Source of the DNA: Streptomyces sp. NBC_01460
GTDB taxonomy: Bacteria; Actinomycetota; Actinomycetes; Streptomycetales; Streptomycetaceae
NCBI RefSeq assembly: GCF_036227405.1
Contig: NZ_CP109473.1
Span: 2,294,001 to 2,358,000 of the forward strand
Length of the DNA stretch: 64,000 bases
Reading direction: 5' to 3'
In this document: piece by piece, positions 1 through 64,000 of the stretch
Position numbering within the stretch: the first letter of the stretch is position 1
Layout of the letters: each line of letters starts with the position of its first letter
Notes under the pieces: generated by a model
Told to the model about the DNA's origin: nothing
What the model saw: the letters and a program-made list of their open reading frames with translations, nothing else
Database searches by the model: none
Translations under genes and position numbers: made by a program

Positions 1-1451
1 GCCACATGGGCCGCGGCGGCGGCCCGGAACGCGGCACGGCGGGTCTCCCGGTCGGCCGCGGGGTCCTCCATCGCCGCGACGAAGGCCGGCATCTCGGGGG
101 TGACGACGCGCATCGCCTCGGTGCGGCCGTGGCGGTACTGCCGGGTGGCGATGGACTCGTACGTCGCCCCCAGGTGTCCCTTGGCGCGCTGGTGGGCCAG
201 TTGGTAGGCGACCTGGACGAAGGCGTCCGGGGACACCTTGAGCGCCTTGGCCGCCGTGCTGCCGAAGTCCTGGAAGGACACCGTGGTGGTGGCGGTGTCC
301 CGTCCGTACGCGGCGAACGACTCGGCGGCGGCGCGCACCTGGGCCCTGAGGGGCTCGTCCAGCTCGAAGGTGAGCGGCTGAGGGACGGGTTCGCCCTGGG
401 AGCGGGCGCCGGAGCGGAGGGAGTGCTCCTCGGGCGAGGTGCCGAGCAGCGCGTCGGTGAAGCTGAGGATGGTCGTCCCGTCCAGCTCGCAGTGCTCGAC
501 GTTGATGCCGGCCCTGCCGTCCGCGTGGACGACGAAGGAGACGGCCTTGTCGAACCAGCGGTTGCCGCGGTCCCCGTGGAGCAGTTCGTCGCAGGCCTCC
601 TGGGTGCCGGCCGGGGCGAAGTCCTCCAGGCAGACGCAGAACAGGGCGGTCTCGATGTCGTCCAGCGTGCGGGCGTTGCCGGGGTGGCCTGCGGTGAGGG
701 ACGCCCGGGTGGCGGCCCATTCCGCCCGTGCCGTCGTGGTGAGGTGGCCGGCCCGGTCCTCCTCGGCCGTGTGGACGTCGGCCTTGGTCACGGCGCGCAG
801 CCCGGCCTCGATCTCGTCGAGGCTGTGGGGGACGCCGTCGGGGCCGAGCACGTCGAGCCGGAACATGGTGCCCCGGAAGAACACCACGATGTGCCGGGCC
901 GTGGACGGCCCGGGCTCCTGCTCGCTGTACGGGGCGCGCACGGTGTCCAGCGGCACACCGGGGATGCGCGTCGTGGAGAAGAGGTACCTGTTCTGCACCA
1001 TCGACTGGGGTACGCCGCGCTGCTCCACCGGGGCGATCAGGCCCTCGTCGAGCTGCCGTTTGTAGTGCAGGGCCCCCGCGACGAGCCCGGCCGCCCGGTC
1101 GAGCTGCCCCTCGCCGGTGTCCTTGAACAGGAAGAAGAAGTTGGCGTTGAGGGCGATCCGGTCCCGGCGGCCGAGGTAGCGGTACGGCCAGAAGGTGTCG
1201 AGCCAGCTGTGCACGCCCTCCGTCGCGTCGTACTCCTCCAGCGCCGCGTGCAGGGTCCGGCCGGGGCCGCCGGGCCGCAGGAAGGCGGTGACCTCGGCCT
1301 CCGTCTCCGCCCGTTCCTCCGCGGTCAGCAGCGGGGCGCACCAGGCGAGGAACCGCTCGCAGCTCGCCTCGAGCGTGGGCAGCGGCACGCGCGGGAGGGT
1401 GCCCTCACGGGCGAAGGTCGCGTCGGCTGCTGCTTCCTGACTGACGTTCAA
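1..1451 (-). CDS. Choline/carnitine O-acyltransferase family protein (3' end outside window)
   Basis: Family enzymes move an acyl group between CoA and the hydroxyl of carnitine, choline or a similar amino alcohol. 483 codons are visible; the gene leaves the window at base 1. I see TTRIPG near residue 180, the catalytic-His signature GINVEHCELDGTT with the His near residue 320, and a C-terminal stretch YESIATRQYRHGRTEAMR typical of the family. I place the start at a TTG at 1449-1451, behind a purine-rich GAGAAGAGAG; an in-frame ATG is missing. It starts 35 nt after the methyltransferase gene, so the two are probably cotranscribed. Bacterial members are uncommon and the true acceptor is unknown. 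Family call secure, substrate open. Confidence 0.85.
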   Translation of the reverse strand, partial: MNVSQEAAADATFAREGTLPRVPLPTLEASCERFLAWCAPLLTAEERAETEAEVTAFLRPGGPGRTLHAALEEYDATEGVHSWLDTFWPYRYLGRRDRIALNANFFFLFKDTGEGQLDRAAGLVAGALHYKRQLDEGLIAPVEQRGVPQSMVQNRYLFSTTRIPGVPLDTVRAPYSEQEPGPSTARHIVVFFRGTMFRLDVLGPDGVPHSLDEIEAGLRAVTKADVHTAEEDRAGHLTTTARAEWAATRASLTAGHPGNARTLDDIETALFCVCLEDFAPAGTQEACDELLHGDRGNRWFDKAVSFVVHADGRAGINVEHCELDGTTILSFTDALLGTSPEEHSLRSGARSQGEPVPQPLTFELDEPLRAQVRAAAESFAAYGRDTATTTVSFQDFGSTAAKALKVSPDAFVQVAYQLAHQRAKGHLGATYESIATRQYRHGRTEAMRVVTPEMPAFVAAMEDPAADRETRRAAFRAAAAAHV

Positions 1452-1486
1452 TGCGGCTCTCTTCTCGGTGAGTGGGGATGGGGGGT

Positions 1487-2293
1487 CTAGGGGTGCTGCG
1501 GCCGTGAGAGGTAGAGCTGAGCGTAGAGCCAGCCGTCCTCCTCCAGACCGCTCGCGTCCACGCCGGCGGCGGCCATGCCGTCCAGGACGCCGCGCTGTTC
1601 CTCCGGGCCCGCGAACCGCCGCTGCTTGAAGACCTCGTCGACCCGGACGGTCCGGTAGCCCAGCTCCGCCAGGGCCTTCCCGACGGGGTCGAAGGGGAAC
1701 ATCCGCAGCACGAAGTGCGCCATCCAGGGGAGGCGGCCGTCCTGGGCCCGCACGACGCGGATGAGGGTGCGTTCGGTGACGTAGCCGATGCAGCCCGTGG
1801 AGATCACCAGGTCCGTCCCGGCGAGCAGGTCCCGCTGCTCGGGGGTGGGGTCGTTCGCCTCCAGGTCCGCGTGGACGGTGTCGTCGAGGAAGCCGGCTTC
1901 GTGCGCGTAGGCCAGGGCGCTGGTGGAGGCGTCCAGGCCGGTGAAGCGCAGACCGTGTGCGGGGCGGCGGGAGCGGGAGAGGTCCCGGTCACGCTCCAGG
2001 AGCGCGGCGCGGGAGGCGGGGCCGCTGCCGTCGTAGCGCGCGTACAGCTCGTCCATGGTGGCGTCGTACTTGAGCAGGGCGGCGTTGATCCCGTACGAGC
2101 AGCCGATGTCCAGGATCCGGGGGACGGCCACCTGTTCCGTCTCCCGGTACTCCTTGATGAGCTTGTCGAAGTAGGGCTTGGCCAGTTGGGGGACGCGGTA
2201 GCCGAGCGGGCGGAGCGCCTGGAAGTACGTGCGGGGGTCGGGCGCGGTGTAGATGTGGTCCAGCGAGACTTTTCCTGACGCGTCGAGACGCAA
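1487..2293 (-). CDS. Class I SAM-dependent methyltransferase
   Basis: A 268-residue predicted cytoplasmic methyltransferase. Motif I is ILDIGCSYGINAALL (about residues 60-75), followed by an acidic post-I strand FTGLDAS and a motif-IV-like region DLVISTGCIGYV, which together form the S-adenosylmethionine pocket. The start is TTG at 2293, with GAGGAG about 8 nt upstream; no better start lies in frame. It sits between the Fe(II)/2OG oxygenase (71 nt upstream) and the acyltransferase (35 nt downstream), all on one strand, suggesting one small-molecule pathway. The substrate cannot be read from sequence. N-methylation of an amine would fit an acylcarnitine-like product, but that is inference. Confidence 0.82.
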   Translation of the reverse strand: MRLDASGKVSLDHIYTAPDPRTYFQALRPLGYRVPQLAKPYFDKLIKEYRETEQVAVPRILDIGCSYGINAALLKYDATMDELYARYDGSGPASRAALLERDRDLSRSRRPAHGLRFTGLDASTSALAYAHEAGFLDDTVHADLEANDPTPEQRDLLAGTDLVISTGCIGYVTERTLIRVVRAQDGRLPWMAHFVLRMFPFDPVGKALAELGYRTVRVDEVFKQRRFAGPEEQRGVLDGMAAAGVDASGLEEDGWLYAQLYLSRPQHP

Positions 2294-2364
2294 GGGGCTT
2301 CTCCTCGGTGGGGCGCGCGTGGGGGTGCCTGGAACCGTTCGTCGTGCTGGTGCCGGGAGGGGCT

Positions 2365-3234
2365 CTAGTCCAGCAGCCCGTCGCCCCGCACGGCCCGGCC
2401 CTCCGCCGCCAGGTGTCCGGGCAGTACGCGCCCGAAGAGCTGCCGGGTGCGCGCCACGCTCCCGATGACGCCGGGGCGCTCGCTGTAGGCGAAGATCGCG
2501 CTGTGGCGTGCGAGGCCGCCCCGGACGGGGCTGACCCGGTGCAGCGAGTAGCGGCCCTTGAACAGCTGCAGGTCGCCCGGCCTCAGGGGCAGGCGTTCCG
2601 GCTGCCGTGCGGGGCGGCCGTCCAGGACGTCCCGCACGTCGTCGAAGCGCTCGTCCTCGGCGGACCTGATGTTCGGGCAGTACTCGAAGGAGCCGCCCTC
2701 CTCCGCCTCCTGGGTCAGCATGCTGACCGTGTACTCGTTGGTGTCGAAGTGCCAGGGGTGCTCCATGCCCGGCCGTACGACGTTGAGCACGAGCCCGGAG
2801 AGCGGGTCGGCGAGCTCGTACAGGCGGGGCAGGGTGAAGCAGTCGGCGACGAACCGCTGGAACGGTTCATGGGCGTAGAGCCTGCCGATGAGGGAGTCCC
2901 CGGGGATGCGGTCACGGGCGACGAACGCGTTGCCGCGCTCGAAGGTGCGCCGGCCGGGGTGGTCCTCGGGCAGCTCCGTGTCCACGTCGATGTTGTAGAC
3001 GTTGACCGTCTCGACGTCGAAGTAGGCGTGCGGGGCGAGCGCGGCGCACTCCTGGCGCAGGGCCTCGTGCAGCGCGGGGCGGACGAAGTCGGGGAGGACG
3101 GTGCAGCCGTCCTCGGCCAGTTCGCGCCGCGCCCGTGCCACCACGGCGCGGGCCGCGGTGCCTTCGGGGTCCGACAAGGGGTAGCGGTCCGTGTCGACCA
3201 TCTGGTCGAGCGTGATGGCTTGCAGAGTGCTCAT
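2365..3234 (-). CDS. Fe(II)/2-oxoglutarate-dependent oxygenase
   Basis: A 289-residue oxygenase. The facial triad is visible as H162-F-D164 within HPWHFDTNEY and H232 within YSLHRVSPV; R243 (LARHSAIF) is well placed to bind 2-oxoglutarate. The HFDTN...SMLTQ neighbourhood recalls the BesD/HalD amino-acid halogenase and hydroxylase group, but this protein has Asp where halogenases have Gly, so hydroxylation is the expected reaction. I chose ATG 3234 because GGAGAGGG lies 4-11 nt upstream; an ATG 29 codons earlier has no such site. First gene of the probable operon with the methyltransferase and acyltransferase. Substrate unknown. Confidence 0.82.
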   Translation of the reverse strand: MSTLQAITLDQMVDTDRYPLSDPEGTAARAVVARARRELAEDGCTVLPDFVRPALHEALRQECAALAPHAYFDVETVNVYNIDVDTELPEDHPGRRTFERGNAFVARDRIPGDSLIGRLYAHEPFQRFVADCFTLPRLYELADPLSGLVLNVVRPGMEHPWHFDTNEYTVSMLTQEAEEGGSFEYCPNIRSAEDERFDDVRDVLDGRPARQPERLPLRPGDLQLFKGRYSLHRVSPVRGGLARHSAIFAYSERPGVIGSVARTRQLFGRVLPGHLAAEGRAVRGDGLLD

Positions 3235-3293
3235 TCGACCCTCTCCACGCGCACGTCGGTAACTCAACTGACGAGTAACAGAGTTGAAGTTCC

Positions 3294-3308
3294 CACAGCA
3301 CTGCTGTG
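3294..3308. promoter_or_regulatory. 15-bp perfect palindrome upstream of the oxygenase operon
   Basis: CACAGCA-C-TGCTGTG is a perfect inverted repeat in the 141-nt gap between the SUMF1-like gene and the oxygenase start, about 60 nt upstream of the oxygenase ATG. A second, looser repeat, AACTC (3261-3265) with GAGTT (3281-3285), lies nearer the start. This gap is also more A/T-rich than the surroundings. The arrangement suggests the operon promoter and a dimeric repressor site; no regulator gene lies next to it. Confidence 0.4.
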
Positions 3309-3375
3309 TTGTCTGTGACACGCCACACGTGCGGACCGTGTGTGCGGTGGCCGGGCACCTCTCCGGCCGTACCCG

Positions 3376-4182
3376 TCAGTCGAGGTCGATGACGGGGCGT
3401 GCGGAGAAGTCCTCGAACATGTCCTCGCCCTCCGGCCCGTGGAGGAAGTCGGCCGTGTGCGGATTGCGGTTGGCGGTTGCCAGCGGCAGCCATTCGAGCA
3501 GGGTGCCGTAGCCACCGCAGACCGCCTCTCCCCCGTCGCCGCCGTATACGGAACCGGGGTCCGAGGTCATCTCGGCGCTGTCGTAGACGTCGAAGGCGAT
3601 GTGCAGCCCGAAGGCGTTCGGCAGGAGGTGCGGGCCCGTGCCGCCGCCGTAGGGGGACACGCCCGCGGGGTAGCCGTCGCCCCAGCGGAAGAGTGTCCCG
3701 GCGCCGGCTCCGCAGGCGTGTTCCCACTCGTCGGGGCGGGGCAGCCTGAGCCCTTGGCCGGCGAACAACGCCGTTACGAGAGAGGGGAGTTCGGGGAGCT
3801 TCCTCGGCTCCACCGCCATCAGTACGGCGGGCAGGGTGACCTTGCGCCGCGGGGTCATCACCCGCGCGAGGTGGGCGCGGGGGTCGGTCTCGAAGCCGAA
3901 GCCGCCCGCGAGGCTCTCCTCGCGGTAGGAGGTGAGCTGGCCGGGGAGCGGCCGCCACCCGTCCATGTCGAAACCGACGGTCACGTCACCGCCCGGGACC
4001 AGGGCGTACCGCTCGCCGTCCCGCTCGATCACGGCGCGGTGCACGGCGCCTTCCGGGTGCGGGGCGGGGTCGAGGCGCAGGAGGCGGCCGCCCGCTCTGC
4101 CTGCCGCCTCCCGCGCGCACCGCTCGGCGGAAGCCGCGTCCAGGGCGCGCCAGCGGGCGAGGGTCAGGCCGGCGAGAGACAT
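3376..4182 (-). CDS. SUMF1/formylglycine-generating-enzyme-like protein
   Basis: A 268-residue protein with an FGE-sulfatase-like core: ALVPGGDVTVGFD (about residue 60) and the hallmark-like LRLPRPDEWEHACGAG followed by LFRWGD (about residues 150-175). The usual C-terminal RGGSW and GFR elements are absent, so the fold may be shortened or adapted, and classical Cys-to-formylglycine conversion is doubtful. SUMF1 domains also occur in ergothioneine-type EgtB enzymes, but no DinB iron-binding half is present here. ATG 4182 is chosen because the N-terminus is coherent from there; no strong ribosome site is seen. Same strand as the oxygenase operon, 141 nt before it, so possibly part of the same set. 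Confidence 0.65.
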   Translation of the reverse strand: MSLAGLTLARWRALDAASAERCAREAAGRAGGRLLRLDPAPHPEGAVHRAVIERDGERYALVPGGDVTVGFDMDGWRPLPGQLTSYREESLAGGFGFETDPRAHLARVMTPRRKVTLPAVLMAVEPRKLPELPSLVTALFAGQGLRLPRPDEWEHACGAGAGTLFRWGDGYPAGVSPYGGGTGPHLLPNAFGLHIAFDVYDSAEMTSDPGSVYGGDGGEAVCGGYGTLLEWLPLATANRNPHTADFLHGPEGEDMFEDFSARPVIDLD

Positions 4183-4256
4183 GGCGTGCAGTCTCGCAGC
4201 CGGCCGGCGCACCCGGGCCCGTGCCCCCGGAGGCTCGGGGGCACGGGCGGGCGGGG

Positions 4257-4526
4257 TCAGCGGCCGTGGCGGATCAGGGCACGGACCATGCGGCAGGTGG
4301 TGTCGGACGGCGGGTGGATGGCGAGACGGTCGGCCGCCTCGCGTATCCGGGCGTTGTGGGCGCTCGACGGCTGGTACACGCCGGTGTCGAGCAGGGCGAT
4401 CGCCAGGCGCATGGCCTTCAGTCGGCGGTTGTGCGAGACATACCACTCGCGGGGCCGGCCCGCGGGGAGCCGCTTCTTCCGCAGGGGCTTGTGGAGCGGC
4501 TCGGGTGTGGCTGTGGCGACGGCCAT
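4257..4526 (-). CDS. Small conserved-looking protein of unknown function
   Basis: An 89-residue basic protein with no domain I recognise. AGGAGG at 4533-4538 sits 6 nt before ATG 4526, which fixes the start and argues for a real gene; the in-frame TTG at 4532 abuts the same site. The sequence has a Lys/Arg/Pro-rich N-terminus and a helical C-terminal half (LKAMRLAIALLD, ARIREAADRLAI) ending in RHGR. No membrane segment or metal motif is seen. It lies between the SUMF1-like gene and the divergent ArsC-like gene. Confidence 0.6.
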   Translation of the reverse strand: MAVATATPEPLHKPLRKKRLPAGRPREWYVSHNRRLKAMRLAIALLDTGVYQPSSAHNARIREAADRLAIHPPSDTTCRMVRALIRHGR

Positions 4527-4645
4527 CGGCAACCTCCTGGCGCAGTGGTGGAACCCTCACGAACTCCCTCCATCCTACTGCCCCCCACTGACAATCGCCC
4601 CTGGCCAGAGGCCATTTCGAGGGTCACTCCCGTACCCTTGGCCCC

Positions 4646-5005
4646 ATGGAGATCTGGATCAATCCCGCCTGTTCCAAGTGCCGCAGCGCGCTGAGTCTGC
4701 TCGACGCGGAGGGGGCTGACTACACCGTCCGCCGGTACCTGGAGGACGTGCCGTCGACCGAGGAGATCCGGGCGGTGCTCGACCGTCTCGGGCTGGAGCC
4801 GTGGGACATCACCCGGACCCAGGAGGCGGAGGCCGAGGAGCTCGGGGTCGGGGAGTGGCCGAGGGACGCCGGTGCGCGGGAGCGGTGGATCACGGCGCTG
4901 GCCGGGCACCCGAAGCTGATCCAGCGCCCGATCATCACCGCGCAGGACGGTTCGGCCGTGGTGGCGCGGACGGACGAGGCGGTGCGGGACGCGCTGGGGC
5001 GGTGA
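4646..5005 (+). CDS. ArsC/Spx-fold (arsenate reductase-like) protein
   Basis: A 119-residue thioredoxin-fold protein. The redox loop NPACSKCRSAL has a CxxC where classical ArsC has a single catalytic Cys, and the conserved LIQRPII near residue 95 carries the family arginine. Family members include glutaredoxin-linked arsenate reductases and the YffB/Spx type of unknown role; no ars genes are nearby, so arsenate reduction should not be assumed. TACCCT at 4633-4638 looks like a -10 element only 8 nt before the ATG and no ribosome site is visible, so the message is probably leaderless. Confidence 0.8.
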   Translation: MEIWINPACSKCRSALSLLDAEGADYTVRRYLEDVPSTEEIRAVLDRLGLEPWDITRTQEAEAEELGVGEWPRDAGARERWITALAGHPKLIQRPIITAQDGSAVVARTDEAVRDALGR

Positions 5006-5074
5006 GGACGAGGCGGGACCCGCCCCGGAGGCCGGGGCGGGTCAGGCGTACCCCGCCCCCGGGTGCCAGGTGGG

Positions 5075-5998
5075 TCAGGCCCGTCCCAGCTGTGCCTCGG
5101 CCTCGGCGAGGACCTCGGTGAGCCGCAGCCCGAACCGTACGTCGCAGGGGTGTGCGACCCCCGTGCGCGCCGCGGCGGTCAGCGCGTCGACGGCCGTCCG
5201 GAACGCGCCGAGCGCCTCGCCGCCTCCCCCGGGCAGGTTGGACACGCCCCCCTCGCCCCGGAACTCGACCTCGGTGCCCGCGGCGGCCGGCGGCCCGTCC
5301 AGCGCGAGCGTCACCGTGCTGGACGCGCCGGAGGTGTGGCGCAGCAGCAGCTGTGTGGTGTCGGCAGGGCCATGGGCCGCGACCACCTCCGTGACGTCGC
5401 CCAGGACCGGGATCAGGACCGAGAGCGCGTGCGGGCCCACGTCCCACAGGGCGCCCTTCTCACGACGCCAGGGGGAGGCGGCGAACTCGCTGCGGGCCCC
5501 CGGGGCGAAGAGCGCGCCCATCCACAGGGCGCGGGCCGTGAACCAGCCGCCCGCCGCGGCCTGTTCGTCGATCCACCCGGCCGTGCCCCCGGCGAACCGC
5601 AGCGTGCAGAAGACGACGGAGGCGACCCCGGCGCGTCCGGCGGCCTCGGCGACCGCGCCCGCGCCCGCCACCGTGGTGGCGACCGGTTTGTCCAGCAGGA
5701 GGTGGCATCCGGCGTCGGCGGCCCGCACGGCCAGGGACGCCTGGACGTCCGGCGGCACGGCGAACGCCACCGCGTCGCTGGTGGCCAGGAGCGCGTCGAG
5801 GCCCGCCTCGCCGGTGTACGCCTCCGTGCCGTGGGCGGAGGCCAGCCCGTCCGCCGCCTCGGGGCGCCGGCCCCATACACCGCTCAGAACGGCGCCGGGG
5901 TGGGTGGCGAGAGCGGGGGCGTGGGTCATGCGCGCCCAGGGGCCCGCGCCGACGAGGCCGATCCGGAGCGGCCCGGCGGAGGCCGTGTGTGTCGTCAT
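5075..5998 (-). CDS. Gfo/Idh/MocA family NAD(P)-dependent oxidoreductase
   Basis: A 307-residue dehydrogenase-like protein. The N-terminal Rossmann fold shows IGLVGAGPWARMTHAPAL, and the family's LDKPVA motif (about residues 105-110) carries the catalytic lysine region; the C-terminal half is the usual alpha/beta substrate and dimerisation domain. Members oxidise or reduce sugars, inositols or related polyols. I start at ATG 5998 because the Rossmann strand begins about 10 residues later; the longer frame adds 32 unrelated residues. It is convergent with the ArsC-like gene and divergent from glnII. Substrate unknown. Confidence 0.85.
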   Translation of the reverse strand: MTTHTASAGPLRIGLVGAGPWARMTHAPALATHPGAVLSGVWGRRPEAADGLASAHGTEAYTGEAGLDALLATSDAVAFAVPPDVQASLAVRAADAGCHLLLDKPVATTVAGAGAVAEAAGRAGVASVVFCTLRFAGGTAGWIDEQAAAGGWFTARALWMGALFAPGARSEFAASPWRREKGALWDVGPHALSVLIPVLGDVTEVVAAHGPADTTQLLLRHTSGASSTVTLALDGPPAAAGTEVEFRGEGGVSNLPGGGGEALGAFRTAVDALTAAARTGVAHPCDVRFGLRLTEVLAEAEAQLGRA

Positions 5999-6109
5999 GC
6001 GGCCAGTCTGCCCCGGCCGGCGGCAGGCTCGGAACGTATCCAGTGCTCCGCAGGGTGAGACGGCCCGGGGCGGCGGGGACCTGCCGTCCGACACTCCCGG
6101 GAAACCTCG

Positions 6110-6147
6110 GTAACACCGGGTTCACACGCGGGCAACGGTCGGGAAAT
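6110..6147 (+). promoter_or_regulatory. GlnR-type operator upstream of glnII
   Basis: Four pentamers are spaced exactly six bases apart: GTAAC, TTCAC, GCAAC, GAAAT (6110-6114, 6121-6125, 6132-6136, 6143-6147). This matches the a-b-a-b arrangement gTnAc-n6-GaAAc known for GlnR sites in Streptomyces, the TTCAC element being the weakest match. It ends 55 nt before the glnII start. GlnR activates glnII when nitrogen is limiting, so this site probably does that here. Confidence 0.75.
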
Positions 6148-6202
6148 CGCACTTTGCGAAGCTGCGCACCATAGACCGCAGCACCCGCAAAGGATGGCGT
6201 CC

Positions 6203-7237
6203 GTGACGTTCAAGGCTGAGTACATCTGGATCGACGGCACCGAGCCGACCGCGAAGCTTCGTTCCAAGACGAAGATCATGGCAGGCAGCGCCTCGAAGAG
6301 CGTGGCGGACCTTCCCATCTGGGGCTTCGACGGTTCGAGCACCAACCAGGCCGAGGGCCACGCCTCCGACCGCGTCCTGAAGCCGGTCTTCGCGTGCCCG
6401 GACCCGATCCGCGGCGGTGACGACATCCTCGTCCTGTGCGAGGTCTTCAACATCGACATGACTCCGCACGAGTCCAACACCCGCGCCGACCTGCGTCCGG
6501 TCGCCGAGCAGTTCGCGGGCCAGGAGCCGATCTTCGGCATCGAGCAGGAGTACACCTTCTTCGACGGGCACCGCCCGCTCGGCTTCCCCGAGGGCGGCTT
6601 CCCGGCCGCGCAGGGCGGCTACTACTGCGGTGTCGGCGCCGACGAGATCTTCGGCCGTGACATCGTCGAGAAGCACCTCGACAACTGCCTGAAGGCGGGC
6701 CTGGCGATCTCCGGCATCAACGCCGAGGTCATGCCCGGCCAGTGGGAGTTCCAGGTCGGACCGGTCTCGCCGCTGGAGGTCTCCGACCACCTGTGGGTCG
6801 CGCGCTGGCTGCTGTACCGCACCGCCGAGGACTTCAACGTCTCCGCGACGCTGGACCCGAAGCCGGTCAAGGGCGACTGGAACGGCGCGGGCGCGCACAC
6901 CAACTTCTCCACCAAGGCGATGCGCGAGGGCTACGAGGCGATCATCACGGCGGCCGAGTCGCTGGGTGAGGGCTCGAAGCCGATGGACCACGTCAAGAAC
7001 TACGGCGCGGGCATCGACGACCGTCTGACGGGCCTGCACGAGACCGCCCCGTGGAACGAGTACAGCTACGGCGTCTCCAACCGCGGCGCCTCGGTCCGCA
7101 TCCCGTGGCAGGTCGAGCAGGACCAGAAGGGCTACATCGAGGACCGTCGCCCGAACGCCAACGTCGACCCGTACGTGGTCACGCGGCTGATCGTCGACAC
7201 CTGCTGCACCGCGCTGGAGAAGGCCGACCAGGTCTGA
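6203..7237 (+). CDS. glnII: Glutamine synthetase, type II (eukaryote-like)
   Basis: Makes glutamine from glutamate, ammonium and ATP; type II enzymes are short and not controlled by GlnE adenylylation. The 344-residue length and the sequence (YIWIDGTEPTAKLRSKTKI near the N-terminus, WGFDGSST, FGIEQEYTFF, GDWNGAGAHTNFST, TGLHETA) match actinomycete GlnII. AAAGGA at 6189-6194 sits 8 nt before GTG 6203, so I prefer that start; ATG 6194 overlaps the ribosome site. A GlnR-type operator lies upstream and a strong hairpin follows the stop. Divergent from the Gfo/Idh gene. Confidence 0.97.
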   Translation: MTFKAEYIWIDGTEPTAKLRSKTKIMAGSASKSVADLPIWGFDGSSTNQAEGHASDRVLKPVFACPDPIRGGDDILVLCEVFNIDMTPHESNTRADLRPVAEQFAGQEPIFGIEQEYTFFDGHRPLGFPEGGFPAAQGGYYCGVGADEIFGRDIVEKHLDNCLKAGLAISGINAEVMPGQWEFQVGPVSPLEVSDHLWVARWLLYRTAEDFNVSATLDPKPVKGDWNGAGAHTNFSTKAMREGYEAIITAAESLGEGSKPMDHVKNYGAGIDDRLTGLHETAPWNEYSYGVSNRGASVRIPWQVEQDQKGYIEDRRPNANVDPYVVTRLIVDTCCTALEKADQV

Positions 7238-7256
7238 TCCCGCACCCGTCCGTCAC

Positions 7257-7287
7257 GAAGGGGCGCCCGCCTGCCGGGCGCCCCTTC
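7257..7287 (+). terminator. glnII terminator hairpin
   Basis: A perfect 12-bp stem (GAAGGGGCGCCC / GGGCGCCCCTTC) with a 7-nt loop begins 19 nt after the glnII stop. There is no U-run, as is usual in Streptomyces. Confidence 0.8.
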
Positions 7288-7429
7288 GGCGTACCCGGTG
7301 CCGGGACGGCCCGTGAGCGGACGGAAACGGACGGTGCGGAAGGGGAGCGTGAGGAAGCTGACACGGCGGTCCGTATCGACGGGTGAGAGGACCCTGCTGC
7401 GCAGCGGCAATCTCTGCTTCAATGGGGGC

Positions 7430-7549
7430 ATGGCCAGCTTCCAGTACACCGCGTCGGGTCGCAGCGACCTCGAGCCGTTCTGGCCCTCCCGTCAGCACCA
7501 TGACTTCGACCGGGTGTGTTGCCGCGCGTGGAACGCGCAGGCCCTCTAA
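7430..7549 (+). CDS. Leader-peptide-like short ORF with Cys-Cys motif
   Basis: A 39-codon ORF starting at ATG 7430 behind GGGGG. Its C-terminal half, PSRQHHDFDRVCCRAW, resembles actinobacterial putative leader peptides of the form R-x-H-x-D-(L/F)-x-R-V...C-R, which usually precede sulfur or cysteine genes and carry cysteine codons for attenuation. Here the next gene, 78 nt on, is a winged-helix regulator, an uncommon partner. The codons TGT-TGC are consecutive. The short gap contains a small GGCC-TTC-GGCC hairpin. If genuine, translation stalling at the Cys codons would set expression of the regulator. Identification rests on motif likeness only. Confidence 0.6.
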   Translation: MASFQYTASGRSDLEPFWPSRQHHDFDRVCCRAWNAQAL

Positions 7550-7627
7550 AGCCGCCTCACCCCGGCCTTCGGCCCGCGCGCACGACGTACGTCCTCGACG
7601 ACTCCTCGCGCGAAAGAGCTGACCCTC

Positions 7628-8257
7628 ATGGCGAACACCCGTCCCTTCTCCACCGCGTCCGCCGCCACCGCGGCGACCGCGGTGTCCGCTGCGGCCACCA
7701 CCACCGCCCGCAACACCCTGTCCCCCAACCGCCACCGGCTGCGCGCCGTCGACCGTGACGAGGTCGTCGAACTGGCCGATGTGGCGGGCTTCCTGCCGCC
7801 GGGCGCCACCTGGCTGCCCGCGCCCCAGCACACGCTGCCGGCGCTGCCGGGCCGGCCGCCGATGGTCGGCTACCTGGTCCTCGTCCCGGCCGACCAGCAG
7901 CCGGCCCTGGCCGGGGCCGTGGCCTCCGCCCAGCACCGGGAGTTCGTGCCGGAGCCGGTGGCGGACGTCCCGGCCGGCGGTCCCGTGCGGATCGACTCCA
8001 CACGGCGCACCGCCGCCGTGGACGGTGTCACCCTCGATCTCACCTACCTCGAATTCGAGCTGCTGGCCCACCTGGTGGCGCACCCGCACCGGGTGCACAC
8101 CCGCGATCAGCTGGTGACGACGGTCTGGGGCTACGGGCACGTGGGCGACGGCCGCACCGTCGACGTCCATGTCGCCCGGCTGCGCCGCAAGCTGGGCGCG
8201 GAGCACCGCAGGTCGATCCAGACGGTGCGGCGCGTCGGCTACAAGTACGCGCCCTGA
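7628..8257 (+). CDS. Winged-helix (OmpR C-terminal type) transcriptional regulator
   Basis: A 209-residue protein with an OmpR/PhoB-type DNA-binding domain at about residues 115-209: LDLTYLEFELLAHLVAHP, then the recognition-helix region TRDQLVTTVWGYG and VDVHVARLRRKLG, ending in RRVGYKYAP. No receiver domain is present; instead the N-terminus is Ala/Thr-rich and the middle (about 45-105) is a short alpha/beta segment with no phospho-acceptor. It may therefore be an orphan regulator not switched by a kinase. It follows the leader-like ORF and ends before a strong hairpin. Target genes are unknown. Confidence 0.8.
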   Translation: MANTRPFSTASAATAATAVSAAATTTARNTLSPNRHRLRAVDRDEVVELADVAGFLPPGATWLPAPQHTLPALPGRPPMVGYLVLVPADQQPALAGAVASAQHREFVPEPVADVPAGGPVRIDSTRRTAAVDGVTLDLTYLEFELLAHLVAHPHRVHTRDQLVTTVWGYGHVGDGRTVDVHVARLRRKLGAEHRRSIQTVRRVGYKYAP

Positions 8258-8273
8258 TCACGCACCGCTCTCA

Positions 8274-8307
8274 CGGGAGGCCCCGGGACCCGTCCCGGGG
8301 CCTCCCG
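8274..8307 (+). terminator. Terminator after the winged-helix regulator
   Basis: A perfect 15-bp stem, CGGGAGGCCCCGGGA with TCCCGGGGCCTCCCG, and a 4-nt loop, 16 nt after the stop codon. Confidence 0.8.
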
Positions 8308-8432
8308 CCGTCGCGGGGTGGTGCCAGGTACACCCCGGCCGGGTGGTGGAACGGCTGACGAAGGGCCCTCCGCCCGGGCGAGACTGATCCCGGACGGGAT
8401 CCGGCGGGGAGCCCGGCGAGGGGAGACACCAT

Positions 8433-9698
8433 ATGAGATCGGCACAGAGACGGGTACGGGCCGCGTTCCTGACCGGTGGACGGGCGTTCGTCCTCTTCTT
8501 CGCGAGTCTCGCGGGCTCGGCCGTCCTCTTCGTCCTGTCGCTCCTCTCCCTCACCTTCATCGTGCTGGGCTTCGGGCTGGTGACCACCCCGGTGGTACTC
8601 GGGGAGGTGCGCAGGCACGCCGGTCGGCGCCGGCACCTCGCGGCGGCCTGGTCGGACGTTCGCATCCCCGTGTCCTACCGGCCGTTCCCCAAGGATCTGC
8701 GCACCGGTTTCACCGGGCAGGTGGAGCGCACCACGCTGATGGTGAAGGACCCGGCGACCTGGCGGGACCTGCGGTGGCTGCTGCTCGACATGACGGTGGG
8801 GAGCGTGCTGCTGGTCCTGACCTTCGCGCTGGTGGTCTACCCGGTGGAGGGCCTCGTCCTGGCGGCGGGGCTGTGGCGGGTGTTCGAGGACAACACGTAC
8901 TGGTACGGCTTCGTGCCGGTCAGCAGTCAGGGGACGGGGCTGGCGGCGGCCGGGCTCGGGCTCGCGGTCTTCCTCGTGGGGCTGTGGGCGAGCCGGCCAC
9001 TGCTGCGGCTGCACTTCGTGCTCGCCCGGTCGGCACTGGCACCCACCCAGGAGGAGCTCGCGCAGCGCATCGACCGGCTCACCGAGACCCGGCACGAGGC
9101 CGTGGACACGGCGGCGTCCGAACTGCGGCGCATCGAGAGGGATCTGCACGACGGGGCGCAGGCCCGGCTGGTCGCCATGGGGATGAACCTCGGCACCATC
9201 GAGGCGCTCGTGGAGAAGGACCCCGCGCAGGCGAAGAAACTGCTGGCGATGGCGCGTACGTCCTCCGCGGAGGCCCTCACGGAGCTGCGGGACCTCGTCC
9301 GGGGCATCCACCCGCCGGTCCTCGCGGAACGGGGCCTCGGTGACGCGGTGAAGGCGCTGGCGCTCCGGATGCCGCTCGCGTCCGAGGTCACGGTGGAGCT
9401 TCCCGGCCGCGTCGACGCCCCGGTCGAGTCGGCGGCGTACTTCGCCGTCAGCGAGAGCCTGACGAACGCGGTGAAGCATGCCGGTGCCGACCGCATATGG
9501 GTGGACATGCACCACTCCGGGGGAATGCTGCGGATCTCCGTCACCGACAACGGCAGGGGCGGCGCGGCCGTCGGAGCCGGTTCCGGACTGAGCGGGATCG
9601 AACGCCGGCTGGGTACATTCGACGGCGTACTGGCCGTCAGCAGCCCTGCGGGCGGTCCCACCATGGTGACCATGGAGATCCCTTGCGCGTTGTCCTAG
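8433..9698 (+). CDS. Membrane sensor histidine kinase (NarL/DesK type)
   Basis: A 421-residue kinase. The N-terminal ~200 residues contain several hydrophobic segments (around residues 17-45, 115-150, 160-185), the 'putative sensor' layout common in actinomycetes. The dimerisation/phospho-acceptor box is IERDLHDGAQARLVAMG with His239, as in HisKA_3 kinases, followed by an HATPase domain with SLTNAVKHA, VTDNGRGGA and GSGLSGIERRL. ATG 8433 has GGGGAG 8 nt upstream. It overlaps the response-regulator gene by 16 nt, so the two form a coupled two-component system. The signal is unknown. Confidence 0.92.
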   Translation: MRSAQRRVRAAFLTGGRAFVLFFASLAGSAVLFVLSLLSLTFIVLGFGLVTTPVVLGEVRRHAGRRRHLAAAWSDVRIPVSYRPFPKDLRTGFTGQVERTTLMVKDPATWRDLRWLLLDMTVGSVLLVLTFALVVYPVEGLVLAAGLWRVFEDNTYWYGFVPVSSQGTGLAAAGLGLAVFLVGLWASRPLLRLHFVLARSALAPTQEELAQRIDRLTETRHEAVDTAASELRRIERDLHDGAQARLVAMGMNLGTIEALVEKDPAQAKKLLAMARTSSAEALTELRDLVRGIHPPVLAERGLGDAVKALALRMPLASEVTVELPGRVDAPVESAAYFAVSESLTNAVKHAGADRIWVDMHHSGGMLRISVTDNGRGGAAVGAGSGLSGIERRLGTFDGVLAVSSPAGGPTMVTMEIPCALS

Positions 9699-10330
9699 CC
9701 GAAGATCTCTTCCTGCTCCGCGACGGCCTCGTGCGCATGCTCGAAGCCTACGACTTCGAGATCGCGGCAGCGGTCGAGACGGGGCCCGAACTGACCAAGG
9801 CCCTTGCCGAGTTGGAGCCGGACGTCGCCGTCGTCGACGTCCGCCTCCCGCCGTCGCACACGGACGAGGGCCTGCAGTGCGCGCTGGAGGCCCGCCGCCG
9901 CAGGCCGGGGCTGCCGGTGCTCGTCCTGTCCCAGCACGTGGAGCAGTTGTACGCCCGGGAGCTGCTGGCCGACGGCAACGGGGGCATCGGATACCTGCTG
10001 AAGGACCGGGTGTTCGACGCCGACCAGTTCATCGACGCGGTACGCCGGGTCGCCGCCGGCGGTACGGCGATGGACCCGCAGGTCATCTCGCAGCTGCTGT
10101 CCCGGCGCTCGGTGGACGCGCCGATGGCCGGCCTGACCCCGCGGGAGCGCGAGGTCATGGAGCTGATGGCGCAGGGCCGTTCCAACGTGGCGATCGCCGC
10201 GCAGATGGTGGTCACGGAGCGGGCGGTGGCCAAGCACACCTCGAACATCTTCGGCAAGCTCGGCCTGCCGGTGTCGGACGACGACAACCGGCGCGTGCTC
10301 GCGGTCCTCGCCTACCTCGACCACGGCTGA
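9683..10330 (+). CDS. NarL/LuxR-family response regulator
   Basis: A 215-residue partner of the preceding kinase. The receiver domain begins RVVLAEDLFLLRDG, the phospho-acceptor is Asp52 in VVDVRLP, and the conserved Lys is in YLLKDRV. A LuxR-type HTH follows (LTPREREVMELMAQG, then VAKHTSNIFGKLGL). TTG 9683 is taken as start: GGAG lies 7 nt before it and the receiver begins at once; it overlaps the kinase stop by 16 nt, which suggests translational coupling. Targets cannot be named from sequence. Confidence 0.9.
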   Translation: MRVVLAEDLFLLRDGLVRMLEAYDFEIAAAVETGPELTKALAELEPDVAVVDVRLPPSHTDEGLQCALEARRRRPGLPVLVLSQHVEQLYARELLADGNGGIGYLLKDRVFDADQFIDAVRRVAAGGTAMDPQVISQLLSRRSVDAPMAGLTPREREVMELMAQGRSNVAIAAQMVVTERAVAKHTSNIFGKLGLPVSDDDNRRVLAVLAYLDHG

Positions 10331-10431
10331 CCCCACGGGCACCGCGCCGCCCGCGATCCCGCGAATTCCGCCGCCCTCTGAACGGAGGGGGCTCCCGGTC
10401 CGTATGGGACGTCACGCTTCCGACTCGGAGC

Positions 10432-10453
10432 ACTCGAAGCGGACTCGAAGCGG
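10432..10453 (+). repeat. Tandem 11-bp duplication before a ribosome site
   Basis: ACTCGAAGCGG occurs twice back to back, and the second copy runs straight into the GGAGGAG ribosome site of the DUF1996 gene. Probably a small slippage duplication in the 5' leader. Confidence 0.7.
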
Positions 10454-10462
10454 AGGAGTTTC

Positions 10463-11992
10463 ATGGGACGCACATCGCGCAGGAAACGTACGACCACGGC
10501 CAACCGGGCGATCGCCGCCGCGGCCGCGCTGATTCTGGGAGGAGGTGGGCTGGTCGCGGTCAACGTCTACGCGAGTGCGGGGGAAGGCGGGTCCGGGCCG
10601 GCTCCCGGGCAGGACCGGGGCGCCGCTCGCCAGATGTCCACCATCGACTGCCCCGACGCGGGGATCGCCCTTCCCGACGTGCCGGACCCGGCGCGGCCCG
10701 AGGTGGACCGCGAACTGGCCGCCATGGACACGCAGATCACCGACGCGTACCGGCAGTTCGCCGACCGCAAGGAGCGCATCGCCCGGGACCCGGCACTGGC
10801 CGAGAACGCGGTGCTCGGTCCGCTGAGGAGCAAGCGGTCGGCCAGTCTCGACCGGATCGGGATCGCCGTCGAACGGGCCGCGGGCACCCGGCCGCAGGGC
10901 CTGGACGGGCTCGCCGGGTGCAGCCTGCGCGCCGACGACGAGGAGAACGGACAGGACGGCGGTGACGGCGGCGGCGGCCAGGATCCCGCGGAGAGCGCGG
11001 ACCCCGGGCAAGGGGAGGGCCAGGACGGCGGCCAGGACGGCGGCGAAGGAGAGGGTGACGGCCAGGACGGCGGTCAGGGTCAGGGCGAGGAGCAGGGTCA
11101 GCAGGGCAACGGCCCCGAGGCCTCCGACTTCGTCGACATCCGGTCGGTCCAGCCCAACGTCGACCGGCCCCGGAACCGCCGGAGCGCGTCGCGCGGCACC
11201 TTCACCACCGACTGCGGCCGCAACGAGAACGGCAAGTTCAACCCGGACAACGTCATCGCCGCTCCCGGCGTGAGCAACGGCGCCCACCACATGCACGACT
11301 ACGTCGGCAACCAGGCGACGGACGCCTTCGCCGGTGACGACGACCTGGCCGGTGGCGAGACGACCTGCCGCAACCAGGGTGACAGGTCCACGTACTACTG
11401 GCCCGTGCTCCGCCTGCAGAACGGCGAGGACGAGAACGACGTGGCCGCGGACGGCGGCGGCAAGGACCAGAACACCGGGGAGATCCAGACCCCTTCCCAG
11501 GTGACGCTGAGGTTCGTCGGCTCCCCCGCCGGGAAGGTCACGGCGATGCCGCGCTTCCTGCGGATCATCACCGGGGACGCGAAGTCCTTCACCAACGGTG
11601 ACGCCAACGCCAACGCGTCCTGGAGCTGCACCGGATTCGAGAACAGGCAGCTCGCTGACAAGTACCCGATCTGCCCCGAAGGCAGTCAGGTGGTCCGGTC
11701 CTTCGCCTTCCAGAGCTGCTGGGACGGGCAGAACACCGACAGCGCGAACCACCGCACCCATGTGGCGTTCGCCCAGGACGACGGGCGCTGCCCGGCCGGC
11801 TTCCGGGCCGTTCCGCAACTGGTCCAGCGCATCGTGTACGACGTCCCGCCGGGCCCCGGATTCGCCGTCGACTCCTTCCCGGAGCAGTTGCACAAGCCCG
11901 GCACCGACCACGGCGACTTCATCAACGTCTTCGACGACAGGCTGATGAAGAAGGTGGTGAGCTGCATCAACGGCGGGCGGAAGTGCCGCTGA
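10463..11992 (+). CDS. Secreted or membrane-anchored DUF1996 protein
   Basis: A 509-residue exported protein. A basic start (RTSRRKRTTT) leads to one hydrophobic segment at about residues 17-38, so it is secreted or anchored. Residues ~57-160 form a helical region, followed by a Gly/Asp/Gln/Glu-rich low-complexity linker (~160-215). The C-terminal ~270 residues look like DUF1996: GVSNGAHHMHDYVGN, FRFVGSP-like strands, a Cys-bearing SWSCTGFEN, NHRTHVAF and GTDHGDFIN. The function of DUF1996 is not established; fungal and actinomycete members are extracellular. GGAGGAG precedes ATG 10463 by 5 nt. No operon partner. Confidence 0.82.
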   Translation: MGRTSRRKRTTTANRAIAAAAALILGGGGLVAVNVYASAGEGGSGPAPGQDRGAARQMSTIDCPDAGIALPDVPDPARPEVDRELAAMDTQITDAYRQFADRKERIARDPALAENAVLGPLRSKRSASLDRIGIAVERAAGTRPQGLDGLAGCSLRADDEENGQDGGDGGGGQDPAESADPGQGEGQDGGQDGGEGEGDGQDGGQGQGEEQGQQGNGPEASDFVDIRSVQPNVDRPRNRRSASRGTFTTDCGRNENGKFNPDNVIAAPGVSNGAHHMHDYVGNQATDAFAGDDDLAGGETTCRNQGDRSTYYWPVLRLQNGEDENDVAADGGGKDQNTGEIQTPSQVTLRFVGSPAGKVTAMPRFLRIITGDAKSFTNGDANANASWSCTGFENRQLADKYPICPEGSQVVRSFAFQSCWDGQNTDSANHRTHVAFAQDDGRCPAGFRAVPQLVQRIVYDVPPGPGFAVDSFPEQLHKPGTDHGDFINVFDDRLMKKVVSCINGGRKCR

Positions 11993-12036
11993 GGCGTCAG
12001 CCCCCGCCGTCACGCCCGCCCCTCATACCTGCGCGG

Positions 12037-12531
12037 TCAGCTCCCGTGGTGACCGGAGTGCCCTGTCTCGTTCCCCCCACCACCACTGTTCCCCGAGTGG
12101 TGCGACGAGCCGGCCTCCACCGTCCCCCCGAGCCGGCCGCGCAGTGCCGTGACCACGTCCGCGTCACCGACGGCGACCCACCTGCGGCCGACGAGGTAGG
12201 AGCCGCCGTAGTCGTTGGCCTCGTTGATCCACTCCCGCTGACCGCGGTCGGTGGCGAAGGTGGCGAGGACCCAGCGCCCCTCGTCGGTCGTGCAGTTGGC
12301 CTGCCGGAGCTCCTCGGCGTCCGTCTGCACGTTCGGCTCGCAGTGCGCCTTCGACGCGAGCTGCTCCAGCGTCCCGCTCGCGGTCGGCGGCTCGTCGGGC
12401 TCGTCGTCGCCGTCCGCTCCCCCGCCGCACGCGGTGAGCACGCCGCACGTGGCGATCAGGGCGAGCCCCGTCCGTATGTGCGCCGATGCCCGGCGGGCCC
12501 GTCCTCGTCGCCGCTCAAGCCGTTCCACCAT
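12037..12531 (-). CDS. Predicted lipoprotein, unknown function
   Basis: A 164-residue protein with a lipoprotein signal: an Arg-rich n-region, a hydrophobic stretch and the lipobox LTAC at about residue 35, followed by an acidic Gly/Asp linker. The mature part has two cysteines (AHCEPNV, ANCTTDEGR) that could form a disulfide, an alpha/beta-like region ending in WVAVGDADVV, and a His/Gly/Ser-rich tail (HHSGNSGGGGNETGHSGHH) that might bind metal. ATG 12531 gives a normal lipoprotein leader; the longer frame would add an unlikely extension. Convergent with the DUF1996 gene. Confidence 0.78.
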   Translation of the reverse strand: MVERLERRRGRARRASAHIRTGLALIATCGVLTACGGGADGDDEPDEPPTASGTLEQLASKAHCEPNVQTDAEELRQANCTTDEGRWVLATFATDRGQREWINEANDYGGSYLVGRRWVAVGDADVVTALRGRLGGTVEAGSSHHSGNSGGGGNETGHSGHHGS

Positions 12532-12638
12532 GCGGCCATCGTGCCCGGTGCTCCCGGCTCGCGCGGGGAAACCGCGCAACCCGCCCCGGAGCGCACGCGC
12601 CGGAGTGACCATCGCACCATTCGCTCGTTCAGCTGAAC

Positions 12639-14561
12639 ATGCCCCCACTGCGCGCAGTACCGCCGTCCGCAGGCCGCCCGTACGAGGAGCAGCCCGCCGG
12701 GGAACGGGCCGAGGCCGGGCCCGCCGAGCACTACGCCCGGCTGGTGCGGATCGCGTATCTCGTGCTGGTGCCCTCGCTCGGGCGCAACCGCCGGGTGCTG
12801 TCTGCCCATTGGCTGGCCCAGCGGGCGCTGGCCGGCGGACGGGGCGCGGCTCCGGGGCGCGCGTACGCGCACGTACGCCTCCGGGTGGTGCGCTCCGCGC
12901 TGGAAGCGGGGCTGCCGCTGCTCCGGTTCGCCCGGCCCCGGCGGGCGCAGTTCCCGCCGGTGGTGCCGCAGGTGTGGGGGCTGCGGCTGTTCCCGCACTC
13001 CTGCGGCGCGGACGAGCTGGCCCTGGAGCAGGCCTTGGCCGCGGCGTCGGCGCCCTGCCGGGCCGCCCACGTGCTGCGGGGGCTCGAAGGGCTCGACGAC
13101 GCCGAGGTCTGCCGGGTCCTCGACGCGGCGGGTGTCGCGGACCCGAGGGCGGCGCTGCTGGAGGCCGACGCCTTCACGGCGCCCTCCACCCTGCTGGCCT
13201 CGCCGGAGTTCGACCCGTGCTCCTTGCAGGTCAGGCCGACCGACCCGGCCCGTCGCAGGAGACGCGGGCGGACCGTCCTGGCCGGTGTCGGGGCCCTGCT
13301 GGTCTGCGGGACGCTGCTGCTGATGCCGGGGGACGGCCTGGGCGGCCCCCGCGCGGCGTCCGCACCGCTCCACGCACGCCACCACTCCACGCAGCGGGCC
13401 CTGGACCCCGCCGCGTTGCGCCGGGTGCCCGACGGACTGTGGCGGGGCTCCACGCGGAGGGACTTCACCGTCTGGCCCACCCGCGGCGACCGGACCGGGG
13501 ACGCGGGGCTCCTGCGCCGCGCCCTCGCCGCCTGGGCGCGGCCCGGCCCGGCGGTGGTCCCCTCGGTGACACCCGGCACGCCCGACGGCCCGCCGATGGG
13601 GCCGCCGCAGCTGCTGTACGCGGGCGAGGTCGGCGCGGCCGCCGTGGTCCTGTTCCACGACGGCCTGCGTGTCGTGCGCTACGCCGAACCGCGCGACGCC
13701 GGGCCTTCCCGGGGCGCCGCGCTGGACTTCGCCCGGGTCGACGGCGCGGACGCGGTGGCGGCGAGCGCGCTGGTGGTGCAGCGCCGGGCAGGCCGGATCC
13801 GCTATCTGACCGCGCCCTGGGTACGGGGCGCCGGCGCGCGGGACCTGCTCGCCCCGCACACGGCGGCCCGGCCGCTGCCGCGTGACCGCCACGGGGTGAC
13901 GGACCCGCTGGCGGGGCCGGAGACGGCGGGGGGCCGGGCGGACTGCCGTTCCTGGCAGGTCCTCGAGGTGCGGGACGGCACCGCGACGCGCCTGCTGACG
14001 GACCTCGGTGAGCTCACCCCCGTGCGCCTCACCTCGGGCGAGCCGTCCGCCCCGCACGACGTGGTCGGCCGGGCGGAGCGGGAGAGCTGGGCGCGCACCG
14101 CCTGCCTCCTGCCGGCGGTGCGGTCCAACGGCGTCCGGTCGGTGAACTCGTGGCCGTACGCGAGGCAGCGGCTGCCGGAGGGCGAGGGCGACGCGCTGTG
14201 GTTCTGCACCAGGGCCGACACCTGGCGGGGTTCGGGCAGCAGGGTCCTGGCGCAGTTCCAGGCGCCGCCGGAGCTGTCGGGCGGCGCCCGCGCTCCGGGC
14301 GCGGTCGCGGCGCGCGCGGAGGACTCGCCGGACTGCGGGATACGCAGGCCCCGGGTGCTCGCCGGAGTGCTGTGGAAGTCGGACGGCGGCCGGTGGTACG
14401 TACTGGGCGCGGGCTCACGGCAGTTCAGGTCCCTGACCGCGACGGGCGGCGCGAAGGGCAGGGCGGACGGGCGGCTGCTGGCCCTGCCGACCAGGGAGGG
14501 TGACCGCCCCAGGCTCGACGGACGGCTGGCGGACGGCAGCCTGGTGGGCTCCCTGCGCTGA
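12639..14561 (+). CDS. Single-pass membrane protein of unknown function
   Basis: A 640-residue protein. The N-terminal ~200 residues are cytoplasmic and helical (LARLVRIAYLVL, VLDAAGVADPRAALLEAD), faintly like a sigma-factor-type region, and Arg-rich. One clear membrane segment lies at about residues 209-226 (TVLAGVGALLVCGTLLL) after an RRRRRGR stop. The C-terminal ~400 residues would be outside; they contain repeated strand-like segments and three cysteines that may pair. I recognise no named family. It is divergent from the lipoprotein gene and ends before the TetR gene. Confidence 0.72.
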   Translation: MPPLRAVPPSAGRPYEEQPAGERAEAGPAEHYARLVRIAYLVLVPSLGRNRRVLSAHWLAQRALAGGRGAAPGRAYAHVRLRVVRSALEAGLPLLRFARPRRAQFPPVVPQVWGLRLFPHSCGADELALEQALAAASAPCRAAHVLRGLEGLDDAEVCRVLDAAGVADPRAALLEADAFTAPSTLLASPEFDPCSLQVRPTDPARRRRRGRTVLAGVGALLVCGTLLLMPGDGLGGPRAASAPLHARHHSTQRALDPAALRRVPDGLWRGSTRRDFTVWPTRGDRTGDAGLLRRALAAWARPGPAVVPSVTPGTPDGPPMGPPQLLYAGEVGAAAVVLFHDGLRVVRYAEPRDAGPSRGAALDFARVDGADAVAASALVVQRRAGRIRYLTAPWVRGAGARDLLAPHTAARPLPRDRHGVTDPLAGPETAGGRADCRSWQVLEVRDGTATRLLTDLGELTPVRLTSGEPSAPHDVVGRAERESWARTACLLPAVRSNGVRSVNSWPYARQRLPEGEGDALWFCTRADTWRGSGSRVLAQFQAPPELSGGARAPGAVAARAEDSPDCGIRRPRVLAGVLWKSDGGRWYVLGAGSRQFRSLTATGGAKGRADGRLLALPTREGDRPRLDGRLADGSLVGSLR

Positions 14562-14646
14562 GCCCGGGGCCCGGCGGCACCACGGGCAACTGCCTGGCGG
14601 GAGTGCGGCGGAGGGCCGGATTCCCCTCCCGGCTAGGCTGTCCGGC

Positions 14647-15381
14647 ATGACGACCGGGGTGCGGCGCAGGATGGGCGTCGACGAGCGCAGGGCCCAGTTG
14701 ATCGGTGTCGCACTGGAGTTGTTCAGCCACCGCTCGCCCGACGAGGTGTCGATCGACGAGATCGCGTCGGCGGCCGGCATCTCCCGCCCTCTCGTCTACC
14801 ACTACTTCCCGGGGAAGCGGAGCCTGTACGAGGCGGCGCTGAAGCGGGCCGCCGACGAGCTGTCCGCCCGCTTCCTGGAAGCGCACGAAGGCCCTCTGGG
14901 AGCCCGGCTGATCCGGGTGATGCACCGCTTCTTCGACTTCGTCGAGGAGCACGGACCGGGCTTCGCCGCACTGATCCGGGGCGGTCCTGCGGGCGGCTCG
15001 TCGACGGCCAACGCGCTGGTCGACGGGGTGCGGCAGGCGGCGTACGAGCAGATCGTCGCGCATCTCGGCGTCCCGTCGCCGCCCGCCCGGCTGGAGCTCG
15101 TCGTGCGGTCCTGGGTGTCGCTGGCGGAGTCGACGGCGCTGCTCTGGCTGGACGGGAAGCGCATTCCGCGCGCCGAGCTGGAGCTGCAGCTGGTGCACGA
15201 CTTCGCGGCGCTCGCGGCGGTGAGCGCCGCGTACGACCAGGAGATGGCCGGCATCATGCTGCGGGTCTTCGCGCAGGAGCCGGCGGACGGCCCGTTCGGC
15301 GACCTGCTCGCCAGGCTCTCCGTCCTGGCGCCCGCCGCACCGGCCGTTCCGCCGCAGCGTCCGCCTCAGTTCTTGCGGTAG
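14647..15381 (+). CDS. TetR-family transcriptional regulator
   Basis: A 244-residue repressor-like protein. The N-terminal HTH is typical: RRAQLIGVALELFSHR, then VSIDEIASAAGISRPLVYHYFPGKRSLYEAAL (residues ~14-60). The remainder is a helical ligand domain with a Pro/Ala-rich tail. It is convergent with, and overlaps by 16 bp, the tautomerase gene. A palindromic stretch upstream of the tautomerase (15751-15767) is a possible operator, so that gene may be its target; nothing in the sequence identifies the ligand. Confidence 0.88.
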   Translation: MTTGVRRRMGVDERRAQLIGVALELFSHRSPDEVSIDEIASAAGISRPLVYHYFPGKRSLYEAALKRAADELSARFLEAHEGPLGARLIRVMHRFFDFVEEHGPGFAALIRGGPAGGSSTANALVDGVRQAAYEQIVAHLGVPSPPARLELVVRSWVSLAESTALLWLDGKRIPRAELELQLVHDFAALAAVSAAYDQEMAGIMLRVFAQEPADGPFGDLLARLSVLAPAAPAVPPQRPPQFLR

Positions 15382-15716
15382 GAGGCGTCGAGGTCCCGGA
15401 CTTCGGCCGAGGCGTGGACGGTGAGGCCGTCGACGGGCTTCAGGTGCCCGGCCAGCAGCTCCAGCACGGCTTCGGTGAGCCGGGCCTTGGTCTCGGGGGT
15501 GCGGCCGGGCAGCATCGCGATCGCGACGTTCACGACGGCGTCGCCCGTCGCGGCGTCGCCGACGACGAAGTCGTCCGCGCGGCGGAACCGGGTCTTGCAG
15601 GCGGGGAGTTTGGTGGACACGGTTTCGGCGACGAGCGGGTGCAGGGCCAGCGCGAAGCCGCGGCGGTCGAAGCTGTCGTCGAGATCGGCGGAGTAGTCGA
15701 CGGTGATCTGCGGCAT
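15366..15716 (-). CDS. 5-carboxymethyl-2-hydroxymuconate isomerase-like tautomerase
   Basis: A 116-residue protein of the tautomerase superfamily. After Met removal the N-terminus is Pro (PQITVDYSADL), the catalytic base of the fold, and length and overall pattern fit the CHMI branch (RFRRADDFVVGD, VNVAIAMLPGRTPETKARL). Classical CHMI acts in homoprotocatechuate breakdown, but no other gene of that pathway is here. AGGAG lies 8 nt before ATG 15716, which excludes the longer frame. It overlaps the 3' end of the convergent TetR gene. Confidence 0.8.
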   Translation of the reverse strand: MPQITVDYSADLDDSFDRRGFALALHPLVAETVSTKLPACKTRFRRADDFVVGDAATGDAVVNVAIAMLPGRTPETKARLTEAVLELLAGHLKPVDGLTVHASAEVRDLDASYRKN

Positions 15717-15750
15717 CACGTGCTCCTGATTGCGGTCGGTCGGGGACGTA

Positions 15751-15767
15751 TACATGTACGGCGTACA
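15751..15767. promoter_or_regulatory. Palindromic candidate operator upstream of the tautomerase gene
   Basis: TACATGTA (15751-15758) is a perfect palindrome and overlaps TGTAC-GGC-GTACA (15755-15767). The element lies 35-51 nt upstream of the tautomerase ATG, a normal place for repressor binding. The neighbouring TetR protein is the obvious candidate binder. Confidence 0.4.
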
Positions 15768-15903
15768 CGCATGTGCACGAGGCCAGCTTCGCCTGATCGC
15801 ACCGCCCGCACAAGGGAGCACCCACCACGCGGACCGGCCGGCCCCCGGCGCCCGCGCCCGGGGAGGGCACGGAGCCGGGGACCGGCCGGCGGGACGTGGG
15901 GCG

Positions 15904-18900
15904 TCAGCCGCGGGAGAACACGGCGACCGTGCGTCCCGGCACGGTGAAGCCGCCCGACGTGGCGTCGTACGAGGACTTCTTGACCGTGGGGTCCGCGCCC
16001 GACGCCTGGACGGGGTGCAGGGCGTACGCCTTGCCGGCCAGGCCGGGGACGACCTGGCTCCGCGTACCCGGGGTGGCGTTCATGACGACGACCAGGTCAC
16101 CCAGGCGCATCGTGATCACCCCGGGGGTCTCGTCCTTGCCGGAGAGCGGGAAGGACAGGGTGTCCTGGACCTGCCCGGCGGTGGCCAGGCCGAAGTCCTT
16201 CTCACCGGTCCGGATGGTCAGCAGGTCCTGGTACGCCGCGGACGTGCCCGTGATCTCGGCGCACCCGGGAGTGAGGGCGGCGGAGGTCAGCAGCGGCTTC
16301 CCGTAGGACCACTTGTCCTTGTTGTCGGCGGTGGGCGGCAGACCGCGGCCGAAGCCGTTGCCCTTGCGGCAGTCCCAGTGGAGGGCGTTGAACCAGTCGC
16401 CGCTGTCGTAGGAGTTGCGGTCCAGGGACTTGGAGCGCAGCAGGTCGGTACCGGCCTGGGAGAGCGCCGGGCCCTGGGAGAGCACGGCGGTCGCCATCGC
16501 CACGACCTGCATGCGGGCCCGCTCGGCGGCCGTGGTGTCCGCGGGGAGCTTGAACGCGAGGGCGTCGTAGAGGGTCTCGTTGTCGTGGGCGTCGGCGTAG
16601 GCGAGCGCGTCACCCGGCGCCGCCGCGTAGCCGGCGGGGGCCCCGTTGTAGTCGACGGCCGAGCCCTTGACCGTGCGGCCCTGGGTGTCGGTGAAGGTGT
16701 AGTCGGCGAGGTTGCCGGTGAGGCCGACCTTGATCAGGTCCTGGTAGTGGAGCAGCCGGGCCTTCTGTTCGGCCTCGGTGCCGTTGGCGGCCGAGGTGTT
16801 GGGGTCGGTGTAGAGACCGGAGGCGAAGCCCTGGACGCCGGGGTCCTCGTCGAAGGGGCCGCCGCCGCGCACGGCGTCGCGGGCCCGGTCGGAGAACGTC
16901 GCGATGCCGGTGCCGGCCATGTTCTTCTGGGTGGCCTGGACGAAGCGGGCGTCGTCGGCGATCTCGCCGAAGTTCCAGCCCTCGCCGTACAGGATGATCT
17001 TCTTGCCGTCGACACCGTCCCGGGCGACGGTCAGCCCGTCGAGCGCCTTGCGGACGGCGAGGATGTTCGCCTTGGGGTGGTGCCCCATGAGGTCGAAGCG
17101 GAAGCCGTCGACCTTGTACTCCTTGGCCCAGGTGACGATCGAGTCCACGACGAGCTTGCCCATCATGGCGTTCTCGGGCGCGGTGTTGGCGCAGCAGGTC
17201 GAGGTGGCGACGGTGCCGTCCTCCAGGAGCCGCTGGTAGTAGCCGGGCACGATCCTGTCGAGGACGGACTTGTCGTCCTGCCCGGAGGCGACGGTGTGGT
17301 TGTAGACGACGTCCATGACGGTCCGCAGACCGGCGCCGTTGAGCCCCTGGACCATCTTCCGGAACTCGACGGTGCGCTTCGTGCCGTCGGGGTCGGAGGC
17401 GTACGAGCCCTCGGGGACCGTGTAGTGCAGCGGGTCGTAGCCCCAGTTGAAGGCGTCCTTCGCGGCGGCCTCCGCCACGCAGGCCTGCTGCTCCTCGGAG
17501 TCGGGGGCGTAGACGGACAGGTCGCAGGCGGGCTTCTGCTGGTCCTTCTTCTTCTCGGGGATCGTCCCGATGTCGAAGGCGGGCAGCAGGTGCACGTAGC
17601 TGGTGCCGGAGTCCGCGAGCTGCTCGAGGTGCTTCATCCCGTCGGAGCCGGTGTCGGTGAAGGCGAGGTACTCACCGGGGTGCTTCGAGGTGGGGTCCGT
17701 GACGGAGAAGTCGCGGACGTGCAGCTCCTGGATCTGCGCGTCCCGCAGGGGGACGGCGGCGGGCTTCCTCAGACCGGACCAGCCGCTCGGTGCGAGCTTC
17801 GGGTCGTCGAGGTCGACGACGAGGCTGCGGGCGGAGTCGGCGGTCAGGGCGGTGGAGTAGGGGTCGGTGACCTTGTTGGTGACGGTCTTCCGGACACTGG
17901 GCGCCCAGACGTTCACGGCGTACCGGTAGGGCTTGCCGTTCCAGCTCTTCTTCCCGGTGACGGACCAGACGCCGGTACGGTCGTCGCGCCGCATCGGGAC
18001 GCTCTTCCCGTCGAGTTCGAGCGCGACGGTCCGGGCGGTGGGTGCCCAGACGGACAGCGTGGGGCTGCCCTTGCGGAAGACGGGGCCGAGGGAGGCGACG
18101 CTCGCGGCCTTGCCGTACAGGCTGTCCAGGACGCCCGCGGTCTGCACCCCGGTGGCGGCGAGCAGGGCGCCGTTGGCCGCGCGCTGGGTGGCGATCAGCT
18201 GGCCGCGCAGGGACTCGCGGACCCTGTCCCGGTCACGGACGTCGACGGTGAACGCCGGATAGTCCTTGAGGTGCGGGTACTTCGCCTTCTGCGCGTCGGT
18301 GAGCTCCGTGGCGCCGAGCCGGAGCCACTGCCCCTCGTCGGAGAGCGCGCCGTCGACGACGGAGATCCCGCCGTCCTTCGCGTACACGAGTTGCTGGCTG
18401 GTGGCGTCGGTGGCCTTCACCTTCCAGACGACGGTGTCCGCGTCGATCCACTGGGCCTCGGCCTTGGTGAGGTCGGGCGTGGGCACCCCGCCGGTCTGCG
18501 GCAGCAGGTAGCCGGGCTTCCCGCCGAGCATCCAGACCTCGTGCCCGTACGAGGCGATGTCCAGGGACTGGTCGCTGGGGAGGTCCTTCTCGTCGCCCCT
18601 GTGGAGGATGTAGCTGAGCGAGGTGGCGCCGTCGGTCAGCGGGACCTCGAAGGTCACGCCGTAGGCGTCGGATTTCACGGGCTCCAGTGGCTTGGCCCAG
18701 TCCGTGGGCGCCGCGGCCCCGGTCCAGGTGTGCAGGCCCCAGCCGTCGTAGTCGCCGTCGGCGCGGTGGTAGTGCAGGACGGCCTTGCCGGTGTCCTGCG
18801 GCGGGGTCTCGGGAGCCTCGGTGGCCTGCTCGTCCTTGCCCTGCTCGATCCAGACCTGGCCGGTCCTCGCGAGGTCGACGGTCCGCTCGGGCCCGTCGGC

Positions 18901-21210
18901 CGTGCCGTCCTTCTCGACCGTGTAGGGGACCGAGGAGGTGCCCTCGTCGAGGTCGATCCAGGCGAAGGCGCCGTAGGCGTCCCGGCCGATGAAGTCGGCC
19001 GACGCGTCACCGGACTTCAGCTGCCAGCCCTCGTAGTCGCCGTCCGCGCGCTTGTAGTGGACGACGGCTTGGTCGCGGTCGACCGCGACGGGCTTCTGCG
19101 CGGGCGGGGCCTGGCCCGCGGTGGTGGAGGCGAGGGCGCTCGCGGTGCGTCCGGCGCGGTCGACGACGACGGCCTTGTAGCGCAGCGGGGTCCCGGCCTT
19201 CACCGAGCCGTCCAGGTGCTGGGTGACCTTGTACGGGGCGTGGTCGGCCGAGCCGAGGGTGACCCACTTCCCGTTGCCGGTCTGCGCGGCGAACACGACG
19301 CGGTTCAGGTCGCCGCCGTCCACACCTGCGCTGATCTCGACGGTGCCGGTGGCTCCGGCGGCCGGGGCCTTCAGGGTGAGCGAGGGCGTGGCGGCGGGGG
19401 TGCCGAGCGGCTTGTCGGCGCGGAGCACGACGCTGGAGAGCGCGGGCACGGTCACCTTGACGGCCTTGTCCGCACCGCTGCGGACGGTGCCGGAACCTCC
19501 GTACAGCGTACGGAAGTTCATGCCGGCCGACTCGGTGGGCAGCTCGACGGTCTTCGCCTCGGTGGAGTTGTTCGAGGCGACGACGTACTCGTACGGGCGC
19601 TTCGCGTCCGTACGCGAGAAGGCGTGGACGGAGTCCTTGGCGTAGCGCTCGGTCTGCGTGCCGTCGCGCAGGGCCGGGTGCTCCCGGGTGAGCTTCGACA
19701 GGGCGGCTATGGTCCGGTACAGCGGGTGGGTCGTGTCGTACGCGTCGGAGGCGTGCGTGCGGTCGGTGCCGATCTGGTCGTCGTCGAGGTATTCCGCGGT
19801 CTTCGAGGCGAAGAGCGTCTGGCGGGCGTCCTTGTCGCCGCCCGCTCCGGTGTAGCCCTGCTCGTCGCCGTAGTAGACGACCGGGTTGCCGCGGCCGAGG
19901 AACATCAGCTCGTCGGCGAGGCGGGCCCGGTCCAGGAGCTCGGCGTCACCGGCCTTCGGGTTGTCCTGCTTCAGGAAGGTGCCGATCCGGCCCATGTCGT
20001 GGTTGCCGAGGAAGGTCACCTGCTCGTAGGCGTTGGCCTTGTCGGTGGTGTAGCGGTAGTCGTCCGCGTAGACGGCGGCGAGCTTCGAGGCCGGGGCGCC
20101 CTGGGAGGCGTACTGCCGGGCGGCTTCCTGGAAGGGGAAGTCGAGCGTCGAGTCGAGCCTGCCCCGCGTGACGTAGGGCGAGGTGATCGCCGTGTCGGCG
20201 GAGTAGACCTCGCCGAACATGAAGAAGTCGTCCCGGCCGTGCCTCGCCGCGTATCCGTCGAGCGCGGTCGCCCACTGGGTCCAGAAGTCCAGGTCGACGT
20301 GTTTGACGGTGTCGATGCGGAAGCCGTCGATGTCGAAGTCGCGGACCCACTTCTCGTAGATCTTCTCCATGCCGGAGACGACCTCGGGGCGCTCGGTCCA
20401 CAGGTCGTCGAGGCCGGAGAAGTCGCCGTACTCGGTGGACTCGCCGGCGTAGGTCGAGTCACCCCGGTTGTGGTACATCGTGGTGTCGTTGAGCCAGGCC
20501 GGGACCTTCTTGCCCGTGTTCACCGGGGTGTACGGGAAGGAGTCGGCGTCCACCTCCTCCACGCCCCGGGTGTCGTCGAAGGGACGGCCGTCCTCGTCGA
20601 GGTACGGGAAGGCGCCCTTGGGCTTGTAGCCGTACTTCTTCTCGGCGTAGTCGACGGTGTCGGCTGTGTGGTTGGTGATGACGTCGAAGAAGACCTTCAT
20701 GCCCTTGCCGTGGGCCTTGTCGATCAGCTTCGTGAGGTCGGCGTTGGTCCCGAAGTGGGGGTCGACCTGGGTGAAGTCGGTGATCCAGTAGCCGTGGTAG
20801 CCGGCCGAGGCGTTGTCGCCGGTGCCCTGCACGGGGCGGTTCTTGAAGATCGGGGCGAGCCAGATCGCGGTGGTGCCGAGGCCCTTGATGTAGTCGAGCC
20901 GCTGGGTGAGGCCCTTGAGGTCGCCGCCCTGGTAGAACCCCTTGTCCGTGGGGTCGTAGCCGGTCTCCAGCCGGGAGCCGGTCAGACCGCCCCGGTTGTT
21001 GGAGGTGTCGCCGTCGGCGAAGCGGTCGGGCAGCACGAAGTAGAACTGCTCGCGGGTCAGGTCGTGCCTGGCCGGCTCCTTGGCGAGGGCCGCGTCCGAG
21101 GGCGGCGCGGGGGGTCTGGGCGCGGCGGACGCGGTGGCCGCCGGTACGACGGGCAGCAGCGCCGCGCACAGTGCGGCGACAGCCCCCCGCCGGAGGGTGG
21201 TTCGGGACAC
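15904..21210 (-). CDS. Secreted bifunctional amylase-pullulanase
   Basis: A 1768-residue starch-degrading enzyme with two GH13 catalytic units. A signal peptide ends near residue 29 (ATASAA). The first unit (about 50-600) has [15 protein letters not shown] with the nucleophile Asp, FMFGEVYS with the acid Glu, and FLGNHD. Two pullulanase-associated domains follow ([14 protein letters not shown] near 710 and [14 protein letters not shown] near 810), then a CBM48-like domain (~1050) and a pullulanase unit with [27 protein letters not shown] and [12 protein letters not shown]. It should cut alpha-1,4 and alpha-1,6 bonds outside the cell. GTG 21210 follows GAGGAG. Downstream of the alpha-amylase gene, behind a strong hairpin. 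Confidence 0.93.
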
Positions 21211-21256
21211 GGGCGGGTACTCCTCGGCTTTCGGGGATCGGGCGGGGTGGAGCGGT

Positions 21257-21294
21257 GCGGGCCGGGGACGCTCACCCTCGCGTCCCCGGCCCGC
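21257..21294 (-). terminator. Terminator between alpha-amylase and amylase-pullulanase
   Basis: A perfect 15-bp stem (GCGGGCCGGGGACGC / GCGTCCCCGGCCCGC) with an 8-nt loop, 11 nt after the alpha-amylase stop. It should separate the two genes transcriptionally, at least in part. Confidence 0.75.
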
Positions 21295-21304
21295 CGTGAG
21301 TGGT

Positions 21305-23029
21305 TCAGCCGCGCCAGACGTCGGCGGTCAGCGTGACCTTGCCGGAGGACGGCACGGTGGCGGTGCGGTTCGCACCGCTCTCCCAGGTGACGTTGCCGCT
21401 CGCGTCCTTGCGGAGGTACTTGTACGCGAACGAGGTGCCGGCGGGCAGGGCGACGTCGAGCTTCCACACGGGGTACGTCGCTGGGTCGAGCTTCAGCGCG
21501 CTCCCGGGGGCCCAGCTGCCGAGCGCGGCCTGGTCACCGGTCACGTAGATGTTCTGGCCGAGCTGGGTGGTGGCGTTGACGCCGAAGGAGGCGCCGGACT
21601 GGCCGGTACCGGGGTCCGGGGTCGTGCCGCCGCCGGAGCAGGTACGGGCGCCGACGTGCAGGGCGAGGGCCGTCTGGGCGGCCAGGGTCGCGGTGAACTG
21701 CCCGGAGGCGTTGACCGTGACGCCGTTGCCCGTCTGGACGTCGCAGTAGGTGCCCGCGGGCAGCGACGTCTGGAAGGTGCGGCTCAGCGCGGAGCCCTCG
21801 TGGTTGATGGCGACGTACGCCTTGGAGCCGCGCCCGAAGGCTATCTGGTCACCGCCGTTGTCCCACCAGTTCGAGACGGCCTGGCCGCGGGCGGCGTTGC
21901 GGAAGCCGACCATGGAGGAGATCTCGCGCCAGGCGTGCTGGCACTTCCAGCCGCCGCTGTAGCAGGCGCTCACCTGGCCGCCGCTGGGCGGTCCGGCGTC
22001 CTTGTCGGACCACTCGTAGCCGGAGTGGACGTCCGGGGAGCCGTAGGGGTAGGCCAGCATGAAGACGCTCGCGAGGGTGTAGTTCGCGCCGTCCTTGTAG
22101 TTCAGGGTGTCGCCGCCGCGCTCGGTGTCGTGGTTGTCGACGAAGACCGCGGACTTGCCGGACTCCATGAAGCCCCAGCCCTCGCCGAAGTTCTTCAGGT
22201 TGGCGAGGTTCTCGTTGTTGAAGACCTGCTTGAGGCCGCGGCCGTAGCGGAACTCCTGGACGTCACCGCTGCCGAGGTACTCGGACGGGGAGACGGCCTC
22301 GCCGCCCCCGTAGATCGCCTCGTGCTTCCAGTACACACCGGTGTTGCTGAGCCGGGACTTGATGGTGGCGAGGTCGGCGGCCGGCATGTGCTTGGCGGCG
22401 TCGATCCGGAAGCCGTCGACGCCGAGGGAGAGCAGGTCGTTGAGATAGCCGGCGATCTTGCCGCGTACGTACTCCTCACTGGTGTCCAGGTCGGCGAGGC
22501 CCACCAGTTCGCAGTTCTGGACGTTGGCGCGGTCGCCGTAGTTGCTGATCTGCGCCTGGCAGTCGTTCATGTCGCTGGCCGAATAGACGCCCGGGTAGTC
22601 GTACTTGCTGTACGACGAGCCACCCGTGCCGGTGCCGGACCCGGCCGACATGTGATTGATGACCGAGTCGGCGATGACCTTGACGCCGGCGGTGTGACAG
22701 GTGCTGACCATGTGCGCGAAGGCCGTACGGTCACCGAGACGGCCGGCGATCTTGTAGCTCACGGGCTGGTACGAGGTCCACCACTGGGCACCCTGGATGT
22801 GCTCCTGGGGCGGCGATACCTGGACGAAGCCGTAACCGGCGGGGCCGAGGCTGTCCGTACAGGCCTTGGCCACGGACGCGAAGTTCCACTCGAACATCAC
22901 GGCGGTGACGTCCTTCTCGCCGGGCGGTGCGGCCTGGGCGGTCCCGGCGGCGCCGAGCCCCGCGGGGACGGCGAGGACAGCGGCGCCCAGGGTGAGGGCG
23001 AGCGCGCCGGACAACGGTCTGCGTGCCAT
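21305..23029 (-). CDS. Secreted alpha-amylase with C-terminal CBM20
   Basis: A 574-residue endo-alpha-1,4-glucanase. The signal peptide ends near AQAAP (about residue 33). The GH13 domain shows [19 protein letters not shown] with the nucleophile Asp (~206), a Glu in [11 protein letters not shown] (~236) and [12 protein letters not shown] (~300), the animal-like alpha-amylase type common in Streptomyces. A Gly/Thr/Pro linker leads to a starch-binding CBM20 (about 475-574: [37 protein letters not shown]). AGGAGGA lies 5 nt before ATG 23029. Operator-like palindromes upstream suggest MalR control. First of two adjacent starch-degrading genes. Confidence 0.95.
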
Positions 23030-23115
23030 GACGTTCCTCCTGCGGTGGGGGAATTTGCGGGGATGGCGGAGCAGCCTCACCGGGCAACGCGCCGTGCCGT
23101 CAAGGCTCCTGAAGG

Positions 23116-23130
23116 TTCTTGCAGCAAGAA
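23116..23130 (-). promoter_or_regulatory. MalR-like operator upstream of alpha-amylase
   Basis: TTCTTGC-A-GCAAGAA is a perfect 15-bp palindrome about 90 nt upstream of the alpha-amylase ATG. The CTTGCA core is the element reported for MalR control of Streptomyces amylase and maltose promoters, and the same core recurs upstream of malE in this window. Confidence 0.6.
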
Positions 23131-23360
23131 TGCAAAAGCTGGGGTGCAGCAGACCGTACGAGCCTGACCTGCCCCGGTCAACCCCCTGGACACGACGCGA
23201 TCACACCCCGCTCACATCGACGAAATCTCGGAGATTTCTTCCTGCAAGGACTTACGCAAGATATTGCGGGGCTGTTAAGTTCATCCCGACTCCGGCCCGG
23301 CCGGCCGGGGGGCCGCACACCGGACCCCACGCGCCCGGCCGGCCGGGCCGGTCACGCCGA

Positions 23361-23421
23361 GGAGAGGCCCCGACGTCGCCTCCCCGCCGGCCCAATCCTG
23401 GGCCGACCTCGGGGCCTCTCC
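23361..23421 (+). other. Nested hairpin upstream of the HEAT-like gene
   Basis: An outer 13-bp stem (GGAGAGGCCCCGA at 23361-23373 with TCGGGGCCTCTCC at 23409-23421) encloses an inner 7-bp stem (CGGCCCA 23388-23394 with TGGGCCG 23399-23405). Both neighbouring genes read away from it, so it does not look like a simple terminator; it could be a 5' leader structure of the rightward gene. Confidence 0.45.
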
Positions 23422-23573
23422 CGCGCGTGGCGGACCCGCGCACGCGCTGCGCGCGGCTGCGTCGCGGCCCCTGCCCCTGCCCCTGCCCCTGGTTCAGCCG
23501 ACTCCGGAAGCCGCACCCCTCGATGGCACGATGACCGTGGGGAAGCCGTTTCGCCGAGGGCACGGGGGCATGA

Positions 23574-25568
23574 GTGGCAGACAGGGCGCTTGAGGCACTG
23601 GACGATATGCCGTGGGAGCGGCTTGAGGCGGCGCTCGGGCATGCCCCCGCCACGGAGTTGCGGCGCGCCCTGCGGGGTTTGGCGGGCAAAGGTGCGGCGG
23701 CGACCGAGGAGGACTGCGATCCGCTGTGGGCATGCGTCGGGCTGGGCACCGGACGCGTGACCTCCGTCGCGACCGCCGCGCTGCCGTTCGTCGTTGCCCT
23801 CGCCGGCGATCGGGACATGGGCGCCCGGACCACGCTGGTTCAACTGCTGACGGGCCTGTCCGAGGCGGCCGCCTCGGCCGGGGAGGAGCGCGTGGACGCG
23901 GGGTGGCCCGGGGCATGGCGTCGCCATCGGCCCAGGCTCCTGGCGCTGCTCGCGGACTGCCTGCCCGAGGTGCGAAGAGAGGCCCTGCCTCTCGCGGAGG
24001 GCGTCGGCGTGCTGCTGGAGCGGTGGCATGCCGAGACTGACCCGACGGTGCGGCTGCCCGTACTGCTCGCGCTGGGGACCGCCGCGGCAGGCTCTGCCGA
24101 CGCCGGGAGGGTGGACCAGGTGCGAGCAGTGGCGGCCGAGGTGCTGCGGACCGGTGATCCCGTCATGCGGGTCGCGGCTGTGCACGCCTGGGCAGCGTTC
24201 GACCCCCGGGTGCCGGTCCGTGAGCTGGACCTGCTGGTGGAGGTCCTGTCCGACCCGTCCGTGCGTCCGCGGTTCGAGGCGGTCTGGTACCTGCCGGACA
24301 TCGAGGACGCCTTCACCCGTGAGGATGTCGTCTCCTGGGCGGCCCACCTGCTCGAAGGTGCACCGCAGACGGCGCTCACCTTCGTCGTCCGGCTCATCGA
24401 CGCGGCGCGTCGGACCGGGGACACCTTGCTGTGCCGCGCCGCGCTGGACGAGGCGTGGCAGCTGCTGGTGGTCCGGCCGTCCGCGGCAGCCGCGCTGCTG
24501 CCGCGCGCGGGCGCGTTGCTCGCCGACCCGGACGACGGCGTGCGGTACCGGGCGGCCCACCTGCTCGCGGCGCTGGGTGCGCAGGCGGCTCCCTACGCGG
24601 ACGCGCTGGCCGCGCTCCTCGACGACCCGGGCGAGGCCGGGTTCTTCGAGGGCACTGTGGGCGACCACGCACGGTGGGCGCTGACCCGCATCGGCGACCC
24701 GCGCGCCCTGCCGAAGCTGGTCGCGCGGCTGTACGCGCCGTACGAGGGCCAGTACTCCCGCGGATACTGCCTGGGTGAACCGCACCTGCCGGAGGTGGAG
24801 GACGTCCTGACCCCGTTGGGGGCGTACGCGGAGAACCTCTTGCCCGAGGTGCGGCGGCTGCTCCGCGACGAGGGTGTGGGCGGCTCACTGACCTGCCCCT
24901 TCCTGCGCGTACTCCAGGCATGGGGGCCGGCCGCGGCACCCGCGCTGCCGGAGGTGGTGGCCCTGCTGGGCGACACCCGGTACTCGCTGTACGCAGTCGA
25001 CGCGCTGGTGGCCATGGGGCCGGCCGCGGCTTCCAGCGAACCCGCCGTGCGCCGGTGCACGGTCCTCGACTCCCCCGGCAACCACCACAAGGTGGCATGG
25101 GCCGCCTGGCGCTTGGGCGGGGACCGCGACGCGGCGCTGCGGCTGATCGGCGAGGCGGTGCTGACCGAGGAGGAGCCGTTCTACCGTGCCCTGGTCCGGT
25201 TCGGCGATTTCGGGCCGGCGGCCGCACCGTACGCCGACCGGGTGCGGCATGTCATGGAACACGGTGACACCTGGACGCGGCTGCAGGCGGCAGTCGCGCT
25301 CTGGTCGATCACGGGCGAGCCGGAACCGAGCGTGACCGTCCTGGAGGAGTACCTCCCTCCCCTCGCCCACGGTGACGACCACTACGGCGACTTCCTGGAC
25401 GCACTGCGTGCCCTCGCCCGGATCGGCACCATCTCCCCAGCGGCGCGGGCGGTCCTGCGTACGGTGCAGGGATCGGACCGGAGGTTGGCGACATATCGCG
25501 ACTACCGGGCGATACTCCAGGACGAGGAGATCCGGTCCGCGATCGACGACGTCCTCGCCCTACCGTGA
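23574..25568 (+). CDS. HEAT-like repeat protein
   Basis: A 664-residue protein of repeated two-helix units: segments such as VRREALPLAEGVG, VMRVAAVHAWAAFDPR, VRYRAAHLLAALGAQ and ARWALTRIGDPRALPKLVARL follow the HEAT pattern (Ala/Leu helices with Asp-Pro turns) through most of its length. Such scaffolds bind proteins or, less often, nucleic acid; no catalytic motif, signal peptide or membrane segment is seen. GTG 23574 lies 4 nt after GGGGG; ATG 23570 is out of frame. It stands alone between the amylase and esterase genes. Function unknown. Confidence 0.78.
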   Translation: MADRALEALDDMPWERLEAALGHAPATELRRALRGLAGKGAAATEEDCDPLWACVGLGTGRVTSVATAALPFVVALAGDRDMGARTTLVQLLTGLSEAAASAGEERVDAGWPGAWRRHRPRLLALLADCLPEVRREALPLAEGVGVLLERWHAETDPTVRLPVLLALGTAAAGSADAGRVDQVRAVAAEVLRTGDPVMRVAAVHAWAAFDPRVPVRELDLLVEVLSDPSVRPRFEAVWYLPDIEDAFTREDVVSWAAHLLEGAPQTALTFVVRLIDAARRTGDTLLCRAALDEAWQLLVVRPSAAAALLPRAGALLADPDDGVRYRAAHLLAALGAQAAPYADALAALLDDPGEAGFFEGTVGDHARWALTRIGDPRALPKLVARLYAPYEGQYSRGYCLGEPHLPEVEDVLTPLGAYAENLLPEVRRLLRDEGVGGSLTCPFLRVLQAWGPAAAPALPEVVALLGDTRYSLYAVDALVAMGPAAASSEPAVRRCTVLDSPGNHHKVAWAAWRLGGDRDAALRLIGEAVLTEEEPFYRALVRFGDFGPAAAPYADRVRHVMEHGDTWTRLQAAVALWSITGEPEPSVTVLEEYLPPLAHGDDHYGDFLDALRALARIGTISPAARAVLRTVQGSDRRLATYRDYRAILQDEEIRSAIDDVLALP

Positions 25569-25949
25569 CGACCGGCAGGCGGGCACGCCCCTCACATGCG
25601 GACATGGCCATGGGGCAAGCACATAGGCGTAGTTCCCTCGGCCTCGCCGCAGCCCTCTGCTGCTACGAGCGACTCAGCCGACTCGCCCCGTAGGGCACGG
25701 TCTTGGTGTCAGCTGGAGTCGGGCGGCAATGCACCGAGAACGGCCGCGAGACCATGCGGGTCGCGGCGGGCGATGTTGTGACCAAGGAGGAGTCGGCGCG
25801 CGCCGACCAAGACCCGACGCGCAAGTCGTCGGGACCGAGCACCTGTTGATCACTTCCTTCCCTTAAACCGGTTGACACTCAGGGGTGGAATATCGGACGT
25901 TCAGCCCGGACCCACTGACGCGCCACAGGGACGGAGAGATGGCTCGCAG
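25569..25949. other. Intergenic region with a signal-peptide-like short ORF
   Basis: No confident gene. A 29-codon frame at 25604-25693 (two ATGs, then HRRSSLGLAAALC and a stop) looks like the beginning of an export signal and could be the lost 5' end of the esterase that follows, or chance. The remainder shows no repeat or strong hairpin. Confidence 0.4.
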
Positions 25950-27053
25950 ATGACTTTCAGCGGAGGGAAGCCGAAGCCCGGCCGCGGGACGCGCCCGGCC
26001 GCGCCTGCCACGGTGGACGGCGGCTCGCGGTACGAGCTGAGGCGACCGGTCCCCGTGAAGGGCGTCTCGGAGCAATTTCACATCGCAGGGCGGGTCAAGG
26101 ACCTGGGGAAGACGGTGCAGTTCAGCTGGCCCGGGGTGTACTTCGAGGGCCGCTTCCGCGGGACCGGCCTCGGGGTGGTGCTCGACTGCGCGGCCGCCGA
26201 CTACGACGTCCAGGTCGACGGGGCCACCGTCGCCACGCTGGTCACACCCGGCGACACCACGCACTGGATCAACGGCCTGCGGGACGGCGAGCACACGGTC
26301 CGGGTCGTCAAGCGCAACGACTCCTCGGGGGACACCAGCACGTTCGGAGGCTTCGTCGCCGCGCCCGGGGGCGCCGTACTGAGCAAGCCGGCGCCACGTG
26401 ACCGCCAGATCGAGTTCATCGGGGACTCCATCACCGTGGGCTACGGCAATGTCTCGGGCACCCGCGACTGCGATCCGGAGCAGGTCAAGCGCAACACCAA
26501 CACCGACCTGAGCCACGGCGCCCTCACCGCCCGGCAGCTGAAAGCCGATTACCAGATCAACGGTCTCTCCGGCCTCGGCATGGTGCGCAACGTCGCCGGC
26601 ATCGTCCCGGACATCACGTACCGGACCTACTACGACCGCGCCCTGCTGAACGTGGACGACGACGTCTGGCAGAACCCGGGGACGTGGCGCCCCCAGATCG
26701 TGGTGGTCAACCTCGGCTCCAACGACTTCACCGACCTCACCCCCGGTGAACCGTGGACGCCCGTCAGCCTGGCGGCCGCCTACCGGACCGCCTACGGCGA
26801 ATTCCTCGGGAAACTACGGACGCGCTACGGTGCCGACACCATCCTCGTGGCCGTCGGCTTCGACAGGAACGCCGAGCATGTGCGGCAGGTGGTCGAGGCG
26901 TGCAACGACGGCGGCGACAGCGGGGTCCACTACTGGTTCCTCGATCAGTCGGGCCTGGACTTCCTCGGATGTGACGGGCACACCTCAGCTCACGATGACC
27001 GGGTGATCGCCGACCGGCTTGCCACGTTCCTCCGCAGCCTGGCGGGATGGTAA
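25950..27053 (+). CDS. CE2-type SGNH carbohydrate esterase, apparently without signal peptide
   Basis: A 367-residue esterase. A beta-rich N-terminal region (about 20-145: VQFSWPGVYFEGRFRG, YDVQVDGATVATL) precedes the SGNH domain: block I IEFIGDSITVGYGN with the Ser nucleophile, LGSNDF, and the terminal CDGHTSAHDD with the His. This order is that of CE2 acetyl-esterases that deacetylate xylan or other sugars. Those are secreted, but from ATG 25950 (GGAGAG 11 nt upstream), or from an in-frame ATG at 25872, no signal peptide can be read. Either it works in the cytoplasm or its leader has been lost. Confidence 0.8.
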   Translation: MTFSGGKPKPGRGTRPAAPATVDGGSRYELRRPVPVKGVSEQFHIAGRVKDLGKTVQFSWPGVYFEGRFRGTGLGVVLDCAAADYDVQVDGATVATLVTPGDTTHWINGLRDGEHTVRVVKRNDSSGDTSTFGGFVAAPGGAVLSKPAPRDRQIEFIGDSITVGYGNVSGTRDCDPEQVKRNTNTDLSHGALTARQLKADYQINGLSGLGMVRNVAGIVPDITYRTYYDRALLNVDDDVWQNPGTWRPQIVVVNLGSNDFTDLTPGEPWTPVSLAAAYRTAYGEFLGKLRTRYGADTILVAVGFDRNAEHVRQVVEACNDGGDSGVHYWFLDQSGLDFLGCDGHTSAHDDRVIADRLATFLRSLAGW

Positions 27054-27381
27054 GGGACATGGCCACCCGTTAACCGTGCCGGGGGCTGCCCACCGGCCAT
27101 CAGGAAGACCCCCCTCGCCTCACACCGAGATCATCACGGGGTGGGTGCAGCGGGTGCTCGTATCCGGTGTCGCCTACAAGCTGGGCACCTCGGACGGTGA
27201 GCCTCAGGGGCTGTTGAAGGCCGGCCGGCTCTCGCCCTGAACATGTCCGAAACTCCCGCCGACCGCGAGGAGAGCGAGTTCGGGGATCCGCTGAACAAGA
27301 TCTGGTCGGCGTGCGTCCTGGCTGCGCGAGGCCCGTGACCACGCCGCCGCGCTGCTGGTCCGACGACGGGGCGGGCTCGGC
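27054..27381. other. Intergenic remnant region
   Basis: No intact gene in 328 nt. Short open frames such as the one ending LGTSDGEPQGLLKAGRLSP at 27240 look like debris of a longer gene, but I cannot name it. The following segment is the truncated Rpn-like copy. Confidence 0.4.
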
Positions 27382-27669
27382 TCACCGGCCTGCGGGGGGC
27401 TCCTCGGCGAAGATCTCTTCGGCGGTGGCGCCCTGGACGGCACGCACCAACCACTGACGTCGGAGCTCGGGGTCACCGCAGGCGGTGACCCTCTCGCGAA
27501 CGGCGTCGGTGACGTCGATACCGAGCGTGCCGAGAGCGATCAGGACGCCCTCGGCACGGCCTTGGGCGCGGCCTTCTTCCCGGATCTCCTCGGAGAGGGG
27601 CGAGATGTAGAAGGAGAGATCGGCCACCAGGTTCCTCCACTTGGTGTGCGCGCAGGGCCGTTGCCGGTG
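27382..27669 (-). pseudogene. Truncated tandem copy of the Rpn-like gene
   Basis: Only the C-terminal part survives. From GNGPAHTKWRNLVA (27669 leftwards) it aligns with GNRPAAQQWRNLVA of the intact neighbour, then SPLSEEIREEGRAQGRAEG, a single surviving repeat stretch, then GIDVTDAVRERVTACGDPELRRQWL against GIEITHATREKVTTCGDPEVLRRWL. The homology begins only 20 nt beyond the neighbour's stop codon, which points to tandem duplication followed by loss of about two thirds of this copy. A GTG at 27627 could allow an 81-residue protein, but this would lack the nuclease-like core. Confidence 0.75.
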
Positions 27670-27688
27670 CGCAAGCGCGTCGGATCGG

Positions 27689-28648
27689 CTACTGGCCGAT
27701 GGGCGTCTCTTCGTCGAAGATTTCGTCAGAGGTGGTGACGGACGCCGCGCGAATCAACCATCGGCGGAGCACTTCCGGGTCCCCACAGGTGGTGACCTTC
27801 TCGCGAGTGGCGTGGGTGATCTCGATACCGCGTGCACCCAGAATGACCAGGATGGCCTCGGCCTGCCCCTGTGCGCGGCCCTCGATGCGGCCTTCGACAC
27901 GGCCTTCCACACGGCCCTCGGCACGGCCCTTGACACGACCTTCGACGCGGCCCTCGTCCCGGATCTCTTCGGAGAGCGGCGAGGTGTAGAAGGAGAGATC
28001 CACGGCCACCAGGTTCCTCCACTGTTGGGCGGCCGGGCGGTTGCCCAGGCCTTGTGCGATGAGTTCGACGAGGGGTTCGACACGTACGTCCGGTGTCTCG
28101 CGCAGTGCGAGTGACATCGTCTTCAGTATGGCACCGACGTCCGGATTGTCAGCGTGTGTGATGGCCGAGAGCGTCGCGAGTGCGAGGTCCTTCCGGGCCT
28201 CCGCCACGTTCGTGATGACGGGCATGTTGTGGGGGCCGGCCACCAGGGGGCGGGCGGTCACGGTCGGCCACTGGGGCAGGCCGATGGTGATGGGCCGGGC
28301 TGCCCACGCGGCGGTCGCGTGGTCCTGGCAGATCACCAGGAGCAGGACGGGGAGCCGGTACTTGTTGTTGAGGTAGGTGACGTAGTAGGGCCAGCTGGCT
28401 GTCTTGCCCGGGTCCTTCTTGCCCTGGGCTTCGACGACGAGGAGGAAGGGCCCGTCGTCCTGTGTCTCGATGCGCAGAAGGGTGTCGACGCGCCGTTCGA
28501 GCGGCTCGGTCGCGGTGAGGTCGACGGTCAGGGGCTCTGCTGATTCCAGAGGAGGCAGGTCGAGCCCGAGGACGTCCGAGAGCCGGGAGAAGAGGCCCGG
28601 GTCCTCTTGAAAGATGCGGTGCATCGCTTCGTGCGGTGCGCTGACCAT
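27689..28648 (-). CDS. Rpn/PD-(D/E)XK-like protein with EGR tetrapeptide repeats
   Basis: A 319-residue protein. The N-terminal half has the layout of Rpn-type PD-(D/E)XK proteins: an early acidic residue in LERRVDTLLRIET and the core strand pair FLLVVEAQGKKD, which gives the E-x-Q/K element. Residues ~232-263 are eight tetrapeptides EGRV/KGRA/EGRI/QGQA encoded by a 12-bp repeat, a charged helix often placed before the C-terminal domain in this family. Members have been linked to RecA-independent recombination and, recently, phage defence; that is family knowledge only. ATG 28648 follows CGGAA. A truncated copy lies just downstream. Confidence 0.7.
   Translation of the reverse strand: MVSAPHEAMHRIFQEDPGLFSRLSDVLGLDLPPLESAEPLTVDLTATEPLERRVDTLLRIETQDDGPFLLVVEAQGKKDPGKTASWPYYVTYLNNKYRLPVLLLVICQDHATAAWAARPITIGLPQWPTVTARPLVAGPHNMPVITNVAEARKDLALATLSAITHADNPDVGAILKTMSLALRETPDVRVEPLVELIAQGLGNRPAAQQWRNLVAVDLSFYTSPLSEEIRDEGRVEGRVKGRAEGRVEGRVEGRIEGRAQGQAEAILVILGARGIEITHATREKVTTCGDPEVLRRWLIRAASVTTSDEIFDEETPIGQ
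27860..27955 (-). repeat. Eight 12-bp repeats inside the Rpn-like gene
   Basis: Ninety-six bases encode eight consecutive tetrapeptides of the form E-G-R-x. The unit is near GAGGGCCGTGTC with variation. Such in-frame repeats can expand or shrink by slippage without breaking the reading frame. Confidence 0.85.
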
Positions 28649-28664
28649 GGGGTTCCGTTCGGGA

Positions 28665-29612
28665 TCAGGCGGCTGTGGGCAGGTATGTACGGCATTCACG
28701 GCAGTGGCCGGGGTGCCGCGAGCGGAAGGCCCGGTCGCAGCGGTCGCAGTTCTGGAGCGGGATGACGATCACGTGCGGGCGTGCGGCCTCCAGCTCGCGC
28801 ATGCCGGGGAGCGGGGGCGGCAGCAGCGTGGTGATCCGGTGCCGCAGGAGCTTGGCGGGGTGTCTCAGCGGTACGGGCAGGTCGGTGGTGAGAGCGCGTC
28901 GGAGGGTGTCCGGATGCGCGTCGCGTTCGAGCCAGGCGGCGACCCCGGGAACGAGGGCGCTGATGTCAGCCTCGGACAGGCTGAGTTGAGGTGCGTGGCG
29001 GCGCAGGTCGGCGAGGATCGCGGCGGCGGCGCGCTGGAGCTCGGGGGTGAGCGCGTGGGGCTGCGGCAAGGGCGGAGGTGGTGCCGTACGGGCTGTGGGC
29101 GCCGGTACGAGAACTGCGGCGGGCTGCGGGACGCACGCGGGCGTCGGTTGCGGAGCTGGCGACGGCGATGCGCATTCCTGTGACGGAGGAGGCGGTACGG
29201 GCGATGGGGGCCTGGCCGTGGCGCGCGCGGGCCGAGGCGGCGGTGGCGTAGCAGTGGCGGCGTCCGCGCCCGGCTGGTTGCACGAGACCGTGCGCGTCAC
29301 GATGCGCCCGTCGGCGAGGCGCACGCGGCTGCGGTGCAGGTAACCAGCCGCTTCCAACTCCCGCAGGGCGGCGGCGATGCGGGTCTCGCTCTCCGGGAAG
29401 CGTTCGGCGAGGCGTTTGATGCCGACCTTCGCTCCGGCCGGCAGCGACTGGATGTGCACGGCCAGGCCGACCGCGACGAGGGACAGGCCCCGGTGCTGGG
29501 CGAGGTGGTTGCCGATGACGGTGAAGCCTGCGGTGTGCCGGACGTTGTGGTGGATCACGCCGGATACAGCGGCCTGGGCGCACGGTGGCGCGGTAATCTG
29601 CTGGGTATCCAT
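28665..29612 (-). CDS. HTH DNA-binding protein with Pro-rich linker and Cys4-like tail
   Basis: A 315-residue protein in three parts. Residues ~45-105 form a winged HTH (LSLVAVGLAVHIQSL, KVGIKRLAERFPESETRIAAALRELEAAGYL, then a wing with RSRVRLADGRIVTRT), as in replication-initiator or GntR-like helix-turn-helix domains of actinomycetes. A long Pro/Ala linker follows (~115-185), then a helical domain (~190-270), and a tail CDRCDRAFRSRHPGHCREC that could hold zinc. It follows directly upstream of the Rpn-like gene on the same strand, 16 nt apart, so they may be cotranscribed. Target unknown. Confidence 0.78.
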   Translation of the reverse strand: MDTQQITAPPCAQAAVSGVIHHNVRHTAGFTVIGNHLAQHRGLSLVAVGLAVHIQSLPAGAKVGIKRLAERFPESETRIAAALRELEAAGYLHRSRVRLADGRIVTRTVSCNQPGADAATATPPPPRPARATARPPSPVPPPPSQECASPSPAPQPTPACVPQPAAVLVPAPTARTAPPPPLPQPHALTPELQRAAAAILADLRRHAPQLSLSEADISALVPGVAAWLERDAHPDTLRRALTTDLPVPLRHPAKLLRHRITTLLPPPLPGMRELEAARPHVIVIPLQNCDRCDRAFRSRHPGHCRECRTYLPTAA

Positions 29613-29857
29613 CGGGAAGGGTCTGACTTCCTCGTTGGTCAGGCCCTCGATCGGGATTCCAGTCCCGTCGGGGGCCGTCGCATTTCTGTGGTGGTCGGGG
29701 CGAGCATATGCCCGACAACACCTGCCAAATCCAGCTGAGTTGCCTTATGTCACCCGAGCGAGTGACGAAGCATGCATGGGGGCGGGTTGGGTGGGGAAGG
29801 GTCATTTCCCTGATTCTTTAAAGGCTTTTAGACATCGCGGGGCACCGCGTCACGGCT

Positions 29858-29887
29858 CACCGGGTCGTGGGTATCCACGACCCGGTG
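29858..29887 (-). terminator. Terminator of the anti-sigma-like ATPase gene
   Basis: A perfect 13-bp stem (CACCGGGTCGTGG / CCACGACCCGGTG) with loop GTAT, 7 nt beyond the ATPase stop codon. Confidence 0.75.
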
Positions 29888-29894
29888 GCGGTGG

Positions 29895-30332
29895 TCACGG
29901 GGCGAGATCCAGTTCGGCCCAGACCGTCTTGCGCGGGACGGGCCCGGGATCGACACCCCAGCGGTCCGCGAGCGCCCCGACGATCAGCAGGCCGCGCCCC
30001 GACTCCGCGTCATAGGCGGGCAGATCGACGGTCCCGGGCACGGGAGGCAGCCGTTCACCCCGGGCGTCCGTCACCTCGATCCGGAGAACCGCGTCACGGA
30101 GGACCGCGAGGCGCAGCCGGAAGTCCCGGCCCGGCACACGACCGTGCAGGACGGCGTTCGTGGCCAGCTCGGCCACGATGTGCCCGGCAGGCCCCGTGGG
30201 CAGCCCCCAGTCCCCCAGGTGCGCGGTGGTGAGCAGGCGGGCGAGCCTGGCTCCACGGCGGGTGGACGAGAGCAGCACGGTGAACTGCCGGGTCAGAACG
30301 GAATGTTCGGTTCGGGTGATTTCTTGGGTCAC
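29895..30332 (-). CDS. ATP-binding regulatory protein (RsbW/SpoIIAB-like HATPase)
   Basis: A 145-residue single-domain GHKL ATPase. The N box is HIVAELATNAVLHG (about residues 50-63), the G1 region IEVTDARGE, and the G2 region ESGRGLLIVGALADRWGV. Proteins of this size act as anti-sigma kinases or as partners in WhiJ/AbaA-type loci. It is divergent from an XRE-DUF5753 gene followed by a DUF397 gene, the same trio found at many Streptomyces developmental loci, so it probably works with them rather than with a sigma factor. A strong hairpin follows the gene. Confidence 0.85.
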   Translation of the reverse strand: MTQEITRTEHSVLTRQFTVLLSSTRRGARLARLLTTAHLGDWGLPTGPAGHIVAELATNAVLHGRVPGRDFRLRLAVLRDAVLRIEVTDARGERLPPVPGTVDLPAYDAESGRGLLIVGALADRWGVDPGPVPRKTVWAELDLAP

Positions 30333-30496
30333 GTCACTCAGCGTGGCCTTTTTTGCTTACCGTGAGGAGTGGCAGCACGGTTACGTACGGTGATTGTCCA
30401 GTCCTTGTCCAGTGCTGTCCCGGCTGTCCGGGGTGCCCCGCCGGGGACGACAGAGGTTGATGCAGGAACGGCAGGCGCGTCGGAAGTGGGGCACGG

Positions 30497-31375
30497 ATGA
30501 GCGTGGATGAGGCCGGCACGGTGCGCGGGCACGACGGTGCGGACGAGCCCGGCTGGGAGGTCGATCCGGACGACGAGTCGGGCGTCGCCATGGCCACCAT
30601 GGTGGGCCGCCAGATCAAGGCCTGGCGGGAGGCGGCAGGCATGCGGGCCGGTGAGTTCGGAGCCGCGATCGGGTACGGGGAGGACCTGGTCTACAAGGTG
30701 GAAGGCGGTCGTCGCATCCCCCGGCCGGAGTTCCTGGACAGGGCGGACGAGGTCCTCGGAGCGGGCGGCAAGATCGCGATGCTGAAACGGGAGTTGGCGG
30801 AGGTCCGGTACCCGAAGAAGGTGCGGGAGCTGGCGAAGCTGGAGGCCCAGGCTGTCGAGCTCCTGGCCTACGGAGACCACAACTTGCACGGACTGCTTCA
30901 GACCGCCGAGTACGCGCGGGCGCTCTTCGAAATGCGACTGCCCGCGTACGAGCCGGATGCCATCGAGCAGGCCGTCGCCGCGCGGGTGGCCAGGCAGACG
31001 ATCTTCGGACGAAGCCCATCCCCAGCGCTCAGTTTCGTGCAGGAGGAAGCAACGCTCAGGCGCCCGCTCGGGGGCACAATGGTTCTGCGTCGCCAGCTCG
31101 AACACCTGCTGTCGCTCAGCCAATTGCGACAGGTTTCCATCCAGGTCATGCCGATTGCCTGCGAGGAGCACGCCGGAATGCAGGGAGAGACCCAGGTGCT
31201 GAAGTTCAAGGACGGAACGGCTCTGGGACGCTCGGAGGGGGCGTTCAACGGAAGAGCGGTGTCCGATCCGAAACAGCTTCGAATCCTTGAGCTGCGGTAT
31301 GGCATGATCCGGGCCCAGGCTCTCACCCCTCGGGAGTCGCTGGCCTTCATCGAGCAACTTCTTGGAGAGACATGA
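30497..31375 (+). CDS. XRE-family regulator with DUF5753 (WhiJ-like)
   Basis: A 292-residue regulator. The XRE HTH lies at about residues 35-90 (MVGRQIKAWREAAGMRAGEFGAAIG, then YKVEGGRRIPRPEFLDR). The C-terminal ~170 residues are DUF5753: LLAYGDHNLHGLLQTAEYAR, RVARQTIF, VLRRQLEHLL, QVMPIACEEHAGMQG. It overlaps the DUF397 gene by 4 nt (ATGA), so the two are translationally coupled. WhiJ-like proteins with DUF397 partners affect development and antibiotic production in Streptomyces; which process this copy affects is unknown. Confidence 0.9.
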   Translation: MSVDEAGTVRGHDGADEPGWEVDPDDESGVAMATMVGRQIKAWREAAGMRAGEFGAAIGYGEDLVYKVEGGRRIPRPEFLDRADEVLGAGGKIAMLKRELAEVRYPKKVRELAKLEAQAVELLAYGDHNLHGLLQTAEYARALFEMRLPAYEPDAIEQAVAARVARQTIFGRSPSPALSFVQEEATLRRPLGGTMVLRRQLEHLLSLSQLRQVSIQVMPIACEEHAGMQGETQVLKFKDGTALGRSEGAFNGRAVSDPKQLRILELRYGMIRAQALTPRESLAFIEQLLGET

Positions 31376-31581
31376 TCAGCGAGCTGCACACCGAGGGTGT
31401 TCACGGACCCAAGTGGTTCAAAAGCAGCTACAGCAGCAACAGCAGCGAGGCCGACTGCGTCGAGGTGGCGGCCTCGCCTGCCGCTGTGCAGGTCCGCGAC
31501 TCCAAGAACACCCCCGGCCCCCTCCTCGCCTTCACTCCCGCCACGTGGGAAGCCTTCGTGACGTACGCCTCCGGGAGCTGA
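31372..31581 (+). CDS. DUF397 protein
   Basis: A 69-residue DUF397 protein: KWFKSSYSSNSSEADCVEVA near the centre, then VQVRDSKN and the C-terminal FTPATWEAFV. DUF397 proteins bind or neutralise their XRE partner in WhiJ-type systems. Its ATG overlaps the stop of the upstream XRE gene, confirming the pair. Confidence 0.92.
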   Translation: MISELHTEGVHGPKWFKSSYSSNSSEADCVEVAASPAAVQVRDSKNTPGPLLAFTPATWEAFVTYASGS

Positions 31582-31624
31582 CCGGCGCACTCCACCACCG
31601 CCACCGGCACGTGGGCCCCGTTCC

Positions 31625-32536
31625 TCACATGACTGGCTGGCGAGACGTCACCTGCTCGCGGAGCGCCTCGATCAACGTCGTGACGTGCGGGTGGTCGCGA
31701 CGGCCGAGCGTGGCGACGCCGATGTGGCGAGCCGGAGCAGGCGGCTCGATCGGGACGGCGTGCAGACCCGGCACCGGCGGGACGAGTGCGATGGAAGGGA
31801 TCAGGGAGACTCCTATACCCGCGGCGACGAGCGAGCGGGCGAAGAAGTAGTCGGTGGTGGTCCCGCGCACCTCCGGTTCGAAGCCCGCGCGCTCGGCGTA
31901 ACGGCGCAGGTACGCCTCCGTCTTCAGGCAGCCGAGCACCCAGGGCTCCGCTGCCAGCTCGGCGATCTCCAGCGTCCGGCGACCGGCGAGCCGGTGTCCC
32001 TCCGGCATGACGACGTGCAGGGGGTCCTCCAGGATGGGCGTCCACCGCAGGCCGGAGCCGGGCCCCGGACCGACGGGCAGCGGACCGTCGAAGTGGTAGG
32101 CGAGGGCGAGGTCCACGGCGCCCTGGCGGACGAGGGGCAAGGTGTCCTCGGGCTCGCCCTCCCTGACGTGGAGCACCGTGCTCGGATGGACCGCCGTGAG
32201 CCGGGGGAGAGCGCCGGGCAGCAGGTGCCTGCCGCCGCTGGTGAAGGTGGCGACGGTGAGCTGGACGCGGCCGGTGCTGAGCAGCTCGACCTGCTGCTTC
32301 GCCTGTTCGAGCTCGGCGGCGACGGACTCGGCGGCCCCGACCATGATCTGCCCGGCCTGAGTGAGGGTCACCCCGCGCGTGCTGCGCGTCACGACCTGGG
32401 CACCGAGGCTGCGCTCCAACGCCGCCACGTGCTGGGAGACGGCGGACGGGGTCAGGCGGAGAGCTCCGGCGGCCCTGCTGAAACTGCCGTGGTCCGCCAC
32501 CGCCCGCAGGACGCGGAGCCGCTGCACATCGATCAA
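31625..32536 (-). CDS. LysR-family transcriptional regulator
   Basis: A 303-residue regulator. The N-terminal winged HTH is MIDVQRLRVLRAVADHGSF with AAGALRLTPSAVSQHVAALE; residues ~90-300 are the periplasmic-binding-like effector domain. It is divergent from the epimerase/aldo-keto reductase pair, with only 70 nt between, and an inverted repeat in the gap, so it probably controls that pair and itself. The effector is unknown. Confidence 0.92.
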   Translation of the reverse strand: MIDVQRLRVLRAVADHGSFSRAAGALRLTPSAVSQHVAALERSLGAQVVTRSTRGVTLTQAGQIMVGAAESVAAELEQAKQQVELLSTGRVQLTVATFTSGGRHLLPGALPRLTAVHPSTVLHVREGEPEDTLPLVRQGAVDLALAYHFDGPLPVGPGPGSGLRWTPILEDPLHVVMPEGHRLAGRRTLEIAELAAEPWVLGCLKTEAYLRRYAERAGFEPEVRGTTTDYFFARSLVAAGIGVSLIPSIALVPPVPGLHAVPIEPPAPARHIGVATLGRRDHPHVTTLIEALREQVTSRQPVM

Positions 32537-32564
32537 CAGTTTTCCTTACGACGCCGCCAGTAGG

Positions 32565-32580
32565 TCAGCACTTCTGCTGA
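32565..32580. promoter_or_regulatory. Candidate LysR operator
   Basis: TCAGCA-CTTC-TGCTGA is a 6-4-6 inverted repeat in the 70-nt gap between the LysR gene and the epimerase gene, 27 nt before the epimerase ATG. LysR proteins usually bind such a site in the shared promoter. Confidence 0.45.
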
Positions 32581-32606
32581 TGACGGTAGATCTCCAGGAT
32601 GGGGGC

Positions 32607-33536
32607 ATGCAAAGGATCTGCGTCATCGGCGGAAGCCGGTACTTCGGAAAGCTCCTGGTCGACCTCCTGCGGGCGGCCGGTCATCAGGTCACCGTGATCA
32701 ATCGCGGTTCCGCCCGGCCGCCCGCCGGTGTCGAGCACCTCATCGCCGACCGGGACGACGAGGCCGCGCTCGTTGCCGCGCTCGGGTCCCGCACCTTCGA
32801 CGCGGTCGTCGACCAGGTCTGCTACACCCCGGTGCAGGCCGCGATCGCCGCCCGCGCCTTCGCCGGCCGTACCCGGCGCTACGTCATGACGTCCACGATC
32901 GAGGTCTACGACCCCGGGACCGCCGCACTGCCGGCCGTGCCGACGGGTACGCCGGTGCCGGAGGAGAACGTGGACCCCCGCGCCTGGCAGGTGGCCATGG
33001 ACCTGCCCTGGCACGACGAGGCGTACCTGGAGGCGCACTACGCCGAGGGCAAGCGCCAGGCGGAGGCCGTCCTCACCCGGGACGGCAGCTTCCCGTACGT
33101 CTCCGTGCGCAGCGCGCACGTGCTCGGCGGCGGCGCGCAGGAGTTCACCGGCCGGCTGGCGCACTACACCGAGCGCATCGGCCGGGGCGAAGAGATCACC
33201 GTGCACGCGAAGACGCTGCCGACGGTGTTCATCCACTACGAGGAACTGGCGGACCTGCTGGTGTGGGCGACCACCGCCACCGACTTCACCGGTCCGGTCA
33301 ACGCCTGCTCCGACGGCCTGCTCGACGTGCGTGAACTGGCTTCGGTCGTCGCCGCGCAGACCGGCCGCACGCCCGTCCACCGGACCGTCGCGGCGGGCGG
33401 AGCGGCTTCACCGTTCTCCTTCGACCGCCACTACGCCATGAGCAACACCCGGGCGAAGGAACTGGGCTTCGTCTTCTCCCACGTCGACGACTGGCTGCCC
33501 GGGGCCGTCGCCGAGACCGCCGCAGTCACGGCGTGA
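32607..33536 (+). CDS. NAD-dependent epimerase/dehydratase-like protein
   Basis: A 309-residue extended-SDR-like protein. The cofactor loop ICVIGGSRYFGKLL is near GxxGxxG but modified (G-G-S-R-Y-F-G). A YAEGKRQAE segment (about residue 150) stands where YxxxK belongs but lacks the exact spacing. Other features are YVMTSTIEVYDPG and SVRSAHVLGGG. It may reduce or sense a nucleotide-bound substrate rather than epimerise. ATG 32607 lies 2 nt after GGGGG; the ORF can be extended upstream only through the LysR gene. The aldo/keto reductase follows 14 nt later. Confidence 0.8.
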   Translation: MQRICVIGGSRYFGKLLVDLLRAAGHQVTVINRGSARPPAGVEHLIADRDDEAALVAALGSRTFDAVVDQVCYTPVQAAIAARAFAGRTRRYVMTSTIEVYDPGTAALPAVPTGTPVPEENVDPRAWQVAMDLPWHDEAYLEAHYAEGKRQAEAVLTRDGSFPYVSVRSAHVLGGGAQEFTGRLAHYTERIGRGEEITVHAKTLPTVFIHYEELADLLVWATTATDFTGPVNACSDGLLDVRELASVVAAQTGRTPVHRTVAAGGAASPFSFDRHYAMSNTRAKELGFVFSHVDDWLPGAVAETAAVTA

Positions 33537-33550
33537 GGAGCCGGACCGCC

Positions 33551-34435
33551 ATGGAGTATCGCAGCATCGCCGGCACCGCCGTCAGCGCCATCGGCCTGGG
33601 TGCCATGCCCCTGTCCATCGAGAACCGCCCGGACGAGGCGCGGGCCATCGCCACCGTCCACGCCGCCCTCGACGCCGGAGTCACGCTCATCGACACCGCC
33701 GACAGCTATCACTGGCACGCCGGCGAGGTGGGCCACAACGAGCTGTTGATCGCCCGGGCCCTGGCCCGCTACGGCGGCGACACCTCCGGTGTGCTGATCG
33801 CCACCAAGGGCGGCCGTGGCAGGCCCGGAGACGGCAGCTGGACCGTCACCGCCACCCCGGCCCACCTCAAGCGGGCAGCGGAAGCCTCCGCCAAGCGCCT
33901 GGGGGTCGAGGCCGTCGGCCTGTACCAACTTCACAAGCCGGACCCGGCCGTGCCCTGGGCGGAGTCCGTCGGCGCACTGCGTGACCTGCTCGACGCGGGC
34001 ACGATCCGCGCCGCCGGCATCTCGAACGTGACCACGGGGCAGATCCGCCAGGCGCACCGGATCCTCGGCGACGGGCTCGTCTCGGTACAGAACCGGTACT
34101 CGCCTGCCGTCCGCGACAGCGAGCCCGAACTGCGGCTGAGCACAGAGCTGGGCCTGGCGTTCCTGCCCTGGAGCCCCCTCGGCGGCATCTCCCGCAGCTC
34201 CCTCGACGGCCCCTCCGGCCCGACCTCCACCGGGACCGCCTTCCAGCGCGTCGCGGCGGGGCGCGGCGTGAGCCCGCAGCGGATCACCCTGGCCTGGCTA
34301 CTGAGCCGCTCCCCCGCGGTGATCCCGGTGCCGGGAGCCAGTCGTCCGGCATCCGTCCGGGACTCGGCGCGGGCCACACAGCTCACGCTGAGCCCGGTGG
34401 AACTGGCGCAGCTCGAGGACGAGCTGCCGGGCTGA
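33551..34435 (+). CDS. Aldo/keto reductase
   Basis: A 294-residue NADPH-dependent reductase. IDTADSYHWHAGEVGHNELL contains the catalytic Asp and Tyr; the Lys is in LIATKGG and the His in LYQLHKPD; SRSPAVIPVPGASRP forms the cofactor pocket. GAGGAG at 33534-33539 supports ATG 33551; the GTG at 33533 overlaps the previous stop but has no ribosome site. Probably in one operon with the epimerase under LysR control. Substrate unknown. Confidence 0.9.
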   Translation: MEYRSIAGTAVSAIGLGAMPLSIENRPDEARAIATVHAALDAGVTLIDTADSYHWHAGEVGHNELLIARALARYGGDTSGVLIATKGGRGRPGDGSWTVTATPAHLKRAAEASAKRLGVEAVGLYQLHKPDPAVPWAESVGALRDLLDAGTIRAAGISNVTTGQIRQAHRILGDGLVSVQNRYSPAVRDSEPELRLSTELGLAFLPWSPLGGISRSSLDGPSGPTSTGTAFQRVAAGRGVSPQRITLAWLLSRSPAVIPVPGASRPASVRDSARATQLTLSPVELAQLEDELPG

Positions 34436-34460
34436 GCCGGCGGTCCGGCCGGACACGCGA

Positions 34461-34497
34461 AGCGGGGCCGGGTCCCCCCTCCGGACCCGGCCCCGCT
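34461..34497. terminator. Bidirectional terminator between aldo/keto reductase and lacI2
   Basis: A perfect 15-bp stem (AGCGGGGCCGGGTCC / GGACCCGGCCCCGCT) with a 7-nt loop lies between two convergent genes and can serve both. Confidence 0.8.
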
Positions 34498-34516
34498 CAC
34501 ACCCTCACGCACCCGT

Positions 34517-35563
34517 TCAGATGCCGCGTACCGCCGCGGTCGAGCCCCGTACCACCAGCTCCGGCTGGAACACGTACTCCGTGCGCTGCACGGGGCTTCC
34601 CGCGATCTCCTCCAGCAGTGCCCCCACCGCCGCCGCCGCCATCGCCTGCACCGGCTGGCGCACCGTGGTCAGGGGCGGGTCGGTGAAGGCGATGAGCTGC
34701 GAGTCGTCGAAGCCGACGACGGAGACGTCGCGCGGGACGTCGAACCCTCTCCCCCGCGCCGCCCGGACCACTCCGAGCGCCATCAGGTCGCTGCCGCAGA
34801 CGATGCCGGTGCAGCCCGCGTCGAGCAGTGCGCCCGCCGCGACCTGACCGCCCTCGACGCTGAACAGCGTGGAGCACACCAGCAGTTCGGCTTCCTCGCG
34901 GTCCATGCCGAGCAGCGAGACCGCCGCGTCGACGAAGCCCTCACGCTTGCGCCGGGAGGGCACGTAGCGCTGCGGCCCGATCGCCAGGCCGATCCGCCGG
35001 TGGCCGAGCTCCGCGAGGTGGCTGACGGCCATGCGCACGGCGGCCTGGTCGTCGGGTGAGACGAACGGGGCACTGATGCGCTCGTTGTAGCCGTTGATCA
35101 GCACGAACGGTACGCCGCGTTCGGTGAGCGCGGCGTAGCGCGCCGGATCGGCCGAGGTGTCGGCGTGGAGCCCGGACAGGAACACGATGCCGCCCACGCC
35201 GCGCTCGACGAGCTGTTCGACCAGTTCGTCCTCGGTGGCGCCGCCGGGCAGCTGGGTGCAGAGCACGGGTGTGTAGCCGTGCCCCGCGAGCACCTGCTCC
35301 ACGGACTGCGCGAACGCCGGGAAGATCGGGTTGACGAGTTCGGGCGTCACCAGTCCGATCAGCCCGGCGCTGCGCTGCCGCAGCCGTACGGGACGTTCGT
35401 AGCCGAGGACGTCGAGCGCCGCGAGCACCCGCTGACGCGTGGTGCCCGCGACGCCCGGCTTCCCGTTGAGCACCCGGCTGACGGTGGCCTCGCTGACCGC
35501 GGCCTGACCGGCGATGTCGGAGAGCCGCAGCGCCGGTCCGGTCCTGGGGGCGGGGACGGTCAC
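34517..35563 (-). CDS. LacI-family repressor, MalR paralogue at the end of the mal operon
   Basis: A 348-residue LacI/GalR protein. The HTH LSDIAGQAAVSEATVSRVLNG is almost the same as in MalR of this window, and likeness continues through the ligand domain (GLHADTSAD, FVLINGY, IAFTDPPLTTVRQPV). GTG 35563 overlaps the aglA stop (GTGA), so the gene is coupled to aglA and is read last in the malE operon. This leaves two close MalR-type proteins around one maltose locus. It may respond to a different oligosaccharide or bind as a heterodimer. A terminator follows. Confidence 0.88.
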   Translation of the reverse strand: MTVPAPRTGPALRLSDIAGQAAVSEATVSRVLNGKPGVAGTTRQRVLAALDVLGYERPVRLRQRSAGLIGLVTPELVNPIFPAFAQSVEQVLAGHGYTPVLCTQLPGGATEDELVEQLVERGVGGIVFLSGLHADTSADPARYAALTERGVPFVLINGYNERISAPFVSPDDQAAVRMAVSHLAELGHRRIGLAIGPQRYVPSRRKREGFVDAAVSLLGMDREEAELLVCSTLFSVEGGQVAAGALLDAGCTGIVCGSDLMALGVVRAARGRGFDVPRDVSVVGFDDSQLIAFTDPPLTTVRQPVQAMAAAAVGALLEEIAGSPVQRTEYVFQPELVVRGSTAAVRGI

Positions 35564-37236
35564 ACCGTCCACCACACCGTGGTGTCGGCGGGCAGCTCGA
35601 CGGTGTCGCCCTCGACGGTCACCGGGGCGCTGGCCAGCAGCAGGGTGCCGGGGACGGCGACGCGCACGGGCGCGCCCGTGGTGTTGACGGTGCAGACGAA
35701 GCCGTGGCGGCCGAGGGCGAGCACGCCCTCGGGGGCGTCCAGCCACTCGACGTCCGTGCCGGCGCCGAGCCCCGGGTGCTCGCGGCGGGCCGCGATGGCG
35801 GCGCGGTACAGCTCCAGCGTGGAGCCCTCGGTGCCGGTCTGCGCCTCGACGGACAGCGCGCCCCAGCTGTCGGGCTGCGGCAGCCAGCTGCCGCCGGTGC
35901 CGAAGCCGTACGAGCTGCCCTCGCGGGTCCACGGGATCGGCACGCGGCAGCCGTCGCGGAAGCCGTCCTGGCCCTCGGCGCGGAAGAACGACGGGTCCTG
36001 GCGGACCTCGTCGGGCAGGTCGGTGACGTCGGGCAGGCCGAGCTCCTCGCCCTGGTAGACGTAGGCGGAGCCGGGCAGGGCCAGCATCAGCAGGGTGGCC
36101 GCGCGGGCCCTGCGCAGACCGAGCTCGCCGTCGCCGGGGGTGCGGATCTGGGTGCCCAGGCCCGGCGGGTTGGCGAAGCGGGTGGTGTGCCGGGTGACGT
36201 CGTGGTTGGAGAGCACCCAGGTGGTGGGGGCGCCCACCGGACGCATCGCGTCGAGCGAGGAGTCGATGACGGCGCGGAGCTCGGCGGCGTCCCAGGCGGT
36301 CGACAGGTACTGGAAGTTGAAGGCCTGGTGCATCTCGTCGGGGCGCACGTAGTTGGCGGTGCGCTCGACGGTGGGGGTCCACGCCTCGGCGACGGCGATG
36401 CGCTCGCCGGGGTACTCGTCGAGGATGGTGCGCCAGCTGCGGTAGATCGCGTGCACACCGTCCTGGTCGAAGAACGGCATGACATCGTTGCCCAGCAGCT
36501 TCAGCTGGTCGTGCGACCCGAGGTCCGGCAGACCCTCCGCCTTGACGAGCCCGTGGGCGACGTCGACACGGAAGCCGTCGACGCCCATGTCGAGCCAGAA
36601 GCGCAGGATGGAACGGAACTCGTCGGCGACGGCCGGGTGCTCCCAGTTGAAGTCGGGCTGCTCGGGCGCGAAGAGGTGCAGGTACCACTCCCCGGGGGTG
36701 CCGTCCGGGTCGGTGGTCCGGGTCCAGGCGGGGCCGCCGAAGATGGACTCCCAGTCGTTGGGAGGGAGTTCGCCGTCGGTGCCCTTGCCGGGCCGGAAGT
36801 GGTAGCGCTCGCGCAGGGCCGATCCGGGGCCCTCGGCGAGGGCGCGCTTGAACCACTCGTGCTGGTCGGACGAGTGGTTGGGCACCAGGTCGACGATGAT
36901 GCGCAGCCCCAAACCGTGGGCCTCGCGGATCAGCGCGTCGGCGTCGAGGAGCGTGCCGAACATCGGGTCGATCGCCCGGTAGTCGGCGACGTCGTAGCCG
37001 GCATCGGCCTGCGGGGAGGCGTAGAAGGGGCTGAGCCAGACGGCGTCGACGCCGAGGTCCCGGAGGTACGGGAGCCGGGCGGTGACGCCCGCGAGGTCGC
37101 CCATGCCGTCGCCGTTGCCGTCGGCGAAGCTCCGCGGATAGACCTGGTAGATCACCGCGTCCTGCCACCAGCCGGTGCGGTGGCCCGGGGCGCCGTCGGA
37201 CGTGCCGGTGGAGGGGGCAGCGAGGTGCTGGGTCAT
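35560..37236 (-). CDS. aglA: Intracellular alpha-glucosidase (GH13)
   Basis: A 558-residue oligo-alpha-glucosidase. GH13 motifs are VIYQVYPRSFADGNGDG, IVDLVPNHSS, GFRVDVAHGL with the nucleophile Asp, IAVAEAW with the acid Glu, and VLSNHDVTRH. The QVYPRSF start and VDVAHG are typical of GH13 enzymes that hydrolyse maltose and short maltodextrins in the cytoplasm; no signal peptide is present. It follows malG by 97 nt, with a hairpin between, and overlaps the lacI2 start. It should turn imported maltodextrin into glucose. Confidence 0.92.
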   Translation of the reverse strand: MTQHLAAPSTGTSDGAPGHRTGWWQDAVIYQVYPRSFADGNGDGMGDLAGVTARLPYLRDLGVDAVWLSPFYASPQADAGYDVADYRAIDPMFGTLLDADALIREAHGLGLRIIVDLVPNHSSDQHEWFKRALAEGPGSALRERYHFRPGKGTDGELPPNDWESIFGGPAWTRTTDPDGTPGEWYLHLFAPEQPDFNWEHPAVADEFRSILRFWLDMGVDGFRVDVAHGLVKAEGLPDLGSHDQLKLLGNDVMPFFDQDGVHAIYRSWRTILDEYPGERIAVAEAWTPTVERTANYVRPDEMHQAFNFQYLSTAWDAAELRAVIDSSLDAMRPVGAPTTWVLSNHDVTRHTTRFANPPGLGTQIRTPGDGELGLRRARAATLLMLALPGSAYVYQGEELGLPDVTDLPDEVRQDPSFFRAEGQDGFRDGCRVPIPWTREGSSYGFGTGGSWLPQPDSWGALSVEAQTGTEGSTLELYRAAIAARREHPGLGAGTDVEWLDAPEGVLALGRHGFVCTVNTTGAPVRVAVPGTLLLASAPVTVEGDTVELPADTTVWWTV

Positions 37237-37262
37237 GTCGTCCCTGGGGTGTCTGGGAGGGA

Positions 37263-37297
37263 GCGGCGCCGGGACCGGGTCGGGGTTCCGGCGCCGC
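37263..37297 (-). other. Hairpin between malG and aglA
   Basis: A 10-bp perfect stem (GCGGCGCCGG / CCGGCGCCGC), extendable by two weaker pairs, lies within the 97-nt gap. It may partly terminate or stabilise the message, so that aglA and lacI2 are made at a lower level than malEFG. Confidence 0.55.
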
Positions 37298-37333
37298 CGT
37301 GATGGTGCGTGCGGGCGTACGGGGTGAGGGGTG

Positions 37334-38212
37334 TCAGCCCTTGACGGCTCCGGCGGACATGCCGGTGACCAGGTGCTTCTGCGCGAAGAGGAAGACCAGT
37401 GCGGCCGGGATGGCGATGAGCACGGACGCCGCGGTCATCGGGCCCCACTGGGCTCCGTACTGGTTGACGAACTTCTGCAGTCCGCCGGCGAGCGTGAGGT
37501 TCTCGTCACCGACCATGAAGGCGGAGGCGTACGCCACTTCACCCCAGGCGGTGATGAAGGAGTAGAAGGCGGTGACGGCCAGGCCGGGCTTGGCCAGCGG
37601 CAGGATGAGCCGCCAGAACGTGCCGAACGGCGTCAGCCCGTCGACCTGCCCCGACTCGTCGATCTCGTGGGGGATCGTGTCGAAGAAGCCCTTCATCATC
37701 CAGGCGCAGAACGGCACCGAGATGGTGAGGTAGGTGATGACGAGGCCGGCCGGCTGGTTGAGCAGCCCGATGCTCGCCATGATGTTGTAGATCGGCACGA
37801 TGAGGACGGCGACCGGGAACATCTGGGTGATCAGCAGCGTCCACATCAGCCCGCGCTTGCCGGGGAAGCGGAAGCGGCTGACGGCGTAGCCCGTGGTGGC
37901 GGAGACGAAGACACCGATGACGGTGGAGAGTCCGGCGACGATCACGGAGTTGCCGAACCAGCTCAGGAACTCGGTGTCCTTGATGAGGTTCGTGTAGTTC
38001 TCGAACGTCGTCTCTTTGAAGAAGTCCGTCGTCGTCGCGAACTTGGCGGGCTTCAGCGAGGTCAGCAGGACCCACAGCACCGGGAAGACCGCGATCACCG
38101 ACGCGATGATCAGGGTGAGGTGCAGGGCCGTGGAGGCGAGCGGCGAGCGGTCGCCGCGCCGGCGGACCTTGGCGGCGCCGTGCCGGGCGGAGGGTGCGGT
38201 GGCGGTGGTCAC
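37334..38212 (-). CDS. malG: Maltose/maltodextrin ABC transporter permease MalG
   Basis: A 292-residue permease with six membrane segments. The EAA loop, which touches the transport ATPase, is IPHEIDESGQVDGLTPFGTF. Start GTG 38212 overlaps the malF stop (GTGA), showing translational coupling. The transporter's ATPase is not encoded here; in Streptomyces MsiK serves several sugar importers. Confidence 0.93.
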   Translation of the reverse strand: MTTATAPSARHGAAKVRRRGDRSPLASTALHLTLIIASVIAVFPVLWVLLTSLKPAKFATTTDFFKETTFENYTNLIKDTEFLSWFGNSVIVAGLSTVIGVFVSATTGYAVSRFRFPGKRGLMWTLLITQMFPVAVLIVPIYNIMASIGLLNQPAGLVITYLTISVPFCAWMMKGFFDTIPHEIDESGQVDGLTPFGTFWRLILPLAKPGLAVTAFYSFITAWGEVAYASAFMVGDENLTLAGGLQKFVNQYGAQWGPMTAASVLIAIPAALVFLFAQKHLVTGMSAGAVKG

Positions 38213-39225
38213 CAGTTGTCTCCCTGCGTGCGGAGCACTCGCCGGTACACCATGGCGAAGAGCATCAGGAGGACGAGGATCAGCACGCCCCAGGTGGAGG
38301 ACTGCGCGAAGTCGCGCGGGCTGATCTCGAAGGAGAATTTGTACGCCTGGGTGACCAGGATCTGGGTGGCCTCGCCGGGTCCGCCGCGGGTCAGCAGGAA
38401 GATCACCGGGAACATGTTGAAGGTCCAGATGGTGGAGAGCAGGATCACCGTGGTGGACACCGGGCGCAGTCCGGGGAGCGTGATGTGGCGGAAGCGCTGC
38501 CAGGCGGTGGCGCCGTCCATCTCCGCGGCCTCGTACTGCTCCGAGGGGATCGACTGCAGCCCGCCGAGGAGGGCGACCATCATGAACGGGATGCCGAGCC
38601 AGACGTTGACGGCGATGACGGAGAACTTGGCCCAGGTGGGGTCGTTCAGCCAGGGTATGCCGTCGATCCCGGCGCCGCCGAGGAGCTTGTTGAGCAGCCC
38701 GCGGTCCTCGTTGTAGAGGAAGCGCCAGGCGAACACCGAGACGAAGCCGGGGATGGCCCAGGGCAGGATCAGGGCCATGCGGTAGGCGGAGCGTCCGGCG
38801 ATGCGGCGGTTCAGGATGTTGGCGAGCGCCATGCCCAGGCAGAAGGTGATGCCCACGCAGGAGACCGTCCACACCAGCGTCCAGCCGAGCGTGCCGAGGA
38901 ACTGGGTACCCGTCAGTGCGTCGACGTAGTTGTCGACGCCCACGAACTCGTAGGTGGCGGGCAGTTCGTTGACGCCGATGGACCGGGCGACGTTGCGCTC
39001 GTTGGCGTCGGTCAGCGACAGGTAGATGCCGCGGACCAGCGGATACCCGATGATCACGCCGATCACGATCACGACCGGGGCGACCATGGTCCAGGCGTAC
39101 CAGTGGACCGACATGGCCCGCCGGAGCTTGCTCGGTGGTGCGGATTTACCAGTACCGCGGCTCCGGCCGCGGGCGACGTCGTCGCCCGCGGCCTTCGCCA
39201 CCGACTGGCTGGTGTGGACAGCCAT
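38209..39225 (-). CDS. malF: Maltose/maltodextrin ABC transporter permease MalF
   Basis: A 338-residue permease with about six membrane segments after a basic N-terminus; the EAA loop is EQYEAAEMDGATAWQRF. It begins 21 nt after malE and overlaps malG by 4 nt. Together MalF and MalG form the membrane channel for the MalE-delivered sugar. Confidence 0.93.
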   Translation of the reverse strand: MAVHTSQSVAKAAGDDVARGRSRGTGKSAPPSKLRRAMSVHWYAWTMVAPVVIVIGVIIGYPLVRGIYLSLTDANERNVARSIGVNELPATYEFVGVDNYVDALTGTQFLGTLGWTLVWTVSCVGITFCLGMALANILNRRIAGRSAYRMALILPWAIPGFVSVFAWRFLYNEDRGLLNKLLGGAGIDGIPWLNDPTWAKFSVIAVNVWLGIPFMMVALLGGLQSIPSEQYEAAEMDGATAWQRFRHITLPGLRPVSTTVILLSTIWTFNMFPVIFLLTRGGPGEATQILVTQAYKFSFEISPRDFAQSSTWGVLILVLLMLFAMVYRRVLRTQGDNW

Positions 39226-39246
39226 CAGCCGGCCTGCCTTCCTGAG

Positions 39247-40518
39247 TTACTTCCAGCCCTTGAGGAGCTTGCGGTAGGAGTCGCCGGTCGTCGAGGCGGC
39301 CTTCTCCGGCGTGGTCTGACCGGTGAGGACCTTGGTGTACTCCGTGACGAGCGGCGCGAAGAGGCTGCCGGTCTCGGGGATCCAGGGGCGCTCGACGGCG
39401 GTCTCGACGACGGGCTTGAAGAACTGCACGATCTCGCTGTCCGCGGCCTCCTGCTTGGCGTAGGCGGAGGTGCGGGTCGGCAGGAGGTTCAGCTCACCGG
39501 CGGTCTGCGCCTGGGTCTCCACCGAGGTCATGTACTCGACGAAGGCGTACGAGGCGTCCAGGTTCTTGGAGCCCGCGTAGACGGCGAGGTTGTGGCCGCC
39601 CTGCGGGGCGCCCTGGCCGGCCGTGCCGGCCGGCACCGGGGAGATGCCGAGGTTCGCCTTGTCGGCGAACTCCTTGCCGGTGAGGGTGTCGGCCACGGCC
39701 CACGGGCCGTTGATCATCATCGCGACCTTGCCGTCCTTGAACGACGACTGCATGTTCTCCCAGCCGTCGGTGGCGTCGGTCTTGGCAGCACCGGAGTCGA
39801 CGAGGTCCTTGACGGTCTTGAAGGCCTTGACGCCCTCGGGGTTGTTCACCGTGACGGTCTTGGACTTGGCGTCGACCAGGTCGCCGCCCTCGCCGTAGAG
39901 GAAGGAGAGGAACCAGTACGCGTCGTCGCCGCGGAGGTAGAGGCCGGTCTTGCCGGTCTTCTCCTTGATCGTCTTGGAGACGGTCTTCAGGTCGGCGATG
40001 TTCTTGGGGACCTCGACACCGGCGTCCGCGAAGATCTTCTTGTTGTAGAAGATGCCCATGGAGTCGATGACCTGCGGGACCGCGTAGGTCTTGTCCTTGT
40101 ACTTCGTGGACGCGGCGGCCTGGTCGAGGAAGTCGTCCTGGTCCTTCAGCGCCGTGGTGCCGTCCAGCGGGGCGAGGTAGCCGAGGTCGGCGAACTCGGG
40201 GGTCCAGGCGACCTCGGAGCGGATGACGTCCGGGGCGCCGGCGCCGGCCTGAGCGGCGTTCTTGAACTTGTTCTGCGCCTCACCGAAGGGGACGTTGACG
40301 TACTTGACGTCGACCTTCGGGTGCTTCTTCTCGAAACCCTCGGCGATCTTCTTGAAGACCTTGTCCTCGCTGCCGACGGTCGAGGTGTCCCACCACGTCA
40401 CCGTGCCGGAGAGCTCGCCCGAGCTCTTGCTGCCGCCGGACTCGTCGTCGCTGCCGCAGGCGGTCGCCGCGAGCGCCAGGGCCGCGACCAGGGCGGTGGC
40501 CGTTATGCCACGTCGCAT
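39247..40518 (-). CDS. malE: Maltose/maltodextrin-binding lipoprotein MalE
   Basis: A 423-residue solute-binding protein. The lipobox LAATAC places the lipidated Cys at residue 21, after which an acidic Ser-rich linker begins. The mature protein is a class I sugar-binding fold with LSGTVTWWDTS at the N-terminus and MINGPWAV near residue 265. It is the first gene of malE-malF-malG-aglA-lacI2 and is divergent from malR, with operator-like elements between. Confidence 0.93.
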   Translation of the reverse strand: MRRGITATALVAALALAATACGSDDESGGSKSSGELSGTVTWWDTSTVGSEDKVFKKIAEGFEKKHPKVDVKYVNVPFGEAQNKFKNAAQAGAGAPDVIRSEVAWTPEFADLGYLAPLDGTTALKDQDDFLDQAAASTKYKDKTYAVPQVIDSMGIFYNKKIFADAGVEVPKNIADLKTVSKTIKEKTGKTGLYLRGDDAYWFLSFLYGEGGDLVDAKSKTVTVNNPEGVKAFKTVKDLVDSGAAKTDATDGWENMQSSFKDGKVAMMINGPWAVADTLTGKEFADKANLGISPVPAGTAGQGAPQGGHNLAVYAGSKNLDASYAFVEYMTSVETQAQTAGELNLLPTRTSAYAKQEAADSEIVQFFKPVVETAVERPWIPETGSLFAPLVTEYTKVLTGQTTPEKAASTTGDSYRKLLKGWK

Positions 40519-40878
40519 CTGAACTCCTTCAACTGCCGTACCGCTCCGTCGCGGCGCCGGGTCGACGTGAACGTAACAAGGATGAAAGACGACCGAAAGA
40601 CTTTGCGGAAGATTTCTGCAAGCACCGCTGATCGTTACATTGGCGTGTCCTCAAGGTTGCCGTCAAGCCTCTTGACGGAAGCCCTTTCACCCTGCCCGTG
40701 CCTGGCCAGGGCCCCTGTGGTGGCGGTACGACGATCCGACTGCAAGGACACGGCCGATCCCGCAAGGCCTTGCAAGATGTTGCTGCCCGAGGGCGCGCGG
40801 ACGGGCGCCGCCGGGGCGGACTGCCCGAATCCCGCGCATGGTGGGCAATCCGACACGCGCCCGGTACAGTCCATTGCC
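40519..40878. promoter_or_regulatory. malE-malR divergent control region
   Basis: The 360-nt gap carries several CTTGCA-type elements. GCAAGG-CCTTGC (40762-40773) is a perfect 12-bp palindrome overlapping CTTGCAAG (40769-40776), and CTGCAAGG occurs at 40740-40747. Nearer malE, CTTTGCGG (40601-40608) and TTTCTGCAAG (40613-40622) form a second cluster. The left cluster suits repression of malE, the right one autoregulation of malR. This agrees with known MalR control in S. coelicolor; exact binding positions are inferred. Confidence 0.65.
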
Positions 40879-41922
40879 ATGACCGCACGGCTTGCCGATA
40901 TCGCAACTCAGGCGGGGGTCAGCGAAGCGACGGTCAGCCGCGTACTGAACGGCAAGCCCGGTGTTGCAGCGGCCACCCGTGAATCCGTCCTCGCGGCGCT
41001 CGACGTCCTCGGCTACGAACGCCCCGTACGGCTGCGCAGGCGCAGCGCGGGCCTCGTCGGCCTGATCACACCCGAGCTGGAGAACCCGATCTTCCCGGCG
41101 CTGGCCCAGGTCATCGGCCAGGCGCTCACCAGGCAGGGCTACACGCCGGTGCTGGCGACGCAGACGCCGGGCGGCTCCACCGAGGACGAGCTCACGGAGA
41201 TGCTCGTCGACCGCGGGGTCTCGGGCATCATCTTCGTCTCCGGCCTGCACGCCGACACCTCGGCCGACATGCAGCGCTACGAGCAACTGCGGGCCCAGGG
41301 CGTCCCCTTCGTCCTGGTCAACGGCTTCTCCCCCAAGGTGCAGGCGCCGTTCATCTCCCCCGACGACCGGGCCGCGATGCGGCTCGCGGTGACGCACCTG
41401 GTGGCCCTGGGCCACCAGCGCATCGGCCTGGCGGTCGGGCCGAAACGCTTCGTCCCGGTGCTCCGCAAGATCGAGGGCTTCCACGCCACGATGCAGGAGC
41501 AGCTGGACCTCACCGCCGACGCCGTGGAGGAGCTGATCCAGCACTCCCTGTACACGCTGGAGGGTGGGCAGGCCGCCGCCTCGGCGCTGATGGAACGCGG
41601 CTGCACCGCCGTGGTGTGCGCGAGCGACATGATGGCGCTCGGCGCGATCCGGGCGGCCCGCCGGCTGTCGATGGACGTACCGCGCGACCTCTCGGTGGTC
41701 GGGTACGACGACTCGCCCCTCATAGCGTTCACCGATCCCCCGCTGACCACCATCCGGCAGCCGGTGACGGCGATGGGCCAGGCCGCCGTGCGCACGCTGC
41801 TGGAGGAGATCGGCGGCACGCCGGCCCCGCACAGCGAGTTCGTGTTCATGCCCGAACTGGTCGTACGCGGTTCAACGGCTTCGGGCCCGGGCCCCTCCTC
41901 ACCGGCCCGCCCCCGCCGGTAA
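40879..41922 (+). CDS. malR: Maltose operon repressor MalR (LacI family)
   Basis: A 347-residue LacI/GalR repressor. The N-terminal HTH is LADIATQAGVSEATVSRVLNGKP-like, with the hinge ALDVLGYERPVRLRRRS; residues ~60-335 are the sugar-binding domain (GLHADTSADM, YDDSPLIAFTDPPLTTIRQP). It is divergent from malE, the position of malR in Streptomyces. MalR represses maltose and amylase genes until maltopentaose-like inducers bind. Its close copy lies at 34517-35563. Confidence 0.93.
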   Translation: MTARLADIATQAGVSEATVSRVLNGKPGVAAATRESVLAALDVLGYERPVRLRRRSAGLVGLITPELENPIFPALAQVIGQALTRQGYTPVLATQTPGGSTEDELTEMLVDRGVSGIIFVSGLHADTSADMQRYEQLRAQGVPFVLVNGFSPKVQAPFISPDDRAAMRLAVTHLVALGHQRIGLAVGPKRFVPVLRKIEGFHATMQEQLDLTADAVEELIQHSLYTLEGGQAAASALMERGCTAVVCASDMMALGAIRAARRLSMDVPRDLSVVGYDDSPLIAFTDPPLTTIRQPVTAMGQAAVRTLLEEIGGTPAPHSEFVFMPELVVRGSTASGPGPSSPARPRR

Positions 41923-41998
41923 CGCGCAGAATGTGCGACCGGAACCCGACCGGAGGATCATCGGGCGGAGGGGGACGTATCTGGCAGACTCTGCGCCT

Positions 41999-42979
41999 AT
42001 GGGTGAATCGCACGTGACCACTGAGGAAGACCGCACGGCGGCCACCCCGTCACCCGTCGCGGACGGACTGACGGCGTCCGGTTCGACGAGAGTGATTCCC
42101 CTGTCCCGCATGCGTATCCCCCGGCCCTCCCTCCGCTCCCTGCGCGCCCCGCGCCGCCCGCGTCTCTGGTTCGAGATCCTCCTGATCGCGGTCAGTTACT
42201 GGCTGTACTCGCTGGTGCGCAACGCCGTGCCCGAGCAGAAGGCCGCGGCCCTGCGCAACGCCGACTGGATCTGGGCCCTCGAACACACCGTGGGGCTCGC
42301 CTTCGAGGAGTCGGTCAACCAGGCCGTCAACTCGGTGACATGGCTGATCGTGGGGATGAACTACTACTACGCGACGCTGCACTTCGTCATCACCATCGGT
42401 GTGCTCGTCTGGTTGTTCCGCCGCCATCCGGGCCGCTACGCGGCCACCCGTCTGGTGCTCTTCGCCACGACCGCGGTGGCCCTGCTCGGCTACTACCTCT
42501 TCCCCCTGGCGCCCCCGCGGCTGATGAACGGCGGCGCCTTCATCGACACGGTCATGCTGCACCAGACGTGGGGGTCGATGGCCTCGGGCAACTTCAAGCA
42601 CATGTCGAACCAGTACGCGGCGATGCCGTCGATGCACATCGGCTGGTCCCTGTGGTGCGGTCTGACGATCTGCGCGCTGGCCACCGCCCCCTGGGCGCGG
42701 ATCCTGGGCGCGCTGTACCCCGTGGCCACGCTGGTCGTGATCGTGGCGACGGCGAACCACTTCTGGCTGGACGCGGTGGGCGGGATGGCCTGTCTGGCCT
42801 TCGGCCTGGCGGTCTCGTACGCCTGGTACGGATCACTGCCGCACCGCCTGCCGAAGCGGGTGCAGCACCCCGGTGGGGGCCGGCTGCGCGCCCTGCGCCG
42901 GCCACCCGCCCCGGTGCCCGGCGCCCCGGCCCGGGCGGCTCAGGCCCAGGCGGGCAGCCCGGCCGCGTCCGGCGAGTGA
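41999..42979 (+). CDS. PAP2-superfamily membrane protein
   Basis: A 326-residue membrane protein with about six hydrophobic segments between residues 55 and 280. The PAP2 motifs are seen as YYYATLHF, AMPSMHIGWSLW and ANHFWLDAVGG, where the conserved His residues form the phosphatase site, of the type found in inositol-phosphoceramide-synthase-like proteins (PAP2_3). The C-terminus is Pro/Ala-rich. ATG 41999 is chosen; GTG 42014 and ATG 41933 are possible. Acts on a lipid phosphate of unknown identity. Confidence 0.85.
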   Translation: MGESHVTTEEDRTAATPSPVADGLTASGSTRVIPLSRMRIPRPSLRSLRAPRRPRLWFEILLIAVSYWLYSLVRNAVPEQKAAALRNADWIWALEHTVGLAFEESVNQAVNSVTWLIVGMNYYYATLHFVITIGVLVWLFRRHPGRYAATRLVLFATTAVALLGYYLFPLAPPRLMNGGAFIDTVMLHQTWGSMASGNFKHMSNQYAAMPSMHIGWSLWCGLTICALATAPWARILGALYPVATLVVIVATANHFWLDAVGGMACLAFGLAVSYAWYGSLPHRLPKRVQHPGGGRLRALRRPPAPVPGAPARAAQAQAGSPAASGE

Positions 42980-43011
42980 GCGCGGGGCGGGGGCGTCCCC
43001 GCCCCGCGCTC
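42978..43011 (+). terminator. Terminator after the PAP2 gene
   Basis: A perfect 15-bp stem (GAGCGCGGGGCGGGG / CCCCGCCCCGCGCTC) with loop GCGT, starting within the stop codon of the PAP2 gene. Confidence 0.75.
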
Positions 43012-43105
43012 ACCCCGCGGTTCTCACACCTGGGCCGTAGGGAGCCTTCCCTGAGCGCGTGTTCCTGAAGGCGCGTTCGTCAGCGCGCGTTCGTGAGCGC
43101 GGACC

Positions 43106-46102
43106 TCACCCGGCCGCCCCGTAGAAGCGCTCCTCGACGACCGCCCGGGCCCGCCGGGTGATCCGCCGGTAGTCGTCCAGCATGTCCCCCACGTGCCCCG
43201 GCTCGTAGCCCAGGTACCGCCCGACCGCCGTCAGCTCACGCGGGTTCGAGGGGAACGTGTCGCCGGGCCGCCCCCGCACCAGCATCACCGCGTTGCGCAC
43301 CCGCGAGGCCAGCACCCACGCCTCGTCCAGCGTCTGCGCCTCCTCCGCCGGGATCAGCCCCGCCGCGCACGCGGCCGCCAGGGCCTCACGCGTGCGCGGG
43401 GTCCGCAGCCCGGGTTCGGCCCAGGCGTGCTGCATCTGCATCAGCTGCACCGTCCACTCGACGTCGCTCAGCCCGCCGCGCCCCAGCTTGGTGTGGAGCG
43501 TCGGATCGGCGCCGCGCGGCATGCGTTCCGACTCCATCCGCGCCTTGAGCCGCCGGATCTCCCGCACCGCGTCGTCGCCCAGCCCCTCCACGGGGTACCG
43601 CAGGGGGTCGATGAGCTCCACGAAGGCGCGGCCGAGCTCCTCGTCCCCGGCCACCGGATCGGCGCGCAGCAGGGCCTGGCTCTCCCAGACCAGCGACCAG
43701 CGCCGGTAGTACGCCTCGTACGACTTGAGGGTCCTGACCAGCGGCCCGGTCTTGCCCTCCGGCCGCAGGTCGACGTCGATGAGCAGGGGCGGATCCGCGG
43801 TCGGCAGCTCCAGCAGCCTGCGCATCTCCGTGACGACGGTGTTGGCGGCCCGGGCCGCCTCCTCGTCGCTGACCCCCTCGCGGGGCTCGTGCACGAACAG
43901 GACGTCGGCGTCGGAGCCGTAGCCCAGCTCGTGCCCGCCGAACCGGCCCATGCCGATGACGGCGAACCGGGTGGGCAGGGTGGTGCCCCAGCGCTCCCGT
44001 ACGGCGGCGCGCAGCGCCCCGGAGAGGGTGGCGGCGTTCAGGTCGGTGACGGCGGAGCCGACCCGGTCGGCGAGGGCCCCCGGATCGGGTTCGGCCGGAT
44101 TGTCCTCGGTGCCGTACGAGCCGATGAGGTCGGCCGCCGTCGTACGGAACAGCTCCCGCCGCCGCACCCCGCGCGCCACGGCGACCGCCGCCTCGGCGCC
44201 CTGCGCCCGGCCGACCGCGGCAAGGACCTCCTGCTCCAGGTGGTTCCGGCTGCGCGGTGTCAGCCCCTCGGGGTCGCCGAGGATGGCGACGGCCTCGGGG
44301 GCCCGCATCAGCAGGTCGGGGGCGAGCCGCCCGGCGGACAGGACCCGGGCGAGATTCTCGGCCGCGGCACCCTCGTCCCGCAGGAGCCGGAGGTACCACG
44401 GGGTCTTGCCCAGCGCGTCGGACACCTGCCGGAAGCCGAGCAGCCCGGCGTCCGGGTCGGCGGAGTCCGCGAACCATCCGAGCAGCACCGGCAGGAGCGT
44501 GCGCTGGATCGCGGCCTTGCGGGAGACCCCCGACGACAGGGCCTCCAGGTGCCGCAGCGCGGCGGCGGGGTCGGCGTAGCCGAGGGCCTCCAGCCGTACG
44601 ACGGCGGCCTTGGCGCTGAGTCGGCTCTCGCCGGGCGCGAGCTGGGCGACCGCGTCCAGGAGGGGGCGGTAGAAGAGCTTCTCGTGGAGCCGCCGCACCA
44701 CGGAGGCGTGGCGCCGCCAGGCCCTGTTCAGCTCGGCCACCGGGTCCGTGCGCAGGCCGAGGGACCGGCCGAGTCGGCGCAGGTCGGCCTCGTCCTCGGG
44801 GACCAGGTGGGTACGGCGCAGCCGGTAGAGCTGGATGCGGTGCTCCATGGAGCGCAGGAAGCGGTAGGCCTCGTCCAGCTGCGCGGCGTCCGCCCGCCCG
44901 ACGTATCCGCCGTCGGCGAGGGCCTGCAGGGCCTCCAGCGTGGAGCCGGAGTGCAGGGTGCTGTCACTGCGGCCGTGGACGAGCTGGAGCAGCTGGACGG
45001 CGAATTCGACGTCCCGGAGTCCGCCGGGGCCGAGCTTGAGCTCACGGTCGACGCGGTCCACGGGGATGTTGTCCACGACGCGGCGGCGCATCTTCTGCAC
45101 GTCGGCGACGAAGTTCTCGCGCTCGGCGGCCTGCCAGACCAGCGGGGACAGGGCCTCGGTGTACGCCGCTCCGAGCTCGGGGTCACCGGCGACCGGCCGG
45201 GCCTTGAGCAGTGCCTGGAACTCCCAGGTCTTGGCCCAGCGCTGGTAGTAGGCGAGGTGCGAGGACAGGGTCCGCACCAGCGGCCCGTTGCGGCCCTCGG
45301 GGCGCAGGTTGGCGTCGACGGGCCAGATGGTGCCCTCGACGGTGGTGTCGGAGCAGATCCGCATCATGTGGGCGGCGAGCCGGGTCGCGGCCTGCATGGC
45401 GCCGCTCTCCTCCGCGCCGTCGAGGGGCTCGCCCACGAAGATCACGTCGACGTCCGACACGTAGTTCAGCTCGTGCCCGCCGCACTTGCCCATCGCGATG
45501 ACGGCGAGCCGGCACTGGGCGGCGTCGGAGGGCGCGTCGGCGCGGGCGATGTCCAGGGCCGCCCGCAGGGTGGCCGTCGCCAGGTCGGCCAGCTCGGCGG
45601 CGACCTGGGCGACATCCGTCGTCCCGCACACGTCGCGGGCCGCTATCGACAGGAGGGACCTGCGGTAGGCGACCCGCAGGGAGTCCGGATCGACCGCGTC
45701 GCCGAGCATGGTCTCGAACTCGCGGACCCCGGGGTGCAGGTCGGTGGCCTCGTAGGTGACCAGCACCTGCCAGTCGCGCGGATGCCGCGCCAGGTGGTCC
45801 CCGAGGGCCTCGGAGGCGCCCAGGGCCCCGAGGAGCCGGTCCCGGAGCGGTTTGGCCGTGACGAGGGTGTCCAGCAGGATCTGCCGCTCGTCCGCCTCCT
45901 CGGCCTCGACGAGCCGGACGAGGCTGTGCAGGGCGAGATCCGGGTCGGCGGTCGCGCCGAGGGCGTCGAAGAGCACCGGGTCCGACCGTACGGAGGAGAG
46001 CTCGGGCAGGTCCAGCAGCCGTTCGGCGGCTGACGGATCGGTGAAACCGTGCCGCAGCAGTCTCGTGAACGTACTGCTCCTGCGTCCCGGCACCGTCGTC
46101 AT
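43106..46102 (-). CDS. glnE: Glutamine synthetase adenylyltransferase/deadenylase
   Basis: A 998-residue bifunctional enzyme. It has two nucleotidyltransferase halves: GGHELNYVSDVDVIF near residue 211 (deadenylylating half) and GGHELGYGSDADVLF near residue 724 (adenylylating half), each followed by LRPEGRNGPLVRT or LRPEGKTGPLVRT. The length matches actinomycete GlnE. It attaches AMP to, and removes it from, a tyrosine of GlnA-type synthetase. Neither glnA nor glnD is in this window. GlnA2, 9.6 kb away, lacks the target Tyr. Confidence 0.96.
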   Translation of the reverse strand: MTTVPGRRSSTFTRLLRHGFTDPSAAERLLDLPELSSVRSDPVLFDALGATADPDLALHSLVRLVEAEEADERQILLDTLVTAKPLRDRLLGALGASEALGDHLARHPRDWQVLVTYEATDLHPGVREFETMLGDAVDPDSLRVAYRRSLLSIAARDVCGTTDVAQVAAELADLATATLRAALDIARADAPSDAAQCRLAVIAMGKCGGHELNYVSDVDVIFVGEPLDGAEESGAMQAATRLAAHMMRICSDTTVEGTIWPVDANLRPEGRNGPLVRTLSSHLAYYQRWAKTWEFQALLKARPVAGDPELGAAYTEALSPLVWQAAERENFVADVQKMRRRVVDNIPVDRVDRELKLGPGGLRDVEFAVQLLQLVHGRSDSTLHSGSTLEALQALADGGYVGRADAAQLDEAYRFLRSMEHRIQLYRLRRTHLVPEDEADLRRLGRSLGLRTDPVAELNRAWRRHASVVRRLHEKLFYRPLLDAVAQLAPGESRLSAKAAVVRLEALGYADPAAALRHLEALSSGVSRKAAIQRTLLPVLLGWFADSADPDAGLLGFRQVSDALGKTPWYLRLLRDEGAAAENLARVLSAGRLAPDLLMRAPEAVAILGDPEGLTPRSRNHLEQEVLAAVGRAQGAEAAVAVARGVRRRELFRTTAADLIGSYGTEDNPAEPDPGALADRVGSAVTDLNAATLSGALRAAVRERWGTTLPTRFAVIGMGRFGGHELGYGSDADVLFVHEPREGVSDEEAARAANTVVTEMRRLLELPTADPPLLIDVDLRPEGKTGPLVRTLKSYEAYYRRWSLVWESQALLRADPVAGDEELGRAFVELIDPLRYPVEGLGDDAVREIRRLKARMESERMPRGADPTLHTKLGRGGLSDVEWTVQLMQMQHAWAEPGLRTPRTREALAAACAAGLIPAEEAQTLDEAWVLASRVRNAVMLVRGRPGDTFPSNPRELTAVGRYLGYEPGHVGDMLDDYRRITRRARAVVEERFYGAAG

Positions 46103-46251
46103 CCTGTGTCTCCTGCCCGCCGATCACACATATCCGCTCTTCGAGCCTAGCCCCGTACCGATGAATCCGGAGCGGGAGAGGAGTCCACCCTGCAGAGGCA
46201 CGATCGAGCAAAAGACCATGGACACCGCCATACCGCCCGAGGAGACCCGTC

Positions 46252-46788
46252 ATGCCGGCCGAGACCGACGAGAGCAGAGCCCCCGCCCCCGAGACCGCCC
46301 TGGACCCGCACTACAGCAGCGAGGGCGCGACCGCGCGCCCCTGGGCGGACGCGGTCGCGCTGTTGGAGGGCGCGGAACTGTACTGGCTGTCGACGGTCCG
46401 CCCGGACGGCCGCCCACACGTCACCCCGCTGATCGGCCTCTGGTCGGACGGCGCCCTGCACTTCTGCACGGGCCCCTCGGAACGCAAGGCGCGCAACCTG
46501 GCCGCCAACCCGGAGGTCGTGCTGACCACCGGCGCCAACACCCTGAACGAGGGGTTCGACCTGGTGGTCGAGGGCCGGGCGGCCCGGGTGACCCAGGAGC
46601 AGCGGCTGACCGAGCTGGCCGAGGCGTGGGAGGCGAAGTACGGCAGTGACTGGCACTTCGGTGTCACGGACGGGATGTTCTCCAACGGCGCGGGCGGCCG
46701 CGCGGAGGTCTTCGCGGTGGCCCCCCGCACGGCCTTCGGCTTCGCCAAGGGCGACCCGTTCGGGCAGACGCGCTGGCGCTTCGCCTGA
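46252..46788 (+). CDS. PNPOx-like flavin/F420-binding protein
   Basis: A 178-residue split-barrel protein: YWLSTVRPDGRPHVTPLIGLW and LHFCTGPSERKARNLAANPEVVLTTG in two parts are typical of the pyridoxamine-phosphate-oxidase-like family, whose actinomycete members use FMN or F420. AGGAG... GAGGAGACCCGTC precedes the ATG. It is divergent from glnE. No substrate can be assigned. Confidence 0.85.
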   Translation: MPAETDESRAPAPETALDPHYSSEGATARPWADAVALLEGAELYWLSTVRPDGRPHVTPLIGLWSDGALHFCTGPSERKARNLAANPEVVLTTGANTLNEGFDLVVEGRAARVTQEQRLTELAEAWEAKYGSDWHFGVTDGMFSNGAGGRAEVFAVAPRTAFGFAKGDPFGQTRWRFA

Positions 46789-46823
46789 TCCGGGACGCAC
46801 CCCCGCGTCCGTCCCGCCGGTCC

Positions 46824-46846
46824 GCCTCCCCTGCTACAGGGGAGGC
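46824..46846. terminator. Hairpin at the end of the PrmC-like gene
   Basis: A perfect 10-bp stem (GCCTCCCCTG / CAGGGGAGGC) around CTA, which is the stop codon of the PrmC-like gene read on the other strand. It lies between two convergent genes and can serve both. Confidence 0.6.
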
Positions 46847-47625
46847 CTGGTCCCGATGACGACGGTGGCGTACAGCTCCTCGGAGACGACGACGCGCGCG
46901 GTCAGTCCGCGGCTCCCCACCGTCTCCAGGGCGCGCGCCGCCTGCCGCTCGCTCGTCTCGACCAGCAGGCTGCCGCCCGGGGCCAGCCAGTCGGTCGCCT
47001 CCGCGACGACGCGGCGCATCACGTCGAGCCCGTCGCCACCGCCGTCCAGCGCCACCAGCGGCTCGTGGATGCGCGCCTCCGCGGGGAGCAGCCCGACATC
47101 CTCGGTCGGCACGTACGGCACGTTGGCCAGCAGGACGTCCACCCGGCCGCGCAGGGAGGCGGGCAGCGGTGCGAAGAGGTCGCCCTCGTAGACGGCCCCG
47201 AGCGCGCCCACATTGCGCCGGGCGCAGCGCACGGCGGCGGGTTCGACGTCGGCGGCGTGCAGTTCGGCGTCCCGCAGCGACGAGGCGAGCGCCGTGCCCA
47301 GCGCCCCGGAACCGCAGCAGAGGTCGACCACGACCGCCGGGCGGGGGGCCAGTGCCGCGGCCTGGCGGACGAGGAACTCGGTACGCCGCCGGGGCACGAA
47401 GACCCCTGGGTCCACGGCGATCCTCAGCCCGCAGAACTCGGCCCAGCCGAGCACGTGTTCAAGCGGCAGCCCGGCGGCCCGGCGCTCGGCCATGGAGGCG
47501 AGTTCGTCGGGGCCGTCCGCCGCGGAGAGGAGGAGCTCGGCCTCGTCCTCGGCGAAGACGCAGCCCGCCGTACGGAGCAGGGTGACGAGGGAGGCGAAGG
47601 TGAGCGGTGGGGCGAATTCCTGCAT
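46834..47625 (-). CDS. PrmC/HemK-like N5-glutamine methyltransferase family protein
   Basis: A 263-residue SAM methyltransferase. FVPRRRTEFLV and VVDLCCGSGALGTAL (motif I) are as in PrmC/HemK, which methylates the GGQ glutamine of release factors. The signature that grips the target amide is normally NPPY; here it reads NVPY (LLANVPYVPTED). This suggests a paralogue with a changed target rather than the release-factor enzyme. ATG 47625; the longer frame adds an unlikely Arg-rich extension. Convergent with the PNPOx-like gene. Confidence 0.82.
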   Translation of the reverse strand: MQEFAPPLTFASLVTLLRTAGCVFAEDEAELLLSAADGPDELASMAERRAAGLPLEHVLGWAEFCGLRIAVDPGVFVPRRRTEFLVRQAAALAPRPAVVVDLCCGSGALGTALASSLRDAELHAADVEPAAVRCARRNVGALGAVYEGDLFAPLPASLRGRVDVLLANVPYVPTEDVGLLPAEARIHEPLVALDGGGDGLDVMRRVVAEATDWLAPGGSLLVETSERQAARALETVGSRGLTARVVVSEELYATVVIGTRPPL

Positions 47626-47912
47626 GGTGCGGAGCCTTTCGGGAAATCCGATGGGCGCTCCGCGATCGCTCAGGCCCGGTGGGCCGCGCGACGGCGAGGG
47701 GTGAGCACCCAGCCTGCTGAAGCGGTAATGGGTCTCACCTCCTGGGTCGGTCCCGGTCTCGGGACGCGTCACACTACCGGAATCACGTCGGCCACCGCAC
47801 CGTATGCCGGGCCCCGCGGGCCGGGGTCGGCACGACCGTGCCCCCGCCACGTGGGTGGCGGGGGCACGGTGGGCGGCAGGCGTCGGGTCGACGGGTCAGC
47901 CCGACCGGCGGG
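47626..47912. other. Intergenic region with strong hairpin
   Basis: No gene in 287 nt. Bases 47835-47870 make a perfect 16-bp stem (ACCGTGCCCCCGCCAC / GTGGCGGGGGCACGGT) with loop GTGG, 43 nt beyond the efflux-pump stop: its terminator. The left part is the promoter side of the PrmC-like gene. Confidence 0.7.
47835..47870 (-). terminator. Terminator after the DHA2 efflux gene
   Basis: A perfect 16-bp stem with a 4-nt loop, downstream of the efflux-pump stop codon. Confidence 0.78.
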
Positions 47913-49451
47913 TCAGAGGTCCACGCTGTCGCGCAGCTTCGTCGGCGTCAGGAAGAGCGACGCGACGACACCGACCACGGCGATCCCCGCCGAGATGAGG
48001 AAGATGTGCCCGGTCGCGTCGCCGTACGCGGCCCGTACGACCTCCTGGATCTGCGGCGGCATGGCCGCCACGTTCAGCGTCGAGCCGCCCGAGGCGGACG
48101 CGGCCGGATCGACGCCCAGCTCCGCCAGCCCCTCGGCGATCTTCACGGAGACCTGGTTGGCGAGCACGGCACCCAGGACGGAGACGCCGATCGTGCCGCC
48201 GAGCGACCGGAAGAAGGTGATCGCCCCGCTGGCAGCGCCGAGTTCACTGAGCGGCACGGTGTTCTGGAGGACGAGCACGAGGTTCTGCATCGACATGCCG
48301 ACACCGATGCCGACCGCGAGCATCCCGGCCGACACGATGACCAGGGAGGTCTCGTGGTCGATCGTGGACAGCCCCAGGAAGCCGAGGGTGAGCACGACGA
48401 CGCCGGTGATGATGTAGGGCTTGACCTTGCCGGTCCTGGAGACGAGCCGCCCGGCGACGGTGGACGAGACGAGCACGCCCAGCATCAGCGGGATGGTGAG
48501 CAGTCCGGCCTCGGTGGGCGAGTTGCCCCGGCCGATCTGGAAGTACTGGCCCAGGAAGACGGCCCCGCCGAACATCGCCATGCCCACGGCGAGGCTCGCG
48601 ACGATGGCGAGAGCGGGGTCCCGGCGGCGTACGACGTGGAGCGGGACGACCGGCTCCTTGACGCGGGCCTCGACCAGGACGGCCGCGGCGAGGATCAGGA
48701 CGCTGCCGCCGACCATGGCGAAGGTCTGCCAGGACACCCACGCGAAGTCGTTGTCGACGAAGGTGACCCAGAGGAGCAGCAGGCTGACGCCGACGGCGAT
48801 GAGGGCGGCGCCCAGGTAGTCCACCTTCACGCCCTCGCGGCGCACCTCGGCGAGGTGCAGGGTGCGGGTCAGGAGCACGAAGGCGACGAGGGTGAACGGG
48901 ATGGCGATGAAGAAGCACCAGCGCCAGCCGAGCCACGAGGTGTCGGTGATGAACCCGCCGAGCAGCGGTCCGCCGACGGTGGCGACGGCCATGACTCCGC
49001 CGAGGTACCCGTTGTAGCGGCCCCGCTCCTTCGGGCTGATCATCGCGGCGATGATCACCTGGACGAGCACTTGGAGCGCGCCCATACCGAGACCCTGGAT
49101 GACGCGGAAGGCGATCAACTGCTCGGTGGACCGGGCGAATCCGCAGGCCACCGACGAGATGATGAACAGCCCGATGGCTATCTGCAGGAGCAGCTTCTTG
49201 CTGAACAGGTCCGCGAGCTTGCCCCAGATCGGCGTGGAGGCCGTGGAGGCCAGCAGAGTCGCGGTGACGACCCAGGTGTACTGCGACTGGGTCCCGTCGA
49301 GGGAGCCGATGATCTGCGGGAGGGCCACCGAGACGACCGTGCTGCTGATCATCGCCACGAACAGCACGATGAGCAGACCGCTCAGCGCCCGCAGCACATG
49401 GCGGTGGTCCATCGGCGCGGCATCGGCCGGCGCCGCCGTAACTGCGCTCAC
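47913..49451 (-). CDS. DHA2-family multidrug efflux transporter (EmrB/QacA type)
   Basis: A 512-residue MFS transporter with 14 predicted membrane segments. Motif A region is TPIWGKLADLFSKK, and motif C region GPLLGGFITDTSWLGWRWCF, typical of drug:H+ antiporters. GTG 49451 has GGAGG 8 nt upstream, so I reject the 28-residue longer frame. It is divergent from a TetR gene, with palindromic elements between, the usual arrangement of drug-induced efflux. Substrates unknown. Confidence 0.9.
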   Translation of the reverse strand: MSAVTAAPADAAPMDHRHVLRALSGLLIVLFVAMISSTVVSVALPQIIGSLDGTQSQYTWVVTATLLASTASTPIWGKLADLFSKKLLLQIAIGLFIISSVACGFARSTEQLIAFRVIQGLGMGALQVLVQVIIAAMISPKERGRYNGYLGGVMAVATVGGPLLGGFITDTSWLGWRWCFFIAIPFTLVAFVLLTRTLHLAEVRREGVKVDYLGAALIAVGVSLLLLWVTFVDNDFAWVSWQTFAMVGGSVLILAAAVLVEARVKEPVVPLHVVRRRDPALAIVASLAVGMAMFGGAVFLGQYFQIGRGNSPTEAGLLTIPLMLGVLVSSTVAGRLVSRTGKVKPYIITGVVVLTLGFLGLSTIDHETSLVIVSAGMLAVGIGVGMSMQNLVLVLQNTVPLSELGAASGAITFFRSLGGTIGVSVLGAVLANQVSVKIAEGLAELGVDPAASASGGSTLNVAAMPPQIQEVVRAAYGDATGHIFLISAGIAVVGVVASLFLTPTKLRDSVDL

Positions 49452-49615
49452 GCGCAACCTCCGGAGGAGTTCGAGGAGAAGGGGGAAGGAGAAGCGGTTC
49501 GGGAAGAGGGCGAGCCCGGAGACCACCAGCACCACGGAGCCCCGGACCCCGGACCCCTGGCCCGGGGAAGGGCTGGGGACGAACCGAGGAAGCCTTCACC
49601 TTACATGCACATTGG

Positions 49616-49636
49616 GCAACATTGCTCACTGTGCAA
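49616..49636. promoter_or_regulatory. TetR-type operator between efflux and tetR genes
   Basis: GCAA-CA-TTGC (49616-49625) and TTGC-n7-GCAA (49622-49636) share a half-site, giving overlapping inverted repeats in the A/T-richer gap between the two divergent genes. The site is about 45 nt before the tetR ATG, suited to control of both genes. Confidence 0.5.
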
Positions 49637-49678
49637 CTTTTTTGCGCCAGGGATGTCCGCGCCGTAGATAATGGACGC

Positions 49679-50269
49679 ATGGAGAGCCCAGTGGGACTGC
49701 GGGAGCGCAAGAAGGCGGCCACCCGGCAGGCGGTGCACGAAGCGACGATGCGGCTGACCGTCGAGCTCGGCTTCGACCACGTGACGGTGGAGGCGGTGGC
49801 CGACGCGGCCGGCATCTCCCGCAGAACGTTCTCCAACTACTTCACCAACAAGGAGGACGCCGTCCTCTACGGCGAGGAGCAGCTGATCGGCTCACTGGTC
49901 CGCACCGTGTGGGACCGCCCCGCCGAGGAGCCCGCCTGGCCGGCGCTGCGGGCCGCGGTGGCGGACTTCTCCGCACGCATGGTGACCCCGGAACGCGAAT
50001 GGGCCGTCCGCACGAGGCTGGCCATGCGCCACCCCTCCCTCCTGGCCCGCCAGCTCGCCAACCACGCCGCGCTGGAGCGTGACCTGGCGGACGCGATAGC
50101 CGCACGCCGGGGCCCCGAGGGGCACCCGGTGCGCCCGCCGGTGCTGGCGGCGGCCTTCCTCTCCTCACTGCGGATCGCGATGCGCATGTGGATCGAGGAG
50201 GACCTGGCCCGGTCCCCCGCCGAGGTGATCGACGAGGTCCTCGACGAGATGGGGCGGAGCTTCGACTGA
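49679..50269 (+). CDS. TetR-family regulator of the efflux pump
   Basis: A 196-residue regulator. The HTH at residues ~8-55 reads RKKAATRQAVHEATMRL and VTVEAVADAAGISRRTFSNYF, followed by a helical ligand domain. Start ATG 49679. Divergent from the DHA2 transporter, so it most likely represses it. Confidence 0.9.
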   Translation: MESPVGLRERKKAATRQAVHEATMRLTVELGFDHVTVEAVADAAGISRRTFSNYFTNKEDAVLYGEEQLIGSLVRTVWDRPAEEPAWPALRAAVADFSARMVTPEREWAVRTRLAMRHPSLLARQLANHAALERDLADAIAARRGPEGHPVRPPVLAAAFLSSLRIAMRMWIEEDLARSPAEVIDEVLDEMGRSFD

Positions 50270-50304
50270 GCGGCGCCCCGGCCGGCCACCGCACGGCCGA
50301 TGTC

Positions 50305-51042
50305 TCAGATCACGACCCGGTAGTGGGTGGTGAGCCTGCCGTCGTCGTCCAGGACGTGGAAGGCGAGGCCGGGCGGCTGGTCGCGGTCGGCGGGACGGTC
50401 GCCCTCCCAGGGCAGGCGCAGGGTCCAGGTGATCGCCGGCCCCACGACGAGTGGACGCCCGGCGAAGGTGGACGCCGCCGCGGTGTGGGCGTGCCCCGTG
50501 AGGACGGCGGCGACCTGCGGGTGGGCGTCGATCAAGGCCGCCAAATCACCGGGTCGTTCGAGCATGCCGGAGTCGGGCAGCGGGTGGTGGAGCACGACGG
50601 GCGGCTGGTGAAAGGCGATCAGCGCCCGGGTCTTCGCCGGCAGTTCGGTGAGAGTGGCGTCCATCCAGGCGAGCGTCTCCTCGTCGAGTCGCCCTTCGTC
50701 GCGTCCCGGGATCGTGGCATCGCACATCAGGATCGCCACACCGCCGACGTGGTGCACCCGGTTGACGGGCCCGGCGTCGGCCTCCTCCCCCAGCAGGACC
50801 TTGCGGTACGCGGGGCGGACGTCGTGGTTCCCGGGGCACGCGAGGACCGGGAAGGGCGCGGCCAGGATCCGCGCGGCCTCCTCGTACTCGGCCTCCGCCC
50901 CGTGATCCGCGATGTCCCCCGTGACGAGCAGGGCGTCGACGGGCCGGGGCAGCGCCCGTACGTAGTCCATGACCCGCACGGCGCGACGGGTCGCCCTCTC
51001 ACTGCCGTCCAGGTGCAGGTCACTGATCTGAGCGAGCAGCAC
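50305..51042 (-). CDS. Calcineurin-like phosphoesterase (CpdA/cyclic-nucleotide phosphodiesterase type)
   Basis: A 245-residue metallophosphoesterase. All metal motifs are present: QISDLHLD, LLVTGDIADHG, ACPGNHD, LIAFHQPPV and LTGHAHTA. The order and length match class III cyclic-nucleotide phosphodiesterases (CpdA) and related Rv0805-like enzymes, so cAMP is a plausible substrate, but phosphodiesterases of this class are often broad. Divergent from the CGNR regulator, 56 nt apart. Confidence 0.88.
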   Translation of the reverse strand: MLLAQISDLHLDGSERATRRAVRVMDYVRALPRPVDALLVTGDIADHGAEAEYEEAARILAAPFPVLACPGNHDVRPAYRKVLLGEEADAGPVNRVHHVGGVAILMCDATIPGRDEGRLDEETLAWMDATLTELPAKTRALIAFHQPPVVLHHPLPDSGMLERPGDLAALIDAHPQVAAVLTGHAHTAAASTFAGRPLVVGPAITWTLRLPWEGDRPADRDQPPGLAFHVLDDDGRLTTHYRVVI

Positions 51043-51058
51043 AGTCGTCCATCCCCCT

Positions 51059-51086
51059 CTAACGCTTGTTCAGAATTATCCGTTAG
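51059..51086. promoter_or_regulatory. Inverted repeat between phosphoesterase and CGNR genes
   Basis: CTAACG (51059-51064) and CGTTAG (51081-51086) are exact inverted repeats 16 nt apart in the short, A/T-rich divergent gap. A possible operator of the CGNR protein. Confidence 0.45.
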
Positions 51087-51098
51087 GGAGACTAGGGT

Positions 51099-51752
51099 GT
51101 GCACGCCACCGCAATCAACAGGTACGAGGCAGGAGCGGGATCCATGGAGCGCTGGGCGGCACTGGAGCTGGCGAGCACGATCCGCCACGACGGCGAGGGC
51201 GGCGTCATCGACGAACTGGCCACGGTCCAGGGCCTGAACATCTGGATCCGGCAGCGGCACGCACTGCTGGACGGCCATGCCCCCGAGGACGAGGCCACGG
51301 TGGACGAGGACCTCAGGCTCCGTGTCGTCGAGGTGCGGCGTGCGGTCCGCGCGCTGTTCGCCCGCGCGGTCAGCCCCACGCGTCCCAGCCCGCCGGACGC
51401 CCACCGGCTGATGCCGGCGGACCAGGCCGTGGCACACCTGAACACGGCCGCCGCGCTGGTGCCCGTCGTCCCCCGGCTGGACTGGCCGCTCGACGGACCT
51501 CCCGTGTCGAGCCTGACGGCGACACGGGAGGATCCCGGAGCCCTGCTCCTCGCGGCCCTCGCGCGGGCGGCCGTCGCGTTCCTCAGCGGCCCGGAGCGCG
51601 AACGGCTGCGGGCCTGCACCGCACCGCGCTGCGTCCGCTACTTCGTGAAGAGCCACGGCCGCCAGGAGTGGTGCAAGCCGTCCTGCGGCAACCGCGCCCG
51701 CGCGGCCCGCCACTACGACCGCCACCACCGGGCGGCTGACGCCTCACCCTGA
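51099..51752 (+). CDS. CGNR zinc-finger transcriptional regulator
   Basis: A 217-residue regulator. The C-terminus carries the CGNR zinc finger: CTAPRCVRYFV and WCKPSCGNRARAARHYDRH. The N-terminal ~150 residues form the ABATE stress-sensor-like domain that accompanies it. Start GTG 51099, with AGGGAG 8 nt upstream. Divergent from the phosphoesterase gene. Confidence 0.88.
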   Translation: MHATAINRYEAGAGSMERWAALELASTIRHDGEGGVIDELATVQGLNIWIRQRHALLDGHAPEDEATVDEDLRLRVVEVRRAVRALFARAVSPTRPSPPDAHRLMPADQAVAHLNTAAALVPVVPRLDWPLDGPPVSSLTATREDPGALLLAALARAAVAFLSGPERERLRACTAPRCVRYFVKSHGRQEWCKPSCGNRARAARHYDRHHRAADASP

Positions 51753-51783
51753 GGCCGGTCCCGCCTATCGCTACGATCCCCGC

Positions 51784-52110
51784 ATGGCAGCTGACACGAG
51801 GGACGGCACACCACGGCAGACGGGCCGGAACCCCCTGTGGGGCGTCTCGTTCACCGCGTTCGCCGTCTTCCTGGTGAGCTGGGCCCTGTGCTGGATCCAG
51901 GCGTACGTCGTCAACGACGACCTGCCCAACGCCTGCGAGGACGTGCGCAGACAGGCCTTCCCTACGGAGGTGACCTGCGCGTCCGTGGACGGGACGGTCA
52001 CCGGAGGGACCCCCGGGTGGCTGGTGGTCCTGTTCTTCGCGTCGCTCGTGGTGGCCGTCCTGTCGGGGACCATGGCGTCGGCGGTCACCGCCGCCGTACG
52101 CCGCAGGTGA
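51784..52110 (+). CDS. Small two-pass membrane protein
   Basis: A 108-residue protein with two membrane segments at about residues 20-42 and 78-102, and a short external loop with two cysteines (NACEDVRRQ, VTCASVDG) that may pair. Unknown family. It lies just after the CGNR gene and converges with the SLOG-like gene (1 nt between). Confidence 0.75.
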   Translation: MAADTRDGTPRQTGRNPLWGVSFTAFAVFLVSWALCWIQAYVVNDDLPNACEDVRRQAFPTEVTCASVDGTVTGGTPGWLVVLFFASLVVAVLSGTMASAVTAAVRRR

Positions 52111-52111
52111 C

Positions 52112-52597
52112 TCAGCCGCGCCGCGCGGCGCCGTCCGGCCAGACCACGTCCACCGGTATGCCGGCCCGCCCGGCCTCCTCGACCAGGTCGGCCGTCCCGC
52201 CGCCCCGCCCCGACGGCGGCGTCCCGTCCCACACGGCGACGAGCCGGTCCGCACCCTTCAGCAGCTCGGCGTTGGCCGCCTCGTACGCGGCGCGGTCGGC
52301 GGTCTCGTACGGCAGGGTCCGCACCTCGACGGCCGTCTCGCTGAGGTGGTCGAAGACCGGGGCGTCCTCGGGTCTCACCACAGCGGAGCGGTAGTCCAAG
52401 GACGGTATGACGACGATCAGACGGCCGCCGATCGCGGAGACCTCCTCGGCGAAGAGCGAATCGGCTCCGGCGGCGATGCACGAGATTCCGGTGAGGTCCC
52501 CGCTGTAGGGCCCCAGCAGTTCGCGCAGCGCGGCCCGTACGAGCGGCACGGTCTCCTCGGTCAGGTCGATGTGTCCGGTCACGGCCAGCGTGGTCAT
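52112..52597 (-). CDS. SLOG-like Rossmann-fold protein
   Basis: A 161-residue protein with a nucleotide-binding pattern: LAVTGHIDLT at the N-terminus, ISCIAAGADSLFAEEV, LIVVIPSLDY, LVAVWDG and the C-terminal GGTADLVEEA. This order fits the SLOG/LOG-like superfamily, whose members sense or process nucleotides in conflict and signalling systems. No catalytic assignment. ATG 52597; the longer frame is not supported by a ribosome site. Confidence 0.65.
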   Translation of the reverse strand: MTTLAVTGHIDLTEETVPLVRAALRELLGPYSGDLTGISCIAAGADSLFAEEVSAIGGRLIVVIPSLDYRSAVVRPEDAPVFDHLSETAVEVRTLPYETADRAAYEAANAELLKGADRLVAVWDGTPPSGRGGGTADLVEEAGRAGIPVDVVWPDGAARRG

Positions 52598-52725
52598 GCG
52601 ACGTCTCTCCTCTGCTCGGCAACGGCCGCGGGCCGTTCCCTGCGCCCACGGTGTACGAGTACGGCTGCCCCATCGCACCCCTCGCACGCGCGTGCGGCGC
52701 GCGCCTCACCGGGGCTACGGCTTCG

Positions 52726-53322
52726 TCACCGGTCCTGGCCGGGCCATGTCGCGGCCAGGGCCCGGTAGTTCGCGAAGCGGGGGCCGGGGACGGTCTCCTG
52801 GACCGGTCGGCCGTCCAGCCAGCAGACGTCCACGGTGTCGCTCTCGGTGTCGAGCAGGCAGCACACTCCCCCGGAGGCGGCGGCGAGATCCGTGAAGACC
52901 GCCCTGACGCCTGCGGACCGGGCGAACAGCCGGCTCATCCCCGATGTGGCGGCCGTGAACTCCAGCGACGCGTACCGAGGGTGCCGCGGGGGCGCGAACA
53001 GGACCGTGAGGTAGATGTACCCGATCGGGACTCTCCCGAGCTCGTCGACCTCCGGGTCGCGGTCCCCCACGTACGCGCGCACCGCGTCGTCGACGCCGAA
53101 CATGAGGGAGGTGTCGAGTGGGAGCCGGCCTCCCGCGGAGCAGTCGACCGGCTCGCCCTTGAAGCCGGAGGTGAACGGAAGGACGACCTGTTCACCACCG
53201 GGCAGAGTGACCGTGATCGGCGTCCTCCAGTCACGTCGCGGCGCCAGTTCCGAGAGCTTCCGCAGTGCGGTGGCGACATTCCGGGCAGGGGTGATGATCT
53301 CGTAGCTGTAGTCCAGTCCCAT
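52726..53322 (-). CDS. Protein of unknown function
   Basis: A 198-residue protein that I do not recognise. It starts MGLDYSYEIITPARN and has alternating strands and helices, VTLPGGEQVVLPFTSGF, IGYIYLTVLFAPP and VCCLLDTESDTVDVCWLDG. No signal peptide, membrane segment or known catalytic motif. It precedes the SLOG-like gene on the same strand by 128 nt. Confidence 0.7.
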   Translation of the reverse strand: MGLDYSYEIITPARNVATALRKLSELAPRRDWRTPITVTLPGGEQVVLPFTSGFKGEPVDCSAGGRLPLDTSLMFGVDDAVRAYVGDRDPEVDELGRVPIGYIYLTVLFAPPRHPRYASLEFTAATSGMSRLFARSAGVRAVFTDLAAASGGVCCLLDTESDTVDVCWLDGRPVQETVPGPRFANYRALAATWPGQDR

Positions 53323-53507
53323 GCGCTCCCCCTGTAGGCCGACCGAGAGCGTGCCACCACATCGGCACATCGGGCTCGGGGTTTTCTCGGCGGTCGCAGC
53401 CCCAAGCAGTGTTGCTGCAAGGAGAGCGGGCCGATGTTGCCGGGTTCCGGCATCGTGGCGCGCCGAGGTTCCTGAGATCATCACCGAAGAAGTGCTCAAG
53501 GGGGCAG

Positions 53508-53786
53508 ATGTCGATGTTCTTTCTGATCGTCAGCACGGTGACGGCTCTGACGCTCGGTGTCGTGGGGATGGTGGCCTTGGTGACTGGCCGGGTCGCCGTG
53601 CCCTGGCTGCGCAACAGTGTGGGACGCCCCGGCATCTGGGGCGGCGGCGTGATGCTGCTGGCAGCAGGGGTCGCGGCCGCGCGCGTGCTGCCCTTCGAGG
53701 CCGATATGTCGCTCATCCTGGGTGGTCTTGTTCTGGTGGGCCTGTCGCAGGTCCTCGGACGCCCGGGGGCACGACAGGCGAAGTAG
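53508..53786 (+). CDS. Small membrane protein
   Basis: A 92-residue protein with three hydrophobic segments (about residues 3-25, 43-60 and 66-82) and short polar joins. AAGGGGG is 4 nt before ATG 53508, which fixes the start. No family recognised. Confidence 0.7.
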   Translation: MSMFFLIVSTVTALTLGVVGMVALVTGRVAVPWLRNSVGRPGIWGGGVMLLAAGVAAARVLPFEADMSLILGGLVLVGLSQVLGRPGARQAK

Positions 53787-53882
53787 TGGCGCGACAGGCG
53801 ACAGCAGACGAGGACTGCGGCAATACCGACGACCCGCGCCTACGCCCCGTTGTCGACAAGGCCGCCGCCGCCTGATCAGGGG

Positions 53883-54394
53883 CTATACGCCGGTCATGCC
53901 ATCGATGCGTTCCCGGACCAGGTCGGCGTGGCCGTTGTGGCGGGCGTACTCCTCGATCATGTGGACGAAGATCCAGCGAAGGCTGACGTCCTGCCCCATG
54001 AAGCGACCCGTATCGGTCAGAGCACGCTCGGCGCAGTGCTCGCGGGCGCAGGCGATCTCCGCGTGCCAGGTGGCGAGGGCATCGTTCAGGACAGCGCCCA
54101 CCGCCACGTCGAAACCACCGTCGGGGCCATCCGGGTCGGCCTGCGGGTCATGGATGGGCGGAGCCTGTTCTCCGGCGAACACGCGACGGAACCAATTCCG
54201 CTCCACCTCCGCCATGTGCTGGACCAGGCCGGTCAGTGTGAAGCCGGACGGGGCACGGACGCGAAGGCGGCCTGTTCATCGTCCACGCCCTCACACTTCA
54301 TGGCGGGTGTGGTGCGGTGGAAGTCGAGCCAACTCTCCAGCGTGGTCCGCTCGTCGGCGTTCAAGGGTGGCACAGGGCGTTCGATGGCACTCAT
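53883..54394 (-). pseudogene. DinB/DUF664 gene broken by a frameshift
   Basis: The DUF664 protein is split between two frames. The first part, starting at ATG 54394, reads SAIERPVPPLNADERTTLE, then [10 protein letters not shown], and soon stops. The rest continues in another frame as [19 protein letters not shown], through [14 protein letters not shown] at the end. One missing C in a run of C (GGGG at 54250-54253 on the plus strand) restores a continuous protein of about 170 residues. DinB-fold proteins are thiol-dependent metalloenzymes. It may be a true mutation or a sequencing slip. Confidence 0.85.
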
Positions 54395-54538
54395 CAGTTG
54401 ATTATGGCCAGCGTCCGAACCGTCGACGGGCAGGGCCCCGCAACGGGGCGGGCCTGCCTGCCACGGCACGCACGGAACCCTCAACTCCAGCTCTGAACAG
54501 TCCCGTCCACCGCATGTCGCACCCACCGGACGGACATC

Positions 54539-55504
54539 ATGCCGGACATGAGCGACGAGCTGGGGACGGGCCGGACCGGGCCCGAGCGAAAACGCGAACC
54601 GTGGCGCACACGTCACCCGCGAGGAGCCCGGACCGCTGCCGTGGCCGGCGCGGCGGCCTTCCTGGTGCTGCTGGTATGGGCACCCTGGTGGATCGAGGGC
54701 CACCGCCTCCGCGATGACAACGGCGAGCTCGTCTCGTCGGCCGGGATCATCGTCACCGGATTCCGCACCATGCTCGTCGCCATCGCAGCCGGCGGCTTTA
54801 CCGCAGCGGGCCTCTACTACACCCGCGAGAAGCACCGCCTGGAACGCGAGAATTTCCAGCATGCTCAAGATCAGTTCACCGAGAACCAGAAGCAGTTCGA
54901 GATCACCATGAAGATGTCGGCCGATCGAGAAGCAGAACAGGCGCGGCTCACCCGAGAAGGACAGGTCACCGGCCGCTATGTCGAAGCGATCAAGCTGCTC
55001 AGTTCCCAGGACGACACGCAACGACTGGGAGCGATATACAGCCTGGAGCGCATCATGCGCGACAGCGAGGACGACCACGACACGGTGATAACCGTCCTGG
55101 CCGCGTTCATTCGCCAGCACGCCGGACTCGGCCTTGACGTTCCTCGGCCTGACGAACCCGTGCAAGCCGCCGTCACCGTGCTCGGACGCCGCCCCATCCG
55201 CAACGAAGCGACACGAATCGATCTGCGGCGTACAGACCTGACCGGACTCGACTTCGAGCGGGCAAACTTCCGCCGGGCCCGCCTCGGCGGCACTGACCTC
55301 CGTGGCGCCAATCTCCACCGTGCCGATTTCACTGGCGTCTGGGCCCCTCAAGCAGACTTCCGGCAAAGCTACGCCGGATCAACCAGGTTCGACGGCTCCA
55401 ACCTGCGTGACGCGCACTTTTCGATGGAGCAGATACCCGCAGGCATTCCGGAATTCAAGTGTGTGATTGCTGACCGGAAAGCCGGTACCGACGGGGCAGG
55501 GTAG
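54539..55504 (+). CDS. Membrane-anchored pentapeptide-repeat protein
   Basis: A 321-residue protein. A basic N-terminus leads to two membrane segments (about residues 32-50 and 73-95), then a charged coiled-coil-like helix (~97-140: REKHRLERENFQHAQDQF), a helical region (~145-215), and pentapeptide repeats at ~225-290 (LRRTDLTGLDFERANFRRA, LRGANLHRADF). The layout resembles a signalling or effector-type membrane protein; function not known. ATG 54539 or 54548 may be the start. Confidence 0.8.
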   Translation: MPDMSDELGTGRTGPERKREPWRTRHPRGARTAAVAGAAAFLVLLVWAPWWIEGHRLRDDNGELVSSAGIIVTGFRTMLVAIAAGGFTAAGLYYTREKHRLERENFQHAQDQFTENQKQFEITMKMSADREAEQARLTREGQVTGRYVEAIKLLSSQDDTQRLGAIYSLERIMRDSEDDHDTVITVLAAFIRQHAGLGLDVPRPDEPVQAAVTVLGRRPIRNEATRIDLRRTDLTGLDFERANFRRARLGGTDLRGANLHRADFTGVWAPQADFRQSYAGSTRFDGSNLRDAHFSMEQIPAGIPEFKCVIADRKAGTDGAG

Positions 55505-55598
55505 AGGGCGGCGGCCCACGTGTCCGCCCTGTCAGCAACTGTGAATACCGCCGGCCGACCGCGCTGACGGCCCACAGGCGGCCCAGGGTACCTAGAAC

Positions 55599-55637
55599 GG
55601 CTTCGGGCCGACGGCAAGAGACCGTCGGCCCGGAGCC
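55599..55637. terminator. Bidirectional terminator after glnA2
   Basis: A 16-bp stem (GGCTTCGGGCCGACGG / CCGTCGGCCCGGAGCC, one G-U pair) with a 7-nt loop, 34 nt beyond the glnA2 stop and also downstream of the pentapeptide gene. Confidence 0.8.
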
Positions 55638-55670
55638 ACGTACACGCGCTCTACCGGCGCTGACCTGCGG

Positions 55671-57032
55671 TTACAGCACCGGCAGCAGGTTCTTCAGCTC
55701 GAAGGCCGTGACCTCGCTGCGGTACTCCTCCCACTCCTGCTTCTTGTTGCGCAGGAAGAAGTCGAAGACGTGCTCGCCCAGCGTCTCGGCGACCAGTTCG
55801 CTCTTCTCCATCAGCGCGATCGCCTCGCCCAGGTTCTGCGGGAGCGGCTCGATGCCCATCGCGCGGCGCTCCGAGTCGGAGAGGGCCCAGACGTCGTCGT
55901 CGGCGCCGGCCGGGAGCTCGTAGCCCTCCTCGATGCCCTTGAGGCCCGCGGCGAGCAGCACCGCGTACGTCAGGTAGGGGTTGGCGCCGGAGTCGATCGA
56001 GCGGACCTCGACGCGGGCCGAGCCGGTCTTGCCGGGCTTGTACATCGGGACACGGATCAGCGCGGAGCGGTTGTTGTGGCCCCAGCAGATGTACGAGGGG
56101 GCCTCGCCGCCGGCGCCGGCGGAGCGGCTGGAGCCGCCCCAGATGCGCTTGTAGGAGTTGACCCACTGGTTGGTCACGGCGGAGATCTCCGCGGCGTGCT
56201 TGAGCAGGCCCGCGATGAAGGAGCGGCCGACCTTCGACAGCTGGTACTCGGCGCCCGACTCGTAGAACGCGTTGCGGTCGCCCTCGAAGAGGGAGAGGTG
56301 GGTGTGCATGCCCGAGCCCGGGTACTCCGAGAACGGCTTCGGCATGAAGGTGGCCTGCACGCCCTGCTCCAGCGCGACCTGCTTCATGACCAGGCGGAAG
56401 GTCATGATGTTGTCGGCGGTGGAGAGCGCGTCCGCGTAACGGAGGTCGATCTCCTGCTGCCCGGGGGCACCCTCGTGGTGGCTGAACTCGACCGAGATGC
56501 CCATCGATTCGAGCATGGTGATCGCCTGGCGGCGGAAGTCCATGCCGACGTTCTGCGGGGTGTGGTCGAAGTAGCCGGAGCTGTCGGCCGGGGTGGGGCG
56601 GCTGCCGTCGACCGGCTTGTTCTTCAGCAGGAAGAACTCGATCTCCGGGTGGGTGTAGAAGGTGAAGCCGAGGTCGGAGGTCTTCGCGAGGATGCGCTTG
56701 AGCACGAAGCGGGGGTCCGCGAAGGAGGGCGAGCCGTCGGGCATCAGGATGTCGCAGAACATCCGCGCCGTCCCCGGGGCCTCCGCGCGCCACGGAAGGA
56801 TCTGGAACGTGCCGGGGTCCGGCTTGGCGATCATGTCCGATTCGTATACACGGGCGAAGCCCTCGATCGCCGAACCGTCGAAGCCGATGCCCTCGTCGAA
56901 GGCCTGCTCCAGCTCGGCCGGGGCCACGGCGACGGACTTGAGGTAACCGAGAACATCGGTGAACCACAGCCGTACGAAGCGGATGTCGCGCTCCTCAAGC
57001 GTCCTGAGGACGAATTCCTGCTGCTTGTCCAT
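55671..57032 (-). CDS. glnA2: Glutamine synthetase-like enzyme GlnA2 (gamma-glutamylpolyamine synthetase type)
   Basis: A 453-residue type I glutamine synthetase-like enzyme, with FDGSAIEGF, HPEIEFFLL, HHEGAPGQQEIDL, GSGMHTHLSLF and VEVRSIDSGANPYL. The position that in GlnA holds the adenylylated Tyr (DLYDLPPEE) reads DVWALSDSE here, with Trp382, so GlnE cannot modify it. S. coelicolor GlnA2 (SCO2241) has this length and neighbourhood and was shown to glutamylate polyamines; orthology is inferred from these points. Start ATG 57032. A terminator follows. Confidence 0.92.
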   Translation of the reverse strand: MDKQQEFVLRTLEERDIRFVRLWFTDVLGYLKSVAVAPAELEQAFDEGIGFDGSAIEGFARVYESDMIAKPDPGTFQILPWRAEAPGTARMFCDILMPDGSPSFADPRFVLKRILAKTSDLGFTFYTHPEIEFFLLKNKPVDGSRPTPADSSGYFDHTPQNVGMDFRRQAITMLESMGISVEFSHHEGAPGQQEIDLRYADALSTADNIMTFRLVMKQVALEQGVQATFMPKPFSEYPGSGMHTHLSLFEGDRNAFYESGAEYQLSKVGRSFIAGLLKHAAEISAVTNQWVNSYKRIWGGSSRSAGAGGEAPSYICWGHNNRSALIRVPMYKPGKTGSARVEVRSIDSGANPYLTYAVLLAAGLKGIEEGYELPAGADDDVWALSDSERRAMGIEPLPQNLGEAIALMEKSELVAETLGEHVFDFFLRNKKQEWEEYRSEVTAFELKNLLPVL

Positions 57033-57278
57033 AGCCACATCCTTGCAGTTCAGACGGTCCGTGCACCACCGCCCGGGGTAGGGGAGACACCTCAGTATCA
57101 CGACCCGGGATTTCACCCAGATTACGCACACGGTGTGAGAGAGAGCACGCGGCCACCCACTACGATCGGCGCCCATGGTGTGCAAGGGCCGCAGCCGCTC
57201 CGCCACGGCCCCTCGCGCACGGGTTTTCCCCGCTCCGCTCCCGTCCCTCCCGACCCCTTGGCAGAAGGACCCGACGTC

Positions 57279-57953
57279 ATGAGCTTCGACCGCAGGACCC
57301 GCATAGAGCAGATGCGCAGCGCCGACCGTGCGCGCGACCGTCGCAACCGGGTCGTCGCCATAAGCCTGAGTGCCGTCGTGGTCGCCGGCCTGCTGGGATT
57401 CGGCTCCTACATGCTCCTGGAGAAGTCGGAGGCGAAGGACAGGACCGAGGAGGGTCAGGCCCAGGACTCCAAGCAGACCGAGCAGGAGAAGAAGAAGCTC
57501 GCCGGCGAGCCGATCGCGGGCGAGAAGACGTGGGACGCGGCGAAGCTGACCCGCGACCACGTCACCACCGAGGTGACGTACCCGATGAAGCCGCCGGTCG
57601 GCGGGAACCACAATCCGGCCTGGCTGAACTGCGACGGCGTCGTATACGAAAAGGCCGTCCCGGACGTCAACGCGGTGCACGCCCTGGAGCACGGTGCGGT
57701 CTGGGTGACGCACAGCGGGAAGGCATCCGGGGAGGACGTCGGCAAGCTGGCGTCCCGCGTCAGGAGCACCCCCTACTCCCTGATGTCCCCGTACGAGGGG
57801 CAGTCCGGGGCGATCATGCTCAGCGCCTGGGGCAAGCAGGTCACGGTGGAGAGCGCGGACGACCCGAGGGTGGCCCGGTTCTTCGCGAAGTACGTCCAGG
57901 GCGCGCAGACGCCCGAGCCGGGCGCGCCCTGCACCGGCGGGGTCGACGGGTGA
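57279..57953 (+). CDS. DUF3105 membrane-anchored protein
   Basis: A 224-residue protein with one membrane segment at about residues 25-47 after a basic N-terminus, a charged coiled-coil linker (~48-80) and an external DUF3105 domain (PPVGGNHNPAWLNCDG, NAVHALEHGAVWVTHSG, MLSAWGKQ). Conserved His residues in HxxxLEHG suggest metal binding, but function is unproven. The stop overlaps the next start (GTGA), so it is coupled to the DUF305 gene. Divergent from glnA2. Confidence 0.85.
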   Translation: MSFDRRTRIEQMRSADRARDRRNRVVAISLSAVVVAGLLGFGSYMLLEKSEAKDRTEEGQAQDSKQTEQEKKKLAGEPIAGEKTWDAAKLTRDHVTTEVTYPMKPPVGGNHNPAWLNCDGVVYEKAVPDVNAVHALEHGAVWVTHSGKASGEDVGKLASRVRSTPYSLMSPYEGQSGAIMLSAWGKQVTVESADDPRVARFFAKYVQGAQTPEPGAPCTGGVDG

Positions 57954-58636
57954 GCCCGGCGCTCGACCGGCGTACGCGGTGGGTGGCGGGCTCCGCCGTG
58001 GCCCTCGCCCTGCTGTTCGCGGGGGCCGCGACGGTCGCCTCCGCCCGGGGCGACGGGGCTCAGCCGGTTCCCCGGACGCCGTCCTCGGCGTCCGCGGACG
58101 CGGGCTTCGCCCGGGACATGGCCGTCCACCACCAGCAGGCCGTGGAGATGTCCTTCATCGTGCGCGACGGGACGCGGGACGAGGACGTACGGCGTCTCGC
58201 GTACGACATCGCGAACACGCAGGCCAACCAGCGGGGCATGCTGCTCGGCTGGCTCGACCTGTGGGAGCTGCCGAAGACCGCCCCGGACGGGCAGGGCCCG
58301 ATGTCCTGGACGACGGGCGGCCACGGCGGCCACGACATGCGGGGCATGGAGGACATGGCGGGGATGGATCACGACGGTGCCCTCATGCCCGGCATGGCGA
58401 CCAGGACCGAGCTCGGACAGCTCCGCGAGGCCCGTGGCAAGCAGGCCGAGATCCTCTTCCTGCAGCTGATGACCGACCACCACAAGGCGGGCGTCGACAT
58501 GGCCCGCGCCTGCGCCCGGCAGTGCACCGTGCCGGCGGAGAGGCGGCTGGCCCAGGGCATGGTCGACGCCCAGCGGTCCGAGCTGGACCTGATGGCGGAC
58601 ATGCTCGCGGCGCGCGGCGCCGCGCCCCGTCCCTGA
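57950..58636 (+). CDS. DUF305 exported protein, His/Met-rich
   Basis: A 228-residue exported protein with a signal or anchor segment at about residues 10-32. It carries the DUF305 elements MAVHHQQAVEMS (~60) and LMTDHHKAGVDMARA (~175), each rich in metal ligands, and between them a His/Met/Gly-rich stretch (GGHGGHDMRGMEDMAGMDHD). This looks like copper binding. GTG 57950 overlaps the DUF3105 stop by 4 nt. Confidence 0.87.
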   Translation: MSPALDRRTRWVAGSAVALALLFAGAATVASARGDGAQPVPRTPSSASADAGFARDMAVHHQQAVEMSFIVRDGTRDEDVRRLAYDIANTQANQRGMLLGWLDLWELPKTAPDGQGPMSWTTGGHGGHDMRGMEDMAGMDHDGALMPGMATRTELGQLREARGKQAEILFLQLMTDHHKAGVDMARACARQCTVPAERRLAQGMVDAQRSELDLMADMLAARGAAPRP

Positions 58637-58650
58637 GTCCGTCCCTGAGT

Positions 58651-58690
58651 GCGGAGAGGCGCGGAGAGGCGCGGAGAAGCGCGGAGACCG
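58651..58690 (+). repeat. 10-bp tandem repeat
   Basis: About four copies of GCGGAGAGGC (last two slightly changed) between the DUF305 and CBS genes. Probably slippage in the 3' or 5' untranslated region. Confidence 0.8.
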
Positions 58691-58803
58691 GCCCGGCGTA
58701 CGCCCGAACGGGTGACAGCGTTCGCGTGCGCCGGGCAGGCGACCGACGATGGAAGGACTCGGGGCCGTACAGCAGTGCCCATCGGCACGCAGGAGGCAAC
58801 CCC

Positions 58804-59229
58804 ATGACGACGGCCAAGGACATCATGCACACCGGGGCCCAGTGGATCCCCGCCCACGAGACGCTCGACCGCGCCGCCCAGATGATGCGGGACCACAAGG
58901 TGGGGGCGCTCCCCGTCTCCGCCAACGGCGAGCAGGACCGGATGGTCGGGATCATCACCGACCGCGACATCGTGATCAAGTGCGTGGCGTCGGGGCACGA
59001 TCCGTCGAAGGTGACGGCGGGCGAGCTCTGCGACGGCACCCCCCGCTGGATCGAGTCGACGGCCGACGTCGGCGCGGTGCTCGGGGAGATGCAGAGCCAC
59101 CGGATCCGCCGGCTCCCGGTGATCGAGAACAAGAAGCTGATCGGCATGATCAGCGAGGCCGACCTGGCCCGCCACCTCTCCGACGAACAGGTCGCCGACT
59201 GGGCCGAGATGGTCTACGCCGGCACCTGA
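58804..59229 (+). CDS. CBS-domain-pair protein
   Basis: A 141-residue protein made of two CBS domains: KDIMHTGAQWIPAHETLDRAA with VGIITDRDIVIK, then VGAVLGEMQSHRIRRLPVI with LIGMISEADLARHL. CBS pairs bind adenine nucleotides and serve as energy sensors; this stand-alone type is common and often found in hypoxia or stress regulons of actinomycetes. A strong AGGAGG lies 6 nt before ATG 58804. Confidence 0.9.
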   Translation: MTTAKDIMHTGAQWIPAHETLDRAAQMMRDHKVGALPVSANGEQDRMVGIITDRDIVIKCVASGHDPSKVTAGELCDGTPRWIESTADVGAVLGEMQSHRIRRLPVIENKKLIGMISEADLARHLSDEQVADWAEMVYAGT

Positions 59230-59380
59230 CCGCCGCTCCTGACACCGCCCGCACACCGGCCCGGCCCACCCCGCCCTGCGCGAGGAGCCGGGCCGGTGCG
59301 CGATCCGGACCGGCACGAGGAGCCGGGCCCGGGGCAGGCGCCGGGAGGCGCGCCCCGCACGGGTGTCGAGGCGCCGCGCT

Positions 59381-59399
59381 TATACCCGACAGGGGTACG
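59381..59399 (+). promoter_or_regulatory. CsoR-type copper operator
   Basis: TATACCC-GACAG-GGGTACG: the core TACCC-n5-GGGTA matches the CsoR site described for Streptomyces copper genes. It lies 10-28 nt before the multicopper oxidase ATG, overlapping the likely promoter, so copper would relieve repression. Confidence 0.7.
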
Positions 59400-59408
59400 G
59401 TGCGCAAT

Positions 59409-60989
59409 ATGTCTGAAATGCCCAATCGTCGCACTGTGCTCTCCTCCGGCCTCGCCCTGGCGGGATCGGCGGCCCTGGCCTCCCGGGCCGACGCCGCCCC
59501 TCCCCGCTCGGCCCCCTCCTCGCGCGCCGCCTCCCCCGCGCGGGCCGCCGACACCTACGTCGCCCCCGACGGCCCGGAGGTCCTGGAGGCCGAGGCCCGG
59601 CGGGGCGCCGGGCCCCTGCGGAAGGTCTCGCTCACCGCCGCCGCCTCCAGCCGGGAGCTGGGCGACGGACTCACCGTCCCCACCTGGACGTACGGCGACC
59701 ACCTTCCCGGCCAGGCCGTGCGGGTCACGGCGGGCGACACCCTGGAGCTCGCCCTCACCAACAGCCTCGCGCAGTCGACCTCCCTGCACTGGCACGGCCT
59801 CTCGCTGCGCAACGACATGGACGGCGTACCGGGACTGACGCAGCAGGCGATCGCGCCCGGCGCCGTGTCCACCTACCGCTTCGCGGTCTCGCACCCGGGG
59901 ACGTACTGGATCCACCCGCACTCGGGCGTCCAGCTGGACCGCGGGCTGTACGCGCCACTGATCGTCGACGACCCGAGGGAGCCTCTCTCCTACGACAAGG
60001 AGTGGGTGGTCGTCCTCGACGACTGGCTCGACGGGGTTGAGGGCTCCACCCCCGACGCGGTCCTCGACGAGCTCACCAAGGGCCGGGGCAGCAGCCACGA
60101 CGCGGCCGGCCACACGACGGCCCGCCGCCGCGCGGCCGCGGCGGACGGCGACGCGCCCTCGCGCCTCCTGGTGGGCGCGAGCAGCGACCTGCTCGGCGGC
60201 CACGCCGGTGACGTGGCCTACCCGCACTACCTGGTCAACGGCCGCAGGGCGACGGACCCTTCGGTCTTCGAGGCGAGCCCGGGCGACCGCATCCGGCTGC
60301 GCGTCATCAACGCCGGCGGGGACACCGCCTTCCGGCTGGCGCTCGGCGGCCACCGCATGACCGTGACGCACACGGACGGCTTCCCCGTGCGGCACACCGA
60401 GACCGACACGCTGCTGCTGGCCATGGGCGAGCGGTACGACGTGCTGGTGACGGCCGGGGACGGGGTGTTCCCCCTGACCGCGCTCGCCGAGGGCAAGGAG
60501 GCGCAGGCGATGGCCGTCCTGCGGACGGCGCCGGGAGCGCTGCCGCCCGCCTCGGCGCGCCCGGGGGAGCTGGACGGCGAGCTGGTCACGGCGGACCGGC
60601 TGGCCCCGGACGAGTCGGTGGCCCTGGCGGACCGCGAGCCCGACCGGACCGTACGGATGACCCTCACGGGCTCCATGGACGCCTACGACTGGGCCTTCGA
60701 CGGCAAGCGCTACGACCCGGCCGTGCGGCAGCCGGTCAGGGCCGGGGAGCGGGTGCGCCTGGCGTTCACGAACCGCACCTCGATGTGGCATCCGGTCCAT
60801 CTGCACGGCCACACGTTCGCCCTGGCCGGCACGGCACTCGGCGCCCGCAAGGACACGGCGGCGGTGCTGCCGGGGCGCTCCCTGACGGTCGATCTGGACG
60901 CGGACAACCCGGGCCTGTGGATGCTGCACTGCCACAACGTCTACCACGCGGAGGCGGGCATGATGACGGTGCTCGGCTACCTCCGCTGA
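59409..60989 (+). CDS. Multicopper oxidase
   Basis: A 526-residue copper oxidase with all four copper-ligand motifs: SLHWHGLSL, WIHPHSGVQ, HPVHLHGHTF and LHCHNVYHAEAGMM (type 1 and trinuclear ligands). The N-terminus NRRTVLSSGLALAGSAALAS looks like a Tat signal, fitting export of a folded copper protein. ATG 59409 lies behind a CsoR-type operator, so it is probably copper-induced and oxidises Cu(I) or phenolic substrates at the cell surface. Confidence 0.93.
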   Translation: MSEMPNRRTVLSSGLALAGSAALASRADAAPPRSAPSSRAASPARAADTYVAPDGPEVLEAEARRGAGPLRKVSLTAAASSRELGDGLTVPTWTYGDHLPGQAVRVTAGDTLELALTNSLAQSTSLHWHGLSLRNDMDGVPGLTQQAIAPGAVSTYRFAVSHPGTYWIHPHSGVQLDRGLYAPLIVDDPREPLSYDKEWVVVLDDWLDGVEGSTPDAVLDELTKGRGSSHDAAGHTTARRRAAAADGDAPSRLLVGASSDLLGGHAGDVAYPHYLVNGRRATDPSVFEASPGDRIRLRVINAGGDTAFRLALGGHRMTVTHTDGFPVRHTETDTLLLAMGERYDVLVTAGDGVFPLTALAEGKEAQAMAVLRTAPGALPPASARPGELDGELVTADRLAPDESVALADREPDRTVRMTLTGSMDAYDWAFDGKRYDPAVRQPVRAGERVRLAFTNRTSMWHPVHLHGHTFALAGTALGARKDTAAVLPGRSLTVDLDADNPGLWMLHCHNVYHAEAGMMTVLGYLR

Positions 60990-61080
60990 GCCGCGCACGG
61001 CGGGGTCTCCGGCCAGGGATCTCCGGCCCGGAAGCCGACAGGCCAGGACATCGCGTCAGTCAGACGATTACACTGGTTCC

Positions 61081-62835
61081 GTGCCTCAACTACGCCTCGC
61101 ACTGAATCAGATCGACGCGACCGTCGGAGACCTCGCCGGCAATTCCGAGTCGATCGTCCACTGGACCCGGCACGCCGCCGAGCAGGGGGCCCACCTGGTG
61201 GCGTTCCCGGAGATGGTGCTGACCGGATACCCCGTCGAGGACCTGGCCCTGCGGTCGTCCTTCGTCGAGGCCTCGCGGACGGCGCTGCGCGCCCTCGCCG
61301 CCCGCCTCGCCGACGAGGGTTTCGGGGAACTGCCCGTCGTCGTCGGCTACCTCGACCGCTCCGAGCACGCGGCGGCCCGCTACGGGCAGCCCGCGGGGTC
61401 GCCGCGCAACGCCGCCGCGGTGCTGCACCGCGGGCAGGTCGCGCTGAACTTCGCCAAGCACCACCTGCCCAACTACGGCGTCTTCGACGAGTTCCGGTAC
61501 TTCGTGCCGGGTGACTCGATGCCGGTCGTGCGGGTGCACGGCATCGACGTGGCGCTCGCGATCTGCGAGGACCTGTGGCAGGACGGCGGTCGCGTCCCCG
61601 CCGCCCGCGCCGCCGGAGCGGGCCTGCTGCTGTCGATCAACGCCTCCCCGTACGAGCGCGACAAGGACGACACCCGGCTGGAGCTGGTCCGCAGACGGGC
61701 CCAGGAGGCCGGCTGCACCACCGCGTACCTGGCGATGATCGGCGGCCAGGACGAGCTGGTCTTCGACGGGGACTCCATCGTCGTGGACAAGGAGGGCGAC
61801 GTCATCGCCCGTGCGCCCCAGTTCGCCGAGGGCACCGTGATCCTCGACCTGGAGCTGCCCGCCGCAGCGGCCGAGGCGCCGTCCGGGGTCGTCGACGACG
61901 GGCTGCGGATCGACCACGTGTCACTGGGCGAGGAGCCGCTCCCGGCCTACGAACCCGAGCTCGCGGGCGGTTACGCCGAGCGGCTCGACGACGACGAGGA
62001 GCTGTACTCGGCGCTGGTCGTGGGCCTGCGCGCGTACGCCGCGAAGAACGGTTTCAGCAGTGTGCTGATCGGGCTCTCCGGCGGCATCGACTCGGCGCTC
62101 GTGGCGGCGATCGCCTGCGACGCGCTGGGCGCCCAGCGCGTCTACGGCGTCTCGATGCCGTCGAAGTACTCCTCGGACCACTCCAAGAGCGACGCGGCCG
62201 AGCTGGCGCGGCGCACGGGGCTGAACTTCCGCACCGTACCGATCGAGCCGATGTTCGACGCGTACATGGGATCGCTGGGGCTCACCGGACTGGCCGAGGA
62301 GAACCTCCAGTCACGGCTGCGCGGCACGATGCTGATGGCCCTCTCCAACCAGGAGGGCCAGATCGTGCTCGCGCCGGGCAACAAGTCGGAGCTGGCGGTG
62401 GGCTATTCCACGCTGTACGGGGACTCCGTCGGCGCGTACGGGCCGATCAAGGACGTGTACAAGACGTCGGTCTTCCGCCTCGCGAGGTGGCGCAACCGGG
62501 CCGCCGAGGAGCGCGGTCAGGTCCCGCCCATCCCCGAGGCGTCCCTCACCAAGCCGCCGAGCGCCGAACTGCGCCCGGACCAGGTGGACTCGGACTCGCT
62601 GCCCGACTACGACGTGCTGGACCGCATCCTGGAGCTGTACGTCGACCGGGACCAGGGCCGGGACGCGATCGTGGCGGCGGGCTTCGACGACGCCCTGGTG
62701 ACGAGGACCCTGCGGATGGTGGACACGGCCGAGTACAAGCGCCGGCAGTACCCGCCGGGCACCAAGATCTCGCCGAAGGGCTTCGGCAAGGACCGCCGGC
62801 TGCCGATCACGAACCGGTGGCGCGAGTCGGGCTGA
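61081..62835 (+). CDS. nadE: Glutamine-dependent NAD+ synthetase
   Basis: A 584-residue two-domain enzyme that makes NAD+ from nicotinic acid adenine dinucleotide, with glutamine as nitrogen source. N-terminal nitrilase-type glutaminase: FPEMVLTGYP (Glu), KHHLPNYGVF (Lys), LAICEDLW (Cys). C-terminal synthetase: GLSGGIDSALVAAIA P-loop near residue 335, LAPGNKSELAVGYSTLYGD. Start GTG 61081. Not linked to neighbours by overlap. Confidence 0.95.
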   Translation: MPQLRLALNQIDATVGDLAGNSESIVHWTRHAAEQGAHLVAFPEMVLTGYPVEDLALRSSFVEASRTALRALAARLADEGFGELPVVVGYLDRSEHAAARYGQPAGSPRNAAAVLHRGQVALNFAKHHLPNYGVFDEFRYFVPGDSMPVVRVHGIDVALAICEDLWQDGGRVPAARAAGAGLLLSINASPYERDKDDTRLELVRRRAQEAGCTTAYLAMIGGQDELVFDGDSIVVDKEGDVIARAPQFAEGTVILDLELPAAAAEAPSGVVDDGLRIDHVSLGEEPLPAYEPELAGGYAERLDDDEELYSALVVGLRAYAAKNGFSSVLIGLSGGIDSALVAAIACDALGAQRVYGVSMPSKYSSDHSKSDAAELARRTGLNFRTVPIEPMFDAYMGSLGLTGLAEENLQSRLRGTMLMALSNQEGQIVLAPGNKSELAVGYSTLYGDSVGAYGPIKDVYKTSVFRLARWRNRAAEERGQVPPIPEASLTKPPSAELRPDQVDSDSLPDYDVLDRILELYVDRDQGRDAIVAAGFDDALVTRTLRMVDTAEYKRRQYPPGTKISPKGFGKDRRLPITNRWRESG

Positions 62836-62877
62836 CGCGGGCGTCTCCGGGAGGGTTCACGGGGCGGCCTGCACCCG

Positions 62878-63543
62878 TCAGCGGGACAGCCCCAGTTCGC
62901 CCGCGCGCAGACCTGCCTGGAAGCGGGAGCCGGCGTCGAGCGCGGCCATCAGCCCGGCCACGCGCCGCCGGTAGGTGCGGAGCGAGAGGCCGAGGCGTCC
63001 GGCCGCCGCCGCGTCGGTGAGTCCGGAGCCGAGGGCTTCGAGGACCGCGCGGCTCCCGGCGTCCAGGTGGGGGGCGTCGCCGCGCAGCCAGACGTCGAGG
63101 TCGAGGGCGTCGTCCCAGACGGCCTGGCAGAGCGAGTGGACGCCCTCGACCAGATTCCGTGACGTCGTCACGGTGTACGCGCGGCCCGCGGAGCTCTCCC
63201 GGCCCGCGAGGATCATGACCCGCCGGTCGATGATGATCGTCTCGTGCGGCAGCGGCGAGCCGCTGATCCGGACCAGGGCTCCCCTGCTCCGCACCAGCCG
63301 CAGGTGCGCGCGGGCCTCCTCCTCGACGAGGGCGAGCGGGCTGAGCAGCTTGCGAACCGTGAGGCCGGATGTGTCCGGCGTGCGCATCCGGCGCAGGACC
63401 GCCGCCCTGGCCACCGGCTGCGACCAGGTCCTGAGGTCCCGGGCGGCGCACAGGAAGTCGGAGGAGACGGACGCGAAGAGATGACCGGCGCGCGCGGCCA
63501 GCTCCGCGTCCCCCTGGACCGAGAACACCTCTTCGTTCCGCAT
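62878..63543 (-). CDS. LuxR-type HTH regulator with TrmB-like sensor region
   Basis: A 221-residue regulator. The C-terminal HTH reads LEALGSGLTDAAAAGRLGLSLRTYRRRV..., in the LuxR/helix-turn-helix pattern, and residues ~20-150 form an alpha/beta region like those of actinomycete 'TrmB-family' regulators (LLSPLALVEEEARAH, VRISGSPLPHETIIID). ATG 63543 excludes a longer Arg-rich extension. Divergent from an aldo/keto reductase with repeated half-sites between, so it probably controls that gene and itself. Confidence 0.82.
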   Translation of the reverse strand: MRNEEVFSVQGDAELAARAGHLFASVSSDFLCAARDLRTWSQPVARAAVLRRMRTPDTSGLTVRKLLSPLALVEEEARAHLRLVRSRGALVRISGSPLPHETIIIDRRVMILAGRESSAGRAYTVTTSRNLVEGVHSLCQAVWDDALDLDVWLRGDAPHLDAGSRAVLEALGSGLTDAAAAGRLGLSLRTYRRRVAGLMAALDAGSRFQAGLRAGELGLSR

Positions 63544-63546
63544 CCC

Positions 63547-63589
63547 GCCAGTCTGGCAGGGAGCCCGCGGGCCTGGCAGCAACCTGCCA
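63547..63589. promoter_or_regulatory. Repeated CTGGCAG half-sites between HTH regulator and aldo/keto reductase
   Basis: GCCAG-T-CTGGC (63547-63557) and TGGCAG-CAAC-CTGCCA (63574-63589) are two inverted repeats built on the same half-site. They lie in the 80-odd-nt divergent gap and are candidate operators for the HTH regulator. Confidence 0.5.
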
Positions 63590-63630
63590 CGTGCTCGCCC
63601 GGCACCGTGGGGGCGGCCACGATGGGCCTC

Positions 63631-64000
63631 ATGACGATCAAGACGTTCCCCCTCGGCGGGGACCTCACCATCAACCGGCTCGGCTTCGGCGCGATGCGCC
63701 TGGCGGCGGGCACGTTCGACGGCCCGCCGCGGGACCCGGAGACGGGCGTCGCCGTGCTCCGGCGGGCCGTGGAGCTGGGCGTGAACCACATCGACACCGC
63801 CGGCTTCTACGGCCGGGGAACCGTGCGGGCGAACGAACTGATCCGTACGGCGCTGGCCCCCTACCCCGACGGCCTGGTCATCGCGACGAAGGTCGGCCCG
63901 CTGCGCGACGCCGCCGGTGTGCCGAGCGGGGAGGCGACGCCGGATCAGCTGCGGGGCCTGGTCGAGGAGGAACTGCGCGCGCTGGGGCTGGACCGACTGG
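63631..64000 (+). CDS. Aldo/keto reductase (3' end outside window)
   Basis: The first 123 residues of an NADPH-dependent aldo/keto reductase: LTINRLGFGAMRLA at the N-terminus, NHIDTAGFYGRGTVRANELI with the catalytic Asp/Tyr, and LVIATKVGP with the Lys. An ATG at 63622 in the same frame is also possible. Divergent from the HTH regulator. The rest is beyond the window. Confidence 0.88.
   Translation, partial: MTIKTFPLGGDLTINRLGFGAMRLAAGTFDGPPRDPETGVAVLRRAVELGVNHIDTAGFYGRGTVRANELIRTALAPYPDGLVIATKVGPLRDAAGVPSGEATPDQLRGLVEEELRALGLDRL

Follow-up and report, generated by a model that had tools for sequence, protein, structure and literature searches.

Three adjacent genes, encoding an oxygenase (OXY), a methyltransferase (MT) and a carnitine/choline-type acyltransferase (CAT), appear to form a self-contained cassette that would hydroxylate, optionally methylate and O-acylate a small acid, a reading to which we assign a probability of roughly 0.55. 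As best read from the active-site residues, this acid would be neither carnitine nor lysine as bound by BesD. All three proteins can be assigned to known families or folds, and the pathway itself is apparently undescribed as far as the open-access literature shows, in which no published description of this OXY-MT-CAT trio was found.

The cassette and its distribution

The analysed stretch of 64,000 nucleotides, here called the window, covers positions 2294001-2358000 of an 8.8 Mb genome (G000:C1), and the nearest relatives of its proteins come from Streptomyces. The three genes lie on one strand with short gaps, as the first-pass annotation had described, the gaps being 71 and 35 bases and the TTG starts of MT and CAT having plausible ribosome sites (Table 1); OXY, MT and CAT are confirmed as real genes of one operon. 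A check of the genes to the left for another known cluster that might claim CAT found none, the next gene being a convergent glutamine synthetase, and on the right the weakly FGE-like gene is followed by a gene for a 91-aa protein, by others and then by a second glutamine synthetase. NCBIfam returned nothing for OXY, MT or CAT, and the label “arpA protein” in the source annotations gives no functional lead by its name.

Table 1. Coordinates of the cassette genes and of the upstream neighbour (window positions unless a contig is named)
Feature	Position	Strand	Remarks
OXY, Fe(II)/2OG oxygenase, HalD/BesD family	2365..3234	-	289 aa, ATG start, HxD...H hydroxylase-type site; cassette gene 1
MT, class I SAM-dependent methyltransferase (predicted)	1487..2293	-	268 aa, TTG start
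CAT, carnitine/choline acyltransferase family	1..1451 + 361 bases left of window	-	603 aa, TTG start
CAT 3' part, final 361 bases	G000:C1:2293640-2294000		outside window, left
Weakly FGE-like protein, upstream neighbour	3376..4182	-	PF03781 15.0 bits vs cut-off 23.3

The CAT family (PF00755) was found in 5 of 246 genomes sampled across the actinobacterial phylum, one of the five being a fragment, and in 33 of 295 Streptomyces genomes, 32 of the same 295 carrying OXY at E <= 1e-30. All 32 OXY genes lie on the strand of CAT at a distance of 201-1300 bases, which is 963-1300 bases in the 25 genomes with MT in between (as two frames in one of them, G482) and 201-510 bases in the seven without it; the 33rd CAT (G310) is 32% identical and sits in a different cluster. 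A set of named loci was chosen by CAT and comprises the best 80 of its 215 relatives; every one of these 80 has OXY, in one case truncated where the contig ends, and 76 have MT, the median gaps being 31 and 43 bases. By title 63 of these loci are from Nocardia, a share owed to the Nocardial first sequence of the query, seven from Streptomyces and five from Actinomadura, the remainder coming from Amycolatopsis, Saccharopolyspora, Actinokineospora and MAGs labelled Frankia and Pseudonocardiaceae; in five Nocardia loci the cassette is split by other genes. The sample of 98 Nocardia genomes gave CAT in 97 (two in split frames, two truncated at contig ends) and OXY in 96, as counts of presence rather than of adjacency, one genome (G638) having CAT and no OXY at E <= 1e-30. 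Since CAT relatives are rare in the phylum and yet nearly universal here, a whole genus apparently keeps a small-molecule pathway for which no description was found.

The conserved adjacency expected from the first-pass proposal therefore holds for Streptomyces, Nocardia and other actinomycete genera, with the qualification that the strict trio is not universal, MT being missing in 7/32 Streptomyces and 4/80 named loci. Because adjacency is kept across genera, the three genes cannot be regarded as chance neighbours; unlike in BesD/HalD systems, OXY always adjoins an acyltransferase in the Streptomyces sample. The three proteins are also co-inherited, with pairwise protein distances correlating at 0.93 (OXY-MT), 0.89 (OXY-CAT) and 0.90 (MT-CAT) over 79 complete loci, including two rows that are second copies of another. 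Moreover, MT and CAT are one open frame of 902 aa in Streptomyces specialis (L012, L087 and L181 being copies of this one fusion gene) and again share an 888-aa frame in a divergent second trio of a Nocardia genome (G643), whose OXY, MT and CAT are 52%, 45% and 56% identical to those of N. carnea; such fusion supports the view that the two enzymes catalyze steps in one pathway.

The surroundings of the cassette vary, with glnA/glnII in many Streptomyces and hisE/hisG-like genes in Nocardia, and a function read from the glnA/glnII neighbours is rejected on the grounds that Nocardia and the other genera have different ones. An all-against-all comparison of 35 loci, in which genes can be missed by the GC filter of the gene caller, was assessed for families shared outside Nocardia-like genera, Streptomyces or Actinomadura, and yielded beyond the trio only protein kinases common to 13 loci, one more family in three loci at more than 4 kb distance and scattered pairs. 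Among these 35 loci, co-travelling between distant genera was not seen for any transporter, regulator or assembly-line gene, which would suit a cassette that inactivates or stores a compound (by detoxification or acyl buffering) and has no dedicated product, as would its near-universal presence in the Nocardia sample, from which a housekeeping role is suggested; the patchy occurrence in Streptomyces (33/295) is nevertheless unlike housekeeping there, and a hydroxylase as the opening step suits synthesis equally, such that we consider this account very unlikely.

Two further genes were evaluated as cassette members. The FGE-like gene was rejected as a fourth member and is probably outside the cassette, as within 130 loci searched it occurs only in close relatives from Streptomyces (the window's own locus L090 and L091/L086, L092, L094, L095 and L097). 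A Pyr_redox_2 gene was judged incidental: it lies between MT and CAT in four loci from a single Nocardia clade, and a similar gene separates OXY from MT in L176, which is related to them.

Active sites of the oxygenase and the acyltransferase

OXY matches PF23169, the HalD/BesD-type family, with 51.1 bits (cut-off 26) and has the fold of BesD, HalB and HalD, its nearest folds being lysine/ornithine halogenases and a lysine hydroxylase. H162, D164, H232, R243, H159 and R100 are invariant over 110 rows (these, like the 109 CAT rows below, are unique strings, some genes being included twice via separate fetches). As opposed to the BesD/HalA/HalB/HalD halogenases, whose iron site is HxG, with Gly in place of Asp, OXY has HxD, and D164 is found in 110/110 rows. 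Fold, family match and the invariant H162/D164/H232 thus bear out the earlier assignment as a hydroxylase-type HxD...H oxygenase of the BesD/HalD structural group. A BesD-like lysine hydroxylase (PDB 7JSD; PF23169) is a close relative, its own sequence lying outside the motif comparison, and at 289 residues OXY is longer than the BesD/HalD-type relatives with 251-264.

According to PMC13244439, the acids that hold the amine in BesD are E123, D143 and D239. The carboxylate is bound there by R77, H137 and W241. In OXY both alignable acids are replaced: E123 aligns to L145 (Leu in 106/110 rows, Tyr in two, Phe in two) and D143 to T165 (Thr in 110/110), D239 having no alignable position. On the carboxylate side H137 corresponds to the invariant H159, and R77 probably to R100 (110/110), the alignment being ambiguous in that stretch; W241 had no alignable position. 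The BesD-style lysine or ornithine start that had been put forward is therefore not supported, given the Leu and Thr at these two positions.

CAT matches PF00755 over all positions 1-574 with 541.9 bits (cut-off 22.3). Its residues were aligned to human carnitine acetyltransferase (CrAT) over 109 cassette rows, from which two unlinked bacterial relatives (L009 and L070), both with Arg at the 518 position, were excluded. The catalytic histidine, His320, is His in 109/109 rows, and together with the full-length match this upholds the earlier call of a choline/carnitine acyltransferase with a catalytic His; Y431, T444, K402, D409 and E432 are likewise invariant. According to PMC11852590, H343, K419, K423, D430 and E453 have defined roles in carnitine acetyltransferase, K419 and K423 being the CoA lysines. 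The equivalents of K423, D430 and E453 are kept in 109/109 rows, so that CAT has in common with CrAT and choline acetyltransferase, besides the full-length family match and the catalytic His, one CoA lysine, the D430/E453 pair and a Ser-Thr-Ser motif. The position of K419, the lysine for the CoA 3'-phosphate, is Thr, Ser, Ala, Gly or Gln in all 109 rows, which makes CoA uncertain as the donor.

At two further positions CAT departs from CrAT. The position of Arg518 is Gln in 109/109 rows (Gln497 in the window CAT), and that of Met564 is Phe (Phe548), again in 109/109. No papers on the roles of Arg518 and Met564 were found; we take the former to be the carnitine-carboxylate binder and the latter to limit acyl length. 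The Phe would then suggest that the acyl group is short, and the Gln speaks against the carnitine-like acceptor of the first-pass annotation.

These observations bear on the original proposal of an acylcarnitine analogue, i.e. an acylated hydroxy-betaine, which would arise from a lysine- or ornithine-like amino acid by hydroxylation, N-trimethylation and O-acylation. The fold neighbours of OXY are consistent with it, as are the carnitine-pocket equivalents of Tyr452, Thr465 and Phe566, kept in 109/109 CAT rows, and the Arg at the carnitine-carboxylate position in the second Nocardia trio. It is set against the replacement of both BesD acids by Leu145 and Thr165, the uniform Gln for Arg518 and the several lineages without MT, and appears quite unlikely as a result.

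The methyltransferase

The AlphaFold model of MT (pLDDT 90.9) has a class I methyltransferase fold, and this predicted fold, together with the glycine-rich motif DIGCSYG, places it among the class I SAM methyltransferases; sequence search found no convincing solved relative of MT. Enzymes that methylate N, O and C are all found among its structural matches, JHAMT and trans-aconitate methyltransferase being examples of the O-methyltransferases, and methylation at N, O or C would all seem compatible with the modelled fold. If MT were a carboxyl (or hydroxyl) O-methyltransferase, the product would be an acylated methyl ester or ether and the acceptor of CAT would have no free carboxylate, which would explain the Gln for Arg in all CAT rows and agrees with the O-methyltransferases among the matches. 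The Gln is nonetheless retained in the MT-less cassettes, which are among the 109 rows, and C- and N-methyltransferases fit the fold equally well or better, rendering O-methylation unlikely.

Mapped onto a 90-row tree of CAT, the absence of MT requires four changes, at least three of them forced by supported branches; changes were counted as gains or losses alike, and as the remaining 79 rows all have MT, they are most simply explained as losses. Methylation thus looks like a tailoring step, and the absence of MT from several lineages leaves OXY and CAT as the core. All seven Streptomyces genomes with MT-less cassettes carry elsewhere an MT of 39-45% identity, compared with 52/262 CAT-less genomes (Fisher p 1.8e-5) and 3/25 genomes with the complete cassette (3.6e-5), in a set of mutually related genomes, with at most eight candidates scored per genome and one marginal match (G418) excluded. 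The paralogue may replace MT in trans; two further MT-less Streptomyces also carry one, Amycolatopsis anabasis is without one, and the paralogue neighbourhoods examined differ from one another.

Proposed chemistry and related clusters

In the model favoured here, OXY would hydroxylate a small free carboxylic acid, most likely an amino acid, MT would methylate the substrate or product of OXY where it is present, and CAT would place a short acyl group on the new hydroxyl, with a pantetheine thioester, probably that of CoA, as the donor. The product would be an O-acylated, usually methylated, hydroxy acid derived from a common metabolite, the last point being suggested by the lack of any further gene co-travelling between distant genera. 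Family chemistry and conserved residues argue strongly for the hydroxylation and for the acyl transfer, moderately for the methylation, and weakly for the order of steps and the substrate.

In eukaryotic carnitine biosynthesis, the 2OG hydroxylases TMLH and BBOX act along with carnitine acyltransferases, so that the reactions are alike (2OG hydroxylation, methylation at some point and O-acylation), TMLH and BBOX presumably belonging to a different 2OG oxygenase family from OXY. The cassette differs in having no aldolase or aldehyde dehydrogenase and in its altered acceptor site. A more far-reaching possibility, to which we give low odds, is that actinobacteria, and Nocardia almost universally, make an acyl carrier of their own, in which a small hydroxylated, usually methylated acid would take the place of carnitine, with a re-tooled CAT loading it reversibly with short acyl groups; if true, bacteria would have in this product a counterpart of carnitine. 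All three enzymes could be expressed together, given the small size of the unit, and once the substrate is identified they could provide a new free-acid C-H hydroxylase as well as a carnitine acyltransferase that acts on a new acceptor.

A second full CAT occurs in seven of the 98 Nocardia genomes. Six of these are 50-53% identical, and the cluster in which they lie is conserved and also encodes a D-2-hydroxyacid dehydrogenase, an MFS transporter and an MppP-like PLP enzyme, the best PDB matches of which are 5dj1 (MppP) and 6c3a, which we take to be RohP; such a context hints at guanidino-acid chemistry close to this branch of CAT. Extended to the cassette, it would make the acceptor of CAT an arginine-derived hydroxy acid. 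Against this, the catalytic His is replaced by Glu in 6/6 of these homologues, no OXY or MT match was found in the fetched stretches around them, and the PLP enzyme reaches 181 bits against the MppP model, which requires 450, from which it follows that the chemistry of the sister cluster may differ; we hold the arginine-type acceptor to be the least probable of the readings considered. The seventh second CAT, that of the second trio in G643, keeps the His and groups with the six with weak support, and Arg occupies the 518 position in every one of the seven.

Relatives of the acyltransferase and the oxygenase

The carnitine/choline acyltransferase of the cassette (CAT) has a relative in Streptomyces genome G310 (32% identity) whose best PDB matches are CPT2 and COT, and which has a class III aminotransferase on one side and a pair of methyltransferases on the other. 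In a Nocardia cluster, a carnitine-acyltransferase homologue occurs together with an MFS transporter, an MppP-like PLP enzyme and a D-2-hydroxyacid dehydrogenase; its catalytic His is absent in all six loci (EHC replaced by EES). One Nocardia genome carries an additional, divergent trio in which a single frame holds both the SAM methyltransferase (MT) and CAT, with Arg at the carnitine-carboxylate position of the latter. As for the HalD/BesD-family oxygenase (OXY), the window's own genome, G000, contains two more HalD-family genes.

Loci of the features discussed
Feature	Location	Source
Divergent acyltransferase locus	L070:3413-9558	Streptomyces G310
CAT-homologue cluster	L241-L246, e.g. L242:9824-15558	Nocardia, 6 loci
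Divergent additional OXY-MT-CAT trio	L240:8961-12487	One Nocardia genome
Further HalD-family genes	G000:C1:6318158 and 7423731	G000
MT-less cassettes with reductase and PadR neighbours	L078, L080-L083, L188, L197, L198	Streptomyces
91-aa protein	4257-4532	Window
MT with internal TGA	G350:C90:1607-2425	G350
MT in two frames	G482:C15:99347-100143	G482

Genes in and beside the cassette

In the tabulated MT-less Streptomyces cassettes, of which L197 and L082 belong to the same genome, OXY is adjoined by a divergent FadH-like 2,4-dienoyl-CoA reductase and likewise by a PadR regulator. A Pyr_redox_2 gene is inserted within the cassette in a Nocardia clade (L145, L146, L153, L155) and also in L176; it appears NDH-2-like by eye, the Pfam run covering L145 only. 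The 91-aa protein, which gave no Pfam match, lies close to the cassette in many Streptomyces loci.

Methyltransferase relatives and damaged copies

An MT family of 35-45% identity was found in 63 of the 295 Streptomyces genomes, in surroundings that vary among the loci inspected (L071-L077); in a single case, L073, the gene precedes one with an eCIS core domain. The search of the Streptomyces genomes returned no OXY or CAT match in G350, where a solitary MT has an internal TGA, and the MT of G482 is broken into two frames; both are decaying copies or sequencing errors.
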